A stretch of DNA of 53,504 nt from Candidatus Zixiibacteriota bacterium (GTDB lineage: Bacteria > Zixibacteria > MSB-5A5 > GN15 > PGXB01), in contig JAPLUR010000058.1 in NCBI GenBank assembly GCA_026397505.1, positions 1 to 53,504 on the forward strand, in the 5' to 3' direction. The translations under genes and the position numbers were made by a program. Position 1 is the first letter of the stretch; each line of letters starts with the position of its first letter. The notes under the pieces were generated by a model, which had not been told where the DNA came from, made no database searches, and worked only from the letters and a program-made list of their open reading frames with translations. Positions 1-53,504 of this stretch are shown here, one piece after another.

Positions 1-714
1 CAGACCCAGGCCGAGATCAATCATCGTCCCCAGATTATCTCCCTCTCGGAATTCAAAACCTCCCGGACTCACCACCTCACCCGATAACTGCACAAAACTC
101 GAGGAATCGGTAATCAACGGGATAGCTATTTTATGTCCGCAATATAAATAAGGATCGGCTTCAAGATCGCCTACCCTTTGATACCGCAGAATATCCACAT
201 TATAGACCTTTCTCCCACCCATAAGCTTGATGTTGCGGCGTGAGGCTCCATCAATCAACCCCCCCGCTTTCTCAATTATCTCGGATACCCTCTGCGAAAC
301 AAAACCTTCATAAAGACCCGGTTTCTGAACCCCCTCAGATATAAGAACCTTGACCGGCCTTACTCCGATTAGAGTAACGGTGTAGGCAGTATCAGAGGTG
401 AAATGCCTAATAACACCCTTGAGTTTAAGGCGAGCCTCGGACAGAGTCAGATTGCCGACATCAACCCGCCCGATCGAGCTCATCAGGACAAATCCTTCGG
501 GTGTCACGATTACTTCAATTGGCGGCGTTGCGCCGCTCCAAAAATCAATCCGGAATCTATCCCCCGGCCCGACAACATATTGGTCGGGTTTCACCACGGT
601 GCTGAAAGAGGATTCCTGGGTCTGGGCCAGCCCGGCGGTATGGGAAATAAGACCGATAAGCAAAATTATTGCAACTCGGGGCAGAGTATCATTTAGTCCT
701 TTGTTTCCGCGCAA
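1..714 (-). CDS. Polysaccharide biosynthesis/export (Wza-like, SLBB) protein, C-terminus cut by window edge
   Basis: An open frame of 238 codons runs off the left end on the minus strand. It most likely starts at TTG 714-712, seven bases after a GGAGG. A hydrophobic signal segment (about residues 13-30, ending ...GLAQ) is followed by the Poly_export-type sequence VVGPGDRFRIDFW, then VTPEGFVLMSSIGRVDV and LTLSEARLKLK. SLBB-like stretches follow (VKVLISEGVQKPGLYEG and VQLSGEVVSPGGFEFREGD). Family members are periplasmic or outer-membrane components of capsule and exopolysaccharide export. The absence of a clear lipobox and the missing C-terminus leave the exact subtype open. It is divergent from the M16 operon. 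Confidence 0.8.
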   Translation of the reverse strand, partial: MRGNKGLNDTLPRVAIILLIGLISHTAGLAQTQESSFSTVVKPDQYVVGPGDRFRIDFWSGATPPIEVIVTPEGFVLMSSIGRVDVGNLTLSEARLKLKGVIRHFTSDTAYTVTLIGVRPVKVLISEGVQKPGLYEGFVSQRVSEIIEKAGGLIDGASRRNIKLMGGRKVYNVDILRYQRVGDLEADPYLYCGHKIAIPLITDSSSFVQLSGEVVSPGGFEFREGDNLGTMIDLGLGL

Positions 715-906
715 TGTCAATCCTCCAAAGAAGATAAAATCCTTTTGCCTCGCAAAAATAGACATATTTTATACAAAAATCCATTCCAAAAGTCAAGCCT
801 TGCCCTTTAAAGCAGGGCATCGGGTGCCCGGGGCCACGAGCTTTCGCATCATGGCGACAGCCTTTCTTTAATTGGCCTCAATTGGTCAACTTTTCCGTTC
901 CATTCC

Positions 907-935
907 TTGACCGGAGACATCGGATATGTTAGATT
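907..935 (+). promoter_or_regulatory. Possible sigma70-type promoter of the M16 peptidase operon
   Basis: TTGACC (907-912) is followed after 17 bases by TAGATT (930-935). It lies about 65 bases before the ATG at 1001 in the 286-base gap between two divergent genes. The match is partial. Nothing else coding is evident in 715-1000. Confidence 0.3.
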
Positions 936-1000
936 AGTCCTATGTTTTACTGCTCAGGTCGACAATACAACCCCCCCAAATCTTAGGAGTACATCAAATA

Positions 1001-2530
1001 ATGAAAGGCCTTTCAATACTGCTCCTCGGTTTTCTGCTTATTCTGACCACGGTCTCTCTGGCGCAGACCGGACAGATCCAGTTGGATGTCAAAAAGAAGA
1101 CCCTGTCGAATGGAATGAGAATACTCGTTCTGGAGAATCATGCCGCTCCCACTTTCTCGGCCATTATTCGTTTCAACACCGGTTCGGTCGATGAACATCC
1201 GGGAATCACCGGCAGCTCCCATCTCCTCGAGCATATGCTTTTTAAGGGAACTAAGATTATCGGCACAACCAATTATGAAGCGGAAGTGCCTATCATGGCC
1301 AAAATTGACTCTCTGGCGCATTTATTAAGAGCCGAACAGGTTAAACTGCTGAGTCCGCTCAATCCCCAGGATTCAGGCCGCCTGAAGGAACTGAAACAGG
1401 AAATGGCCAACCTCCAGGCAACCGAAAAAAAATATGTCGTCAAGGATGAACTCTGGGACACATATCTAAAAGAAGGCGGAACTTCCCTCAATGCCTCCAC
1501 CAGCAATGACGGCACCCAGTATTATGTTTCCCTTCCCAGGAATTGTTTGGAATTATGGGCTTTCTTTGAATCGGATAGATTGGCCAACCTGGTGCTCCGG
1601 GAATTTTACTCGGAAAGAGATGTGGTCATGGAGGAAAGACGTTTGACCACTGAAAACAGTCCCCGACGTTCTCTTGATGAGGCCCTGAGTGCTACTGTGT
1701 TCTGGGCTTCTCCATATTGCTGGTCGGTGGTCGGATGGATGAGCGACCTGCAGACAGTCATGCGTGAGGATGTCGAAGCCTATTTCAGATCGCACTACTC
1801 ACCGGCCAATGCCGTGGCCGTCATTGTCGGCGATGTCGATGCCAATCAGCTCTTCAAGATTTGCGATAAATACTTCAGTAAGATTCCCTCCCAGCCGGCG
1901 CCCCCTCCGGTGGTCACTCGTGATGCCCCGCAGAAAGGTGAGCGGCGGACGGAAATCGAATATGATGCCAACCCGATGGTTTATGTGGGATGGCCGATCC
2001 CTCAGATCGGACACCCGGATCTGCCGGCTCTGGAAGTGGCCGCCAACATCCTTTCGGATGGCCGCACCAGCCGATTTTATAAGAATATCAGAGAAAAGAA
2101 GTTGGGCTCGGCTTCCGCTTCCTCGGATGAGACACGCCTTCCCTCTGCATTTACCTGCACCATGACGCCGTTCGGTCAGCATACGACCGCCGAACTAGAA
2201 GAAGCGGTTTATGCCGAAATCGACCGGTTGAAAACCGAAAAGGTCTCCGAATGGGAACTCGAAAAAGTGCGCAACCAGAAAGATGCTTCCTTTATCCGCT
2301 CGCTGGAATCAAATCGAGGGCTGGCTTTCCGTATTTCATCAAGCGAGGCGATGACCGGCGACTGGCGCAATTTCCTCGATTACCGCGAGGCTCTTAAAAA
2401 GGTCACCGCCGATGATATCATTCGGGTAGTCGACAAGTACCTCACCAAAAAAAATCGTTCCGTGGCCTATATTGTCAAATCCACATCTAATTCGCCGGCA
2501 AAAAGAGCTGAAAAGGAGATCGGTAGATGA
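1001..2530 (+). CDS. Secreted M16 family zinc metallopeptidase (catalytic partner)
   Basis: A 509-residue insulinase-family peptidase. Residues 1-22 form a signal peptide ending in SLAQ. The inverted zinc motif HLLEH is at residues 74-78 (His74, Glu77, His78), and the downstream ERDVVMEE segment probably supplies the third zinc ligand. LNASTSNDGTQYYVSLP is the family's typical beta-strand region, and a second M16 domain lies around residues 260-480. The protein should act in the periplasm or outside the cell on peptides or misfolded proteins. An AGGAG precedes the ATG. The stop overlaps the start of the next M16 gene by four bases (ATGA), so the two products are probably made together and may pair. 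Confidence 0.9.
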   Translation: MKGLSILLLGFLLILTTVSLAQTGQIQLDVKKKTLSNGMRILVLENHAAPTFSAIIRFNTGSVDEHPGITGSSHLLEHMLFKGTKIIGTTNYEAEVPIMAKIDSLAHLLRAEQVKLLSPLNPQDSGRLKELKQEMANLQATEKKYVVKDELWDTYLKEGGTSLNASTSNDGTQYYVSLPRNCLELWAFFESDRLANLVLREFYSERDVVMEERRLTTENSPRRSLDEALSATVFWASPYCWSVVGWMSDLQTVMREDVEAYFRSHYSPANAVAVIVGDVDANQLFKICDKYFSKIPSQPAPPPVVTRDAPQKGERRTEIEYDANPMVYVGWPIPQIGHPDLPALEVAANILSDGRTSRFYKNIREKKLGSASASSDETRLPSAFTCTMTPFGQHTTAELEEAVYAEIDRLKTEKVSEWELEKVRNQKDASFIRSLESNRGLAFRISSSEAMTGDWRNFLDYREALKKVTADDIIRVVDKYLTKKNRSVAYIVKSTSNSPAKRAEKEIGR

Positions 2531-3981
2531 AGACGATAATATTTGCAATGACTCTGTTCCTGATATCCGCCGGCGTTGCTTTTGGCCAGACCGAAACCGC
2601 AAAATCCCCCGGCTCAAAAATAGTCGAAAGCCTGACCAAAGAGGAAATCAGCCTGACCATTCCCCGGGTCGGAGTGGATGTTGATCGGGTGGCGCTGGAT
2701 AATGGGTTGGTCATTTACCTTTACGAAAATCACAAGCTCCCTCTATTCAACATCCAGACTTTGATCCGCTGCGGTTCCGTCTATGATGCTTCCGAAAAAG
2801 ACGGCCTCTCCGACCTCGTCGGCACTGTCATGCGAACCGGCGGCACCAAAACCATTACCGGTGATTCGCTGAGCATGCTCATGGAATATATCGGCGGCAA
2901 TCTGGAGGCAAATATCGGCGGCGAGAAAGGCACCGTCTCTCTCAGCGTTCTCTCCAAAGATGCCGATCTGGGATTGAAACTGTTCGTAGACCTCCTTCGT
3001 AATCCTGCCTTCCCTCAGGATAAACTCGATCTGGCCAAAATTGATATCAAAAACAATATCAAGAGAAGGAACGACAGTCCCGGCTCCATCGTTAATCGGT
3101 ATTTCTACAATATGCTCTATGGTGATTATCCGAGCGGACGTGTGTTGGAATGGGCCTCGGTTAAGAATATTACCGCCCAGGAACTGGCTGATTATCACCG
3201 GCGGTTCTTTACTCCCAATAATATCATGATTGGGATATATGGTGACTTTAGCAAAACCGAGATTCTTGCCAAATTGAGAGCGCTGCTCGCCGATTGGCCG
3301 CAAGCCATTACCGCTCTCCCTGCGCCGCCGGAGGTGGAATTCAAATATCACCCTGGCGTATATCAAATTCGGAAAGATCTCAATCAGAGCAGTATCATGA
3401 TCGGGCAGCTCGGCATCAAAAGGAATAATCCCGACCGATACGCCGTAAGGTTGCTCAATTATATTCTGGGCGGCGGCTCGTTTACTTCCCGGATAACCTC
3501 GCGCGTTCGTTCCGATGAAGGGCTGGCTTATCATGCCAGTTCCAATTTCAATACCGATTCCCGTGATTATGGTGTTTTTGATGCTGAATGCCAGACCAAG
3601 AGCGCCTCAACCTACACAGCCACCAGCATCATCATGGAAGAAATCAATAACATACGTAATGATGGTGTAACTTCCGAGGAATTTGAGGGGGCGCGTAATG
3701 CTGTCATCAACAGCTCGGTCTTTCTCTTCGATACCCCCGGAAAGATTATCAATCGCCTGATGTCACTTGAATTTGACGGCCTTCCGCCTGATTTCTATAA
3801 TGATTATTTGAATGAATTCCGCCGGATCACTCTGGCCGATATCAAAAGCGTTGCTCAAAAATATCTCAAACCGAATCAGATGACCTTTGTCATTGTGGGC
3901 AATCCTGATGCTTTTGAGAAACCTCTCGATGAATTCGGGCCGGTGACCAATATCGAGTTGACCGAACCTGTTACGGAATGA
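2527..3981 (+). CDS. M16 family peptidase-like protein without zinc motif (non-catalytic partner)
   Basis: 484 residues with a signal peptide (residues 1-20, ending AFGQ). The fold is clearly M16: NGLVIYLYENHKLPLFNIQ aligns with the N-terminal strand, and GGGSFTSRITSRVRSDEGLAY with the C-terminal domain's conserved Arg region. Where the active enzyme has HxxEH, this protein reads DGLSDLVGT, so the zinc site is lost. In two-subunit M16 enzymes such as mitochondrial processing peptidase, one subunit is inactive and helps bind substrate. That role fits here because the gene is translationally coupled to the catalytic gene upstream. The operon ends at a strong terminator. Confidence 0.9.
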   Translation: MKTIIFAMTLFLISAGVAFGQTETAKSPGSKIVESLTKEEISLTIPRVGVDVDRVALDNGLVIYLYENHKLPLFNIQTLIRCGSVYDASEKDGLSDLVGTVMRTGGTKTITGDSLSMLMEYIGGNLEANIGGEKGTVSLSVLSKDADLGLKLFVDLLRNPAFPQDKLDLAKIDIKNNIKRRNDSPGSIVNRYFYNMLYGDYPSGRVLEWASVKNITAQELADYHRRFFTPNNIMIGIYGDFSKTEILAKLRALLADWPQAITALPAPPEVEFKYHPGVYQIRKDLNQSSIMIGQLGIKRNNPDRYAVRLLNYILGGGSFTSRITSRVRSDEGLAYHASSNFNTDSRDYGVFDAECQTKSASTYTATSIIMEEINNIRNDGVTSEEFEGARNAVINSSVFLFDTPGKIINRLMSLEFDGLPPDFYNDYLNEFRRITLADIKSVAQKYLKPNQMTFVIVGNPDAFEKPLDEFGPVTNIELTEPVTE

Positions 3982-3996
3982 AATTCTTTACTATGC

Positions 3997-4028
3997 AAGG
4001 CCTGCCATTCGGCAGGCCTTTATTTTTT
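3997..4028 (+). terminator. Rho-independent terminator of the M16 operon
   Basis: A perfect 10-bp stem (AAGGCCTGCC, 3997-4006, with GGCAGGCCTT, 4011-4020) and a 4-base loop ATTC are followed by TATTTTTT. It lies 15 bases after the second M16 gene and points rightward. The opposite side has no T run. Confidence 0.9.
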
Positions 4029-4030
4029 GG

Positions 4031-5038
4031 CTAATGGGATGAATCTATCTCTTTTTCCAGAAAATCGAGCAGGTTCTGGAAATCCTGAGGGAGTTTCGAT
4101 TCGAGAGAAATTGCCTTTCCGGTTACCGGATGAACAAAACGCAGACTCTTGGCATGAAGCGCCTGGCGCGGCATTATCTCCAGCGCCTCCAGAGCATTCT
4201 TTAGGTCAATCGAAAATATCCCCCGATGCCACTTTTGACGGCCCCCATATTCCGGGTCGCCAAATACCGGATGCCCCAGATGAGAAAGATGCACCCGTAT
4301 CTGATGCGTCCGCCCGGTAAGAAGATTTATCTCCAGCAGATCGTAAAGTCGGAAACGCTCGTGCCGCTGATATTCTGTCTGGGCTTCGCGTCCCTTGTGC
4401 CGTGTGACCGTCATTTTCCGGCGATCCTTGAACGAGCGCCCCACCGGCAAATCAATAATGCCTTTCTCTTCTTTCATGTGGCCGCAGATCAGCGCCCAAT
4501 AAGTTTTCTTGATTTCTCTTTTCTGAAGCGCTTGCTGGAGGGCCAGATGGATTTCATCATTCTTGGCGACCAGAATCAGGCCGCTGGTGTTTTTATCCAG
4601 CCGATGAACGATTCCGGGGCGGTCAAATCCGCCGATCGTGGAAAGATTCTGCGAATAGTTGAGCAAAGCATTGACCAGCGTCCCCTGAAAATTCCCCACC
4701 GCCGGATGTGTCACCATCCCGGCCGGCTTGTTTATGACCAGCAAGTGCTGATCCTCAAAAACAATCTCAAGAGGAATTTTTTCCGCGATAATATCGATCA
4801 CGGGAGCAGGCGGAATCATGATTACCACCTTCTCCCCGCCTTTAAGCACCTGGTGATGCAAAGCCACCCGCCCGTCAACCGTCACCAGCCCCGCCTTGAT
4901 TAATTTCTGGACTTTATTGCGGGTAATATTAAGAGCCGGGTTAAGGCCGATATAGCGGTCGATACGTTCCGGGGCTCCTCCCGCCGGGAAAGTAAAGGCC
5001 ATGGTTTCGTACTCGGGATTATTATCCTTATCACTCAT
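4031..5038 (-). CDS. rluD: RluA/RluD family 23S rRNA pseudouridine synthase
   Basis: About 335 residues. An S4-type RNA-binding domain (roughly residues 20-75, with RIDRYIG and KLIKAGLVTVDG) precedes the pseudouridine synthase domain. The catalytic motif HRLDKNTSG puts the nucleophilic Asp at about residue 148. LTGRTHQIRVHLSHLGHPVFGD is the conserved second motif. RluD-type enzymes modify helix 69 of 23S rRNA; which uridine this one modifies cannot be seen. The frame continues upstream to a TTG at 5098, but the S4 domain begins properly from the ATG at 5038. No good ribosome binding site decides it. It is the last gene of the leftward housekeeping run. Confidence 0.88.
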   Translation of the reverse strand: MSDKDNNPEYETMAFTFPAGGAPERIDRYIGLNPALNITRNKVQKLIKAGLVTVDGRVALHHQVLKGGEKVVIMIPPAPVIDIIAEKIPLEIVFEDQHLLVINKPAGMVTHPAVGNFQGTLVNALLNYSQNLSTIGGFDRPGIVHRLDKNTSGLILVAKNDEIHLALQQALQKREIKKTYWALICGHMKEEKGIIDLPVGRSFKDRRKMTVTRHKGREAQTEYQRHERFRLYDLLEINLLTGRTHQIRVHLSHLGHPVFGDPEYGGRQKWHRGIFSIDLKNALEALEIMPRQALHAKSLRFVHPVTGKAISLESKLPQDFQNLLDFLEKEIDSSH

Positions 5039-5110
5039 AAAAGACGATGCTCGGCATGGAATCCATCCAATCCCTATAAACTCCTGTGAGAGTGCCAAAT
5101 CAGACTGTTG

Positions 5111-5842
5111 TCAGGGTTTTTCCACCGTGATATGGACAATGTTGCCCAATTCTCGTACCGCCCGGTCGATACCGACCAGGGTCGCGCGGCAGACTACCGC
5201 ATACCCGACCGTAAACTCCTCGAACAATCCCAGATCCACCAGCGGACGGATATTTTTATAGTTGAGGCCGTTGCCGCAGTCAACCATGAGATTAAGCTTC
5301 GTCGCCAGCTGAGCCATTTTCTCCAACTTGTCCAATTCATCTTCGGCCGCCTCGATCGTTTCGGCGCTGGTGTATTTATAGGCATTCAATTCGATCGCGT
5401 CCACCTTGGCCCGTGCCGCCTCCTTCACCGCATCAATCTCCGGATCGATAAAATAGCAGATATTGATCCCCGAGGCTTTCAGGGCCGCTGCCGTCTCGGC
5501 ATAGAGGTCGCGATTGGCATCGAGATCGACGCCATTGTTAACCAAAAGATTCTCGCTGGTAAAAGGCATCAGGGTCACCATCCAGGGTTTGACTTCCACC
5601 GCTCTTTCTATGAGGTCATCGGTCGGCGCCATTTGCAGGGTGAGCTTGGTTTTGACCATCTCTTTTAAAAGATACAGGTCACGGTCGCGGATATGGCGGC
5701 GATCCTCCCGCAGATGACAACTGATTCCATCCGCCCCGGCCACCTCCGCCAGCACTGCCATCTGGGCCGGATCAGGTTCCTTGAGCCGCTTCAGCTCTCG
5801 CAGAGCAGCTACGTAGTCAACTTTAATGGATAATATGGACAT
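5111..5842 (-). CDS. pdxJ: PdxJ-family TIM-barrel protein with altered catalytic residues
   Basis: 243 residues, the normal PdxJ length. GADGISCHLREDRRHI is the family hallmark and keeps the His equivalent to E. coli His45. PdxJ condenses 1-deoxyxylulose 5-phosphate with aminoacetone phosphate to pyridoxine 5'-phosphate. Several active-site positions differ from the classical enzyme. The N-terminal NxDHxATLR reads KVDYVAALR. The LEMA Glu (E. coli Glu72) is Gln in LQMA. The GHGLNY His (E. coli His193) is Asn in GNGLNY. The VPEKR loop reads MPFTS, and the late phosphate-loop region reads VGYAVVCRA. It may be a divergent synthase or a paralog with another substrate. It sits between rsmA and rluD. 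Confidence 0.8.
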   Translation of the reverse strand: MSILSIKVDYVAALRELKRLKEPDPAQMAVLAEVAGADGISCHLREDRRHIRDRDLYLLKEMVKTKLTLQMAPTDDLIERAVEVKPWMVTLMPFTSENLLVNNGVDLDANRDLYAETAAALKASGINICYFIDPEIDAVKEAARAKVDAIELNAYKYTSAETIEAAEDELDKLEKMAQLATKLNLMVDCGNGLNYKNIRPLVDLGLFEEFTVGYAVVCRATLVGIDRAVRELGNIVHITVEKP

Positions 5843-5891
5843 ATACTCTTCCCGGGTTTTTGCCGGAATTTATAGTTTTTAAATATTTCCT

Positions 5892-6695
5892 TCAAGATAT
5901 ATTTACTGCCCGAATACGGTCGCCGATTTGGATGAATTCTTCAATGGTCACCTGTTCGGCGCGAACATTTTCAGCCAGCCCCATTTCCGACAAAATCTGC
6001 ACTATATCCGCTTTAACCGGACCGCCCATCCTGACCAGATTATTTGCCAGAAGCTTGCGCCGCTGCTGAAATGCCGCCCGGACCGTTCTCTCAAAGTAAT
6101 CCCAGTGCTCAACCCGGGGTTTATCTTGTCTGGGCTCAAAAAGAAGTGTCGCCGATACAATCTTGGGTGGCGGAAAAAACGACTTGGGCGATATGGTCAT
6201 TACTTTTCGAATTTCGAAATGGCACTGACTGAATATCGAAATCGGCGCCCACCCCTTTCCTCCCGGGCCCGCGGCAATCCTTTCCGCCAGCTCTCTCTGG
6301 GCCGTAATAACCGCCCGCCCGATAAGTTGATGATATTGCATCATCCAGCCAATCACCGGTGACGTTATATCATAAGGGATATTGCCGATTAATTTGAAAG
6401 CACCGTCATGATATTCTGAAGGGGAAACTTTCAGAAAATCCTGATTGACAATCAAGACATTTTCATATCCGGCGAATTTTCCCGAGAGACTCTCAATCAG
6501 ATCGCGGTCGATTTCAAAGGCCACAAGCCTCGCCCCCGTTGCGGCAATCAATTCGGTTAAGATTCCGCGACCGGGACCAATCTCGAAGACCACATCATTT
6601 TTATTGAGATCAAGAAAGCCAACTATTTTGACGGCAATATCCTGATCGGTCAGAAAATTCTGAGAGAATCTTTTCTGCGGTTTGCCAAAGGCCAT
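5892..6695 (-). CDS. rsmA: 16S rRNA (adenine1518/1519-N6)-dimethyltransferase RsmA (KsgA)
   Basis: 267 residues, normal for the family. RFSQNFL near the N-terminus is the KsgA signature. EIGPGRGILTE is the S-adenosylmethionine-binding motif I, and NIPYDITSPVI is the catalytic NIPY motif. A C-terminal helical domain is present (QQRRKLLANNL). It dimethylates two adenines at the 3' end of 16S rRNA during small-subunit assembly. It follows tatD by six bases in the same operon, the usual neighbour in many bacteria. Confidence 0.95.
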   Translation of the reverse strand: MAFGKPQKRFSQNFLTDQDIAVKIVGFLDLNKNDVVFEIGPGRGILTELIAATGARLVAFEIDRDLIESLSGKFAGYENVLIVNQDFLKVSPSEYHDGAFKLIGNIPYDITSPVIGWMMQYHQLIGRAVITAQRELAERIAAGPGGKGWAPISIFSQCHFEIRKVMTISPKSFFPPPKIVSATLLFEPRQDKPRVEHWDYFERTVRAAFQQRRKLLANNLVRMGGPVKADIVQILSEMGLAENVRAEQVTIEEFIQIGDRIRAVNIS

Positions 6696-6701
6696 GACAT
6701 T

Positions 6702-7478
6702 TCAGCCCTCAAAAGTCTCGGTCAGACGATACACCCGGCGGCTGTTGAGATCGGTGACTTCTTCCGCTTCCGTGACATCGATATCCCGCAGTTCCGCCAG
6801 TTTGTCGCGGACATATCGCAAATAGGACGGCCGGTTGGGTTTCCCACGAAACGGTACGGGCGTCAAATAAGGGCAGTCGGTTTCCATGAGAATATATTTC
6901 AGGGGAACCACTTTGGCCACTTCGGCCATCCGCGATCCCGGATAGGTAATTATTCCACCGACCGATATATGAAAGCCGAGATCAATCACCTCAAGAGCAT
7001 CGAATTGACTGCCCGGAAAACAATGGAAAACGCCGCCCGACAGGCGCGTCGCATACTCACGTATGATATTCAAGGTATCCGAATAAGAATCCCGGGTATG
7101 AATCACCACCGGAAGCTTATGTGCAACGGCGATCTCCAGCTGCTTTCGGAAAACCTCCCTCTGCACAGGGCGCGGCGAAAGGTCGCGGTAATAATCCAAG
7201 CCAATCTCGCCTATCGCCACAACTTTGGGTTTCTGCAGAAGTTTCAGAAGTTCACCTTCCAGCACGGCATTGTATGTCGTGGCATCATGAGGGTGCACTC
7301 CCACGGTGGCATGGATGCTTGCATATTTCTGCGCCATCTCCACCGAGGCGATTGATGACGGCAAATCGGCCCCGATATTAACCATCGTGTGCACGCCGGA
7401 AGAAACGGCATCATTGATAACTTCATCCAGACGCCCCCGATACTCCCGGCCGTCAAGATGACAATGCGAATCAAACAT
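6702..7478 (-). CDS. tatD: TatD family metal-dependent hydrolase (DNase)
   Basis: 258 residues. The metal-binding residues of the family are visible: FDSHCHLD at the start, GEIGLDYY, PVVIHTRDS, FHCFPG, and METDCPYLTPVPFRGKPN with the last Asp. TatD proteins are TIM-barrel 3'-5' deoxyribonucleases linked to DNA repair and quality control. The ATG shares one base with the metG stop (TAATG), so it is translationally coupled to metG. Confidence 0.93.
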   Translation of the reverse strand: MFDSHCHLDGREYRGRLDEVINDAVSSGVHTMVNIGADLPSSIASVEMAQKYASIHATVGVHPHDATTYNAVLEGELLKLLQKPKVVAIGEIGLDYYRDLSPRPVQREVFRKQLEIAVAHKLPVVIHTRDSYSDTLNIIREYATRLSGGVFHCFPGSQFDALEVIDLGFHISVGGIITYPGSRMAEVAKVVPLKYILMETDCPYLTPVPFRGKPNRPSYLRYVRDKLAELRDIDVTEAEEVTDLNSRRVYRLTETFEG

Positions 7479-9409
7479 TAGCTGATTGTGGCTCCGGGCG
7501 GAAGGTCACCTTCGGGCACAATCACAAACAGCTCTTTCCCCTTCTTGGCCGCCAGAAGCATCCCATTGGAATCAACCCCGCGGATTTTCGCCGGCTTGAG
7601 ATTCTTCACCACCACTACCTTCTTCCCCTTCATATCTTCCGGCTTATAGTGTTCCGCTATCCCGGCAACAATTTGCCGCCGTTCACCGCCGATATCAATT
7701 TGAAGTTTCAGAAGCTTATCCGATCCGGCCACCTTCTCGGCCTCAAGCACCTCCGCTACAACCATCTTAATCTTGGCGAATTCGGCAATATCAACCAGAT
7801 CCGCCGCCGCCAATTCCTCTTTGCCTGCCACAACCGGCTTCCGGCTCTCCTGTATCCTCGGAAACACCGATTCGTTTATCTTGATTGTCGATCCCGGTTG
7901 CAGATGATAAAATGTTCTGGCCAGAGCGACACTCAGACTCCTCTTGTCCAACCCGAACACCGCCAGAATCTCCTCTGCTTTATTCGGCATGACCGGATAG
8001 AGCAATATGGCCATGATTCGAATCACCTCCGAGCAGGCATAGAGAACCCCGCCCGCCTTATCCATCTCTCCGCTCTTGGCCAGTTTCCAGGGGGCGTTGG
8101 TATCAAAGAAACGGTTGGTCATCCGGACCAGGTTCATGATTTCATCAATGGCCGAGCCGATCTGAAAGTGATTTATGTATTGGAGCACTGATTCCGGAAG
8201 CGCCTCGGTTTTGGCAATCAACTCCTCCAATCCTTCGATATTCTCGCACGGCGCCGGAAGTTTCCCCCCGAAATGAGAGACAATCATCCGGGCTACCCGC
8301 GAAACCAGATTCCCCAGATCATTGGCCAGGTCGCTGTTGTACTTCGTGACCATCCGCGAAAGTTGAATATCGCCGTCCATCCCGAAAGGATACTGGGTAA
8401 GCAAAAGGTATCTGGTCGCATCGGAACCAAACCGGGCCACCAGATCATTAGGGTCGATCATATTCCCCAGCGATTTCGACATTTTCTGTCCATCGACCGT
8501 AAAAAACCCGTGCAGGAATATGGTCTTGGGGAGAGGCAATTTTGCCGCCAGAAGCATCGCCGGCCAGTAGAGACAGTGGAACTTGAGGATATCCTTGGCC
8601 ATAAGATGGATTGTTTCGGCCTCATACCACCACTTACGAAATTTCTTATCATCCTTGCCATAACCGATGGCGCTGATATAATTGGAAAGAGCATCGACCC
8701 AGACATAAGCCGCTTGTGATTTATCAAAAGGCAGCGGGATACCCCATTCCACTCGCTCCCGGGATAAAGAAAAATCGGCCAGATCCTGCCCCAAAAGCCC
8801 CAGCACTTCGCGGCGGCGCTCTTCGGGAAGAATCTCCAACTCATTCGATTCGATCAGCTTTTTCAATTTCCCCAGGAAAGCGGTCAGCCGGAAAAAGTAA
8901 TTTTTTTCCTTGAGAATTTCCGGCGCCCGTTTGTGGTCGGGGCAGAGACCGCCCACCAAATCCTTTTCCGTCAGGAATTTCTCGCATCCGATACAGTAAA
9001 TACCCTCATAGGTACCTTCATAGATAACCGCTTCGCCGTCATCAGTCCGGGCCTCTTTCAAAACCATGAGTAGTTTCTGTACCGCCTCCACGTGACGATC
9101 ATCAGTGGTCCGAATGAAGTCATCATACTCAATCGAAAGACTTTTCCAGGCATTCTTGAAATGCTGCACCACTTCATCGCAAAAGATCTGAGGTTCAACT
9201 CCGGCGGCCGCCGCCGCCTCGGCAATCTTGGACCCGTGCTCATCGGTTCCGGTCAGAAAAAAAGCTTCTCGGCCATTCAGTCTCTGATAACGGGTCAGAA
9301 GGTCGGCCGATATGGTGGTATAGGAATGCCCGATATGCGGGCGGTCATTCACATAATAGATAGGGGTAGTAACATAAAACGGTTTCTGCACTGAACACTC
9401 TCCGGTCAT
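7478..9409 (-). CDS. metG: Methionyl-tRNA synthetase with C-terminal tRNA-binding domain
   Basis: 643 residues. The class I signature HIGH (in NDRPHIGHSYTT) and KMSKSLGN are present. A zinc knuckle (CIGC ... CPDH) lies in the connective domain. The anticodon-binding helical domain follows. A Trbp111-like OB-fold ends the chain (about residues 540-640, with VVAEVLEAEKV and GIAEHYKPEDMKGK). It charges tRNA-Met. The start overlaps the stop of the PSP1 gene (ATGA). The order PSP1-metG-tatD-rsmA matches that of Bacillus-type genomes. Confidence 0.96.
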   Translation of the reverse strand: MTGECSVQKPFYVTTPIYYVNDRPHIGHSYTTISADLLTRYQRLNGREAFFLTGTDEHGSKIAEAAAAAGVEPQIFCDEVVQHFKNAWKSLSIEYDDFIRTTDDRHVEAVQKLLMVLKEARTDDGEAVIYEGTYEGIYCIGCEKFLTEKDLVGGLCPDHKRAPEILKEKNYFFRLTAFLGKLKKLIESNELEILPEERRREVLGLLGQDLADFSLSRERVEWGIPLPFDKSQAAYVWVDALSNYISAIGYGKDDKKFRKWWYEAETIHLMAKDILKFHCLYWPAMLLAAKLPLPKTIFLHGFFTVDGQKMSKSLGNMIDPNDLVARFGSDATRYLLLTQYPFGMDGDIQLSRMVTKYNSDLANDLGNLVSRVARMIVSHFGGKLPAPCENIEGLEELIAKTEALPESVLQYINHFQIGSAIDEIMNLVRMTNRFFDTNAPWKLAKSGEMDKAGGVLYACSEVIRIMAILLYPVMPNKAEEILAVFGLDKRSLSVALARTFYHLQPGSTIKINESVFPRIQESRKPVVAGKEELAAADLVDIAEFAKIKMVVAEVLEAEKVAGSDKLLKLQIDIGGERRQIVAGIAEHYKPEDMKGKKVVVVKNLKPAKIRGVDSNGMLLAAKKGKELFVIVPEGDLPPGATIS

Positions 9410-10266
9410 TCGGTTTTATCAATTTTCAAGGCCTCGCGCCATTTCTGAAAGAAAGAGGTCTGTTTTCTTTCTTTCTTCTTCAGATCGCTGCCGTAAACTT
9501 TAACTTCCTCGCCGTTTTCATGCTTGACCACCATATAGTCCTCAAAAACATTTATCCGGTCAATGACCCCCTCGCCGGTCGGCGTGGAATATCTCTCGCC
9601 GATTTCGGGATATTTACTGCGTACCTCGGCATAGTGCGCCGATTCATATTTCAGGCAGCAGAGGAGCCTGCCGCAATTGCCGGAGATCTTCGTCGGATTA
9701 AGCGAGAGCCCTTGCACCCGGGCATCGCCCGTTGAAATCGGATCAAAATCCTTCAGAAATGAACAACAGCATTGCTGGAGACCGCAGATTCCGAACCCGC
9801 CGATCCGTTTGGCCTCATCACGCACCCCAATCTGTCGCAGTTCGATTCTGGTCTTGTATTCGGCCGCCAGGTCACGCACCAGCGCCCGGAAATCAACCCG
9901 ATGCTCAGCGGTGAAATAGAAAGTCATTTTGTTGCGGTCAAATTGATATTCAATATCCACTAATTTCATTTCCAGCTTATGCTTATCGATCAGCTCCATG
10001 ACCTTGTTCCATGAGGCCTGCTCATCGACACGATTTTTAATCAAGTTCCTTCTATCTTCCTCGCTGGCGGGGCGGAGAATGGAACACGGCTTCTCAGTAT
10101 CCGAAAAATCCAACTCCTTCATCACCTTCTTATTCAGAAGCCCCATATCTTCTCCCCGCTCAGACTGGACTATGACATAGTCCCTCAGTCTCAAGGAATG
10201 ATAAAAAGTGTTGAAGTAATAATCCTTACGGTTCCCTTTGAAATCTAGGACATACAAATCAGGCAT
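9406..10266 (-). CDS. ricT: PSP1 domain protein (RicT/YaaT-like)
   Basis: 286 residues with the PSP1 C-terminal domain (about residues 60-150, with MTFYFTAEHRVDFRALVRDL). Two cysteine clusters follow: ICGLQQCCCSFLKDFD and GNCGRLLCCLKYE. Bacillus YaaT/RicT binds iron-sulfur clusters in the Ric complex, which affects RNA processing by RNase Y and development. The gene lies directly after holB, as yaaT does in Bacillus, which supports the name. An AAGGAG precedes the ATG by five bases. The function in this lineage is not established. Confidence 0.85.
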   Translation of the reverse strand: MPDLYVLDFKGNRKDYYFNTFYHSLRLRDYVIVQSERGEDMGLLNKKVMKELDFSDTEKPCSILRPASEEDRRNLIKNRVDEQASWNKVMELIDKHKLEMKLVDIEYQFDRNKMTFYFTAEHRVDFRALVRDLAAEYKTRIELRQIGVRDEAKRIGGFGICGLQQCCCSFLKDFDPISTGDARVQGLSLNPTKISGNCGRLLCCLKYESAHYAEVRSKYPEIGERYSTPTGEGVIDRINVFEDYMVVKHENGEEVKVYGSDLKKKERKQTSFFQKWREALKIDKTE

Positions 10267-10311
10267 ATTTTCTCCTTCGAAATAACAAAGTTACAAATAA
10301 GACGAGAACTG

Positions 10312-11436
10312 TCAAGGAGTTTGATTGATATGTTTTTTGAGCTTGAAAACCAGCGATATCAGGGCCGGGCGAATATGCGCATTCCGCCGAAGGGCCAAAC
10401 CAACCTGCTTGACATTATTTAGAATCTCGGAAAAGTCGTCCGGAGCGGCAACCAATGAAGTCAAATTCTCCAATTCCGCGCCCAGATCAACATTGATCAG
10501 GTCAGAGCGGTTGCCGCCATATTTGAGCAGAATAATGTCGCTCAAAAATGACTGCCAGTATAAAAGCGTTTGCTCTGTCTCGCCGCGATCTTTGGGATTG
10601 GCCAACTCATTCACCGTGGCCGCGGCCGATGGATTGTCTTTAAGAAATATGCTTTTAAACATCAGAAAGGAAGTCTGACGGCGAGGCATTTCACCTTCCT
10701 CCCCGATGAATTCCAGGGCGCGCCCAAGAGATCCCTCGGCCAGCCGTGCGGCGAAGGTCCCCTTTTCTATCGGAAGACTATGCTTTTCAGCCAGATATCG
10801 GACAATTTCAGCCGCCGGGATTGAGCGAAAGAGAATCTTCTGCGCCCGCGACTGAATGGTCGGAAGCAGATTATCTGGATCATTGGCGGTCAAAATTATG
10901 GTCGTCCCCGGAGGCGGTTCCTCAATCAGCTTGAGCAGGGAATCAGCTGAGGCCGGCAGCATCTTTTCCATCTGGTAAAAAAGGATGACTCTCTTGACTC
11001 CTTTGTCCAGCCTGATGCCGGTTTTCCGCTTAATCTCGCGGGCGATATCAATCGGTATAGTCAGCTGCCGGGAAGATGATATGATCCGATATGGTTCCGC
11101 CTTCTTCTGATCCAGATATTCTCTGGTCAGGTCGATCGCTTCCGCCTCTTTCTTATGAGGCGGCAGTGGAAGAGCAAAATGGAGTTCGGGGAAAATCAGA
11201 TTTTCCGTCTGCCGGCAGTTGCGGCATTCTCCGCAGGCGTCAATGACAGAGCCATCCGGCCCGAGACGCGGTTTTTCACAATTGAGCAAAGCCGCCAGAG
11301 CAATCGCCATCGGCCATTTCCCAACTCCATCCGCGCCATAAAATAGGTAGGTTGACGCCAGCCTCCCTCGATTGAACGAGTTCAGCAGCATCTGTTTGGC
11401 CGTCGGCTGCCCCGGTATTCTATCGAAAATAGTCAA
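10312..11436 (-). CDS. holB: DNA polymerase III delta' subunit
   Basis: 374 residues, AAA+ clamp-loader type. The P-loop region reads GADGVGKW, lacking the usual Thr/Ser after Lys. That fits delta', which does not hydrolyse ATP in E. coli. A zinc module (CGECRNC) follows, as in clamp-loader subunits. The sensor region has LLKLIEEPPPGTTIILTAND and IQSRAQKI, the SRC-like motif with Ala for Cys. It helps load the beta clamp at replication forks. The likely start is TTG 11436, which lies inside the 3' end of the envC-like gene (17-base overlap). Confidence 0.9.
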   Translation of the reverse strand: MTIFDRIPGQPTAKQMLLNSFNRGRLASTYLFYGADGVGKWPMAIALAALLNCEKPRLGPDGSVIDACGECRNCRQTENLIFPELHFALPLPPHKKEAEAIDLTREYLDQKKAEPYRIISSSRQLTIPIDIAREIKRKTGIRLDKGVKRVILFYQMEKMLPASADSLLKLIEEPPPGTTIILTANDPDNLLPTIQSRAQKILFRSIPAAEIVRYLAEKHSLPIEKGTFAARLAEGSLGRALEFIGEEGEMPRRQTSFLMFKSIFLKDNPSAAATVNELANPKDRGETEQTLLYWQSFLSDIILLKYGGNRSDLINVDLGAELENLTSLVAAPDDFSEILNNVKQVGLALRRNAHIRPALISLVFKLKKHINQTP

Positions 11437-12607
11437 TTCTGATCCATTCTACCGGGTCGAGCGATTCCTTTCCCCGGCGCAATTCAAATTTCAGATTTCC
11501 GGAACTGATAATCCCCAATTTCTCATTTCGGCCGATTTTCTGTCCCTGCTCCACAGACAAATTGTCGATCCCCGCATAAGTCGAATAATAACCGTCCTCA
11601 TGTTCGATAATGACGAAATTGCCGTAACCGCGGAGATTCCCCACATACGCTACGACCCCATCGGCCACCGCCGCCACCGATGATTTTTTCTTGCCGACAA
11701 TTTCGATCCCGGGCGAAAATGATTTTAGCTTGGTGATCGGGTCGGTGCTCCAGCCAAATCCTTTGGTTATTGTTCCGGCAAGAGGCGTCGGCAGTCTCCC
11801 CTTATACGATGCAAAATTCCCGGTTGCGTATTTGAATTCACTCGGGGCAGCCGCTTTCTCGCGCTTTTTTCTAGCGGTCTCAAGACGGGCGACCACCTCT
11901 TCCATTTGGCGCGCGGCATCCGAGAGCGCTTCCAGACGTTCCGTTTCACTGTCCTTATTGCGGCGAAGGCGGGAAAGATCCCGCTCCCGTTTTTGTTTCT
12001 GTGATGCAACTATCGTGTATTCGCTTTTTTTCTTTTTCCGGACTTCATCGACGGTCTTTTCGCGGTTAATAAGATACTGATACTCTTTCTCCGCTTCTTT
12101 CAGATATTCCGAGGAGCGTGAGAGCTGTATCTTATCATACGCCGCCAGAGTCCTTAAGTAACGGAGCCGCAGATAAGCCTCTCTTTCCATAAGAATTTCG
12201 TTGTTCTGAGTAATACCGCCCCACCGGATTCCGGAATAATAGTAATTCAGGTTCCCGATATATCTGCTTCTGGAGGATCTGAGACGCGCCTGCGAATCCT
12301 CCAGACGAGTTCTGGAACCCTGAATATCACCCCTGATTGCTGTCAACTGCTGATTGAGTCTCCTCAGGACAGTTTCATTGGCGGCCGCCCGCTGATCATA
12401 ATCGGATATTTCATTCAGCACTCTCTTTTCGGCGTTCTGAAGCGAATCGAGATTCTGCTGAGTTTTTTCAATATCCCGTCTTATTTTCTCCAATTCCTTC
12501 TTCTGATTAACCAGGTCGCCGGATTGAGCAAATGTGACGGAAATAAGAGTGATGACCATACCCAAAACAGCCGCCGCCGTTACCAGAAACCGCTTCCCGC
12601 CTATCAT
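11420..12607 (-). CDS. envC: EnvC-like murein hydrolase activator (coiled coil plus degenerate LytM domain)
   Basis: 395 residues from the ATG at 12607, which overlaps the ftsX stop (ATGA). The frame is open further upstream, but that part lies inside ftsX. A signal peptide (residues 1-28, ending TFAQ) precedes a long coiled coil (about 30-250, rich in Glu/Lys/Arg). The M23/LytM domain follows (about 275-390). The zinc residues are lost: the first motif reads FSPGIEI rather than HxGxD, YAHL reads YAGI, and HxHFE reads LKFEL. E. coli EnvC likewise lacks a working zinc site and activates amidases under FtsEX control. The operon order ftsE-ftsX-envC supports this role at the division septum. Confidence 0.87.
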   Translation of the reverse strand: MIGGKRFLVTAAAVLGMVITLISVTFAQSGDLVNQKKELEKIRRDIEKTQQNLDSLQNAEKRVLNEISDYDQRAAANETVLRRLNQQLTAIRGDIQGSRTRLEDSQARLRSSRSRYIGNLNYYYSGIRWGGITQNNEILMEREAYLRLRYLRTLAAYDKIQLSRSSEYLKEAEKEYQYLINREKTVDEVRKKKKSEYTIVASQKQKRERDLSRLRRNKDSETERLEALSDAARQMEEVVARLETARKKREKAAAPSEFKYATGNFASYKGRLPTPLAGTITKGFGWSTDPITKLKSFSPGIEIVGKKKSSVAAVADGVVAYVGNLRGYGNFVIIEHEDGYYSTYAGIDNLSVEQGQKIGRNEKLGIISSGNLKFELRRGKESLDPVEWIRIDYFR

Positions 12608-13455
12608 AATGCCCGCCGCGAACCGACATACGCTCCCAACAGGCCGACTGCGCCGGCTCCCAGACAAAAGTACAGAATTTGAATCAGAGAAGGATATGTA
12701 ATGATAATATCCCCGTAGGAGAGATAGAGCGAGCCATACATTATTATGCACCACCCGGCCACCGCCGAAACCACGGCAAAGAAAACACCTTCCAGCCAAT
12801 AGGGTAAGGTACAAAATCCTCTCCCCGCCCCGAGCAGGTTCAACTGCATCAGTTCGGCCCATCTGGCGCGCATTGATAGTCGCACCGTCTGAATCAGGTT
12901 CAAACCGCTCGCAAGAAAAATGACCAACCCCAGAAAAAGCAGAACCCGGCCGACTATTATCTTCCCCGTTTGAGCTTTGTTCAGCCAGTCCCGGGCATAG
13001 AAAATTTCTGCCACTCCCTGCAATCTTTTTACATTATTGGTAAAGCGCTCCAGCCACATGGAATTCAACAACTCCGGCTTGAATGTAACAATTAGAGAGC
13101 GGGGCAAAGGATTTTCATCGAATCCTTCCAGAAGGTCAGAACCCATCAGGTCATATAAACGCGCCCGGGCATCATCGCGTGAGACATATTCCACGGTTGC
13201 GACTCCATCCAGACGGCGGAGAGCGGCGCTGAGAACCGATGTTGTCGAATCGGGAAGTCGGTCATCGATAAAAATCTCCATATCAATATTGGCTATCATC
13301 TGATCATAGTAATGCGATGCGGTCAGCGTTCCAATCCAAACCAAATCGAAAAGGAGAAAAAGCAGAAGCAGGGATAGAAATGAGCTTATTGCGCCCAATG
13401 GCCGCGTAACAATATTGCCGGCGGCTTTACCGATAAGAAATAGGAGGCGGCTCAT
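12604..13455 (-). CDS. ftsX: Cell division protein FtsX (ABC permease-like)
   Basis: 283 residues with a TM helix near residues 20-45 and three more in the C-terminal half (about 170-195, 215-240, 255-278), the FtsX topology. The large periplasmic loop between TM1 and TM2 holds the extracellular domain that binds the hydrolase activator. It overlaps ftsE upstream and the envC-like gene downstream by four bases each. The trio should couple ATP hydrolysis at the septum to peptidoglycan splitting. Confidence 0.9.
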   Translation of the reverse strand: MSRLLFLIGKAAGNIVTRPLGAISSFLSLLLLFLLFDLVWIGTLTASHYYDQMIANIDMEIFIDDRLPDSTTSVLSAALRRLDGVATVEYVSRDDARARLYDLMGSDLLEGFDENPLPRSLIVTFKPELLNSMWLERFTNNVKRLQGVAEIFYARDWLNKAQTGKIIVGRVLLFLGLVIFLASGLNLIQTVRLSMRARWAELMQLNLLGAGRGFCTLPYWLEGVFFAVVSAVAGWCIIMYGSLYLSYGDIIITYPSLIQILYFCLGAGAVGLLGAYVGSRRAL

Positions 13456-14120
13456 TGCAGACGACCATCCTTGATATGGAAAGCCATGACCCCGGGGAAA
13501 TCAAAGGCTCCTTGGCCGGTTGTGAAGATTATCATCGCATGCCCTGCGACCGACAGCCTCTTAAGAATCCCCAGAAGTTCATTGGCCGCAGCCGATTCAA
13601 GCCGATCCAGCGGCTCATCAATTAGAAGTAGCGGCTGGTCGGCTATAACCCCTCTCCCCAGCATGACCAGAAGTCTCTCTCCGCGAGTAAGATTGGAGAT
13701 CTTCTCCCGTTTCTTGCTCAGCAGATTAAATTGTGTCAATATCTGTTTCAATTTCGCCCTTTGCACCGAAAGAGCATCTCCCCTGATGGACAATGGATAA
13801 ACCAGATTGTCGGCTACCGTCAGGCCGGGAACAAGGTCGAAAATCCCACCCACCCCGCCGATCCGCCTCCGGATCTCGTTTATCTGACGTTCATTTTTAA
13901 GATTAAGAGTTCTGCCAAATAGAATGACCTCTCCCGAATCGGGCTTCCGAGCTCCTATAAGAAGCTCCATTAGAGAGGTTTTTCCGCTGCCGGTCGGCCC
14001 GATAATAAGCGCCGTTTCTCCCGAACAGAGAGCCAGATTGAGATTTTCAAAAATCCGGAGCCCCGCTTCATTGGAGAGCGATACTGCAACCAGTTCTACG
14101 ATTTTCTCTTTACTAATCAA
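13452..14120 (-). CDS. ftsE: Cell division ATP-binding protein FtsE
   Basis: 222 residues. Walker A is GPTGSGKTS, the ABC signature is LTRGER (a variant of LSGGQ), and Walker B is PLLLIDEP. The switch His is replaced in the IIFTTGQGAF stretch, which is unusual. It energises FtsX at the division site. No ATG is available near the domain start; the apparent start is TTG 14120. It is the first gene of the leftward run and divergent from the Ycf48-like gene. A TATAAT lies about 40 bases upstream of the start without a clear -35. Confidence 0.88.
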   Translation of the reverse strand: MISKEKIVELVAVSLSNEAGLRIFENLNLALCSGETALIIGPTGSGKTSLMELLIGARKPDSGEVILFGRTLNLKNERQINEIRRRIGGVGGIFDLVPGLTVADNLVYPLSIRGDALSVQRAKLKQILTQFNLLSKKREKISNLTRGERLLVMLGRGVIADQPLLLIDEPLDRLESAAANELLGILKRLSVAGHAMIIFTTGQGAFDFPGVMAFHIKDGRLQ

Positions 14121-14221
14121 TTTGACAAAGCCGCAAATTATCGTAATTTGATTGTAACATATTATAAAATCGGATGATTATCAATAGGTAATGAAAAACT
14201 CTACGATATGAGGACAAGGAT

Positions 14222-15160
14222 ATGAAAGCGCTACCCGCGATTATTCTTCTGATTTTTTTGATCTTCGCTTCCAACGGACATGCCCAATGGCATAAGATTC
14301 CCTCCGGCATTGTTGATGATATTCGGGGAATCTCGTTCTGCGCGGAAAATGTCGGCTATGGCGTCACTTCTCGAGGCGCCATTCTCAGGTTCACCGGCCT
14401 TGGCCAACCGTGGAAAATCGATACGCTTGCCGGCACCAGGCTTCTGGAAGATGTTTTCTTCTTCAGCGGTGGCCGGAAAGGCTTTGCCTATGGCTCCACC
14501 GGCTCATTCTTCGCCACGGAAGACGGGGGGCTGAATTGGACACCTTATAAATTCGATACCAGCCTCTGGCTCGGCGACATAGCCTTTCTGGATTCGAAGC
14601 ATGGCTTTCTGGTCGGCTATGATATTCATGATCCCCAAAATAAAGGGACTCTCTTCCATACTTCGAATAGTGGAAAAAAATGGGACACCCTTTCTGTTTC
14701 GGGACGGCAGCTCCAGACAATAGATATTTCCCCGCAGGGGGTCATCACGGTCAGCGGGGCCGAGAAGATTTTTATTTCCCGGGATAAAGGAAAGACTTGG
14801 GAAACGCCGGATGTCCCCAGTGGACTGACTATCAAGGCTGTGGCCATCCGCAGCAATCAGGGAATTATGGTCGGGATGGGTGGCGCCCTGGCCCTATCTA
14901 ATGATGCCGGGAAAACATGGATAAAATGGAATGCTTTTGCTAATAATATCCATCTCTTCAGCCTCTTGATGCTCAGTCCGACTGCCGCCTATGCAGTCGG
15001 CTCTGACGGCTACATCCTTTACACCGATGATGCCGGAAAAAACTGGATACCCCAGGCCAGCGCCTCCCCATACCAGCTTCTCGATATTCAACTGATCGGA
15101 AATAGAATCTTCGCCTGCGGTAGCAACGGCACGGTGGTCTACAGGAATTTAGAGGAGTAA
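14222..15160 (+). CDS. Secreted Ycf48-like / Asp-box beta-propeller protein
   Basis: 312 residues with a signal peptide (1-20, ending GHAQ). Repeated Asp-box motifs mark propeller blades: TEDGGLNWTP, TSNSGKKWDT, SRDKGKTWET, SNDAGKTWIK and TDDAGKNWIP. Proteins of this fold include the photosystem II assembly factor Ycf48, bacterial sialidases and many secreted proteins of unknown role. There is no sign of photosynthesis here, so a scaffold or cell-surface role is more likely. It precedes a membrane protein on the same strand by 90 bases. Confidence 0.8.
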   Translation: MKALPAIILLIFLIFASNGHAQWHKIPSGIVDDIRGISFCAENVGYGVTSRGAILRFTGLGQPWKIDTLAGTRLLEDVFFFSGGRKGFAYGSTGSFFATEDGGLNWTPYKFDTSLWLGDIAFLDSKHGFLVGYDIHDPQNKGTLFHTSNSGKKWDTLSVSGRQLQTIDISPQGVITVSGAEKIFISRDKGKTWETPDVPSGLTIKAVAIRSNQGIMVGMGGALALSNDAGKTWIKWNAFANNIHLFSLLMLSPTAAYAVGSDGYILYTDDAGKNWIPQASASPYQLLDIQLIGNRIFACGSNGTVVYRNLEE

Positions 15161-15250
15161 CTCTTGCCTAACGCCTATAGCGGGATTGCCTTTCCCCGGA
15201 GTTAAATTTTGAGCTTGACATCAATGCCTTAAAGAGCAAATTTTCCGGGG

Positions 15251-16402
15251 ATGAAATTCGAGTTTGATTATAATTTCAAAGGGATTCTCTCGGTTCCCGC
15301 CCGGGCGCTGCGCGCCAAAAAAATTATCGCCGCATCATTTTATCTCCTGCTGGCTTTCCTGATTTTCAACATCTTCGGCTATCTGGCGCTGCTGCTTGAT
15401 GGGGCCGCTCTGTCTCATATCTTCTCCACCCACGGATTGATTCCATTCTGTCCCATCCCCTTTGACTCCATCATCGCATCAATACTGTTCTATTTTGGCG
15501 TCGGTCTTTCCATTTTATCAGTCATGGCCGGCATGATGGCGATCGCGGGATTCGACTTCGAGGAGATGCGCGGCAATCCCTTTTTCTCAACCAAGGCCGG
15601 CCTCAAATTCAGTTTCAGACGGCTGAAACAGTTGCTTCTGTCGGAACTGGCCATAATCGCCTTTGTCGCTTTCATAATTCTTCTGGGAATAATCGTCGGC
15701 CTCATAACCAGAATACCATATCTGGGTGAATGGCTTTACAGCCTCTTTTTCTTTTTCCCCAATTTTGTGATTGGGTTATTCACAGTCTTGATCCTTTTCG
15801 TTCTTTCCTGCTCGGTCTTGGTCATGCCGGCGGCGGTGATGGCCGACCGCAATGGCGAAAGTTTCAACTCTATTCTGGAAACCTTTTCGACCGTCCTCCG
15901 CCGGCCGCTGCATTGGGTCGGCTATGCCCTGTACTCGGTCGTGGCCGCCAAGGTGGCCGGTTTTATATTCGCCTATTTTGCTTTCCGCGCTGTGCAATTC
16001 CTGAAGATAATTACCTCTTTGGGCGGCGGTGAGAAAATCGGCAATATTGTTTCCTCCGGCATGAGCCATCTTCCACTCGACAGCCGGATTGTCGCTTTCA
16101 CCACCAATCTTTTCCCCGGCATCCCTTTCAGTTTCGACCTTTCCACTTTATGCAGTGGAAACGACATTGGCTCGGCGGGGTATCTCATGGCTATTGCCCT
16201 GTTTCTGATATTTCTGGCTATCTGGGGATATATGATATCGGTTATTGCCACCGGCCAGGCCTATGCTTTCGCCATAATTAAAAAGATCCGTGATGGACAC
16301 GCGATAACGGATGAGAAATCTCTCTTTTATGAAGAGGAGTGGGTCAACCCGCCGATTATCGACGACAAAGGCACCTCCGAAAGCAACGACATTTCCACAT
16401 AA
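15251..16402 (+). CDS. Polytopic membrane protein of unknown function
   Basis: 383 residues with about six hydrophobic segments: roughly residues 23-47, 72-98, 126-150, 165-195, 217-245 and 310-345. The N-terminus is soluble (FEFDYNFKGILSVPARALRAKK). Acidic and polar residues dominate the last 40. I recognise no catalytic motif or family. The ATG follows CCGGGG. It may be co-transcribed with the propeller gene before it. Confidence 0.7.
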   Translation: MKFEFDYNFKGILSVPARALRAKKIIAASFYLLLAFLIFNIFGYLALLLDGAALSHIFSTHGLIPFCPIPFDSIIASILFYFGVGLSILSVMAGMMAIAGFDFEEMRGNPFFSTKAGLKFSFRRLKQLLLSELAIIAFVAFIILLGIIVGLITRIPYLGEWLYSLFFFFPNFVIGLFTVLILFVLSCSVLVMPAAVMADRNGESFNSILETFSTVLRRPLHWVGYALYSVVAAKVAGFIFAYFAFRAVQFLKIITSLGGGEKIGNIVSSGMSHLPLDSRIVAFTTNLFPGIPFSFDLSTLCSGNDIGSAGYLMAIALFLIFLAIWGYMISVIATGQAYAFAIIKKIRDGHAITDEKSLFYEEEWVNPPIIDDKGTSESNDIST

Positions 16403-16672
16403 TCCTGATAAATCAATCTTTTAGGCTGACTGAGCAGTGCACACATCGCTTTTACACGCGGCGTCAGGAACCCCTTCCTGACGCGATCTTTGTAGTTGTA
16501 GCGCAAAATCTGGAAGGGTTTTGCGAGACGAGATTTCGCACCATACTCTGTTGCGTCATGTCCTAAATTCCGCGCCAGTGGAAGCGAGACCTGACGCCTG
16601 CAAAGCATCTTGACAAATTTCCTTTTAAAACATTAAAACTTCTAGCGGAAGATGAATTAGGCCAATTTGATC
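16403..16672. other. Intergenic stretch upstream of the accessory module
   Basis: No convincing gene. It holds a perfect inverted repeat at 16461-16484, listed separately. From about 16600 the sequence becomes AT-rich, matching the accessory genes that follow. Confidence 0.5.
16461..16484. repeat. Perfect 10-bp inverted repeat (hairpin)
   Basis: GCGTCAGGAA (16461-16470) and TTCCTGACGC (16475-16484) flank a CCCC loop. Neither side has a T run, so it is a poor terminator. It could be a dispersed palindromic element. Related words (TGACGCAACA on the minus strand, CTGACGCC at about 16590) lie around it. Confidence 0.6.
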
Positions 16673-16701
16673 TTGACATTATGATTAGAGTTGATTAGGA
16701 T
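16673..16701 (+). promoter_or_regulatory. Probable promoter of the cysteine-peptidase-fold/HD module
   Basis: TTGACA (16673-16678, full consensus), a 17-base spacer and TAGGAT (16696-16701, 4 of 6). It lies about 85 bases before the Lys-rich start at 16786. A second TTGACA at 16719-16724 has no good -10 element. Confidence 0.45.
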
Positions 16702-16785
16702 AAAGGTGTTGGCAATTTTTGACATAAGATAATACTGTATTGATGTGTCGAAAGAAGCATTAAACTAGAAATGAAAGGAGATAAA

Positions 16786-16863
16786 ATGCCTGCAAAAAAG
16801 ACGGCAAAGAAGAAAACAGCCAAGAAGCCAGCAAAGAAAATTGGTGGATTTGGGCTTGCATGA
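16786..16863 (+). CDS. Lys/Ala-rich leader, out of frame with the following gene
   Basis: ATG 16786 has the best ribosome binding site of the region (AAAGGAG, 16774-16780, five bases away). It encodes 25 residues, beginning MPAKKTAKKKTAKKPAKK, like a histone-H1 or nucleic-acid-binding tail. The frame ends at TGA 16861-16863. It overlaps the next frame by 23 bases, and that frame lacks both an ATG and a ribosome binding site before its catalytic Cys. Removing one A from the AAAA run at 16837-16840 would fuse the tail to the peptidase-like protein. It is therefore either the true N-terminus split by a sequence error or recent mutation, a +1 frameshift leader, or a separate short peptide. Confidence 0.55.
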   Translation: MPAKKTAKKKTAKKPAKKIGGFGLA

Positions 16864-17416
16864 TTATCTGCCATTAAGACAAAACATCCGATCAGATAAT
16901 TGTGGCGTCTACTCTTTCGGGATGATGCTCACGTTATTGGGTTTGCCTACATCTAAGTGGCTTGCAAATCATTTGTTTCAAAGCATAGATCATTATGCAA
17001 CCTTGAAAGGTATTACATCGTATGCTTTGGCTCGTGCCGTCGCTAAGGTCACCGGAGTGTCTGACCTTTTATGGATTCAGATTGGCAGGCCATCCTTCTT
17101 TGAATTGACTGAGATACTGCTGCAACAGGATATATCTTTAAACAAACCCTTTGTTATCGTAATGCGCGCGATTCATAAATCGAAGCATTTGCGTTGTTGG
17201 CATGCTACATTATGCACAGGCTGTAATAAGCGGGCGATCCATCTTCTAGACCCACTAGGCCCAAGGAAGCTTCATCCCGGCTTGTTTAACGTGAAATTAA
17301 CGTCTATCCCCCTTAATAATCGATATTTTGCTGTTGAACCAAGCTGCTATGTTGTAGACAGAAATGCCGGCGTCGACATTCTCGGTCATCTCCCCTTTGC
17401 ACGGACTGATCCATAA
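16841..17416 (+). CDS. Papain/C39-like cysteine-peptidase-fold protein (N-terminus uncertain)
   Basis: 191 residues if read from TTG 16841. A papain-type layout is visible: Gln14 in LRQNIRSD, Cys21 in SDNCGVYSF, His121 in RCWHATLC and Asp137 in IHLLDPLG. That is the Gln-Cys-His-Asp/Asn order of C39 and related transglutaminase-like peptidases. No ABC exporter or bacteriocin precursor is adjacent, so a leader-peptidase role is not supported. Codons are AT-richer than in the neighbours, suggesting transfer. The stop shares one base with the next start (TAATG), so it is tightly coupled to the HD protein. The substrate is unknown, and an inactive binding fold is also possible. Confidence 0.6.
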   Translation: MVDLGLHDYLPLRQNIRSDNCGVYSFGMMLTLLGLPTSKWLANHLFQSIDHYATLKGITSYALARAVAKVTGVSDLLWIQIGRPSFFELTEILLQQDISLNKPFVIVMRAIHKSKHLRCWHATLCTGCNKRAIHLLDPLGPRKLHPGLFNVKLTSIPLNNRYFAVEPSCYVVDRNAGVDILGHLPFARTDP

Positions 17417-18816
17417 TGGCCACAGTAGTTGAAGCACTATTTGCTCTAACATATCGGGGAAAAGAGTTTCACCATTACCACAATAAAATAGAGGACTATA
17501 AGACCAAATTGTCCAATTTCCTCGAGGCCAGAATGGATGAAGTCCGTCAATACAAAGCAACGGACTTTGCCCGTGAAATATTACAGATTATTGACCTAGA
17601 AGATTGTGACTATCTCCGCACGGGCGTAATTAAACGGGAAATAGGCGGGATGATTGCTTACCCGCGGCAACGAGATCACGGCAGCCATACCCTGTACAAT
17701 TGGTTACTCGGATGGTACTTTTATACTCATTCAAGTGAAATTCGCGGTGAAATAAGAAACGCAATTGAATTACGCAAGTGGAAATCTTCCATTATCTCGT
17801 CTGATATCTTCTTCGGGCATGTTTGGCAATACGTTAGTCTTCTACATGATGTGGGCTACATATTTGAGGGTTCATTATCTGCCATGAACCCAGCAGTTTA
17901 TAATGAACAAGTTGGATTGGGTATTGAGATAGTTGCTGATTACTTGAATAGCCGATTTTGGTATGGCTCCGGAATAGTCTCATCTCATGATCGGGAATTG
18001 ATACAGGAAGAATTGAAAGTAAGAAATCCTCAATTGAACAAAATGATGTCTCTAGCGCAAACTGCGGATGCCCTGCGGAACCTTGGTGATTTATCAGAAT
18101 TGACTAATGGGTTATTCAAACAACTTGAAAGAAGAAATAGTAATATATTGAATTTCAAAAAGTACGAAAGTAGGTCATTACCCGGTGATGCTTTTCAATT
18201 GTGGCAAACTCATTTTGAAATCTTCGGCTTTAAGAAAGCCAAAGTTATTATAGATGAGTTAGATGAGAAATTCCGCGAATTGTACTTACGTGGGACTCTC
18301 TCTGATGGTCAGAGAATATTGGACCACGGTGTATGTAGCGGATTGTTACTTCTATTAATAGCAACTCATTATTATCGTATCCTTTATGCTGCCAAGAAAA
18401 ATCGGGGAACATCGCAGCATGCGGAAGTTCTTACAAGTTTCATTGATCGTATAACCCGATATAAATACGATGCACAATTTTGGTGGTGCGGGATTGTATG
18501 GGGAACTGGCGCATCAGCTATGCACAGTCTGATTCAGTTAGGCATCTGTGGAAATCAAGCCGGACACAGACTCCGGCTCACAGACGAGCCGCTGACTTTT
18601 CTTGGAATTTTGGTCGATTGTCTTCAGGAGTGGGACCGCTATAGCGTCTTCCCCATTCCTGGGGCTGACACGCTTCAAGCAACTGACGTTCAATTAGTAA
18701 GGCGATCTGGCAAGATTGTATTAAAATATGGCAACAAAGATCGATCTATCAAAGTTACAAAAGCGCTTGATAAATGTCTTGCTGGCTGGAGAAATTTAGT
18801 TGTGATCGAGGCGTAG
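17416..18816 (+). CDS. HD-domain protein of unknown function (accessory module)
   Basis: 466 residues. HD-type metal-binding residues can be placed as His88/His91 (RDHGSHTLYNW), His144-Asp145 (LLHDVGY), possibly His304 (LDHGVCSG), and Asp401 (LVDCLQEWDR). This gives the H...HD...D order of metal-dependent phosphohydrolases, with a large insert at about residues 155-300. Such domains cleave nucleotides, cyclic nucleotides or phosphoesters; the substrate here is unknown. It starts on the last base of the peptidase-like gene's stop. AT-rich codons (TTA, AAT, ATA) contrast with flanking genes. No transmembrane segment is obvious. A defence or stress role is only a hypothesis. Confidence 0.6.
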   Translation: MATVVEALFALTYRGKEFHHYHNKIEDYKTKLSNFLEARMDEVRQYKATDFAREILQIIDLEDCDYLRTGVIKREIGGMIAYPRQRDHGSHTLYNWLLGWYFYTHSSEIRGEIRNAIELRKWKSSIISSDIFFGHVWQYVSLLHDVGYIFEGSLSAMNPAVYNEQVGLGIEIVADYLNSRFWYGSGIVSSHDRELIQEELKVRNPQLNKMMSLAQTADALRNLGDLSELTNGLFKQLERRNSNILNFKKYESRSLPGDAFQLWQTHFEIFGFKKAKVIIDELDEKFRELYLRGTLSDGQRILDHGVCSGLLLLLIATHYYRILYAAKKNRGTSQHAEVLTSFIDRITRYKYDAQFWWCGIVWGTGASAMHSLIQLGICGNQAGHRLRLTDEPLTFLGILVDCLQEWDRYSVFPIPGADTLQATDVQLVRRSGKIVLKYGNKDRSIKVTKALDKCLAGWRNLVVIEA

Positions 18817-19060
18817 CGATTAATTTGGAATATTGAGATCGCAACCTTGCAATTTTGACACTTACCATCATCTAAATCCCACCCCTCTTGCAAAATCTGT
18901 ATCGAATCGATGGTGATTTGGGTCCTACCCCCTCAGTAGAAAGCACAGCCATCTATATGTCTAAAGTCAAAAAGCAATTTATCGACTGTCCCAATGTCAA
19001 GAACTGTCACCCGCGTACCCTCTTCCCCAAATTCTCTACAAAAGCACTACAAAAGAATAC

Positions 19061-19080
19061 AAAAACGAAGAAACGAACTT
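19061..19080 (+). repeat. Dispersed motif AAAACGAAGAAACGAAC, copy A
   Basis: Nearly identical to 19228-19245 on the same strand and to reverse-strand copies near 27150-27178 and 27051-27075. All four lie in non-coding DNA. Confidence 0.5.
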
Positions 19081-19220
19081 CCCCCACCCCACTTGTTTCA
19101 CCTAACCTCTTGTCCTGCAAGCAACATGCCCGTTACGTGCGCGAAAGACTTCAGTCTGCCCGTTTTCTCCTTTACTGCCCCGGCCACACCGTATCCCGGC
19201 CAGCCCGGCATCCCGTACAT

Positions 19221-19247
19221 TTTAAAAAACGAAGAAACAAACCCAAT
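19221..19247 (+). repeat. Dispersed motif AAAACGAAGAAACAAACCCAATT, copy B
   Basis: Preceded by TTTTAAA and followed by a GTCAGCCGGGCC segment. It resembles copy A (19061-19080) and, on the other strand, the copy at 27150-27178, which also begins with a TTTAAAAACG run. Confidence 0.5.
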
Positions 19248-19338
19248 TCGTCAGCCGGGCCTTTTTCGCCTAATCCCTTGTTATTCATTATAGTGCCAGA
19301 AAACACTGTCGGATTTCTCAATAACTTGATTAAATGCC

Positions 19339-19378
19339 CCGAATTTATCATATTCCCGAAAATATTTGATAATTTCGG
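19339..19378 (+). promoter_or_regulatory. Long hairpin covering the rubredoxin ribosome binding site
   Basis: CCGAATTTATCA (19339-19350) pairs with TGATAATTTCGG (19367-19378) at 11 of 12 positions. TATT/AATA can extend the pairing inside. The right arm includes the GG of the GGAG (19377-19380) that serves the rubredoxin ATG at 19390. In RNA this could mask the ribosome binding site. The arms are AT-rich, so opening by temperature or a factor is possible. Confidence 0.5.
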
Positions 19379-19389
19379 AGACGGCTATT

Positions 19390-19554
19390 ATGCCCAAATG
19401 GGAATGTGAAGTTTGCGGATATGTTTATGACCCAGCCAAAGGCGACCCCCAGGGAGGCGCCGAGCCGGGAACTCTGTTTGAGAATTTACCCCATGAATGG
19501 GTCTGCCCGGTTTGTGGAGCTGATAAGGACCAGTTCCATCCGCTCAAATTCTGA
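19390..19554 (+). CDS. Rubredoxin
   Basis: 54 residues, typical rubredoxin length. The two iron-binding knuckles CEVCGY and CPVCGA hold the four Cys ligands. [14 protein letters not shown] is the conserved linker. It is a small cytoplasmic electron carrier, often serving oxygen or peroxide detoxification in anaerobes and microaerophiles. The start at 19390 has GGAG nine bases upstream; the frame extends to a TTG at 19366, but the fold needs only the shorter form. It stands alone with no redox partner adjacent. It may be controlled by the hairpin just upstream. Confidence 0.95.
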
Positions 19555-19634
19555 GTGTCACATTATCATCGAAAATGTTGAAATGGGAATCGCCCGTTTG
19601 CATTATGGAGCAGAAAAATATTGACTGTTTCATC

Positions 19635-19682
19635 GCGTCAAGAAAACAGGCGGAGGCTGTCTCACGTTTTTTCCTCCGCCTG
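19635..19682 (-). terminator. Terminator of the dockerin-protein gene
   Basis: CAGGCGGAGG (19647-19656) and CCTCCGCCTG (19673-19682) form a 10-bp stem with a 16-base loop. On the minus strand TTTTCTT follows the stem. It lies 21 bases past the minus-strand stop at 19703. Confidence 0.65.
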
Positions 19683-19702
19683 CCTTCTCATCGGCATTCC
19701 CT

Positions 19703-21376
19703 CTAGACCGCCGGGCAGTTGGGTGCCGGTCCACTCTTATATAAATAATTGATTAAATAGGTTACATCCTGAATGTTGATATTTCCCGATTTGTTAAGAT
19801 CCCCGCTCGCCGGCGGAACCGGCGGAGGGCCGCCTTTATACAGGAAATTAATGATAAACGTGACATCCGCGATATTTGTTATGCCGCTGCCGTTGGCATC
19901 TCCGCAGACAAAGATCTTGACTTTGCCCGGGGCCAGGTCCGGCGTGTAGGAAATGCCGCTTCCGGCAAAACTCGGCAGATTTTCGCCGAATCCGTCGAGC
20001 GAGAGAATCGTCTCCTGCCCCGTCGTTCCGGAGATGATGCTGAAATAGACTTTGGCAATCATGTTTCGACCCGGCACCAGCTGACCGCCCTCAAGAATAA
20101 GACAGAGTTGCCGGGCAGTACTATCGTTTAAGCTTAGGTATTTGGTCGGAAAGTCATTGGTAAGGCAGCCGGCCGTCGAGAAAGAATCGAACTTGAGATT
20201 AACCAGCCCAGAATAGGTCATAGGGACAACCATTCGGTTCAGATAAACCGTGCCGCCGGCATAAAGAGGGATTGAAATTTTCGAGCCGATCGGGGCATTT
20301 ATTTGCCCGGCCACGGATGTATCGGCCAGAGCGCAGATAAAACTCTTTTTACGGCGTAGAAATGTCTCGGATCCCACCGTTATGTTAAGGTCGACCTCGT
20401 GCATGCCGCGGGTCGTAAAGGTGTGACTGGCGTTCTGACCGGTCGCGGTCCCGCCGTCATCGAAACGCCAATTCCAGGCATCAACCGACGGATGGTTGAT
20501 AGAGGTTCCGGAGAAATTCACGTTCAGGGGAAGATTCCCGTATCGAGTATCGACCGTGAAGTCGGCGTTGGTGCCGATAAAATCGACCCGGGCGCCGTTG
20601 AAATTGGGCACCATCAGAATATCATGCTCCAGGTCGTAGCCGATATTGGAAGGTTGGCTGTGCCCGGTTGAAATACATACCGGCGGATTGGTCAGAGTGC
20701 TGTCATAGCGATAAATGTTTCCTTCAGTACCGCAGGAGAAATAGTACCGCCCCTGATTATCGCACGCAATGCCATCGATCCATCCAAAAGGGGTCTGGAC
20801 GACAGTGGTTACAATGCCGGCGGGAAGACTAACTGCTTCCACCCGGGCGTTGGCGGTATATCCGGCCACCAGGAGCCGATTCCGAGAGGCATCAAAATAA
20901 ATATCCTGGGGGCTGAGCGACACCATGGCCAGTTTGAAATAGGAATCATCATCAAGATCAATCTTGTATACGCAGCGCAAGTTGGCGTCGACTACATATA
21001 GATTTCCCGATGTATCGGTGGTCATTCCGTCCAACTGTGCCGACCCGGTGACAACAATTCTCTTTATCAAAGTGCCTGTTTCCAAGTCCAGGATAACCAC
21101 GGCTGCGGGAGTAAATTCGGTGGAGATATAAAAACGATTATCCTTGATATGGCTGCTCATGGCATATCCGGGGCTGGTCCAGAAAATTGACTCGACACCG
21201 TTGGAATCGATTTGGATGACTCGCCCATTAGTGGCATTCGAGACAAAGTATCGATCCCGCACCGAATCATACGTGACACACTCCGGCACGGCAATGAGGC
21301 TCTGGGCCGAGGCAAGAACCGGCAGCAGAACGACGACACAGATTGTGGCAATCGACAAGAAACGAACAGCCTTCAT
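19703..21376 (-). CDS. Secreted propeller protein with PKD domain and C-terminal dockerin-like repeats
   Basis: 557 residues. The signal peptide is residues 1-24 (ending ASAQ). Residues about 30-275 form a YVTN/NHL-type beta-propeller (YDSVRDRYFVSNATNGRV, IACDNQGRYYFSCG). A PKD domain follows (about 278-345, WNWRFDDGGTATGQNASHTF). A cohesin-like or beta-sandwich segment spans about 355-490. The last 65 residues hold two dockerin-type calcium repeats (GDANGSGITNIADVTFIINF and GDLNKSGNINIQDVTYLINY). Such repeats bind cohesin partners, but no clear cohesin scaffold is next to it. It begins after a strong GGAGGAG. This tail type is the best hint of a Zixibacteria-like host. Confidence 0.87.
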   Translation of the reverse strand: MKAVRFLSIATICVVVLLPVLASAQSLIAVPECVTYDSVRDRYFVSNATNGRVIQIDSNGVESIFWTSPGYAMSSHIKDNRFYISTEFTPAAVVILDLETGTLIKRIVVTGSAQLDGMTTDTSGNLYVVDANLRCVYKIDLDDDSYFKLAMVSLSPQDIYFDASRNRLLVAGYTANARVEAVSLPAGIVTTVVQTPFGWIDGIACDNQGRYYFSCGTEGNIYRYDSTLTNPPVCISTGHSQPSNIGYDLEHDILMVPNFNGARVDFIGTNADFTVDTRYGNLPLNVNFSGTSINHPSVDAWNWRFDDGGTATGQNASHTFTTRGMHEVDLNITVGSETFLRRKKSFICALADTSVAGQINAPIGSKISIPLYAGGTVYLNRMVVPMTYSGLVNLKFDSFSTAGCLTNDFPTKYLSLNDSTARQLCLILEGGQLVPGRNMIAKVYFSIISGTTGQETILSLDGFGENLPSFAGSGISYTPDLAPGKVKIFVCGDANGSGITNIADVTFIINFLYKGGPPPVPPASGDLNKSGNINIQDVTYLINYLYKSGPAPNCPAV

Positions 21377-21537
21377 GGCTCCTCCATTAATTTAGGGGTT
21401 CATATCTTTCTGATTTGATTGGAACAGTTCAGGGAGAGTTCTGGCAGAGAATTCTTTCGCCTGGCCCCGAAGATTCGATTTCGCGGCGGCAATTATAATA
21501 ATGGCATAAAATTAGTATCTGCTTATATTTTAAGTGA

Positions 21538-22095
21538 ATGGCTGAAAACAAAATCGAAACTCTGTGGAAAGCAGCCCGGGAAGGTCAAAAAGATGCTGAA
21601 AACGAGCTTTTTAAGCATCTTTCGGCAAGATTCCACTTCTTTGCTTTCCATAGGATATGGGATAGTGAAGATAGAAAAGAGGTGGTTCAGGCCGCGCTGA
21701 CCGTGGTTTTCAGCGAATACAGAAAAATAGAGTTCACCCGGAGTTTCGGCGCCTGGGCTTATCGGGTCCTTGATAACCAGGTTCTGAGTTATATTCAGAC
21801 GAGGAAACGACAGGCCGGGAGAAATGAAGAGCTGCCCGAATCCGATTATCTGCCTGATTTGGCCGGCCTCGGGGATAAGCCGGGATTGAAGCGGCAGCTT
21901 CTGGAATGTCTGAGAAAAATAGGGAAAAGAAATGTGATTTATATCCGAACCCTCAATTTCCATTATCAGGGATATTCAACCGACGAGATTTGCCGGAAAC
22001 TGGAGATTACTCGGGCCAACCTCTATTCCATTTTATCGCGTGCCCGTTCGATGCTGCAAGCCTGTTTGGAGAAAGGCGGAAAATATGACGGCTGA
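21538..22095 (+). CDS. ECF-type RNA polymerase sigma factor
   Basis: 185 residues. The sigma-2 region (about 12-75) includes LFKHLSARFHFFAF and DRKEVVQAALTVVF, with a diverged region 2.2. The sigma-4 helix-turn-helix (about 120-175) includes GYSTDEICRKLEITRANLYSILSRARSML. These proteins direct RNA polymerase to a regulon and are held back by a partner anti-sigma factor. The partner is the next gene, which overlaps this stop by 11 bases. The start lacks a strong ribosome binding site. Confidence 0.85.
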   Translation: MAENKIETLWKAAREGQKDAENELFKHLSARFHFFAFHRIWDSEDRKEVVQAALTVVFSEYRKIEFTRSFGAWAYRVLDNQVLSYIQTRKRQAGRNEELPESDYLPDLAGLGDKPGLKRQLLECLRKIGKRNVIYIRTLNFHYQGYSTDEICRKLEITRANLYSILSRARSMLQACLEKGGKYDG

Positions 22096-24382
22096 GAACA
22101 GCCACCGGCATTATGAAGAGATGTTCCATGCCTATGAGCTGGGAATGCTCGATGATGAGGAGCGGCAGGAGCTGGAGGAGCATCTCACGGAGTGCGACCA
22201 GTGTTTTGAAAAAATTAAGCAAATGCAAGCTGCGTCCCTCATTTTAAGGCATGATGGTGATGTCAGGAAGACCGTCGGCGACATAGAATCCAAGTTTGAC
22301 GGAGGTGAAGCCCGATCGAAAATAAGGTGGTCGCGGCTATGGCCGGCTTATGCCGTTATCACATTCCTGCTGGTTATGCTTCTTAAGCCCTGGAAAATAG
22401 AATTCAGCCCCGGCCAGGAAGCGATCGCGGCCCAGAATCGTCTGGCAATAATAAAATTCGAAAATCTCGCCGACCCAAGTGATTCTCTGCGGTGGGGACA
22501 AATGATGGCTCATCTCCTGATTTCCGATCTCGCAGAACAAGCGTCCATACAAATTGTGTCCGAGCAGCGCCTTTTTGATGCCTCTTCGGAACTGGAGATC
22601 GGCGATTCCGCTCAAATTAGTCAAAAGAAGGCACTTGAATTGGGGAAGCGAACGAATGCAAAATTGATACTCATCGGACAGATAATGCAGGATAGCGGAC
22701 GCATCGCCGTCAATACGCAGATTGTCGATGTAGAAAGTGGTGCCGTAAAGGCGGCGCAACGGGTTGTTTCCGATTCCGGGATGAACCTGTTTACTCTTGT
22801 TGACAGGCTGACCGTCCAGATCCGAGAGGACCTTGCCCTTCGGGAACCCCCTTCCGGGAAAAGTGAGACCAGTGTGGCCGACATCACGACTCATTCGCTG
22901 GAAGCCTATCGCTATTTTCAGATCGGCGTCGACTACTATCAGCACGGCGCATGGATAAGAGCGGAGGAGAATTTTGTGAAAGCTGTGGCCATCGATTCGA
23001 CCATGGGCATGGCCTATTATTACCTCTCCTTTCTCAGAGGGAGCTGGGAGAGTGAAAAGACTATTGATCAGGCTTTGCGATATATCGACCGGGTCGGCTG
23101 GAGGGAAAGGTATCTTATTCGCAGCTGGGCGGCCTACATTAAAGGCAACTATGTCGAGGCCATAGCCGAGATGATGAAGCTGGTTGAAAAGGTACCGGAT
23201 GATAAGAAAGCCTACTATTGGCTGGGCCTATTCAATTTAAATCTCCCTCTTAAATCTGAGGCCATTCGCTACCTTTCCCGTGCGGTCGAAATAGATCCCA
23301 AATTCACTCCGGCCCTGAGCGCTCTCGCGTATACTTATGGCAAGATCGGGGATTTTGTGAATGCACTCAAAATAGCGGATCGATATATCGCCCTGGCGCC
23401 CGAAGTACCGGGGTCGTACTTGGCCAAGGGTAAAATCCTCACCGAAGCGGGCCGCTTCGATGAAGCCATCATTTCAGGAAAGACGGCTCTTGAAAAAGAC
23501 CCGCGTTCCTTTGAGGCGCTTCATTTCCTTGTTCTTATCTATATGATACAAGACAAATATGGCCTGGTAGAAGAGTATCTCAATCGGATGGCCGCCGATA
23601 GCAATATCCTCGTGCGGGAATCGGGACATCTTTATCTGGCCTACCTCCCCATCTTACGGGGTGATCTAATAAAAGCTCTCAGCCTGCTGGAATCGGACAG
23701 TGCCCTGCATCGGGAAGCCGTGCAAAAAGGCGCCTTTCCGTATAACGACCTGCTGCGAGCGATGATTTACGAAGAGTTGGGCGAAACGGCTAAGGCTCTG
23801 GATATAATGATCGGGACCGAGAAAATCGTCGAAGAATTTTATCCCGACAACAAAATCACCTGGGATTATTACATAATCCAGCTTATGTCCGAGCTGGGCC
23901 GGTTTGAAGATGCTCAGAAGCGCCTGACCCGCCTGGAAGACATTCTAAAGGTCCGGGAGCAGAGAGAACAATATCAGTTTCACTACGGCGCGGGCGCCAT
24001 CGCGCTTGCCCGACATGACTACCGCACGGCCATAGATGAGCTTGACCGAGCCACCCGAATATCGGGGTCCGATGCCTTCTTTGTTTGCTATATGTTGGGT
24101 CGGGCCTATTTTGAAGCGGGAAAGTACATCGAGGCGGTCGAGGCGTTTGAACGTCGGATTAAAAGCGTCGACTCTTACCGGTTTTTCCACTCTGTCTGGC
24201 TGGCAAAAGCATATTACTACCTGGGCGAATCGTACGATCGCCTGAATCAGAAAGATCAGGCCATAGAGTACTATAGTAAATTTCTCTATCACTGGGGGAA
24301 TCGAAACCCGCATACTCCTTTGATCGATCAGGCTCGCCGGCGGTTGTCCGCTCTTGGGGGACAGAGCCCGGTAACGCCCTGA
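22085..24382 (+). CDS. Membrane anti-sigma-like protein: zinc finger, TM helix, TolB/CsgG-like domain and TPRs
   Basis: 765 residues from ATG 22085, inside the 3' end of the sigma gene. The N-terminal zinc-finger anti-sigma module (zf-HC2) shows His33-x3-Cys37-x2-Cys40 (HLTECDQC). One TM helix lies at about 85-101. Residues 118-270 resemble the TolB-N/FlgO-like domain often found before TPRs (LAIIKFENLADPSDSLRWG, LILIGQIM). About 290-765 carry tetratricopeptide repeats (YRYFQIGVDYYQHGAW, AYYWLGLFNL, SYLAKGKILTEAGRFDEA, CYMLGRAYFEAGKYIEAVEAF). The likely job is to bind the sigma factor inside the cell and sense a periplasmic partner through the TPRs. The fusion of anti-sigma and large TPR sensor is the notable point. 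Confidence 0.85.
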   Translation: MTAENSHRHYEEMFHAYELGMLDDEERQELEEHLTECDQCFEKIKQMQAASLILRHDGDVRKTVGDIESKFDGGEARSKIRWSRLWPAYAVITFLLVMLLKPWKIEFSPGQEAIAAQNRLAIIKFENLADPSDSLRWGQMMAHLLISDLAEQASIQIVSEQRLFDASSELEIGDSAQISQKKALELGKRTNAKLILIGQIMQDSGRIAVNTQIVDVESGAVKAAQRVVSDSGMNLFTLVDRLTVQIREDLALREPPSGKSETSVADITTHSLEAYRYFQIGVDYYQHGAWIRAEENFVKAVAIDSTMGMAYYYLSFLRGSWESEKTIDQALRYIDRVGWRERYLIRSWAAYIKGNYVEAIAEMMKLVEKVPDDKKAYYWLGLFNLNLPLKSEAIRYLSRAVEIDPKFTPALSALAYTYGKIGDFVNALKIADRYIALAPEVPGSYLAKGKILTEAGRFDEAIISGKTALEKDPRSFEALHFLVLIYMIQDKYGLVEEYLNRMAADSNILVRESGHLYLAYLPILRGDLIKALSLLESDSALHREAVQKGAFPYNDLLRAMIYEELGETAKALDIMIGTEKIVEEFYPDNKITWDYYIIQLMSELGRFEDAQKRLTRLEDILKVREQREQYQFHYGAGAIALARHDYRTAIDELDRATRISGSDAFFVCYMLGRAYFEAGKYIEAVEAFERRIKSVDSYRFFHSVWLAKAYYYLGESYDRLNQKDQAIEYYSKFLYHWGNRNPHTPLIDQARRRLSALGGQSPVTP

Positions 24383-24407
24383 TCGCGATCTCTCGATAAT
24401 ATCAACC

Positions 24408-24442
24408 ATAAAAAAACCGGCGGATGCTTCAATCCGCCGGTT
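24408..24442 (-). terminator. Terminator of hppA
   Basis: An 11-bp perfect stem (24415-24425 with 24432-24442) and a 6-base loop. On the minus strand the stem is followed by TTTTTTT. It lies between the convergent TPR gene and hppA and serves hppA (stop 24460). Confidence 0.9.
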
Positions 24443-24459
24443 AATGCAAATCAATTTCT

Positions 24460-26691
24460 CTAAATAAAGAGCGGCGCCAGTACCAGCGTGATTGTCGAAA
24501 GGAGTTTTATCAGGACGTGCAACGAGGGGCCCGCCGTATCCTTGAACGGATCGCCTACCGTATCCCCTACCACGGCCGCGCCGTGGGTCGGATTTTTCGC
24601 TCTGCTGCCATCGGCTAAAGTAAGATACTTCCCGCCAAGCGCGCCGGTCTCGATATATTTCTTGGCGTTATCCCAAGCGCCGCCGCCGTTGTTCAAAAAC
24701 AGCGCCATAAGAATACCGGTGATGGTTCCGACCATCAAAAGACCGGCCACCGCTTCGGCCGAAATCAATGGATCCTCAGGAGTAATAAACATCTTGAATA
24801 CCAGCCCGACCACAACCGGGGTCAGCACCACTAATAATCCCGGCGCCACCATCTTGCGTAAAGCCGACTTGGTCACGATATCAACGCAGGAGCCGTAATC
24901 CGGTTTGAAGTCTTTGGGGAATTGGATAATATCGTTAATCCTCTGCAGCTTGGAGTACTGACGGCGCACTTCCTCGATAATCGCCTGCGCCGCCGAACCG
25001 ACCGCCTTGATCGCCATCGACGAGAAAAGAAATACCAGCGCCGCCCCGAATAGCCCGCCGACAAAAACGACCGGATTGGCCAGATTGACCGAATGCATCT
25101 CTTTTCCGGCATACTGGGCAACTTCATCCATGTAGGCCTGGAACAGCAAGAATGCCGCCAGCGCCGCCGAACCGACCGCATACCCCTTGGTAAGAGCTTT
25201 GGTGGTATTACCGACCGAATCGAGACGGTCGGTCTTCTTGCGGACTTCCTCCGGCTGCTGCGACATCTCGACAATGCCGCCGGCATTATCGGTGATCGGG
25301 CCGAATGTATCCATGGCCAGAATGTACGCCGCCGTCGCCAGCATGCCCATGGTGGCCACGGCCGTGCCAAACAACCCGGCATGCGGCAAGCCGCTGCTCT
25401 TGCCGAGATAATATGACCCCAGAAGCGCCGCCCCCATCACCAGCGCCGGCATCCAGGTGCACTCGAAAGCGACACCGACCCCGGCGATAATGTTAGTAGC
25501 CGGGCCGGTTTTCGAGGCCTCGGCAATGGATTTAACCGGACGATACCGGTATTCTGTATAGTACTGTGTGATATATACGAAGGCCACCGAGGTCAGCACT
25601 CCCAGAATGCCGCAAAGGAAGAAATGCCACCAGGCGTCGGGGGCGTTCGGGGAATTGAGCAGCCAGTAGGTTGCCAGACCGAACGCCGCCATGGCGAGAA
25701 CAACCGCCACATAATATCCGCGGTTAAGCGCCTGCATCGGGTCCATCTTTTCTTCTTTATCCATCCGAACACTCATGATCCCGATAATAGACGCAATAAT
25801 TCCAAAGGCACGAGCCATCAGGGGGAACATCATCACGCCGACTACTCCGGCCGAGAAGGCCATATCCATTTTCTCCGCCGCCGCGGCCAGCGAGGCGCCC
25901 AGAATCATGGCGCCGATATTTTCCGCCGCAGTCGATTCGAACAGGTCGGCCCCACGGCCGGCGCAATCGCCGACATTATCGCCGACCAGATCGGCTATCA
26001 CGGCCGGATTGCGCGGGTCATCCTCCGGGATACCGGCCTCGACTTTGCCCACCAGATCGGCGCCGACATCAGCCGCCTTGGTATAGATACCGCCGCCCAG
26101 CTGGGCGAAAAGCGCCACGAACGAGGCGCCGAATCCATACCCGACAATCAGGAGCGGTATCTTGGTCGGGTCGACACTCGAGAAGTTGCTGACCAGGGCG
26201 TAGAGACCGCCGACACCCAGAAGGCTCATCGCCACCACCAGCAAGCCCGAGACCGCTCCTCCGCGAAGCGCGATACGAAGCGCATCATTCAGCGAGGAGA
26301 GCGCCGCATGAGCCGTGCGGATATTGCTACGGATCGAGACCCACATCCCGACATACCCGGCAAACACCGAGCAGAGCGCCCCCAGGACAAAGGAAAGAGT
26401 AATCCATGTCGCCAGTTCGAGAGAACTCCCGACCGGGTCGAAGGTCCGGTGGCTCCGTATGAATCCATAGCCGACAAAGAGCAGCGCCGCAACCAAAGTT
26501 GCCAGGACCAGAATAGTCCGGTTCTGCCGGCGAAGGAAAGCCTCGGCCCCTTCTTTGATAGCGTTGGAGATAGCTTGCATGGCGGCGCTTCCGACCGGTC
26601 TTTTAAGCACCCATCGGGCCAGATAGAGGGCGGCCAGCAGGCCAAAAACGCTTATGACAAGTATAATTCCCAATAGCAGGCCTTCACTCAT
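24460..26691 (-). CDS. hppA: Membrane-bound pyrophosphatase, K+-independent H+ type
   Basis: 743 residues with about 16 TM helices. The substrate and metal motif DVGADLVGKVEAGIPEDDPRNPAVIADLVGDNVGDCAG is near residues 205-245. The C-terminal DNAKKYIETG and DTVGDPFKDTAGP complete the site. The GNTTKALTKG sequence has Lys at the position that is Ala in K+-dependent enzymes (GNTTAAxGKG), so potassium independence and proton pumping are expected from family knowledge. It splits cytoplasmic pyrophosphate from biosynthesis and builds an ion gradient. It is a single-gene unit with a strong terminator. Confidence 0.95.
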   Translation of the reverse strand: MSEGLLLGIILVISVFGLLAALYLARWVLKRPVGSAAMQAISNAIKEGAEAFLRRQNRTILVLATLVAALLFVGYGFIRSHRTFDPVGSSLELATWITLSFVLGALCSVFAGYVGMWVSIRSNIRTAHAALSSLNDALRIALRGGAVSGLLVVAMSLLGVGGLYALVSNFSSVDPTKIPLLIVGYGFGASFVALFAQLGGGIYTKAADVGADLVGKVEAGIPEDDPRNPAVIADLVGDNVGDCAGRGADLFESTAAENIGAMILGASLAAAAEKMDMAFSAGVVGVMMFPLMARAFGIIASIIGIMSVRMDKEEKMDPMQALNRGYYVAVVLAMAAFGLATYWLLNSPNAPDAWWHFFLCGILGVLTSVAFVYITQYYTEYRYRPVKSIAEASKTGPATNIIAGVGVAFECTWMPALVMGAALLGSYYLGKSSGLPHAGLFGTAVATMGMLATAAYILAMDTFGPITDNAGGIVEMSQQPEEVRKKTDRLDSVGNTTKALTKGYAVGSAALAAFLLFQAYMDEVAQYAGKEMHSVNLANPVVFVGGLFGAALVFLFSSMAIKAVGSAAQAIIEEVRRQYSKLQRINDIIQFPKDFKPDYGSCVDIVTKSALRKMVAPGLLVVLTPVVVGLVFKMFITPEDPLISAEAVAGLLMVGTITGILMALFLNNGGGAWDNAKKYIETGALGGKYLTLADGSRAKNPTHGAAVVGDTVGDPFKDTAGPSLHVLIKLLSTITLVLAPLFI

Positions 26692-26970
26692 AGAACTATC
26701 CTTTCAGAATTTGGCTTATATTTTCGCGCGTAAATTATTATCTAATTTTGACCACATTACTTTGTCTATACGGCCTAATATGAACTATTTTAGTCTAAAA
26801 TATCCAGAAAAATTTTGCGCCCGCAAGGGCGTCCAAGTCCTATTCTTTCAATGACATAACTTATAGTTTTGCATAGCCTTACGGCCACCCGCAAGACAGG
26901 CAGGAATTTAAGAAAGGGAAAACAGTTAGTCAACTAAATTCAGATGGTAAATCTTATTGAATTGGTAGAG

Positions 26971-27039
26971 TCCGGGTGGCGAGCGGCGGGTTTGAGGACT
27001 CGCGCGGCACAATAAATGTGCAGCGGTGGAGCACCCGGA
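26971..27039. repeat. Structured element with a possible three-way junction
   Basis: TCCGGGTG (26971-26978) pairs with CACCCGGA (27032-27039). Inside, GCGAG (26979-26983) pairs with CTCGC (26999-27003), and GCACA (27007-27011) pairs with TGTGC (27017-27021) around ATAAA. All three helices are perfect matches. It could be a small RNA or a palindromic repeat. No promoter is evident. Confidence 0.45.
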
Positions 27040-27050
27040 ATCCCCGCAAT

Positions 27051-27075
27051 TTGGGTTCGTTTGTCAAAAATTCGT
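27051..27075 (-). repeat. Dispersed motif AAACGAACCCAAATT, copy D
   Basis: A reverse-strand match to the core AAACRAACCCA of copies B and C. It starts 12 bases after the three-way-junction element. Confidence 0.4.
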
Positions 27076-27143
27076 TACTCCAAAAAAACATAATCATTTT
27101 CTCTTAATTTGTTGCCGGAGAAGGGCTTCGGGGAGTCGCAAGG

Positions 27144-27180
27144 AGTCGGCAAAATGGGTTCGTTTCCCCGTTTTTAAAGG
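27144..27180 (-). repeat. Dispersed motif TTTAAAAACGGGGAAACGAACCC, copy C
   Basis: On the minus strand it matches copy B (19221-19247) at most positions, including the leading TTTAAAAA run. Like copy B it is followed by a GC-rich segment. Confidence 0.5.
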
Positions 27181-27414
27181 ATTCCTCTTTTCCCCTTGGT
27201 TGATTTGGGGTTGTGGCCCAGTTGGAGGAGGCGGCTATTCCCTGGCCGGTTTTGGGGCCGGATGATATTAAGGCAATGGCACAATTGGTGATAAGCTGTT
27301 TTTTGCTGACGGACATATAAATAAACACTCCTTCATATAAGGGGGTGAAGCGGAAATCACCATCGATTCGATGTGGATTTCGAAAGGGGGAACAGGAGGT
27401 AGATAGAGGTAAGT

Positions 27415-27460
27415 GTCGAAACCCCGACCAAGGGTTCGGGGCAGGCGCAAGGGTTTCGAC
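27415..27460. repeat. 10-bp perfect inverted repeat with an internal alternative hairpin
   Basis: GTCGAAACCC (27415-27424) pairs with GGGTTTCGAC (27451-27460). CCCCGA (27422-27427) can also pair with TCGGGG inside the loop. Neither arm has a T run, so it is not a standard terminator. Confidence 0.55.
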
Positions 27461-27545
27461 CTATTTTACTGAAAATGGAATTATGCTGGTCCGGATACCA
27501 CTTATGCCCGGCGGGAAATAAATGCTTGCTAAGGTCAACAATGAC

Positions 27546-27575
27546 TTGACAAGTAATCTCGATCAATTTTATTAT
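27546..27575 (+). promoter_or_regulatory. Probable promoter of the lipoprotein gene
   Basis: TTGACA (27546-27551) and TATTAT (27570-27575) are spaced by 18 bases. A perfect TATAAT overlaps at 27573-27578 but with 21 bases spacing. The ATG is about 90 bases downstream. Confidence 0.45.
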
Positions 27576-27665
27576 AATATCGGAGCATCATATTATTATG
27601 AATAAATATGATTCGGGTTGAATTGGCTGCGTGGTGCAGCAGTTACTTTGGGGAGGATTAAGCAA

Positions 27666-28235
27666 ATGAACAATCATATTGCAGGACAGACAAATAGAAA
27701 ATATATCTATCTCTTGTTTTCGCTGTTAATTACTCTTTTGAGCATGAGTTGTGCGTCCATCCATAATACTTCTCAGAATAAGAGCGGGTGCGGCAGTATA
27801 GTGGGGAAAATAATCAGTTGTGTCCCGGGGTTTGATGAGATGGCGGCTGCGTTGACTTTGCAGAAATATTCAGATTCATTGTCGGACAGAAATTCACCTG
27901 ATCGCTATGAATACGATACTGCAGTTGCTCCTCGTAAAATTGAAAGTGATTCTATCGGCCACATACATGCTGATAATATCATACCGGGATTATATATGGG
28001 TATCGCGCGCGGTGCACCTTACAACAGGATCGACGATGGCGGCATAATCAAAGCGGAAATGCTGGCGCGCGAGTCATGTGGTCCTGTGAGAATTATTCTC
28101 ATTCGCATCGGCCGTGATTCCGTTACATCGTTTGAAATCCAATTACCGCGAACGATCCAGGACTGGTCGAATGACCCAAACTATTTTCAGGAAACGGTAA
28201 AGTGGGAAGGTGAAATCGAATCAATTCTAAAATAG
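27666..28235 (+). CDS. Putative lipoprotein of unknown function
   Basis: 189 residues from ATG 27666, which follows GGGGAGG by ten bases. The N-terminus is a lipoprotein signal: basic residues, a hydrophobic run, then LLSMSC as lipobox with Cys at about residue 33. The mature part is hydrophilic, with IHADNIIPGLYMGIARG and GPVRIILIRIGRDSVTSFEI. It resembles no family I can name. It is AT-richer than flanking genes and stands alone behind its own promoter, suggesting a recently gained or lineage-specific gene. Confidence 0.65.
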   Translation: MNNHIAGQTNRKYIYLLFSLLITLLSMSCASIHNTSQNKSGCGSIVGKIISCVPGFDEMAAALTLQKYSDSLSDRNSPDRYEYDTAVAPRKIESDSIGHIHADNIIPGLYMGIARGAPYNRIDDGGIIKAEMLARESCGPVRIILIRIGRDSVTSFEIQLPRTIQDWSNDPNYFQETVKWEGEIESILK

Positions 28236-28256
28236 GGGGCAATCATGTATAAATGC

Positions 28257-28298
28257 CAGGGTGCCTCACCCGCCACTGGCGGGCTGTGAGTTGGCACC
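28257..28298. repeat. Nested hairpin after the lipoprotein gene
   Basis: GGTGCC (28260-28265) pairs with GGCACC (28293-28298), TCA with TGA, and CCCGCC (28269-28274) with GGCGGG (28278-28283). The result is a 39-base hairpin 25 bases past the lipoprotein stop. No T run follows on the plus strand, so it may be a palindromic repeat or an RNA-stabilising end. Confidence 0.5.
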
Positions 28299-28319
28299 AT
28301 TATAGTACAAACAAATCAA

Positions 28320-28349
28320 ATAAGAAAGGGCGCACCAAACGGTGCGCCC
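28320..28349 (-). terminator. Terminator of the glmM-glmS operon
   Basis: GGGCGCACC (28328-28336) and GGTGCGCCC (28341-28349) form a 9-bp perfect stem with an AAAC loop. On the minus strand it is followed by TTTCTTATTTG. It lies 28 bases past the glmS stop. Confidence 0.85.
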
Positions 28350-28376
28350 ACGCAAGTTCAAGAACTGAAATCTCTG

Positions 28377-30203
28377 TTATTCCACCGTCACGCTTTTGGC
28401 CAGGTTGCGCGGCTGGTCCACATGGCAGCCCCGCATCACCGCCATATGATAGGCCAATATCTGAAGCGGTATAATCGATAAAAGCGGCGTGAAAATTCTA
28501 TTCGTCGTGGGAATATATATCACATGATTGACCCGATCGGCAATCTCGGTGTCACCCTCGCTGGCGATAGCAATTACATTGGCGTTGCGCGCCTTTATTT
28601 CGGCGATATTGGAGAGCACTTTGTCATAGACCGAATCTTTCAGGGCGATCACCACCGCCGGCATATTCTGGTCGATAAGGGCAATAGGGCCATGTTTCAT
28701 CTCCGCCGCCGGGTATCCCTCGGCATGGATGTACGAAATCTCTTTGAGTTTCAACGCCCCTTCCAGCGCCACCGGGTAATTGATGCCGCGTCCCAGATAA
28801 AGAAAATTATTATGCTTGCAGTATGCCCGGGCGATTTCCTTGATTTCACTCTCTTTGGCGAGAATCTGTTCCACCTGATGCGGTATTTCCCGAAGCGCCT
28901 CGGCCATCTCGATTCCCTGCTGCACCGAAAGGTGGCGCATCCTTCCCAGAAGAAGTGATATCAGGGCCAGCACCATAATTTGCGAGGTGAAGGCCTTGGT
29001 CGAGGCGACGCCGATTTCCGGCCCGGCATGGGTGTAAACACCGCCGTCGGTCTCCCGCGCGATCGATGACCCCACCACATTGCAGATACCGAGCACGGTG
29101 GCCCCTTTCTTTCTTGCTTCGCGCAGCGCCGCCAGCGTATCGGCCGTTTCGCCCGACTGGCTGATGACAAAGAGAAGCGTCCCCTCCCTTATGATCGGTG
29201 AGCGGTAGCGGAACTCCGAGGCATATTCCACCTCCACCGGAATCCGGGCCAGCTCCTCAATCATATATTCGCCGATAAGCCCGGCGTGCCACGAGGTCCC
29301 ACAGGCGGTGATAATAATACGGTTGATCCGGCGCAACTCATCATACTGCAGATTGAGGCCATTGAGACGCGGAATGCCTTCATCGAAATTTATTCGTCCC
29401 CGGATGGCATTGCGCAGGGCGGTCGGCTGCTCGTGAATCTCCTTAAGCATGAAATGGTCGTAACCGCCCTTTTCGATCATATCGAGTGTCCAGGAAATCT
29501 CCTCGACATGGGGCGTACGATACATCTTGTCGATGGTGGTGATCACAAAATCGTTGGCCGTAACCGTGGCAATCTCTCCCTCATTCAGGAAAACTGCCCG
29601 CTTGGTATGCGCCAGAATGGCGGAAACATCAGAGGCGATAAAATTCTCACCCTCGCCATGCCCCAGAACCAGCGGCGATCCCTGCCGCGCAGCGACAATT
29701 TTCCCCGGCTCATGCGATGATATCACCGCGATACCATAGGTTCCCTCCACCTGGGTCAGCGCCATTCTGACCGCTTCGGTGAGATTGCCTTCATAGTACT
29801 CCTCAATCAAGTGCACCAGGATTTCGGTATCGGTATCGGTCTTAATATCATGCCCCTGTTTTTCCAGAAGGGCTTTCAGCGCGCGATAATTTTCGATGAT
29901 GCCATTGTGCACCAGAGCAATTTCATTCTTGCAGTCAAAATGGGGGTGGGCATTGAGATCGCTCGGTTCGCCGTGAGTGGCCCAGCGGGTATGCGCAATA
30001 CCGTGAGTGGAATTATATTTCCTCCCCCTGATAATTTCCTCGAGGCGACTGATTTTGCCGGCCGATTTCTCGGCGGTCAGGCCGCTTTCTTCAAATAGCA
30101 CTATTCCGGCCGAATCGTACCCGCGGTACTCAAGCCGTTTCAGCCCCTCGATAAGAATCGGCAGGGCCTGCTGATAACCTACATATCCGACTATGCCGCA
30201 CAT
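28377..30203 (-). CDS. glmS: Glutamine-fructose-6-phosphate aminotransferase (isomerizing)
   Basis: 608 residues, full length. The N-terminal nucleophile is Cys2 in MCGIVGYVG. The glutaminase domain spans about 1-230, followed by two sugar isomerase (SIS) domains (TACGTSWHAGLIGEYMIE and FLYLGRGINYPVALEGALK). It ends in the classic NLAKSVTVE. It converts fructose 6-phosphate and glutamine to glucosamine 6-phosphate, the entry to peptidoglycan and lipopolysaccharide amino sugars. It follows glmM by ten bases, so two consecutive pathway steps are co-transcribed. No glmS-type ribozyme is evident upstream, where glmM lies. Confidence 0.97.
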   Translation of the reverse strand: MCGIVGYVGYQQALPILIEGLKRLEYRGYDSAGIVLFEESGLTAEKSAGKISRLEEIIRGRKYNSTHGIAHTRWATHGEPSDLNAHPHFDCKNEIALVHNGIIENYRALKALLEKQGHDIKTDTDTEILVHLIEEYYEGNLTEAVRMALTQVEGTYGIAVISSHEPGKIVAARQGSPLVLGHGEGENFIASDVSAILAHTKRAVFLNEGEIATVTANDFVITTIDKMYRTPHVEEISWTLDMIEKGGYDHFMLKEIHEQPTALRNAIRGRINFDEGIPRLNGLNLQYDELRRINRIIITACGTSWHAGLIGEYMIEELARIPVEVEYASEFRYRSPIIREGTLLFVISQSGETADTLAALREARKKGATVLGICNVVGSSIARETDGGVYTHAGPEIGVASTKAFTSQIMVLALISLLLGRMRHLSVQQGIEMAEALREIPHQVEQILAKESEIKEIARAYCKHNNFLYLGRGINYPVALEGALKLKEISYIHAEGYPAAEMKHGPIALIDQNMPAVVIALKDSVYDKVLSNIAEIKARNANVIAIASEGDTEIADRVNHVIYIPTTNRIFTPLLSIIPLQILAYHMAVMRGCHVDQPRNLAKSVTVE

Positions 30204-30213
30204 AAATCTATCC

Positions 30214-31569
30214 TCACTTTAATAAATCCGTTATCCTGCTTATAATGACTTTGGTCAGCTTGGAAGAATCAGTCTCCACTATCAGACGATATATCGGTTC
30301 GGTATTTGATTTTCTGATCTGGAACCATCCGCGTGCAAAATCAAAACGGAGTCCGTCGCGACGGTCGATTCTCAATCCCTCAAAATCGGTCATCGCCGCT
30401 TCTTCGACTTTAGCGAGTTTCTTCTCAAGAGAATCGGGAAGCGGCTCTTTCAACTTTCTACCATAGAATATCGGCAATGTTCCGGCAATCTCCGATACAG
30501 GTTTTTTTATTTCTGCCAGCAGGCTCAAAATAATGGCGCCCCCGATAAGGGCATCACGGCCGCAGTGGAACGCCGGATAGATCACCCCACCATTCCCCTC
30601 ACCGCCTACAACCGCGCTGTGTTTGCGAATTCCCTCAATAACATTGGCCTCCCCCACCGGGGTATAGAATGTCCGTGCCCCCATTTCGGAGGCCGTTTTT
30701 TCGGTCACAAGTGAAGTCGAGAGATTGACCACCACATTCCCCTTCTTTTTGGAAAGGAGATATTTGACCGCTAAAGCCAGAGTATATTCCTCACTGAGGC
30801 ACTGGCCGGTTTCATCGACCAGCGCAAGACGGTCGGCATCGGGATCGCAAGCCATGCCGATATCGGCCTTGAATCTCTTCACGGCCGCCGAAAGCATGTC
30901 CAGATTGGCCGGAATCGGCTCCGGAGTATGAACAAAATCGCCATTCCCCATACAATTTAACCGGATAACTTTGGCTCCAAGGCTTTCGAGAAGCTCCGGG
31001 AGAGCAAAAGAGCCGGCCCCGTTGACCGCATCAACCACAACTTTCAAGCCTGCCTTTTTGATGGCCCTCCGATTGATAACTTTCAGCTTTAGAATATGAC
31101 CTATATGGCGGTCTATCCAGGAATTGTCGGAGATTAATTGCCCCAGAGCGGCGTGGCTTTTGAAAGCGAAATTCCCGGCTGTAAATATGGCGTTGATCTT
31201 TTCCAGCGCAGCCTTGTCAATGAATTCCCCCTTTTTATTGAAAAATTTCAGCGCATTCCATTCCGATGAATTATGGCTGGCGGTAATACATATCCCCCCG
31301 GCCGCCTTCAACCCGGTAACCGCAATTTCAACGGTCGGAGTAGGAACTATTCCGATATCTATCACATTCAAGCCGACAGCGCGAATGGCCGCAATGACCG
31401 CCATTTTGAATATTTCTCCCGAGGGGCGACTGTCGCGGCCGACCACGACTGTTCCCTTTTTCAAATATGTCCCAAAGGCGGCGGCATATTTTGAGGCCAT
31501 CACCGGATCCAGGCCATTCCCCACAACACCCCGCACCCCCGAGGTTGAAACCATCAGCTTCTTTTGCAA
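30214..31569 (-). CDS. glmM: Phosphoglucosamine mutase-type phosphohexomutase
   Basis: 451 residues of the alpha-D-phosphohexomutase family. The phosphoserine loop is TASHNSSEWN, with the active Ser at about residue 98. The metal loop is DPDADR, the sugar loop EGNGGVIYP, and the phosphate-binding loop RKSNTEPIYR. The pairing with glmS argues for the glucosamine 6- to 1-phosphate step, though phosphomannomutase activity cannot be excluded. The start is a TTG at 31569 preceded by GAGGG at six bases; the nearest ATG in frame (residue 6) would trim the N-terminal strand. Confidence 0.87.
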   Translation of the reverse strand: MQKKLMVSTSGVRGVVGNGLDPVMASKYAAAFGTYLKKGTVVVGRDSRPSGEIFKMAVIAAIRAVGLNVIDIGIVPTPTVEIAVTGLKAAGGICITASHNSSEWNALKFFNKKGEFIDKAALEKINAIFTAGNFAFKSHAALGQLISDNSWIDRHIGHILKLKVINRRAIKKAGLKVVVDAVNGAGSFALPELLESLGAKVIRLNCMGNGDFVHTPEPIPANLDMLSAAVKRFKADIGMACDPDADRLALVDETGQCLSEEYTLALAVKYLLSKKKGNVVVNLSTSLVTEKTASEMGARTFYTPVGEANVIEGIRKHSAVVGGEGNGGVIYPAFHCGRDALIGGAIILSLLAEIKKPVSEIAGTLPIFYGRKLKEPLPDSLEKKLAKVEEAAMTDFEGLRIDRRDGLRFDFARGWFQIRKSNTEPIYRLIVETDSSKLTKVIISRITDLLK

Positions 31570-31736
31570 CTCATTCCCTCTTTGAAATTCACAAAGTAAT
31601 CCTAATTATTTCTATAATAATATATCGATTCCGGGCAAAAAGCAAATAACCCTTCCAATACCTACAACTTATACGTTTGACAGCTTAGCGGGTGATTGCG
31701 TAAATTATCGTTTGGCCTTTATCGGAGAAGACTGAA

Positions 31737-32537
31737 ATGCCATTCCACATTTATAAAGATCTTTCACTTGCATATGACCTTGCAGGCGCGGGAGAGAAGG
31801 CCCTTCTCTTTATTCATGGTTTGGGGGGAGCCGGGAGCGCCTGGAAATGCCAGACCGGGCATTTTGGCGATCGCTTTGTGACTGTCACGGTTGACCTCTT
31901 TGGCCATGGCCGGAGTTCCAAAGAGGTTGACCCGATACCGATACCGCGCATTGACGCCGAGGCGATTGACAGCCTGATGCGGGAAAAAATCGGGCGACCT
32001 TATATTGTCATTGGCCATAGCTTCGCCGGGATGGTCATTCAGGAAATGCTCAGACTGGCTGACCCCAATTTCAAAGGGGCGGTATTCGTTGATTGCACTC
32101 ATACCGGAAACAATGAAATTGTCGAAAGCCGAGTAAGTTTCGCGGAAAGCATGCTCGCTTTATCTGCTGAGCGACTGCCTGAGGAAACGAAAAGATGGTA
32201 TTCCGAGTTGGTTGGTCCTTCTGCGCCTGCAGAAGACAGAGAGTTTATTCTCTCCACGTTGAAAGATTGCGATTATCGCTGGCTGTTTCGTTCTGTGGCC
32301 GGGTGCCGCGAGTTCTGCCGCAAATATCCTCCGGGGGAGATTATCGTCAGACCCGATTTCCCGGTTCTGATTATGGAAGCCGACAACGGTATCGGGGGTG
32401 ACTGGCGCAAATCATGGGTAAATTTCTTTAAAGATGCCGGTTATTATCTTTTCGAGGACGCCTATCACTTCTTCTTCATCACCGAACGAAGTCGGTTCAA
32501 TGAAATCCTGGATGAATTTCTTGGCGTGAATTTCTGA
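31737..32537 (+). CDS. Alpha/beta-hydrolase fold protein
   Basis: 266 residues. The oxyanion-hole motif HGLGGAG is near residue 27, and the nucleophile elbow GHSFAG places Ser at about 95. The catalytic His is probably in EDAYHFFFI near the C-terminus. Such enzymes are esterases, lipases or C-C hydrolases; the substrate is not predictable. GGAGAAG precedes the ATG. It is a single gene, divergent from glmM and convergent with the phosphatase gene. Confidence 0.87.
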   Translation: MPFHIYKDLSLAYDLAGAGEKALLFIHGLGGAGSAWKCQTGHFGDRFVTVTVDLFGHGRSSKEVDPIPIPRIDAEAIDSLMREKIGRPYIVIGHSFAGMVIQEMLRLADPNFKGAVFVDCTHTGNNEIVESRVSFAESMLALSAERLPEETKRWYSELVGPSAPAEDREFILSTLKDCDYRWLFRSVAGCREFCRKYPPGEIIVRPDFPVLIMEADNGIGGDWRKSWVNFFKDAGYYLFEDAYHFFFITERSRFNEILDEFLGVNF

Positions 32538-32568
32538 CAGATAAATCTCGCCGATTTATCGGGGCCGT

Positions 32569-33366
32569 CTATTCGCAATGTCCGGCCAGAACCCTTTGCA
32601 TCTGGCGATGGATATGCCCATTGCTGGCCAAGATGTAATGGTCATAAATGGAAAATTTCTTTCCCTCGAAATCGGTCACCTTCCCCCCGGCTTCCTCGAC
32701 AATAATTATTCCCGCGGCGGTGTCCCATGGAGAAAGTTTCAGTTCCCAGAAACCATCAAGCCGTCCGCAGGCGACATAGCAGAGATCCAGCGCCGCCGAC
32801 CCGGCCCGCCGGATACCTCTCGAGACCCTGGCGAAACAGGTGTAATTGTTGAGATTATTCTCTTGCGAGGTGCCGACATCATAGGGGAAACCGGTGCCGA
32901 GAAGAGAATGAGAAAGCTCTCTTTCCGAAGTAATTCTATTTCTTTTCCGATTGAGAAAAGAGCCGCCCCCTCTGAAAGCGGAAAATAGCTCTTCCCTCTC
33001 CGGGTCGTATACCACTCCGAGAACGATCTTCCCCTGATATTCGAGAGCAATCGATACGGCATAAAAGGGAAAGTGGTGGGCATAGTTGGTGGTACCATCA
33101 AGGGGGTCGATGACCCATTTGAATTCCGACCCTTTATCGGTGGCCGCTGCTTCTTCGGCCAGAAGAGAATGATCCGGGAACTTATTTTCAATATTACGAA
33201 TAATATATTTTTCCGAGGCGATATCGGCGCCGGTCACCAGATTGACCCGTCCCTTAAAATGAACCTCATTATGCATGCGGGCCTTTTTAATAAGGATATT
33301 TCCGGCCCCAACCGCGGTTTCACGGGCAAATTTAAGAAAAAGTCTGAGGTTTCTGTTGGTCAGCAT
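32569..33366 (-). CDS. Inositol monophosphatase family protein
   Basis: 265 residues. The family's metal-binding motifs are in place: LLAEEAA (Glu), WVIDPLDGTTNY (Asp-x-Leu-Asp-Gly-Thr) and SPWDTAAGIIIVEEAGG (Asp). These lithium-sensitive Mg phosphatases act on inositol monophosphate, bisphosphorylated nucleotides or histidinol phosphate. SuhB-type function is one option. It lies four bases after an ABC exporter gene in the same operon, with no clear functional link. Confidence 0.9.
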   Translation of the reverse strand: MLTNRNLRLFLKFARETAVGAGNILIKKARMHNEVHFKGRVNLVTGADIASEKYIIRNIENKFPDHSLLAEEAAATDKGSEFKWVIDPLDGTTNYAHHFPFYAVSIALEYQGKIVLGVVYDPEREELFSAFRGGGSFLNRKRNRITSERELSHSLLGTGFPYDVGTSQENNLNNYTCFARVSRGIRRAGSAALDLCYVACGRLDGFWELKLSPWDTAAGIIIVEEAGGKVTDFEGKKFSIYDHYILASNGHIHRQMQRVLAGHCE

Positions 33367-33370
33367 GCTT

Positions 33371-35164
33371 TTATACTACGGCTTTCAATTCATCCTGTTT
33401 GAACTGCATCTGATAAAGACGGTAATAGATGCCCTGCTGCTTCAGCAATTCATGATGTTTCCCCATCTCGCGCAGTTCGCCGTGATGGAGCACAATAATT
33501 TTATCGGCCTTTTCAATTGTAGATAAACGGTGGGCTATAATTATTGCGGTTCGATTCTCCAGAAGATTATCCAGGGCCTTTTGAATCATTTTCTCGGTCG
33601 CGGTATCAACCGAACTGGTCGCTTCATCCAGCACCAGAATCCGAGGATTGAACGCCAGAGCACGGGCAAACGAAAGAAGCTGTTTCTGCCCGGTCGAAAG
33701 AGTGGCCCCTCTTTCTTTGACCTCGGCCTTCAGACCGCCCTCGCTCTGGAACACAAATTCATGGAGATTTACTTTTTTAAGAGCTTCCGAGAGCTCTGCA
33801 TCGGAGATATCCTTATTCCCCAGCCGGATATTACCGGCATAGTCGCCCGAGAAAATAAAAACATCCTGCAGCACTAAGCCCAACTGGCGGCGGAGCATCT
33901 CGACCGGCATCTCCTTTATTTCGACTCCATCCATCCTAATGGCACCCTGCTGATAATCATAGAATCGAAAAAGAAGCGATATCAGCGAGGTTTTCCCGGC
34001 GCCGGTGGCGCCGACAATGGCTACTTTTTCGCCGGGCGAGACCGTGAATGAAACATCTTTAAGCACATTATCGCCGCCATCATAGGCAAAGGTGACCCGG
34101 TCAAATTCGATTTTCCCCCGGATATCGACCGGGCGGGAACCATCGGTGGGACTTATAATTTCCGGCTTCGTATCGAGCAACTTGAAGATTCTTTCCGAAG
34201 AAGCCATTGAAGCCTGCAGGATATTATATTTTTCCGAGAGGTCGCGGATGGGATTGTAGAAACGCTGCACCAATTGTATGAAGGCGACCAACTCGCCGAA
34301 AGTCAGGGCGCCCGCGGCTATCTGAAAACCGCCATAGTACAGAAGCAGCGCCAGCGAAACAGAACTGATTATTTCAACGGCCGGGAAAAAGACGGCATAA
34401 TAATAAATCGATCTGAGATTGACCTCCCGCAGGTCCCTATTTATGTCGGTGAATTTCCCGAAAATCGCCTTCTCCCGCGTAAAGAGCTGGATGATTGTCA
34501 TCCCCGTGATATGCTCCTGAGTGAAGGCGTTCAGGCGGGCTAGCCGGGTGCGCACCTCACGGTAAATATTACGGACCTTGCGGCGAAAGAGAGCGGTGGC
34601 AAAAATAAGAATCGGCAGAACGGCAAAGGTTATCAGTGCCAGAAGCCAGTTATAATAGAGCAGCGCAATGATAATTCCAAAAAGAGTGATAATATCACCG
34701 AAAACAGAAACCAGACCGGATGAAAAAAGCTCGTCGAGCACATTGACATCATTGGTCACCCGGGTGACCAGCCTTCCCACCGGATTTCTATCAAAAAAGG
34801 CCAGATGCAGTTTCTGCAGATGCGTGAAAATCTGCATCCGTATGTCATATTGCACCTTCTGACCGATAAACATGGTGATATACATCTGAACATAGGAGAG
34901 AAAAAACGCCGCCAGAAGAATCCCGGCGTAAACAAGGGCGATTTTGCCCACGCCGTTCATATCTTTTGCCATTACATATTTATCGATACCGATCTGAATC
35001 ATCACCGGCAGCAGAAGCTCCAGAGTCGCACCGGCGATGAGGACAAGGATAGCCACGACTATGGGAAGCTTATAAGGACGGACATAGGTAAGGAGACGAC
35101 GCATCAGGCGGGCATCATACGCCTTCCCCAGGACTTCCTCTTCGTGATAGTTGTTTTCCGCCAT
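33371..35164 (-). CDS. ABC exporter half-transporter, subunit with intact catalytic Glu
   Basis: 597 residues: six TM helices (about 1-320) and an ATPase domain (about 345-590). Walker A is GATGAGKTS, the signature is the non-standard LSTGQ, Walker B is ILVLDEAT with the catalytic Glu, and the switch His is in IIIAHRLST. The next gene upstream has a standard LSGGQ but Asp in place of the Glu. Together they make one competent and one degenerate ATP site, as in TM287/288-type heterodimers. Substrates may be lipids or drugs. It follows its partner by two bases. Confidence 0.92.
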   Translation of the reverse strand: MAENNYHEEEVLGKAYDARLMRRLLTYVRPYKLPIVVAILVLIAGATLELLLPVMIQIGIDKYVMAKDMNGVGKIALVYAGILLAAFFLSYVQMYITMFIGQKVQYDIRMQIFTHLQKLHLAFFDRNPVGRLVTRVTNDVNVLDELFSSGLVSVFGDIITLFGIIIALLYYNWLLALITFAVLPILIFATALFRRKVRNIYREVRTRLARLNAFTQEHITGMTIIQLFTREKAIFGKFTDINRDLREVNLRSIYYYAVFFPAVEIISSVSLALLLYYGGFQIAAGALTFGELVAFIQLVQRFYNPIRDLSEKYNILQASMASSERIFKLLDTKPEIISPTDGSRPVDIRGKIEFDRVTFAYDGGDNVLKDVSFTVSPGEKVAIVGATGAGKTSLISLLFRFYDYQQGAIRMDGVEIKEMPVEMLRRQLGLVLQDVFIFSGDYAGNIRLGNKDISDAELSEALKKVNLHEFVFQSEGGLKAEVKERGATLSTGQKQLLSFARALAFNPRILVLDEATSSVDTATEKMIQKALDNLLENRTAIIIAHRLSTIEKADKIIVLHHGELREMGKHHELLKQQGIYYRLYQMQFKQDELKAVV

Positions 35165-35166
35165 AC

Positions 35167-36927
35167 CTACATTCTTCTCAATTCGTCTTCGATAAGCTGG
35201 GTATGATAAAGAAGAGCATACCGCCCATTCTGTTTAAGTAAGCCCTCATGGGTGCCCGACTCGGCAATTCTTCCCTTCTCCATATAAATAATCAGATCGG
35301 CGTCTTTTACCGCCGAGATGCGGTGTGAGATAATAAGAGCGGTGCGTTTTTTTATTTCGCTGCGGAGATGGAGATTTATCAGATGCTCGGTCTCGGTGTC
35401 AACGGCGCTGGTGGCATCATCCAGCACAACTATCCGCGGGTCGATTACCAGAGCGCGGGCAATGGCAACGCGCTGTTTCTGACCGCCGGACAATGTTATC
35501 CCCCTTTCGCCGAGAATAGTCTCGTAGCCATTTGGAAAGGCCTCGATCTCTTTGTCCATCACGGCCACCGCCGCCACCATTTGAGCCGCCGCGAGCTCTT
35601 TTTGGTCACGCCCGAAAAGAATATTGTTGGTTATTGTGTCGGAGAATAAGAACGGCTCCTGGGTTACAAATCCGATCTGCGAGCGCAGGGTGGTCAGTTC
35701 CCAATCGTTGATATCAATATCATCAATGAAAAGTCTCCCCCTTAGCACCGGAAAGAGACGGCTGATGAGAGCGGCCAGAGTGGTTTTTCCCGAGGCGGTC
35801 GGGCCGACAATTCCGACAGTCATTCCCGGCTCGATAATCAGATTAATATCATGCAGCACCCGGGTACCGTTATAGCCGAAATCAAGATGGCGATATTCAA
35901 TCTTACCGGAAAGCGAAACTCCCTTCCTCGAATCCGGAAGTGAGTCAACCACCGGCCGGGTATTCATAATCTCATTGATTCTATCCAGTGAGGCGGTGCC
36001 GCGCTGATAGAGTGAGATAACCCACCCTAGGGCAATCATCGGCCAGATAAGCATGGACAGATAGGCGAAGAATGCCACCAGCGTCCCGAGACTGAATGTC
36101 CCCGCCACCACCGCCCTGCCGCCAAAATAGAGCACGGCGATATTGACCGTGCCGGCCAGCATAAAGAGGAGAGGATAGAACATGCTGTATATCTTTATCA
36201 TATCCATGTTGAGCGCGACATATTTCTTATTGTGCGCCGCGAAATCATCGATTTCGGCTTTCTCCTGATTGTAGGCCCGGAGCACCCTGACCCCGGCGAG
36301 ATTTTCCTGCACCTTCGAGGTCAGCACGGCGAAATACTCCTGAATCTTCATATACCGCTTGTGCACGATCGAACCAAGACGATAGACCAGATAGGAAAGA
36401 ATGGGAAGAGGAATCAGAGAATAGAGAGTCAATTGCGGAGAAAGATACAGCATAAAACTGATGCCTATGACCGCGGTAATAAAAGTATTGGCAATCTGCA
36501 TGATACCGGGGCCGATCATCATCCGCACCGCCTCAATGTCATTGGTGGCCCGCGCCATGATATCACCGGTGCGGGTATTATAATAGAAAGTGGGATTCAG
36601 TTTGAGCAGATGGTCAAAAAGCTCGCCGCGAAGGTCAAACTCGATTTTGCGGGACATCCAGATAATCGTGCGGCGCATGGAAAAGCGGAAAACACCGGAA
36701 ACTATCGATAAAGCAAGTATCAGAAGGGCTATGTTGAGAATCTCGCGGGGAGGCGCTTTCAGTTCCAGTTTGTCAAAAGCTATTTTGAGAAGATAGGGGT
36801 TGATAAGAATAAGGATATTGCTTCCCAACACCGCCAGGCCACCTGGAATAATGTACCAGCGATATTGCCGCAGATATTTGGTGATGATCCTGAAACGTTC
36901 TTTATTCTTAACGGGCGTCGTCTGCAT
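35167..36927 (-). CDS. ABC exporter half-transporter, subunit with degenerate Walker B
   Basis: 586 residues with the same TM-NBD layout. Walker A is GPTASGKTT, the signature is LSGGQKQR, and Walker B reads IVVLDDAT, with Asp where the catalytic Glu should be. His remains in IISHRIS. By analogy with heterodimeric exporters this subunit supplies the good signature to its partner's active site and carries the degenerate site. It is first in the operon, about 140 bases behind a near-consensus promoter. Confidence 0.92.
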   Translation of the reverse strand: MQTTPVKNKERFRIITKYLRQYRWYIIPGGLAVLGSNILILINPYLLKIAFDKLELKAPPREILNIALLILALSIVSGVFRFSMRRTIIWMSRKIEFDLRGELFDHLLKLNPTFYYNTRTGDIMARATNDIEAVRMMIGPGIMQIANTFITAVIGISFMLYLSPQLTLYSLIPLPILSYLVYRLGSIVHKRYMKIQEYFAVLTSKVQENLAGVRVLRAYNQEKAEIDDFAAHNKKYVALNMDMIKIYSMFYPLLFMLAGTVNIAVLYFGGRAVVAGTFSLGTLVAFFAYLSMLIWPMIALGWVISLYQRGTASLDRINEIMNTRPVVDSLPDSRKGVSLSGKIEYRHLDFGYNGTRVLHDINLIIEPGMTVGIVGPTASGKTTLAALISRLFPVLRGRLFIDDIDINDWELTTLRSQIGFVTQEPFLFSDTITNNILFGRDQKELAAAQMVAAVAVMDKEIEAFPNGYETILGERGITLSGGQKQRVAIARALVIDPRIVVLDDATSAVDTETEHLINLHLRSEIKKRTALIISHRISAVKDADLIIYMEKGRIAESGTHEGLLKQNGRYALLYHTQLIEDELRRM

Positions 36928-37067
36928 GATTAACCAATTAACATCTCACGCACCAATAAGTTCCGACCGGAATCGATAATTCAACTCTGGCCATAACGGG
37001 GGCAAGTTCCTCAATCGCCGCAGGTTATAATCCTCGCCTGCGCCGGCCCAAAAGACCATAATTTATT

Positions 37068-37096
37068 AATATAGATACTACTTTCCTGAGTGTCAA
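37068..37096 (-). promoter_or_regulatory. Near-consensus sigma70-type promoter of the ABC exporter operon
   Basis: On the minus strand TTGACA (37096-37091), exactly 17 bases, then TATATT (37073-37068). It lies between the etfB terminator and the first ABC gene (ATG 36927). It is the clearest promoter in the window. Confidence 0.7.
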
Positions 37097-37107
37097 ATGC
37101 CGGGCAC

Positions 37108-37134
37108 AAAAAAGCCGCCCAATGGGTGGGCGGC
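37108..37134 (-). terminator. Terminator of etfB
   Basis: GCCGCCCA (37114-37121) and TGGGCGGC (37127-37134) form an 8-bp stem with a 5-base loop. On the minus strand TTTTTT follows. It lies 20 bases past the etfB stop. Confidence 0.9.
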
Positions 37135-37153
37135 CTGGCGGGGATGAATGACT

Positions 37154-37939
37154 TTATAAGAGCTGATTCTCTTTCAATTTGTCATAGAGTTTGTCGGCAA
37201 TCTCCTGAGGGGTCTCACCGGTGATCAACTCCCCTTTCTTGCGCGGCGGAGGGGGGGCCACCTTAAGAATTTTAGTGAAGGAATTGGCGCCGACCGCCGA
37301 TCCATCCAGGCCTATATCGGCCGCCGTCCACTTCGTAATGGGCGACTTCTTGGCCATCATTTTCCCTTTCAGTGAGGGCAAACGCGGCTCGTTAATTTCC
37401 TTGACTACCGACAGCACCGCCGGCAGAGTCAATTCTACAATATCATATCCTTCTTCAGTCGTCCTCCAGGCGGTAACCTTGCCCCCTTCCACTCCCTCCA
37501 CCTTCTTGATAAACATCGCCTGCGGCAAATCGAGATGCGCCGCCACCGCGCCGGGGACCTGCGCTGAATCACTATCGACCGCCTGTTTTCCGGCAAGGAT
37601 AAGGTCGTACTGGCCGATTTTCTTTATTCCGGCCGCCAGAATCCGCCCGACCGCCTGCGGATCGGATTTTTCGAAGAGCGGATCGGAAATCACTATCGCC
37701 TCATCAACTCCGAGAGCCAGACAATCGCGCAGGGCCGATTCCGCCCGCTGCGAGCCGACCGTAATCACCGAGACTTTCCCGCCATGCTTTTCTTTCAGTC
37801 GCAGACTTTCCTCGACTGCATATTCATCCAGAGGGTTAACCACGCCCGGACCGGAGGGCAGCACCACATCGTTGGCCGCCTGATCCACCTTCACCAATTC
37901 TATCTCCGGTACCTGCTTGATTAGAACGATAATATTCAT
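37154..37939 (-). CDS. etfB: Electron transfer flavoprotein beta subunit (without adjacent alpha)
   Basis: 261 residues from ATG 37939, which follows GGGAG; an upstream in-frame ATG adds only 11 unlikely residues. IIVLIKQVPE at the start, NPLDEYAVEESLRLKEKHGG, LILAGKQAVDSDSAQVPG and LPAVLSVVKEINEPRLPSLKG are ETF-beta signatures. ETF moves electrons between acyl-CoA or other dehydrogenases and the quinone pool, working with an alpha subunit that binds FAD. Here the terminator follows directly and no etfA lies in the window, which is uncommon. Confidence 0.93.
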   Translation of the reverse strand: MNIIVLIKQVPEIELVKVDQAANDVVLPSGPGVVNPLDEYAVEESLRLKEKHGGKVSVITVGSQRAESALRDCLALGVDEAIVISDPLFEKSDPQAVGRILAAGIKKIGQYDLILAGKQAVDSDSAQVPGAVAAHLDLPQAMFIKKVEGVEGGKVTAWRTTEEGYDIVELTLPAVLSVVKEINEPRLPSLKGKMMAKKSPITKWTAADIGLDGSAVGANSFTKILKVAPPPPRKKGELITGETPQEIADKLYDKLKENQLL

Positions 37940-38244
37940 CAATGTCTCCCGTGGCAAGGTCCTAAGTTTCAAAATTTCCGATAATTAAGCATTTTTCGAG
38001 CGAAAGTCAACGCCCTGTTTCAACACGCCCTGTTTCAACCCGGCTCAATTTTAGTAATGCCTCCCGAATCGTCAGGAAAATGGAAATAATTGGGGGTCTC
38101 AAGTAGGTTTCAGCAGGCTTTTTTTATATTGTATCCGCCGGAATTGCGAACTAAGATATGGAAGTTTCGCAGCAATGACCGACCGAAATTCTCAGTCTTA
38201 TACAGAAGCATAGATAATTCGACCATGGTCGAGAAAGGAGTGAA
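37940..38244. other. Intergenic region between divergent etfB and aquaporin genes
   Basis: 305 bases with no gene. It holds a 15-base tandem duplication (38010-38039) and a TTTTTTTATATTGTAT stretch near 38118-38133. No clear promoter pair was found for either gene. Confidence 0.5.
38010..38039. repeat. Tandem duplication of a 15-base unit
   Basis: ACGCCCTGTTTCAAC occurs twice back to back (38010-38024 and 38025-38039) without mismatch. Confidence 0.8.
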
Positions 38245-38925
38245 ATGAAAAAATATCTGGCGGAATTAATCGGGACTTTTGCTCTGGTTTTTATCGGATG
38301 CGGCAGTGCCGTTATTGCCGGTGGACATATCGGTTTCCTGGGTATCTCGTTTGCCTTCGGCCTCATCGTCCTAGTCATGGTGTATAGTATCGGGCCTATT
38401 TCCGGCTGCCACATTAATCCGGCGATTACTATTGCCATGCTGGTCGGCGGAAAAATAAGCGCCAGGGATGCCGCCGGGTATATTATTGCCCAGTGTATCG
38501 GGGCCATAATCGGGGCCGGAGTGCTTCTGGTTATCGCCATGGGAAAAGCTGATTATGTCATCGGCACTTCAGGTCTGGGCCAGAACGGGTATGGCCTGCA
38601 TTCTCCGGCCAACTATTCGCTGGCGGCCGGCTTTGTGGCAGAGGTGGTTTTGACGGCACTATTCCTCTTTGTTATCTTTGGCTCGACTCACGCGAACGCC
38701 CCCAAAGGATTTGCCGGTTTATCGATTGGATTTTCGCTGGTTCTTATTCATCTGGTCGGGATCCCAATCACCGGGACCTCGGTCAATCCCGCCCGGAGTC
38801 TTGGGCCCGCGATTTTTGTTGGCGGCGAAGCATTGACACAACTCTGGCTGTTTATAATAGCGCCGATAATCGGCGGCATCCTCGCCGCGGTAATCTGGAA
38901 AGGGCTATTTGACAAAACGCAATAG
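38245..38925 (+). CDS. aqpZ: Aquaporin (MIP family, AqpZ-like)
   Basis: 226 residues, six TM helices and both half-helix motifs: GCHINPAIT and GTSVNPARS. The small size and the His in VLIHLVGIPITGTSVNPAR match the narrow water-selective filter of AqpZ rather than a glycerol facilitator, which would carry GLNPARD. It conducts water across the inner membrane. AAAGGAG precedes the ATG by five bases. It is a single gene. Confidence 0.93.
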   Translation: MKKYLAELIGTFALVFIGCGSAVIAGGHIGFLGISFAFGLIVLVMVYSIGPISGCHINPAITIAMLVGGKISARDAAGYIIAQCIGAIIGAGVLLVIAMGKADYVIGTSGLGQNGYGLHSPANYSLAAGFVAEVVLTALFLFVIFGSTHANAPKGFAGLSIGFSLVLIHLVGIPITGTSVNPARSLGPAIFVGGEALTQLWLFIIAPIIGGILAAVIWKGLFDKTQ

Positions 38926-39017
38926 CCCGCGAAGTGACGCTTGCGGGACGAATTCTGGTTGAGTTCGTCGCTTTTGGAAATGAGCAAAGGCGCGGCCTGG
39001 CTTTGGAGCCGGGATGA

Positions 39018-39809
39018 TCAAGGCAGATTATTGTTACCGGAGGGGGAGATGGTTGGGTTTTCCCGCCTGAGATTATCCAGGGCGGCCGCGGCTGCCTTCT
39101 GCTCGGCTTCCTTCTTTGATTGCCCCACACCCAGGCCGGTAATTTTCCCTCTGGCATGTACAGCAATCTTGAATGTTTTATCATGGTCCGGCCCCTCTTC
39201 CGAGAGGACTTCGTAAGAAGGAGCTACTTCCCCGCGCGCCTGAAGGTATTCGAGCAGGTCACCCTTGAAATTATGCTGATTGAGGTCGGCCAGGATACTG
39301 CTCTGTCGGGAAATAATCACCCGATGGACAAAATCGCGGGCGGCATTCAGTCCGCCATCAATATAAATGGCGCCGATTACAGCCTCGACCGCATCGGAAA
39401 TAATCGAACTGCGCGACCTCCCACCGGAACGTTCTTCTTCCGGCGAAAGAAAAATAAGATTACTCAGACCGCTATCCTTGCCTACCAGTGAAAGCGCCCC
39501 TTCATTGACCAGGAGAGCCTTGGTCTTGGTCAGATCCCCTTCGGCATAATCGGGATAAGTGGAATAAAGGTATTCCGCTATAATCATGCCCAAAATCGAA
39601 TCGCCGAGGTACTCCAGTCGCTCATTTGATAAAGAAACGCTCTCACCGCTCCGCATGTAGGAACGGTGGGTCAGCGCCTGGATTAAATATCGCGGTTCCC
39701 GGAAAAGATACCCCAGTTCCTCGTTGAAGGCTTCAATCAGTCTCTGTTCCGCCGAATCCCGATGATGACCCAGTGACTTTATTAATCTATCAAAAAGTCC
39801 CACTTCCAA
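39018..39809 (-). CDS. rnc: Ribonuclease III
   Basis: 263 residues. The catalytic signature NERLEYLGDSIL is near residue 62, and the second metal cluster is SDAVEAVIGAIYIDGG. The double-stranded RNA-binding domain is at the C-terminus (about 180-250, GKITGLGVGQSKKEAEQKAAAAAL). It cuts rRNA precursors and other structured RNA. The start appears to be TTG 39809, two bases after the fabF stop; a GTG at 39803 is an alternative. It ends the fatty acid cluster, a common place for rnc. Confidence 0.95.
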   Translation of the reverse strand: MEVGLFDRLIKSLGHHRDSAEQRLIEAFNEELGYLFREPRYLIQALTHRSYMRSGESVSLSNERLEYLGDSILGMIIAEYLYSTYPDYAEGDLTKTKALLVNEGALSLVGKDSGLSNLIFLSPEEERSGGRSRSSIISDAVEAVIGAIYIDGGLNAARDFVHRVIISRQSSILADLNQHNFKGDLLEYLQARGEVAPSYEVLSEEGPDHDKTFKIAVHARGKITGLGVGQSKKEAEQKAAAAALDNLRRENPTISPSGNNNLP

Positions 39810-39811
39810 AA

Positions 39812-41056
39812 CTAACCGTTGAACCGCCGGGCGGCAATTGTGACGTTATGTCCGCCGAACCCGAAGGAATTTGATAGAAAAACATCAAAGCTGTAGTCGC
39901 GCGCATGGTTGGGCACATAATCCAGGTCACACTCGGGATCGGGGTTCTCCAGGTTGATAGTCGGGTGCAGCTTCCCCACTACCATGGATTTCACGGAGGC
40001 GATAAACTCGATTGCCCCGGCCGCGCCCAAAAGATGCCCGACCATCGATTTGGTTGAATTGACCGGGAGTTTATAGGCATGTTCGCCGAAAACCATTTTG
40101 ATCGCCTTGGTTTCGGCGATGTCACCCAGAGTTGTGGCCGTTCCGTGGCTGTTGATATAGCCGACCTCTTCGGGCTTTATTCCCGAACTATTAATCGCGT
40201 TGGTCATTGCCAGTCGTGCTCCAATTCCATCGGGATGCGGCGCCGTGATATGATGAGCGTCACAAGTCATTCCCGCACCTATCACCTCCGCATAAATCTG
40301 AGCGCCGCGGGCACGAGCCGACTCCAATGATTCCATTATGACAATGGCGGCCCCTTCTCCCATCACAAAGCCGTCTCGATCACGGTCGAATGGCCGCGAG
40401 GATTTCTCCGGCTCATCGTTGCGAGTGCTCAGCGCCCGCGCGGAACAGAAACCGGCCAGCGAGGTCGGCGTTATGGTCGACTCGGAGCCGCCCGCAATCA
40501 TAATATCCGCTTCGCCCCGCCGCACGATATGGAAAGCATCAACGATAGCCTGAGCCGAGGAGGCGCAGGCAGAGACAGTCGCATAATTCGGCCCCCTGAA
40601 TCCATACCGTATTCCGACCATCCCGGCACTCATGTCGATTATCATCATCGGGATGAAGAAAGGCGAAACTCTTCCCGGCCCGGAATTAAGCAATATCTCA
40701 TGCTGTTTTTCGAAAGTGCTGATACCTCCGATACCGGAACCGATTACGACTCCGGCCCGGTCAAGATTGATTTTGCTCAGATCAAGGCCGGCATGATCAA
40801 GCGCCATTTGGCTGGCCGCAATACCATACATCTGCGAGAGATCCATTCTCCGGGCTTCTTTTTTGTCCAGATACTTGGATTCATCGAATTCCCTGACCTC
40901 CGCGGCAATCTTGGTCGGATAATCGGAGACGTCGAATCGCGTGATTTGCCCGATACCGCATTTCCCTTCCAGTAGAGCCTGCCAGAAGGTCTCCAGGTTA
41001 CATCCCAAAGGAGAAACCACCCCCATTCCCGTGATGACTGTTCTGACTGCTTTCAT
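39812..41056 (-). CDS. fabF: 3-oxoacyl-ACP synthase II
   Basis: 414 residues. The active Cys is at about 164 in VSACASSAQ. The two catalytic His are in NSHGTATTLGD and the Gly-rich NSFGFGGHN. It elongates acyl chains by condensing acyl-ACP with malonyl-ACP. It follows acpP by 28 bases and precedes rnc by two. Length and motifs are standard. Confidence 0.96.
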   Translation of the reverse strand: MKAVRTVITGMGVVSPLGCNLETFWQALLEGKCGIGQITRFDVSDYPTKIAAEVREFDESKYLDKKEARRMDLSQMYGIAASQMALDHAGLDLSKINLDRAGVVIGSGIGGISTFEKQHEILLNSGPGRVSPFFIPMMIIDMSAGMVGIRYGFRGPNYATVSACASSAQAIVDAFHIVRRGEADIMIAGGSESTITPTSLAGFCSARALSTRNDEPEKSSRPFDRDRDGFVMGEGAAIVIMESLESARARGAQIYAEVIGAGMTCDAHHITAPHPDGIGARLAMTNAINSSGIKPEEVGYINSHGTATTLGDIAETKAIKMVFGEHAYKLPVNSTKSMVGHLLGAAGAIEFIASVKSMVVGKLHPTINLENPDPECDLDYVPNHARDYSFDVFLSNSFGFGGHNVTIAARRFNG

Positions 41057-41084
41057 TCAGTGTATCTCATGGCGTGCGGCGGAC

Positions 41085-41324
41085 TTATTTCGAATGCTCT
41101 TTAATGTACTTAATGGCATCTCCGACTGAGGTTATTTTCTCGGCGTCCTCATCGGGAATTTCAATCTTGAATTCCTCTTCCAGAGCCATTACCAACTCCA
41201 CCGTATCCAGAGAATCAGCACTGAGATCCTCGATAAATTTGGCCGATTCAGTCACCTGATTCCGGTCAACACCAAGCTGCTCGACGATGATGTCCTTTAC
41301 TTTCTGTTCAATGTCGGCTGACAT
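41085..41324 (-). CDS. acpP: Acyl carrier protein
   Basis: 79 residues from ATG 41324, chosen because AAGGAG lies eight bases before it. The phosphopantetheine site is Ser38 in ADSLDTVEL. Helix I ([10 protein letters not shown]) and the acidic helix II match housekeeping AcpP. It carries growing acyl chains. It sits between fabG and fabF, the usual place. Confidence 0.97.
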
Positions 41325-41362
41325 GTTTAACACTCCTTGGTTTATTGTTAATAAAATGCTGC

Positions 41363-42106
41363 TTACATCAATAGGCCGCCGTCAACTCCAAGAACCTGCC
41401 CGGTAATATAGGCAGCGTCATCGGAGGCCAGAAAGGCCACGACTGCGGCGATATCCTCAGGGGTGCCGGCCCGTTTCAGGGGGATGTTGTTCAGAAAAGC
41501 ATCGCGAGCCGCCTGAGGCAGTTTGTCGGTCATATCGGTGGCGATAAAACCGGGCGCCACGGCATTGACCGTAATCCCGCGACCGGCCAGTTCCTTGGCC
41601 GCTGATTTTGTCAAACCGATTAAGCCCGCCTTGCTGGCTGCATAATTGGCCTGGCCGACATTCCCCATGCGTCCGACTACCGAAGATATATTTATTATTC
41701 TCCCGCTTCTCTGCTTCATCATCACTCTGGCAATTGCCTGGGTCGCCAAAAAGGCCCCCTTCAGGTTGATGGCCAATACTTTATCCCAGTCCTCTTCCGA
41801 CATCCTAACCAGAAGAGTGTCCCGTGTAATACCGGCATTATTTACCAAAATGTCAATAGATTGATATTTTTCCAGGGTGGTTTTTACCAGGTTGTCAACA
41901 TCCGCCTGTTTGGTGACATTGGCCATGACCGCCAGGGCATCATATCCTTTTTCATGAAACTCCCTGACCGTTTCCTCAGCCAGATCCATCAATACATCGG
42001 AGATGACGACTCTGGCATCCGAGGCGGCCAATCGCGCGGCGATCGCCTTACCAATTCCCCTGGCCGAGCCGGTTACTATTGCAGTCTTGCCGGTAAATTC
42101 CATCAT
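41363..42106 (-). CDS. fabG: 3-oxoacyl-ACP reductase
   Basis: 247 residues of the short-chain dehydrogenase type. The cofactor motif is [10 protein letters not shown] near residue 12. The catalytic set is [21 protein letters not shown] and the YAASK motif. It reduces 3-oxoacyl-ACP with NADPH. Two ATGs stand in tandem at the start (42106 and 42103). It begins one base after the fabD stop. Confidence 0.96.
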
Positions 42107-42107
42107 C

Positions 42108-43058
42108 CTATCCTACCATTGTGCTAGAGAAGTTACGAATATCTGTCAGAGTATCAATATTAAAAATTCGAGCATTTTCAAGTTCGCGCTTGGCCAATCC
42201 GGAAAGAACCTTCCCCGGGCCGGCTTCAATCAAAGTATCTATCCCCTGCTCAGCGAAATATTTCATGGTCTGGTGCCATTTCACCGGCGCGGTCAGTTGC
42301 TCCACCAGGAGTTCCTTAAGGTGAGCGGCATCATCCGTCGCTGTTCCGGTAACATTGGGAACAATAGCGATACTCGGCTCGGCAAAGGTCACCGTATCCA
42401 AATATTTCTTCATCTCCGTCTGAGCCGGTTCCATCAGAGGGGAATGAAATGCCCCGCCGACCTGAAGGATCATGGCTCTTTTGGCTCCCTGCTCACGGCA
42501 CAAACGGCAGGCCACCTCCACTCCTGCCAGGGTTCCGGAGATGACAATCTGATTGGCGGAGTTGAAATTGGCCGGTACCACTATCCCTTTCTCTGAGGCG
42601 GACCTGCAAATCTCCGCGATTTTTTCTTCTTCAAGTCCCATTATGGCCGCCATCGTCCCGCGATTCTTGCGGCAGGCTTCTTCCATCAGAGAAGCTCTTT
42701 TTACTACAGCTCGAATGGCGTCCTCGAAAGAGAGCACTCCGGCCAAGGCCAGCGAGCCATATTCGCCCAGGGAATGACCGGCCGTCATCCTGACTTCCGG
42801 CAAGCAGTCCTTCATGATGATCAACACCGCCAGCGAATGAAGGAGAATAGCCGGCTGTGTGAAACGAGTCTCTTTCAAAGTCTCGGCCGGCCCCTCAAAA
42901 GAGAGCCGCGCAATATCTTCGCCTATCTGATCGGAAGCCAGATCATATAATTTCCTGACATCGGGGTCGTATTCGTAAAGATCCTTCCCCATACCGACAT
43001 ATTGAGATGCCTGCCCCGGGAAAACGATCGCCGCATTACTCATAATTTCTGCTACCAT
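42108..43058 (-). CDS. fabD: Malonyl-CoA:ACP transacylase
   Basis: 316 residues. FPGQASQYVGMG opens the fold. The nucleophile Ser is at about 96 in GHSLGEYG, and the His is expected in the GGAFHSPLM motif. It loads malonyl groups onto ACP. The ATG at 43058 overlaps the fabH stop (ATGGTAG); the ATG five codons later (43043) is a possible alternative. Confidence 0.96.
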   Translation of the reverse strand: MVAEIMSNAAIVFPGQASQYVGMGKDLYEYDPDVRKLYDLASDQIGEDIARLSFEGPAETLKETRFTQPAILLHSLAVLIIMKDCLPEVRMTAGHSLGEYGSLALAGVLSFEDAIRAVVKRASLMEEACRKNRGTMAAIMGLEEEKIAEICRSASEKGIVVPANFNSANQIVISGTLAGVEVACRLCREQGAKRAMILQVGGAFHSPLMEPAQTEMKKYLDTVTFAEPSIAIVPNVTGTATDDAAHLKELLVEQLTAPVKWHQTMKYFAEQGIDTLIEAGPGKVLSGLAKRELENARIFNIDTLTDIRNFSSTMVG

Positions 43059-44041
43059 CTGACCACAGCCGAGGCCCAGGTCAATCCTCCGCCAAAAGCA
43101 GCCATGAGAATAATATCGCCATCCTTGATCCTGCCGGCCCGCAGGGCCGCATCCATTGCCATGGGAACGGATGCCGACGAGGTATTACCATACATGGCAA
43201 TATTAAGGAACACTCTCTCCATGGGAACACGGAGCCTCTTGGCGGTAGCCTCGATTATTCTGATATTGGCTTGATGCGGGACCATCAGGGTAACATCATC
43301 TCCTGTCAGGCCCGCGCTGGCCAGAGCCTTCAAAGAGGCGTCGCCCATCATTTTGACCGCATGTTTAAAAACTTCGCTGCCGTTCATTTTGAGATATACG
43401 CTGCACCGATCAGAGTCCGGGGCAAGAACCGGGTTCATTGACCCACCGTGGGGAATCCAGAGCAATTCGGCATATCGACCATCAGATTTCAGGAAGGTAG
43501 ATAGTACCCCGCGATCATCATCACAGGCTTCCAAGACAACCGCTCCCGCTCCATCCCCGAAGAGAACGCAAGTGCTGCGGTCGGTGTAGTCGGTTATGGA
43601 ACTGAGTTTTTCCACACCCACCACCAGAACCCGCTTGTACTGACCGGATTTTATGAAGGCATTGGCGATCGATAAGCCATTTATAAATGCGGCACATGCC
43701 GCCGCAATATCGATGGCGGCAGCATTAAACATCCCCATTTTCTTCTGCATGATACAGGCGTTGGAGGGAAGGCGGTAGTCCGGCGTCACCGTGCCCACCA
43801 GAATCAATTCAATGTCCTCGGGTCGCAGCCTGGCCATATCCAGAGCCTTTCTTGCGGCCGCCACCGCCATATCGGAATTGGTTTCATCCGAACTGCATAT
43901 TCGGCGCTCTCTGATACCGGATCGGCTGAAAATCCACTCATCAGAGGTATTGACCATTTTTTCGAGATCACTATTGGTCAAGCGCCGCGCCGGGGCGTAG
44001 GATCCTAAGCCGGTTATTCTGCCGTTTATCTTCCTGTCCAT
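43052..44041 (-). CDS. fabH: 3-oxoacyl-ACP synthase III
   Basis: 329 residues from ATG 44041. The catalytic triad is Cys116 (IAAACAAF), His in VPHQANIRI and Asn in MYGNTSSAS. It starts fatty acid synthesis by joining acetyl-CoA or a branched starter to malonyl-ACP. The conserved N-terminus (INGRITGLGSYAP) begins just after the chosen ATG, so the gene truly overlaps the last 71 bases of plsX. Confidence 0.95.
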   Translation of the reverse strand: MDRKINGRITGLGSYAPARRLTNSDLEKMVNTSDEWIFSRSGIRERRICSSDETNSDMAVAAARKALDMARLRPEDIELILVGTVTPDYRLPSNACIMQKKMGMFNAAAIDIAAACAAFINGLSIANAFIKSGQYKRVLVVGVEKLSSITDYTDRSTCVLFGDGAGAVVLEACDDDRGVLSTFLKSDGRYAELLWIPHGGSMNPVLAPDSDRCSVYLKMNGSEVFKHAVKMMGDASLKALASAGLTGDDVTLMVPHQANIRIIEATAKRLRVPMERVFLNIAMYGNTSSASVPMAMDAALRAGRIKDGDIILMAAFGGGLTWASAVVRW

Positions 44042-45071
44042 TGCTGTTTCCGTTGTTGGTGATAGCCAACTCCTCGCGGATATTGGCGGCAATCCTGTGA
44101 CGCACCATCTCTATGGCGACAATGACGGCATTCTTTATCGCCTTGGGCGATGAAGAGCCGTGGCAAATAATTGAAACCCCATCAACACCCAGAAGAGGAG
44201 CACCGCCATGCTCGCTATAATCGAAGGTCCGGCGTAACCTTCTCAGAAAAGGCGAGAGGAGAGCCGCTCCGACGCGGGAAAAGAGATTAGTCTGAATCTG
44301 GTGCCTTATTTGTTGCGTCAAAAACCCTTCCACCGATTCTGCAAATTTAAGCAGTATATTTCCGGAGAAACCATCGGTGGCAATCACATCCACTTCCCCG
44401 GTCAAAACATCCCGGCCTTCGACATTCCCGATAAAATTCAGGTCCGATTTATCGAAGAGCTCGTGGGTGGCCAGGACCGCCTCGTTACCTTTGCTTCTTT
44501 CTTCCCCAATCGAAAGTAAGCCGACACGGGGAGAGGTGCGTCCACCCATAAGTGACGCATAAATGGAACCCATCAGGCCGAATTGAAACAGGTGTGTCGG
44601 TTTGCAGTCGACATTGGCCCCAACATCGAGAACCAGCGTCGGTTTCCTCCGCACCGTCGGGAAAAAGGAGATAATGGCCGGGCGGCTGACTCCCTCGATT
44701 CTTCCCAGAATCAATATCGATGAAGCCATCACAGCCCCGGTATTGCCGGCGGATACAAAGGCATCGGCTCGTTTCTCTTTCTGCATCGTCAATCCGACCG
44801 CTATGGAAGAGGTCTTCTTTCGGATACCGTCGGTGGCCGTATCGCTCATAGCCACGGCATGGGCGGCATTTTCGATCGTGACATTGGATGGAATAATCTT
44901 CTGCTTCTTGATAAAATCATTGATGACTTCCACCTTGCCTACAAACACCAGTTTAAGGGCGTTCCCCTTTTCCACGGCCGCCTGCAATCCACCCTCCATT
45001 ATCGATTCGGGACCAGCATCAGCCCCCATCACGTCGAGTGCCACTGTGATAACTGTGTCGCTATTGCTCAT
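43971..45071 (-). CDS. plsX: Phosphate acyltransferase PlsX
   Basis: 366 residues. ALDVMGADAGP at the start, SAGNTGAVMA, GANVDCKP, IGEERSKGN, DGFSGN and SEHGGAPLLGVDG are PlsX signatures. It converts acyl-ACP to acyl phosphate for phospholipid synthesis. The last 25 or so residues, rich in Asn, Arg and Gln, extend past the usual family end and are encoded within the 5' end of fabH. It follows rpmF by 29 bases. Confidence 0.95.
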   Translation of the reverse strand: MSNSDTVITVALDVMGADAGPESIMEGGLQAAVEKGNALKLVFVGKVEVINDFIKKQKIIPSNVTIENAAHAVAMSDTATDGIRKKTSSIAVGLTMQKEKRADAFVSAGNTGAVMASSILILGRIEGVSRPAIISFFPTVRRKPTLVLDVGANVDCKPTHLFQFGLMGSIYASLMGGRTSPRVGLLSIGEERSKGNEAVLATHELFDKSDLNFIGNVEGRDVLTGEVDVIATDGFSGNILLKFAESVEGFLTQQIRHQIQTNLFSRVGAALLSPFLRRLRRTFDYSEHGGAPLLGVDGVSIICHGSSSPKAIKNAVIVAIEMVRHRIAANIREELAITNNGNSNGQEDKRQNNRLRILRPGAALDQ

Positions 45072-45100
45072 AAATATTTGCGATTTGGACGCAAAAAGAA

Positions 45101-45283
45101 TCAGGCTTCCTTGGGAGTGGTAATCTGCGTCCCATTATAATAACCGCAATGGGGGCAGATATGATGGGGAAGTCTCGGCTGATGGCAATGAGAGCATTCC
45201 ACCACATTGGGTGCTGAAAGCTTCCAGTGGGTTCTTCTCTTGCGGCCGCGGGTGTGCGAATGTCTTCGTTTTGGTAGTGGCAT
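45101..45283 (-). CDS. rpmF: 50S ribosomal protein L32
   Basis: 60 residues. MPLPKRRHSHTRGRKRR is the basic N-terminus, and the zinc ribbon reads CSHCHQP and CPHCGYY, so this is the zinc-binding form. It lies between the DUF177 gene and plsX, the order found widely in bacteria. Confidence 0.97.
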   Translation of the reverse strand: MPLPKRRHSHTRGRKRRTHWKLSAPNVVECSHCHQPRLPHHICPHCGYYNGTQITTPKEA

Positions 45284-45304
45284 AATAATTCCTTAATCTA
45301 AATT

Positions 45305-45814
45305 CTATTCCAACAGGTCTTTCAGACCCTCCCACCTTTCATCGGTCTCTACACTTTTGCAATCGCAGGTTTCTTCATTCAGGTCGGCGCCGCAGCTGGG
45401 ACACAATCCCTTACAATCCTGACGGCACAGCGCTTTCAACGGGCGAGACAAAATCAACGACTGCCTGATTATTTCATCCAATTCTACGACCGGGTCATAG
45501 GCTTTAACCTTGACAATATCTTCCTCAATCGTCTGTGCTACCTCTGTTTTCCCTTCGCCGGTTCTTATTATAAAGCCAAAATCTCCGGAAAGTTCCGCAT
45601 CAAACAGCGCCAGACACCGCGAACATTCCTGTTCCACCGGCGCCGTTACATATCCTTGGCAATAAAATTCGCCATCCACCTTCTGTATGTTTACTTTCAC
45701 CGTCATAAGGTCTCTGAAGGCGACACCATCTATGGCGTATTCAATGCTATCCGCCTCCGATTCCAGCGTTACTTCGACGGGGAAAGACTCAAAGTCACGC
45801 AGGTCCAAATTCAT
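45305..45814 (-). CDS. yceD: YceD family (DUF177) protein
   Basis: 169 residues from ATG 45814; a GTG at 45832 is in frame. The central motif is QECSRCLALFD, and the C-terminus ends in a cysteine cluster (CRQDCKGLCPSCGADLNEETCDC). In other bacteria and plants this family is linked to 23S rRNA or ribosome accumulation. It always travels with rpmF and plsX, as here. It is the first gene of the lipid operon. Confidence 0.92.
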   Translation of the reverse strand: MNLDLRDFESFPVEVTLESEADSIEYAIDGVAFRDLMTVKVNIQKVDGEFYCQGYVTAPVEQECSRCLALFDAELSGDFGFIIRTGEGKTEVAQTIEEDIVKVKAYDPVVELDEIIRQSLILSRPLKALCRQDCKGLCPSCGADLNEETCDCKSVETDERWEGLKDLLE

Positions 45815-45921
45815 AGTCTGACAAATTAGCACACTCGGGAAGCAAAGTCAAGACAAAAAGGGAGGCCGTAAGCATATGTCATTCAACTGGGTTGCGGGTA
45901 TTGATCACAGACCTGAAGCGA

Positions 45922-46332
45922 CTATTCGGTGTCTTCTTCCTGAACAATCCTTATTCGACTCTTGGCCCGCTCCAGCGCGCGGCGGGCGCGAGCAGAATCT
46001 ACCATTCCCGAAGGGCCCTCGGTCAGCCTCTGTTGCGCGCGTTCAAGAGCCCGCCGGGCTTTTTCCAGGTCAATCCGTCCGGCATATTCGACCGCATCTA
46101 CCAGCAGAGAGGCCGTATTCGAGGAAATTTCAAAGAAACCATAAGTAACCGATAGAATGATCTCCTGCATCGATTCGTCTTTGATGGTCAGTTTACCCGG
46201 GATAACAGCCGTAATCAAAGGGGCATGGTCGGTAAGAACACCCAGGTACCCCTCGCTGCCGGGAATAATCATTGAGGAGACCTCCCCTTCATAGAAAACC
46301 TGTTCCGGAGTGACAATGCTCAGTCTAAACAT
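45922..46332 (-). CDS. atpC: ATP synthase F1 epsilon subunit
   Basis: 136 residues. The N-terminal beta-sandwich (FRLSIVTPEQVFYEGEVSSMIIPGSEGYLGVLTDHAPLI) and C-terminal helical hairpin (about 88-130) make the full-length form that can inhibit ATP hydrolysis. It is the last gene of the atp operon, 11 bases after atpD. Confidence 0.96.
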   Translation of the reverse strand: MFRLSIVTPEQVFYEGEVSSMIIPGSEGYLGVLTDHAPLITAVIPGKLTIKDESMQEIILSVTYGFFEISSNTASLLVDAVEYAGRIDLEKARRALERAQQRLTEGPSGMVDSARARRALERAKSRIRIVQEEDTE

Positions 46333-46343
46333 AAACGGCGCGA

Positions 46344-47765
<1,422 letters not shown>

Positions 47766-47785
47766 TCATCAGTATTTTTCCATTT

Positions 47786-48655
47786 TTAGCCCTTAAGGGC
47801 CTCGGCTCCCGAGACAATTTCCAGAAGCTCTTTGGTTATAGCCGCCTGGCGGGCTTTATTATATTGCAAAGTAAGAGAATCAATCACCTCTGCGGCATTG
47901 TTGGTGGCGGCCCCCATCGCAATCATACGTGTCCCATGCTCCGAGGCAAACGAATCAGCCAGCACCGTCACAATTTTGGTTAAGGCATAACGCGGCATCA
48001 GGTCGGCAAATATCCCCTCGGGCGATGGTTCGAAGATATATTCAATGCGACCGCCTGTTCTTTCATCAATGGCGGGGCGCTCGACCGGAAGATATCGCTC
48101 ATCGATAACCTTATATCTCACGGTGGATAAAAAGCGGGTATAGATGATAATGATTTCATCGGTCTGGCCGCTTAAGAATCTGGCCGTCAGAAATTCCGCC
48201 ACTTCACGGGCCTTCTCATAATTGAGATTGCCGAACCAGTCACTGAACTTACCGGCTATTCCCCAATTCCTCCGCTTGAAAAAATCATTTCCCCTTTTTC
48301 CAATTAATACCAGTTCAACCTTATCTTTTTCTTTCTCTTTGCCTTCCAGCCATTCCGTTGCGCGACGAAGAATATTGGTATTGAAAGAGCCGCACAATCC
48401 GCGATCGGAGGTAATCAGCACCAGGGTTTGTTTGCGGATATCCCTCTTTTCGAAAAAGGGATGAGTCAATTCCCCCGAAGCCGCCGAGAGAGAATGCAGT
48501 ATTTCCTCCAGTTTATGAGAATAGGGGCGCACCTGCATAATTTTCGCCTGGGCCTTGCGAAGCTTGGTCGCCGCCACCATTTCCATCGCCTTCGTTATCT
48601 GTCGGGTGGAAATAACCGAGCGGATTCTCTTCTTGACATCACGTAAGGTCGGCAT
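47786..48655 (-). CDS. atpG: ATP synthase F1 gamma subunit (rotor shaft)
   Basis: 289 residues. N-terminal RDVKKRIRSVISTRQITKAMEMVAATK and C-terminal ALTLQYNKARQAAITKELLEIVSGAEAL are the two helices of the central shaft. LVLITSDRGLCGSFNTN is the conserved Rossmann part. It starts three bases after atpA. Confidence 0.97.
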   Translation of the reverse strand: MPTLRDVKKRIRSVISTRQITKAMEMVAATKLRKAQAKIMQVRPYSHKLEEILHSLSAASGELTHPFFEKRDIRKQTLVLITSDRGLCGSFNTNILRRATEWLEGKEKEKDKVELVLIGKRGNDFFKRRNWGIAGKFSDWFGNLNYEKAREVAEFLTARFLSGQTDEIIIIYTRFLSTVRYKVIDERYLPVERPAIDERTGGRIEYIFEPSPEGIFADLMPRYALTKIVTVLADSFASEHGTRMIAMGAATNNAAEVIDSLTLQYNKARQAAITKELLEIVSGAEALKG

Positions 48656-48658
48656 GGC

Positions 48659-50170
48659 TTATTTTCCCGTAAACTCCTTCTTGAATTGCGTTACGGCGTC
48701 GCGAAGCTTGCCGGCGGTATCGCTGGAAATATCCTTTTCCTTCAAAATCATAAATTCAATATCCGGGAATTTCGAGGAACAATATTCAAAAAGACCCTTC
48801 TCGAAATCGGCGATCCGCTCGGTTGGAACATCATCGAGGTAACCATTGACACCGGCCCAGATAATTATGACTTGGCGGGCCAGCGTCATCGGGACATATT
48901 GTCCCTGTTTCAACAGTTCCACCATTTTCTCGCCGCGGGTCAATTGCTTCAATGTTGCTTCATCCAGATCAGAGCCAAACTGAGCAAAGGCGGCCAATTC
49001 ACGATACTGCGCCAGATCAAGCCGCAGCGAACCGGCGACCTTTTTCATAGCTTTTGTCTGTGCATTACCGCCGACGCGCGAGACCGAAATACCGACATTG
49101 ATAGCCGGGCGAATGCCTGAGAAAAAGAGATCCGATTCCAGGAATATTTGACCATCGGTGATAGAGATAACGTTGGTCGGAATATAAGCCGCCACGTCAC
49201 CCGCCTGGGTTTCAATGATCGGCAGCGCCGTCAGAGAGCCGCCGCCCTGATCGTCTTTCAGCTTGGCCGCCCGCTCCAGAAGGCGGGAATGGAGATAGAA
49301 GATATCGCCGGGATAGGCTTCTCGACCCGGCGGACGGCGCAATAAAAGCGACAACTGGCGATAAGCCTGGGCATGTTTGGAAAGGTCATCATATATCACC
49401 ACCACGTGTCGCCCGGTATAGAGGAATTCTTCGCCTATGGCGCAACCCGCATAAGGAGCGATAAATTGCATCGGCGCCGGATCAGAGGCGCTGGCGACCA
49501 CCACCGTCGTATACTCCATGGCGCCATGCTCCTCAAGCGTTTTCACAACCTTGGCCACCGTTGACGATTTCTGACCGATGGCGACATAAATGCAAAAGAC
49601 ACCCGTTCCCTTCTGATTAATAATGGTGTCAATTGCCAGAGCGGTCTTGCCGGTCTGGCGATCGCCGATAATAAGCTCGCGCTGACCGCGGCCGATCGGT
49701 ATCATAGAATCAATCGCCTTCAAACCGGTCTGAACCGGCTCTTTTACCGGTTGCCGCTGAACGACATTGGGTGCCGTTCCTTCCAGTACACGAAATTTAT
49801 CGGTAACCACCGGCCCTTTGCCGTCGAGAGGTTGTCCCAGAGGATCAACAACCCTGCCGATAAGGGCATTTCCCACCGGCACCTGCGCCACCCGCCCCGT
49901 GCGCCGTACCGTGTCGCCCTCTTTGATAACCTTCGGCGAACCAAAAATGGCCGCGCCGACATTATCCGCCTCGAGATTCAAAACCATCCCGATAACATCC
50001 CCGGGGAATTGGATCAGTTCCGACATCATCACGTCTTCCAGTCCCCATATCCGCGCGATGCCGTCGCCTACCTGAAGCACGGTGCCGACCGACTCCATCT
50101 CCAGCTTGGTTTGGTATCTCTCAACTTCCTTCTTTATTATGGAAGAGACTTCTTCCGGATTAAGACCCAT
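48659..50170 (-). CDS. atpA: ATP synthase F1 alpha subunit
   Basis: 503 residues. The P-loop is GDRQTGKTA near residue 170, with the subunit signature [14 protein letters not shown]. The N-terminus [15 protein letters not shown] binds the stator. It follows atpH after a 79-base gap that contains no gene. Confidence 0.98.
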
Positions 50171-50249
50171 ATTCTATACCTCTGTAATAATATCGCCATC
50201 TGTTTTCCGGGCACAATTCAAAGTCACAGGCAAATATGACCTCCGGGCA

Positions 50250-50798
50250 TCAATGCACTTTCGTCTTCATCAAACGGTTACGCAGCAGGCCGAGCGCATA
50301 GCGGATCGACCCGTCGATAATCTGATTCTGAAAAATAACAATCATGCCGCCGATAATCAATTCGTCAACTCGTTCCTCTAACTCAATCTTCAGCCCCGAT
50401 TTCCGGGCCAGCCGGTCAATCAGTTTTTCCCTTTCCTCCGGAGTGATGGGGGCTGTCGTGATGCAGATCGCGCTGACAATACCCCGCTCTATGCGAACCA
50501 GCCGATCAAATTCCTCGATTATTTCCGGAAGGAAATTCATCCGGTGTTTATCCACCAGCACCAGCAGGAACTCGAAAAAAGGATGGGTAAGCCGCTCGCC
50601 GAAAACTTTGGTCATCAATTCATGTTTTTGCGAATCGGGAATCTGCGGCGCCGCCATGAAATCCATGAAAGTTTTATCCTTCCCGAGATATTCCGACAGC
50701 GCATTGAATTGCTCCCAGGCGACATCAATGAGATTTCGTTCCTTGGCCAGCTCAAAAAGGGCACGGCCGTATTTTGCAGCAATTTGTTGCGCGAGCAT
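50250..50798 (-). CDS. atpH: ATP synthase F1 delta subunit (stator)
   Basis: 182 residues. AAKYGRALFELAKERN at the start and the C-terminal motif VDELIIGGMIVIFQNQIIDGSIRYAL are diagnostic. It links alpha to the b stalk. It starts three bases after atpF. Confidence 0.96.
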   Translation of the reverse strand: MLAQQIAAKYGRALFELAKERNLIDVAWEQFNALSEYLGKDKTFMDFMAAPQIPDSQKHELMTKVFGERLTHPFFEFLLVLVDKHRMNFLPEIIEEFDRLVRIERGIVSAICITTAPITPEEREKLIDRLARKSGLKIELEERVDELIIGGMIVIFQNQIIDGSIRYALGLLRNRLMKTKVH

Positions 50799-50801
50799 TC
50801 C

Positions 50802-51284
50802 TTAAGCCTTCTCAATACCGTCGATGAATTTGTCGATCAGCTCCCGTTCTTTTTTCTGGTCCACCTTTTCGTGAAGAATTCGCTCGGCCGCGGCCATAGT
50901 GATATTAACTATATCTTCCTTCAACTGGACTTTGGCCTTTTCCACATCGCGCTGCAACTGTTCGGAAGTCCGCGTTACAATCCCCCGCGCTTCTTCCTGG
51001 GCATCCGTTTTAATCTCGGAAGCTATCTTGTGGCCTTCGGCGATTGCATCGGCGATCTTCTGCCGCCTTTCGAGTTCAATCCCCCGGATCCTTTCTTCAT
51101 ATTCCGTAAGAAGCTGGGCCGCCTTTGCCTTTTCTTCATCGATATGCTGAAATTCGTCCTTTATTTTCTGACGCCTTTCATCCATCATATGGAGCAACGG
51201 CCTCCAGGCAAACCTTTTCAGCAGCCAAACCGTAATGAGAAAACCGAGGATATGGGTGATGACCTGTGATATTTCAATACTCAT
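50802..51284 (-). CDS. atpF: ATP synthase Fo b subunit
   Basis: 160 residues. One TM helix (about 5-22) precedes a long charged helix. Only one b-type gene is present, so a b2 homodimer is expected. Confidence 0.95.
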   Translation of the reverse strand: MSIEISQVITHILGFLITVWLLKRFAWRPLLHMMDERRQKIKDEFQHIDEEKAKAAQLLTEYEERIRGIELERRQKIADAIAEGHKIASEIKTDAQEEARGIVTRTSEQLQRDVEKAKVQLKEDIVNITMAAAERILHEKVDQKKERELIDKFIDGIEKA

Positions 51285-51335
51285 CTGAATTCCTCAACAA
51301 CTCTTCTCTCTTTCGAGAGTCGAGATTTTCTCATT

Positions 51336-51572
51336 TCAGCCGCCGATTTTGCCCATCAACAGCAGCAATCCCACCAGGGCGTAAATGGTCAAGGCTTCAA
51401 TAAAGGCGGCGCCGATGATCATGCCGGTTTGAATCTTGCCGGCCGCTTCCGGCTGACGCCCCATCGCCTCCATCGCCGAACCGACCGCCCGGCCCAGTCC
51501 CAGCCCCGAACCGATGGCCGCAATCGCGACCGCTATCGGCAATGCAAATGATAATGCAGCTTGGTAATCCAT
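51336..51572 (-). CDS. atpE: ATP synthase Fo c subunit
   Basis: 78 residues, two TM helices joined by the GRQPEA loop. The ion-binding Glu is in [11 protein letters not shown]. The Gln in helix 1 and the Ser/Thr after the Glu that mark sodium-type rings are absent, so proton coupling is likely. A GGAGG lies before the ATG. Confidence 0.97.
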
Positions 51573-51621
51573 TTTTTCCTCCTTAATAATATTATCTACA
51601 ATTCATGTGCTTTATTCAATG

Positions 51622-52425
51622 TTAATGCTCCTCGTGCGGCATCACCATGAAGAAATATATGGCTGAAAGCATGGTGAAAACCAAAGCCTGTATCGTCGAG
51701 GTCAGCATGGCCAGCAGAATGAACGGTATCTGAAAGGGAAAGCCGATGGGCGAACCAAACAACCCCATGAACATTATCCCCAGCGAAACAAAAGCCGCGA
51801 TCAAAATATCCTCACCGGTGATATTGCCGAAAAGACGAAGGGCCAGTGAAAAGGGGCGGGCCAGTTCGCCGATGACGTGAATCGGCAGATTTATCGGCGC
51901 CAGCGCCCAGGTGACCGCATCGGTAGGCGAACCGAGAAGGTGATGAAAATATCCCCAGAGCCCCAGCCGACGAACGCCGGTGTACTGAACATAAAGAAAT
52001 ACCGTAATGGCCAGCGCCGCGGTGGTGTTTATCGAGGAAGTCGAGGATTTGAAAAACGGTACCAGCCCGATCAGATTCATAAACCAGATATAAAGAAAAA
52101 GTGTCCCCAGAAAAGGAGTGTACTTCCGGGCCTCTTTCCCCATCACAGAGATGAAAAGATTATCCAGATTTTCCAGAATCATCTCCACAAAATTCTGCAA
52201 TTTGCCCGGTATCATCTGTCGCTTGCGGTAAGTAATCACCGCCACGGTGATCATCATCAGGGAAACAACGCCGGCATAGATGAGAGCATCATAATGATGC
52301 GCAAAGGATTTGTTGATGAAGGTGAGAAGGTTGGGGAGCTCGTGCGACTCTTCCTGCCCCTTTTCCACCACTTTATGAGTCGTTTCGGAAGTCGTCAGTA
52401 TTTGAAAAAGAAGACTATTAAGCAC
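51622..52425 (-). CDS. atpB: ATP synthase Fo a subunit
   Basis: 267 residues with five to six TM helices. The essential Arg is in SLALRLFGNITGE. It forms the proton half-channels beside the c ring. The start overlaps atpI by eight bases. Confidence 0.96.
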   Translation of the reverse strand: MLNSLLFQILTTSETTHKVVEKGQEESHELPNLLTFINKSFAHHYDALIYAGVVSLMMITVAVITYRKRQMIPGKLQNFVEMILENLDNLFISVMGKEARKYTPFLGTLFLYIWFMNLIGLVPFFKSSTSSINTTAALAITVFLYVQYTGVRRLGLWGYFHHLLGSPTDAVTWALAPINLPIHVIGELARPFSLALRLFGNITGEDILIAAFVSLGIMFMGLFGSPIGFPFQIPFILLAMLTSTIQALVFTMLSAIYFFMVMPHEEH

Positions 52426-52831
52426 GTTTCAATTCTTCCTTCTTCGTGTCCTCTTCCAGATAATCAAGTTTCAGAACAGCTCTTCCGGCGGCCTTGAGGA
52501 CAATAACCAGAAGGCTCACGGTGAAGCCGATCACAAGCAGGAGGGGCTGAAAATAATCAGAGACCATCATCAGGTAACCTGAGAGATATAATAACGGGAA
52601 CTTTATCAGGAGAAAAACCAGGGCAGCAGCCTTGTCGGCCCCCTCAGGGCGCAGGGTCGTACGAATGAGCAGGGCCAAAAAATAGAGATTGACCATACCC
52701 CAGATAATTCCGGTGAATACCGAAAGGGTCGGCCGAAAGCCAAAATAAAAAGAGCCAAAAGCCAGAACCAGTAAAGCCAGAAGGCCGCAGGTTTTCAGAG
52801 TTCTGGCAATGAAATCAATTTCCTTTTTCAT
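52418..52831 (-). CDS. atpI: AtpI family protein of the ATP synthase operon
   Basis: 137 residues with four predicted TM helices (about 15-32, 36-55, 65-88, 92-112) and a charged tail. Position before atpB and topology match AtpI/UncI, which helps assemble the c ring in some bacteria. Sequence signatures are weak, so the name leans on context. It overlaps atpZ by 17 bases. Confidence 0.75.
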   Translation of the reverse strand: MKKEIDFIARTLKTCGLLALLVLAFGSFYFGFRPTLSVFTGIIWGMVNLYFLALLIRTTLRPEGADKAAALVFLLIKFPLLYLSGYLMMVSDYFQPLLLVIGFTVSLLVIVLKAAGRAVLKLDYLEEDTKKEELKRA

Positions 52832-53084
52832 CTTTCTCTTTTTTCTCTTCGTCCTCGGCTCGTTTCAGCAGGCGGTATATTTCCCTGCCCGAGGCAATAA
52901 AGCCAAAAATGAGAAACAACACCAGCAAGAATGGCTCAGTTCCCAGCTTTTCGTCCAGCCATCGCCCAATAAAAAATCCAACCAACGGCCCGACCGCAAG
53001 CAGTATGGGGATAGTGCCAAGCAATCCCAGTTGACGTATCTCACTTCTCCCCTTCTTTTTATTGGATTTTCTGAAATCGCTCAA
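52815..53084 (-). CDS. atpZ: AtpZ family protein
   Basis: 89 residues. The N-terminal basic stretch precedes two TM helices (about 18-42 and 50-68); GFFIGRWLDEKLGTEPF is the AtpZ hairpin signature. AtpZ with AtpI forms a small cation-conducting complex in some species. It is the first gene of the operon. Confidence 0.85.
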   Translation of the reverse strand: MSDFRKSNKKKGRSEIRQLGLLGTIPILLAVGPLVGFFIGRWLDEKLGTEPFLLVLFLIFGFIASGREIYRLLKRAEDEEKKEKDEKGN

Positions 53085-53115
53085 TTTTCACCAATTCCAA
53101 AAAATCAAGTCATAA

Positions 53116-53143
53116 AGTTTATTGTTTGTAAATCAATTGTCAA
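53116..53143 (-). promoter_or_regulatory. Probable promoter of the atp operon
   Basis: On the minus strand TTGACA (53143-53138), 16 bases, then TAAACT (53121-53116, 4 of 6). It lies about 30 bases before the atpZ ATG and 67 bases past the end of the upstream gene. Confidence 0.45.
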
Positions 53144-53209
53144 GGGAAAACAAGGAATGATTTTGTCCAGTTTTCCAGATACGCTTCTGTCTCGCCCCTG
53201 ACACCATTA

Positions 53210-53504
53210 TCAAAACTGATATCCGGCCGAGACCCGGAAAGTGTCATCGAGTTCGTGATTGTGAAGATAGGCCAGGTCAACCTTGATCCGGTTGATGTCA
53301 ACTCCGACGCCGCCGGTGAAATTCCCGATATCAAAACCCGCTCGTCCAAAGAGCTTTTCCCGATAAGAAAGCTCCATTCCCCAGTGAGTATCAAAAGAGA
53401 TATCACCAACCCAGAATTGGGCCGCTTCCTTTATACCCTCAAATTTAATATCGCTGGAAAAAGCAAGCCGCCCGGTAAAACCTTTCAGCCTGTGCGAAAC
53501 CATT
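53210..53504 (-). CDS. Outer-membrane beta-barrel protein (PorV/PorQ-like), N-terminus cut by window edge
   Basis: The last 97 or so residues of a minus-strand gene that enters from the right. Alternating strands (LAFSSDIKFEG, DTHWGMELSYREKLFGRAGF, FTGGVGVDINRIKVDLAYLH) end in DTFRVSAGYQF with the terminal Phe typical of barrels inserted by BAM. The end resembles PorV/PorQ (UPF0164) proteins of the FCB group, common in this lineage. Without the N-terminus the family is provisional. Confidence 0.7.
   Translation of the reverse strand, partial: MVSHRLKGFTGRLAFSSDIKFEGIKEAAQFWVGDISFDTHWGMELSYREKLFGRAGFDIGNFTGGVGVDINRIKVDLAYLHNHELDDTFRVSAGYQF

Follow-up and report, generated by a model that had tools for sequence, protein, structure and literature searches.

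An acquired-looking gene pair encoding a divergent HD-superfamily protein and a possible C39-like neighbour in a Candidatus Zixiibacteriota genome

What are the two overlapping, AT-rich genes that stand among housekeeping genes in a genome of Candidatus Zixiibacteriota, and do they work together, perhaps against phages? The window that we analysed, a stretch of 53,504 nucleotides, is one contig of a 3.4-Mb genome in 147 contigs. A preliminary description, made from the letters alone, had read the pair as an unrecognised and transferred module of a papain/C39-like protein and an HD-domain protein, with a possible stress or anti-phage function. Its observations were confirmed in part, the start of the first gene being the exception, and its interpretation was partly supported. 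Our preferred reading, to which we give about an even chance, is that gene 2 encodes an acquired HD phosphohydrolase, which may be a defence effector, and that gene 1 is an unproven partner of protease-like character. The features concerned are the following:

16461-16484, + strand: terminator-like hairpin of 10 pairs, downstream of the preceding gene and ahead of the pair (pattern match only)
16673-16701, + strand: sigma-70-like promoter candidate, TTGACA-N17-TAGGAT (10/12 matches)
16786-16863, + strand: short open reading frame of 25 codons, Lys/Ala-rich, with a good Shine-Dalgarno sequence, in a frame different from that of gene 1
16841-17416, + strand: gene 1, orphan C39/papain-like candidate, 191 aa from TTG, with Q14, C21, H121 and D137
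17416-18816, + strand: gene 2, divergent HD-superfamily protein, 466 aa, with H88/H91, H144-D145, H304, H370, D401 and LQEWDR

Gene 2 was found at 17416-18816 as described, together with the HD residues noted in it. The conserved H...HD...D candidate metal ligands by which the HD superfamily is recognised are present in gene 2 and do not vary among the 14-15 homologues with coverage there; in the 15-homologue alignment, H88, H91, H144, D145, H304, H370, D401, Q404, W406, D407 and R408 were identical in all covering rows. While gene 2 itself reached no HD profile in Pfam, three homologues (L034, L035 and L015) matched PF01966 weakly over the HD motif, with E values of 0.006, 0.028 and 0.15, all below the curated cut-off. 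The AlphaFold2 model of gene 2 was mostly helical (pLDDT 81.7, pTM 0.89). Foldseek returned no match for it at E ≤ 0.001 and none among viral models, and no meaningful match was found among PDB sequences. VIA-align, in turn, placed enzymes that are HD-type by name in all 50 alignments listed (Z 9.3 to 7.7), the best of those listed being to PDE8A (Z 9.3, 227 residues, 4.9 Å), with H. pylori PPX/GppA (Z 9.0, 161 residues, 3.5 Å), PDE5, PDE4, PDE2 and a tRNA-processing enzyme also among the rows, although the aligner warns that a Z of about 9 can reflect a common arrangement in helical proteins. Given the invariant ligand candidates, the structural alignments to HD enzymes and the weak Pfam HD matches of the homologues, assignment of gene 2 to the HD superfamily is well supported, if not formally proven.

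No Pfam, NCBIfam, PHROGs or PADLOC family covered either protein at a meaningful score, and no model of the 2023 PADLOC-DB matched either at E ≤ 10, so that the pair was rightly called unrecognised. Judged by sequence, gene 2 belongs to a divergent, unnamed HD family of about 440-840 aa with the signature DHxxH, LLHDxGY, (D/N)H near 304 and LxDxxQxWDR; we found nothing specific in the literature on this family or on its pairing with gene 1. The protein would be a mostly helical HD enzyme in which the set of candidate metal ligands, H..HD..H..H..D, is complete, and family knowledge predicts that it hydrolyses phosphoesters of nucleotides, whether (d)NTPs, cyclic nucleotides or oligonucleotides. 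In an 838-aa homologue (L035, 7098-9614) the C-terminus looks HTH-like (PF25212, E 3e-6, narrowly short of the cut-off), and an HD-C39 fusion considered for this protein was therefore rejected. A very distant relative (L021, 79-3306) carries a fused GAF domain; a NUDIX gene overlaps it, and the gene after the NUDIX gene by eye resembles HAD-type phosphatases.

The layout of the locus would suit a joint arrival of the two genes. They share one base, the TAA at 17414-17416 overlapping the ATG at 17416-17418, and with GC contents of 43.9% and 41.5% they are the lowest two of the 38 genes in the window (median 51.0%). Nine other genomes of the family have matches to the gene upstream of the pair (15251-16402). 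In four of the six relatives with fetched flanks (L054, L056, L057 and L058) an SSS symporter comes next after its homologue, no more than about 130 bases away; the best matches of this symporter in the present genome are only about 25-28% identical. Given that relatives carry the symporter at this position and this genome has only such distant matches, the pair appears to stand at a lineage-specific breakpoint, which fits acquisition, though the first event could have been a rearrangement or the loss of the symporter. Low GC and broken synteny thus favour the earlier suggestion of transfer, and the pair looks like a laterally acquired, AT-rich transcription unit. A promoter of its own had also been proposed for it: the TTGACA-17-TAGGAT sequence is indeed present at 16673-16701, but such sites are no commoner in the region than in shuffled sequence (8 found, 7.0 expected). 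The region 16300-19700 had no Rfam match at E ≤ 0.1, the window contained no tRNA, and no clear terminal repeats flanked the pair. Separately, an 18-base motif, AAAAACGAAGAAACRAAC, occurs in three copies with up to 2 mismatches in the window (19061-19078, 19225-19242 and 27158-27175), compared to 0.11 occurrences expected by chance.

Gene 1 was the harder case. Its start had been placed at ATG16786, but this ATG, which has a good Shine-Dalgarno sequence, opens a different frame from the C39-like one and encodes MPAKKTAKKKTAKKPAKKIGGFGLA, with a stop codon at 16861-16863. The earliest start codon in the C39-like frame is the TTG at 16841, and no ATG lies in that frame upstream of the candidate catalytic Cys. 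Therefore, either gene 1 starts at a TTG or GTG codon, possibly in coupling with the short open reading frame, or it carries a frameshift. The frame is probably coding, given that its stop-free stretch of 213 codons is longer than any in 300 base-shuffled versions of the region (at most 193); its amino-acid coding score was weak (0.036 bits/aa, compared to a mean of 0.15 for other genes).

That gene 1 is C39-like is no more than a reasonable guess from its sequence. Numbered from TTG16841, Q14, C21, H121 and D137 stand in C39 order. The papain/C39 assignment draws on this order and on a marginal score; neither profiles nor structure could demonstrate it. Against a C39_2 profile for which 7 of the 9 domains found were kept (two partial or atypical ones were removed by hand), hmmsearch gave 4.8 bits, a score equalled by 2 of 2000 shuffles, whereas hhalign gave a score no better than shuffles (15 of 100 equalled it), and the two comparisons thus disagree. 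Gene 1 matched no Pfam profile, including PF13529 and other Pfam peptidase models, and a PF13529 search of its own genome and a PDB search returned nothing for it. Its single-sequence structure model was useless (pLDDT 35). After inspecting gene 1 we wrote a regular expression for the C39 motif; it matched 101 of 200,000 shuffles but missed six of seven true C39_2 domains and was therefore dropped as evidence. None of 132 genomes of the phylum contained a homologue of gene 1 (two matches, at E 0.008 and 0.009, were at chance level), and none was present in the plasmids, phages and IMG/VR sequences searched.

If the two genes formed a recurring module, relatives of gene 1 should accompany gene 2 homologues elsewhere. 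No gene 1 relative lay near any HD homologue in our small sample: compared with all open frames of 18 HD loci (by phmmer for the first ten), gene 1 reached a best E value of 1.2. Whole-genome searches of 11 HD-bearing genomes returned no convincing relative either, only matches at E 0.03-0.06, two of three interrupted by stop codons. The module, as a unit that recurs, was therefore not borne out. The preliminary description had named homologues that never co-occur as an outcome that would speak against it, and our results go part of the way there; given that gene 1 has no homologue anywhere searched, this is weak evidence about function.

These results bear on an alternative that we regard as quite possible, at somewhat less than an even chance: gene 2 would be a stand-alone enzyme, as it is in its relatives, and gene 1 an unrelated or decaying orphan that lies upstream by chance. 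HD homologues without a gene 1 relative nearby or elsewhere in the genome are what this explanation predicts, and the lack of any detected gene 1 homologue and of an ATG with a Shine-Dalgarno sequence opening the gene 1 frame agrees with it. However, the one-base overlap and the window's lowest GC are common to both genes, as in a co-acquired operon, and the gene 1 frame stays free of stops for longer than shuffles do. Under our preferred reading of an acquired HD phosphohydrolase with a possible partner, gene 1 may encode a small thiol hydrolase of the C39-like kind that is co-translated with gene 2, and, if a partner at all, might most plausibly regulate or process the HD protein. Were that partnership real, a thiol hydrolase would be linked to an HD effector.

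Whether gene 2 acts in defence was approached through its distribution and neighbours. Relatives occurred in 4 of 129 genomes of the phylum, this genome included and one of the relatives being very distant; one homologue was found in a Candidatus Zixiibacteriota MAG of the same order. Elsewhere, homologues were rare and scattered (Methylococcales, Desulfotomaculia and a proteobacterial MAG), and no HD relative was confirmed in IMG/VR. A complete defence system adjoined the HD gene in two of nine well-flanked loci: HamA and HamB, a complete Hachiman system, at L008, and PtuA and PtuB, a complete Septu system, with a TmtA-like protein at L036. The PtuA-like ATPase at a third locus, L033, was recognised by a model to which many ATPases respond. 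The controls were 12 of the 17 stretches listed from genomes with HD homologues and comprised 118 proteins; mostly single matches occurred in them, several to models with housekeeping relatives, and we saw no complete system. HD loci and controls were scanned at the same E ≤ 1e-30, with output that does not indicate which member was matched. Given this and the small sample, the association of the HD family with defence (2/9 compared to 0/12) is suggestive only and not statistically decisive. A Pfam scan of the genes flanking the pair in this window recognised no defence genes.

The locus beside Hachiman also holds a 571-aa C39-like gene (L008, 7462-9177, - strand), convergent to the HD gene and adjoining HamAB, with a PF13529 match below the cut-off (E 0.013); single-sequence hhalign found no similarity between its product and gene 1. 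Relatives of this protein are found on four plasmids (loci L040-L043), where they adjoin a caspase-family gene and DEAD/DEAH helicase, a TrlF-family ATPase and, twice, multiubiquitin/ThiF genes, which makes this C39-like family a candidate defence-associated family.

The proposed defence role thus drew indirect support from the relatives of gene 2 and none from gene 1. Given the sporadic distribution of the HD enzyme and the two homologues beside known anti-phage systems, such a role for gene 2 or the pair is plausible if speculative, and the rare, scattered distribution and the neighbours in other genomes suggest that gene 2 would most likely act in conflict, as a nucleotide-depleting or signal-degrading effector. 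The same considerations bear on a second alternative, in which gene 2 serves housekeeping or signalling, as a phosphodiesterase or nucleotidase of the cyclic-nucleotide or (p)ppGpp type. Its closest folds are indeed cyclic-nucleotide phosphodiesterases and PPX/GppA, and the very distant relative, with its fused GAF domain and the NUDIX gene after it, points the same way, but the patchy distribution in the phylum and order searched, the low GC and the complete defence systems adjoining two homologues argue against this explanation, which we consider unlikely. Scattered across distant bacteria and sometimes found beside defence systems, the unnamed HD family is a concrete candidate for phage assays.

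An HD enzyme with a partner gene can form an anti-phage system, as in Clover, where the partner restrains the dNTPase (PMC12265719). The pair could by analogy be a toxin-antitoxin or Clover-like unit, in which an HD nucleotidase is toxic unless restrained by gene 1, and the overlapping gene order would suit such a unit; we consider this improbable, given that no profile likens gene 1 to a nucleotidyltransferase, the kind of partner found in Clover, and that HD homologues are present without any gene 1 relative. It is a long shot that the pair forms a new anti-phage unit whose HD nucleotidase effector is licensed or restrained by a C39-like protease; in that case, the C39-like gene that accompanies an HD homologue and Hachiman at L008 would be a different partner of the same kind.

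Compared with known systems, gene 2 has the H..HD..D core and, by its model, a helical fold as in the HD superfamily (PF01966; class I phosphodiesterases; the C-terminal HD domain of PPX/GppA), to which the weak profile matches of three relatives and the model alignments also point. It differs in that it and its relatives fall below every curated cut-off, share a conserved LQxWDR and belong to no named family, and its model has an additional helical portion at the N-terminus and a small alpha-beta portion at the C-terminus. Gene 1 shares with C39-like peptidases (PF13529, PF03412) the order of Gln, Cys, His and Asp, but has no profile match or detected homologue, and no bacteriocin or exporter gene was recognised among the flanking genes scanned here. 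The anti-phage dNTPases Clover CloA and Sp-dGTPase (PMC12265719) are HD-type enzymes, and CloA is encoded with a partner gene, as gene 2 may be; in contrast, gene 2 has no PADLOC model match or meaningful PDB sequence match, and gene 1, compared through profiles, is not recognisable as a CloB-type nucleotidyltransferase (no Pfam or PADLOC match). Set against these systems, the most economical description takes gene 2 for an acquired HD phosphohydrolase from a family without a name and leaves the relevance of its protease-like neighbour unproven.
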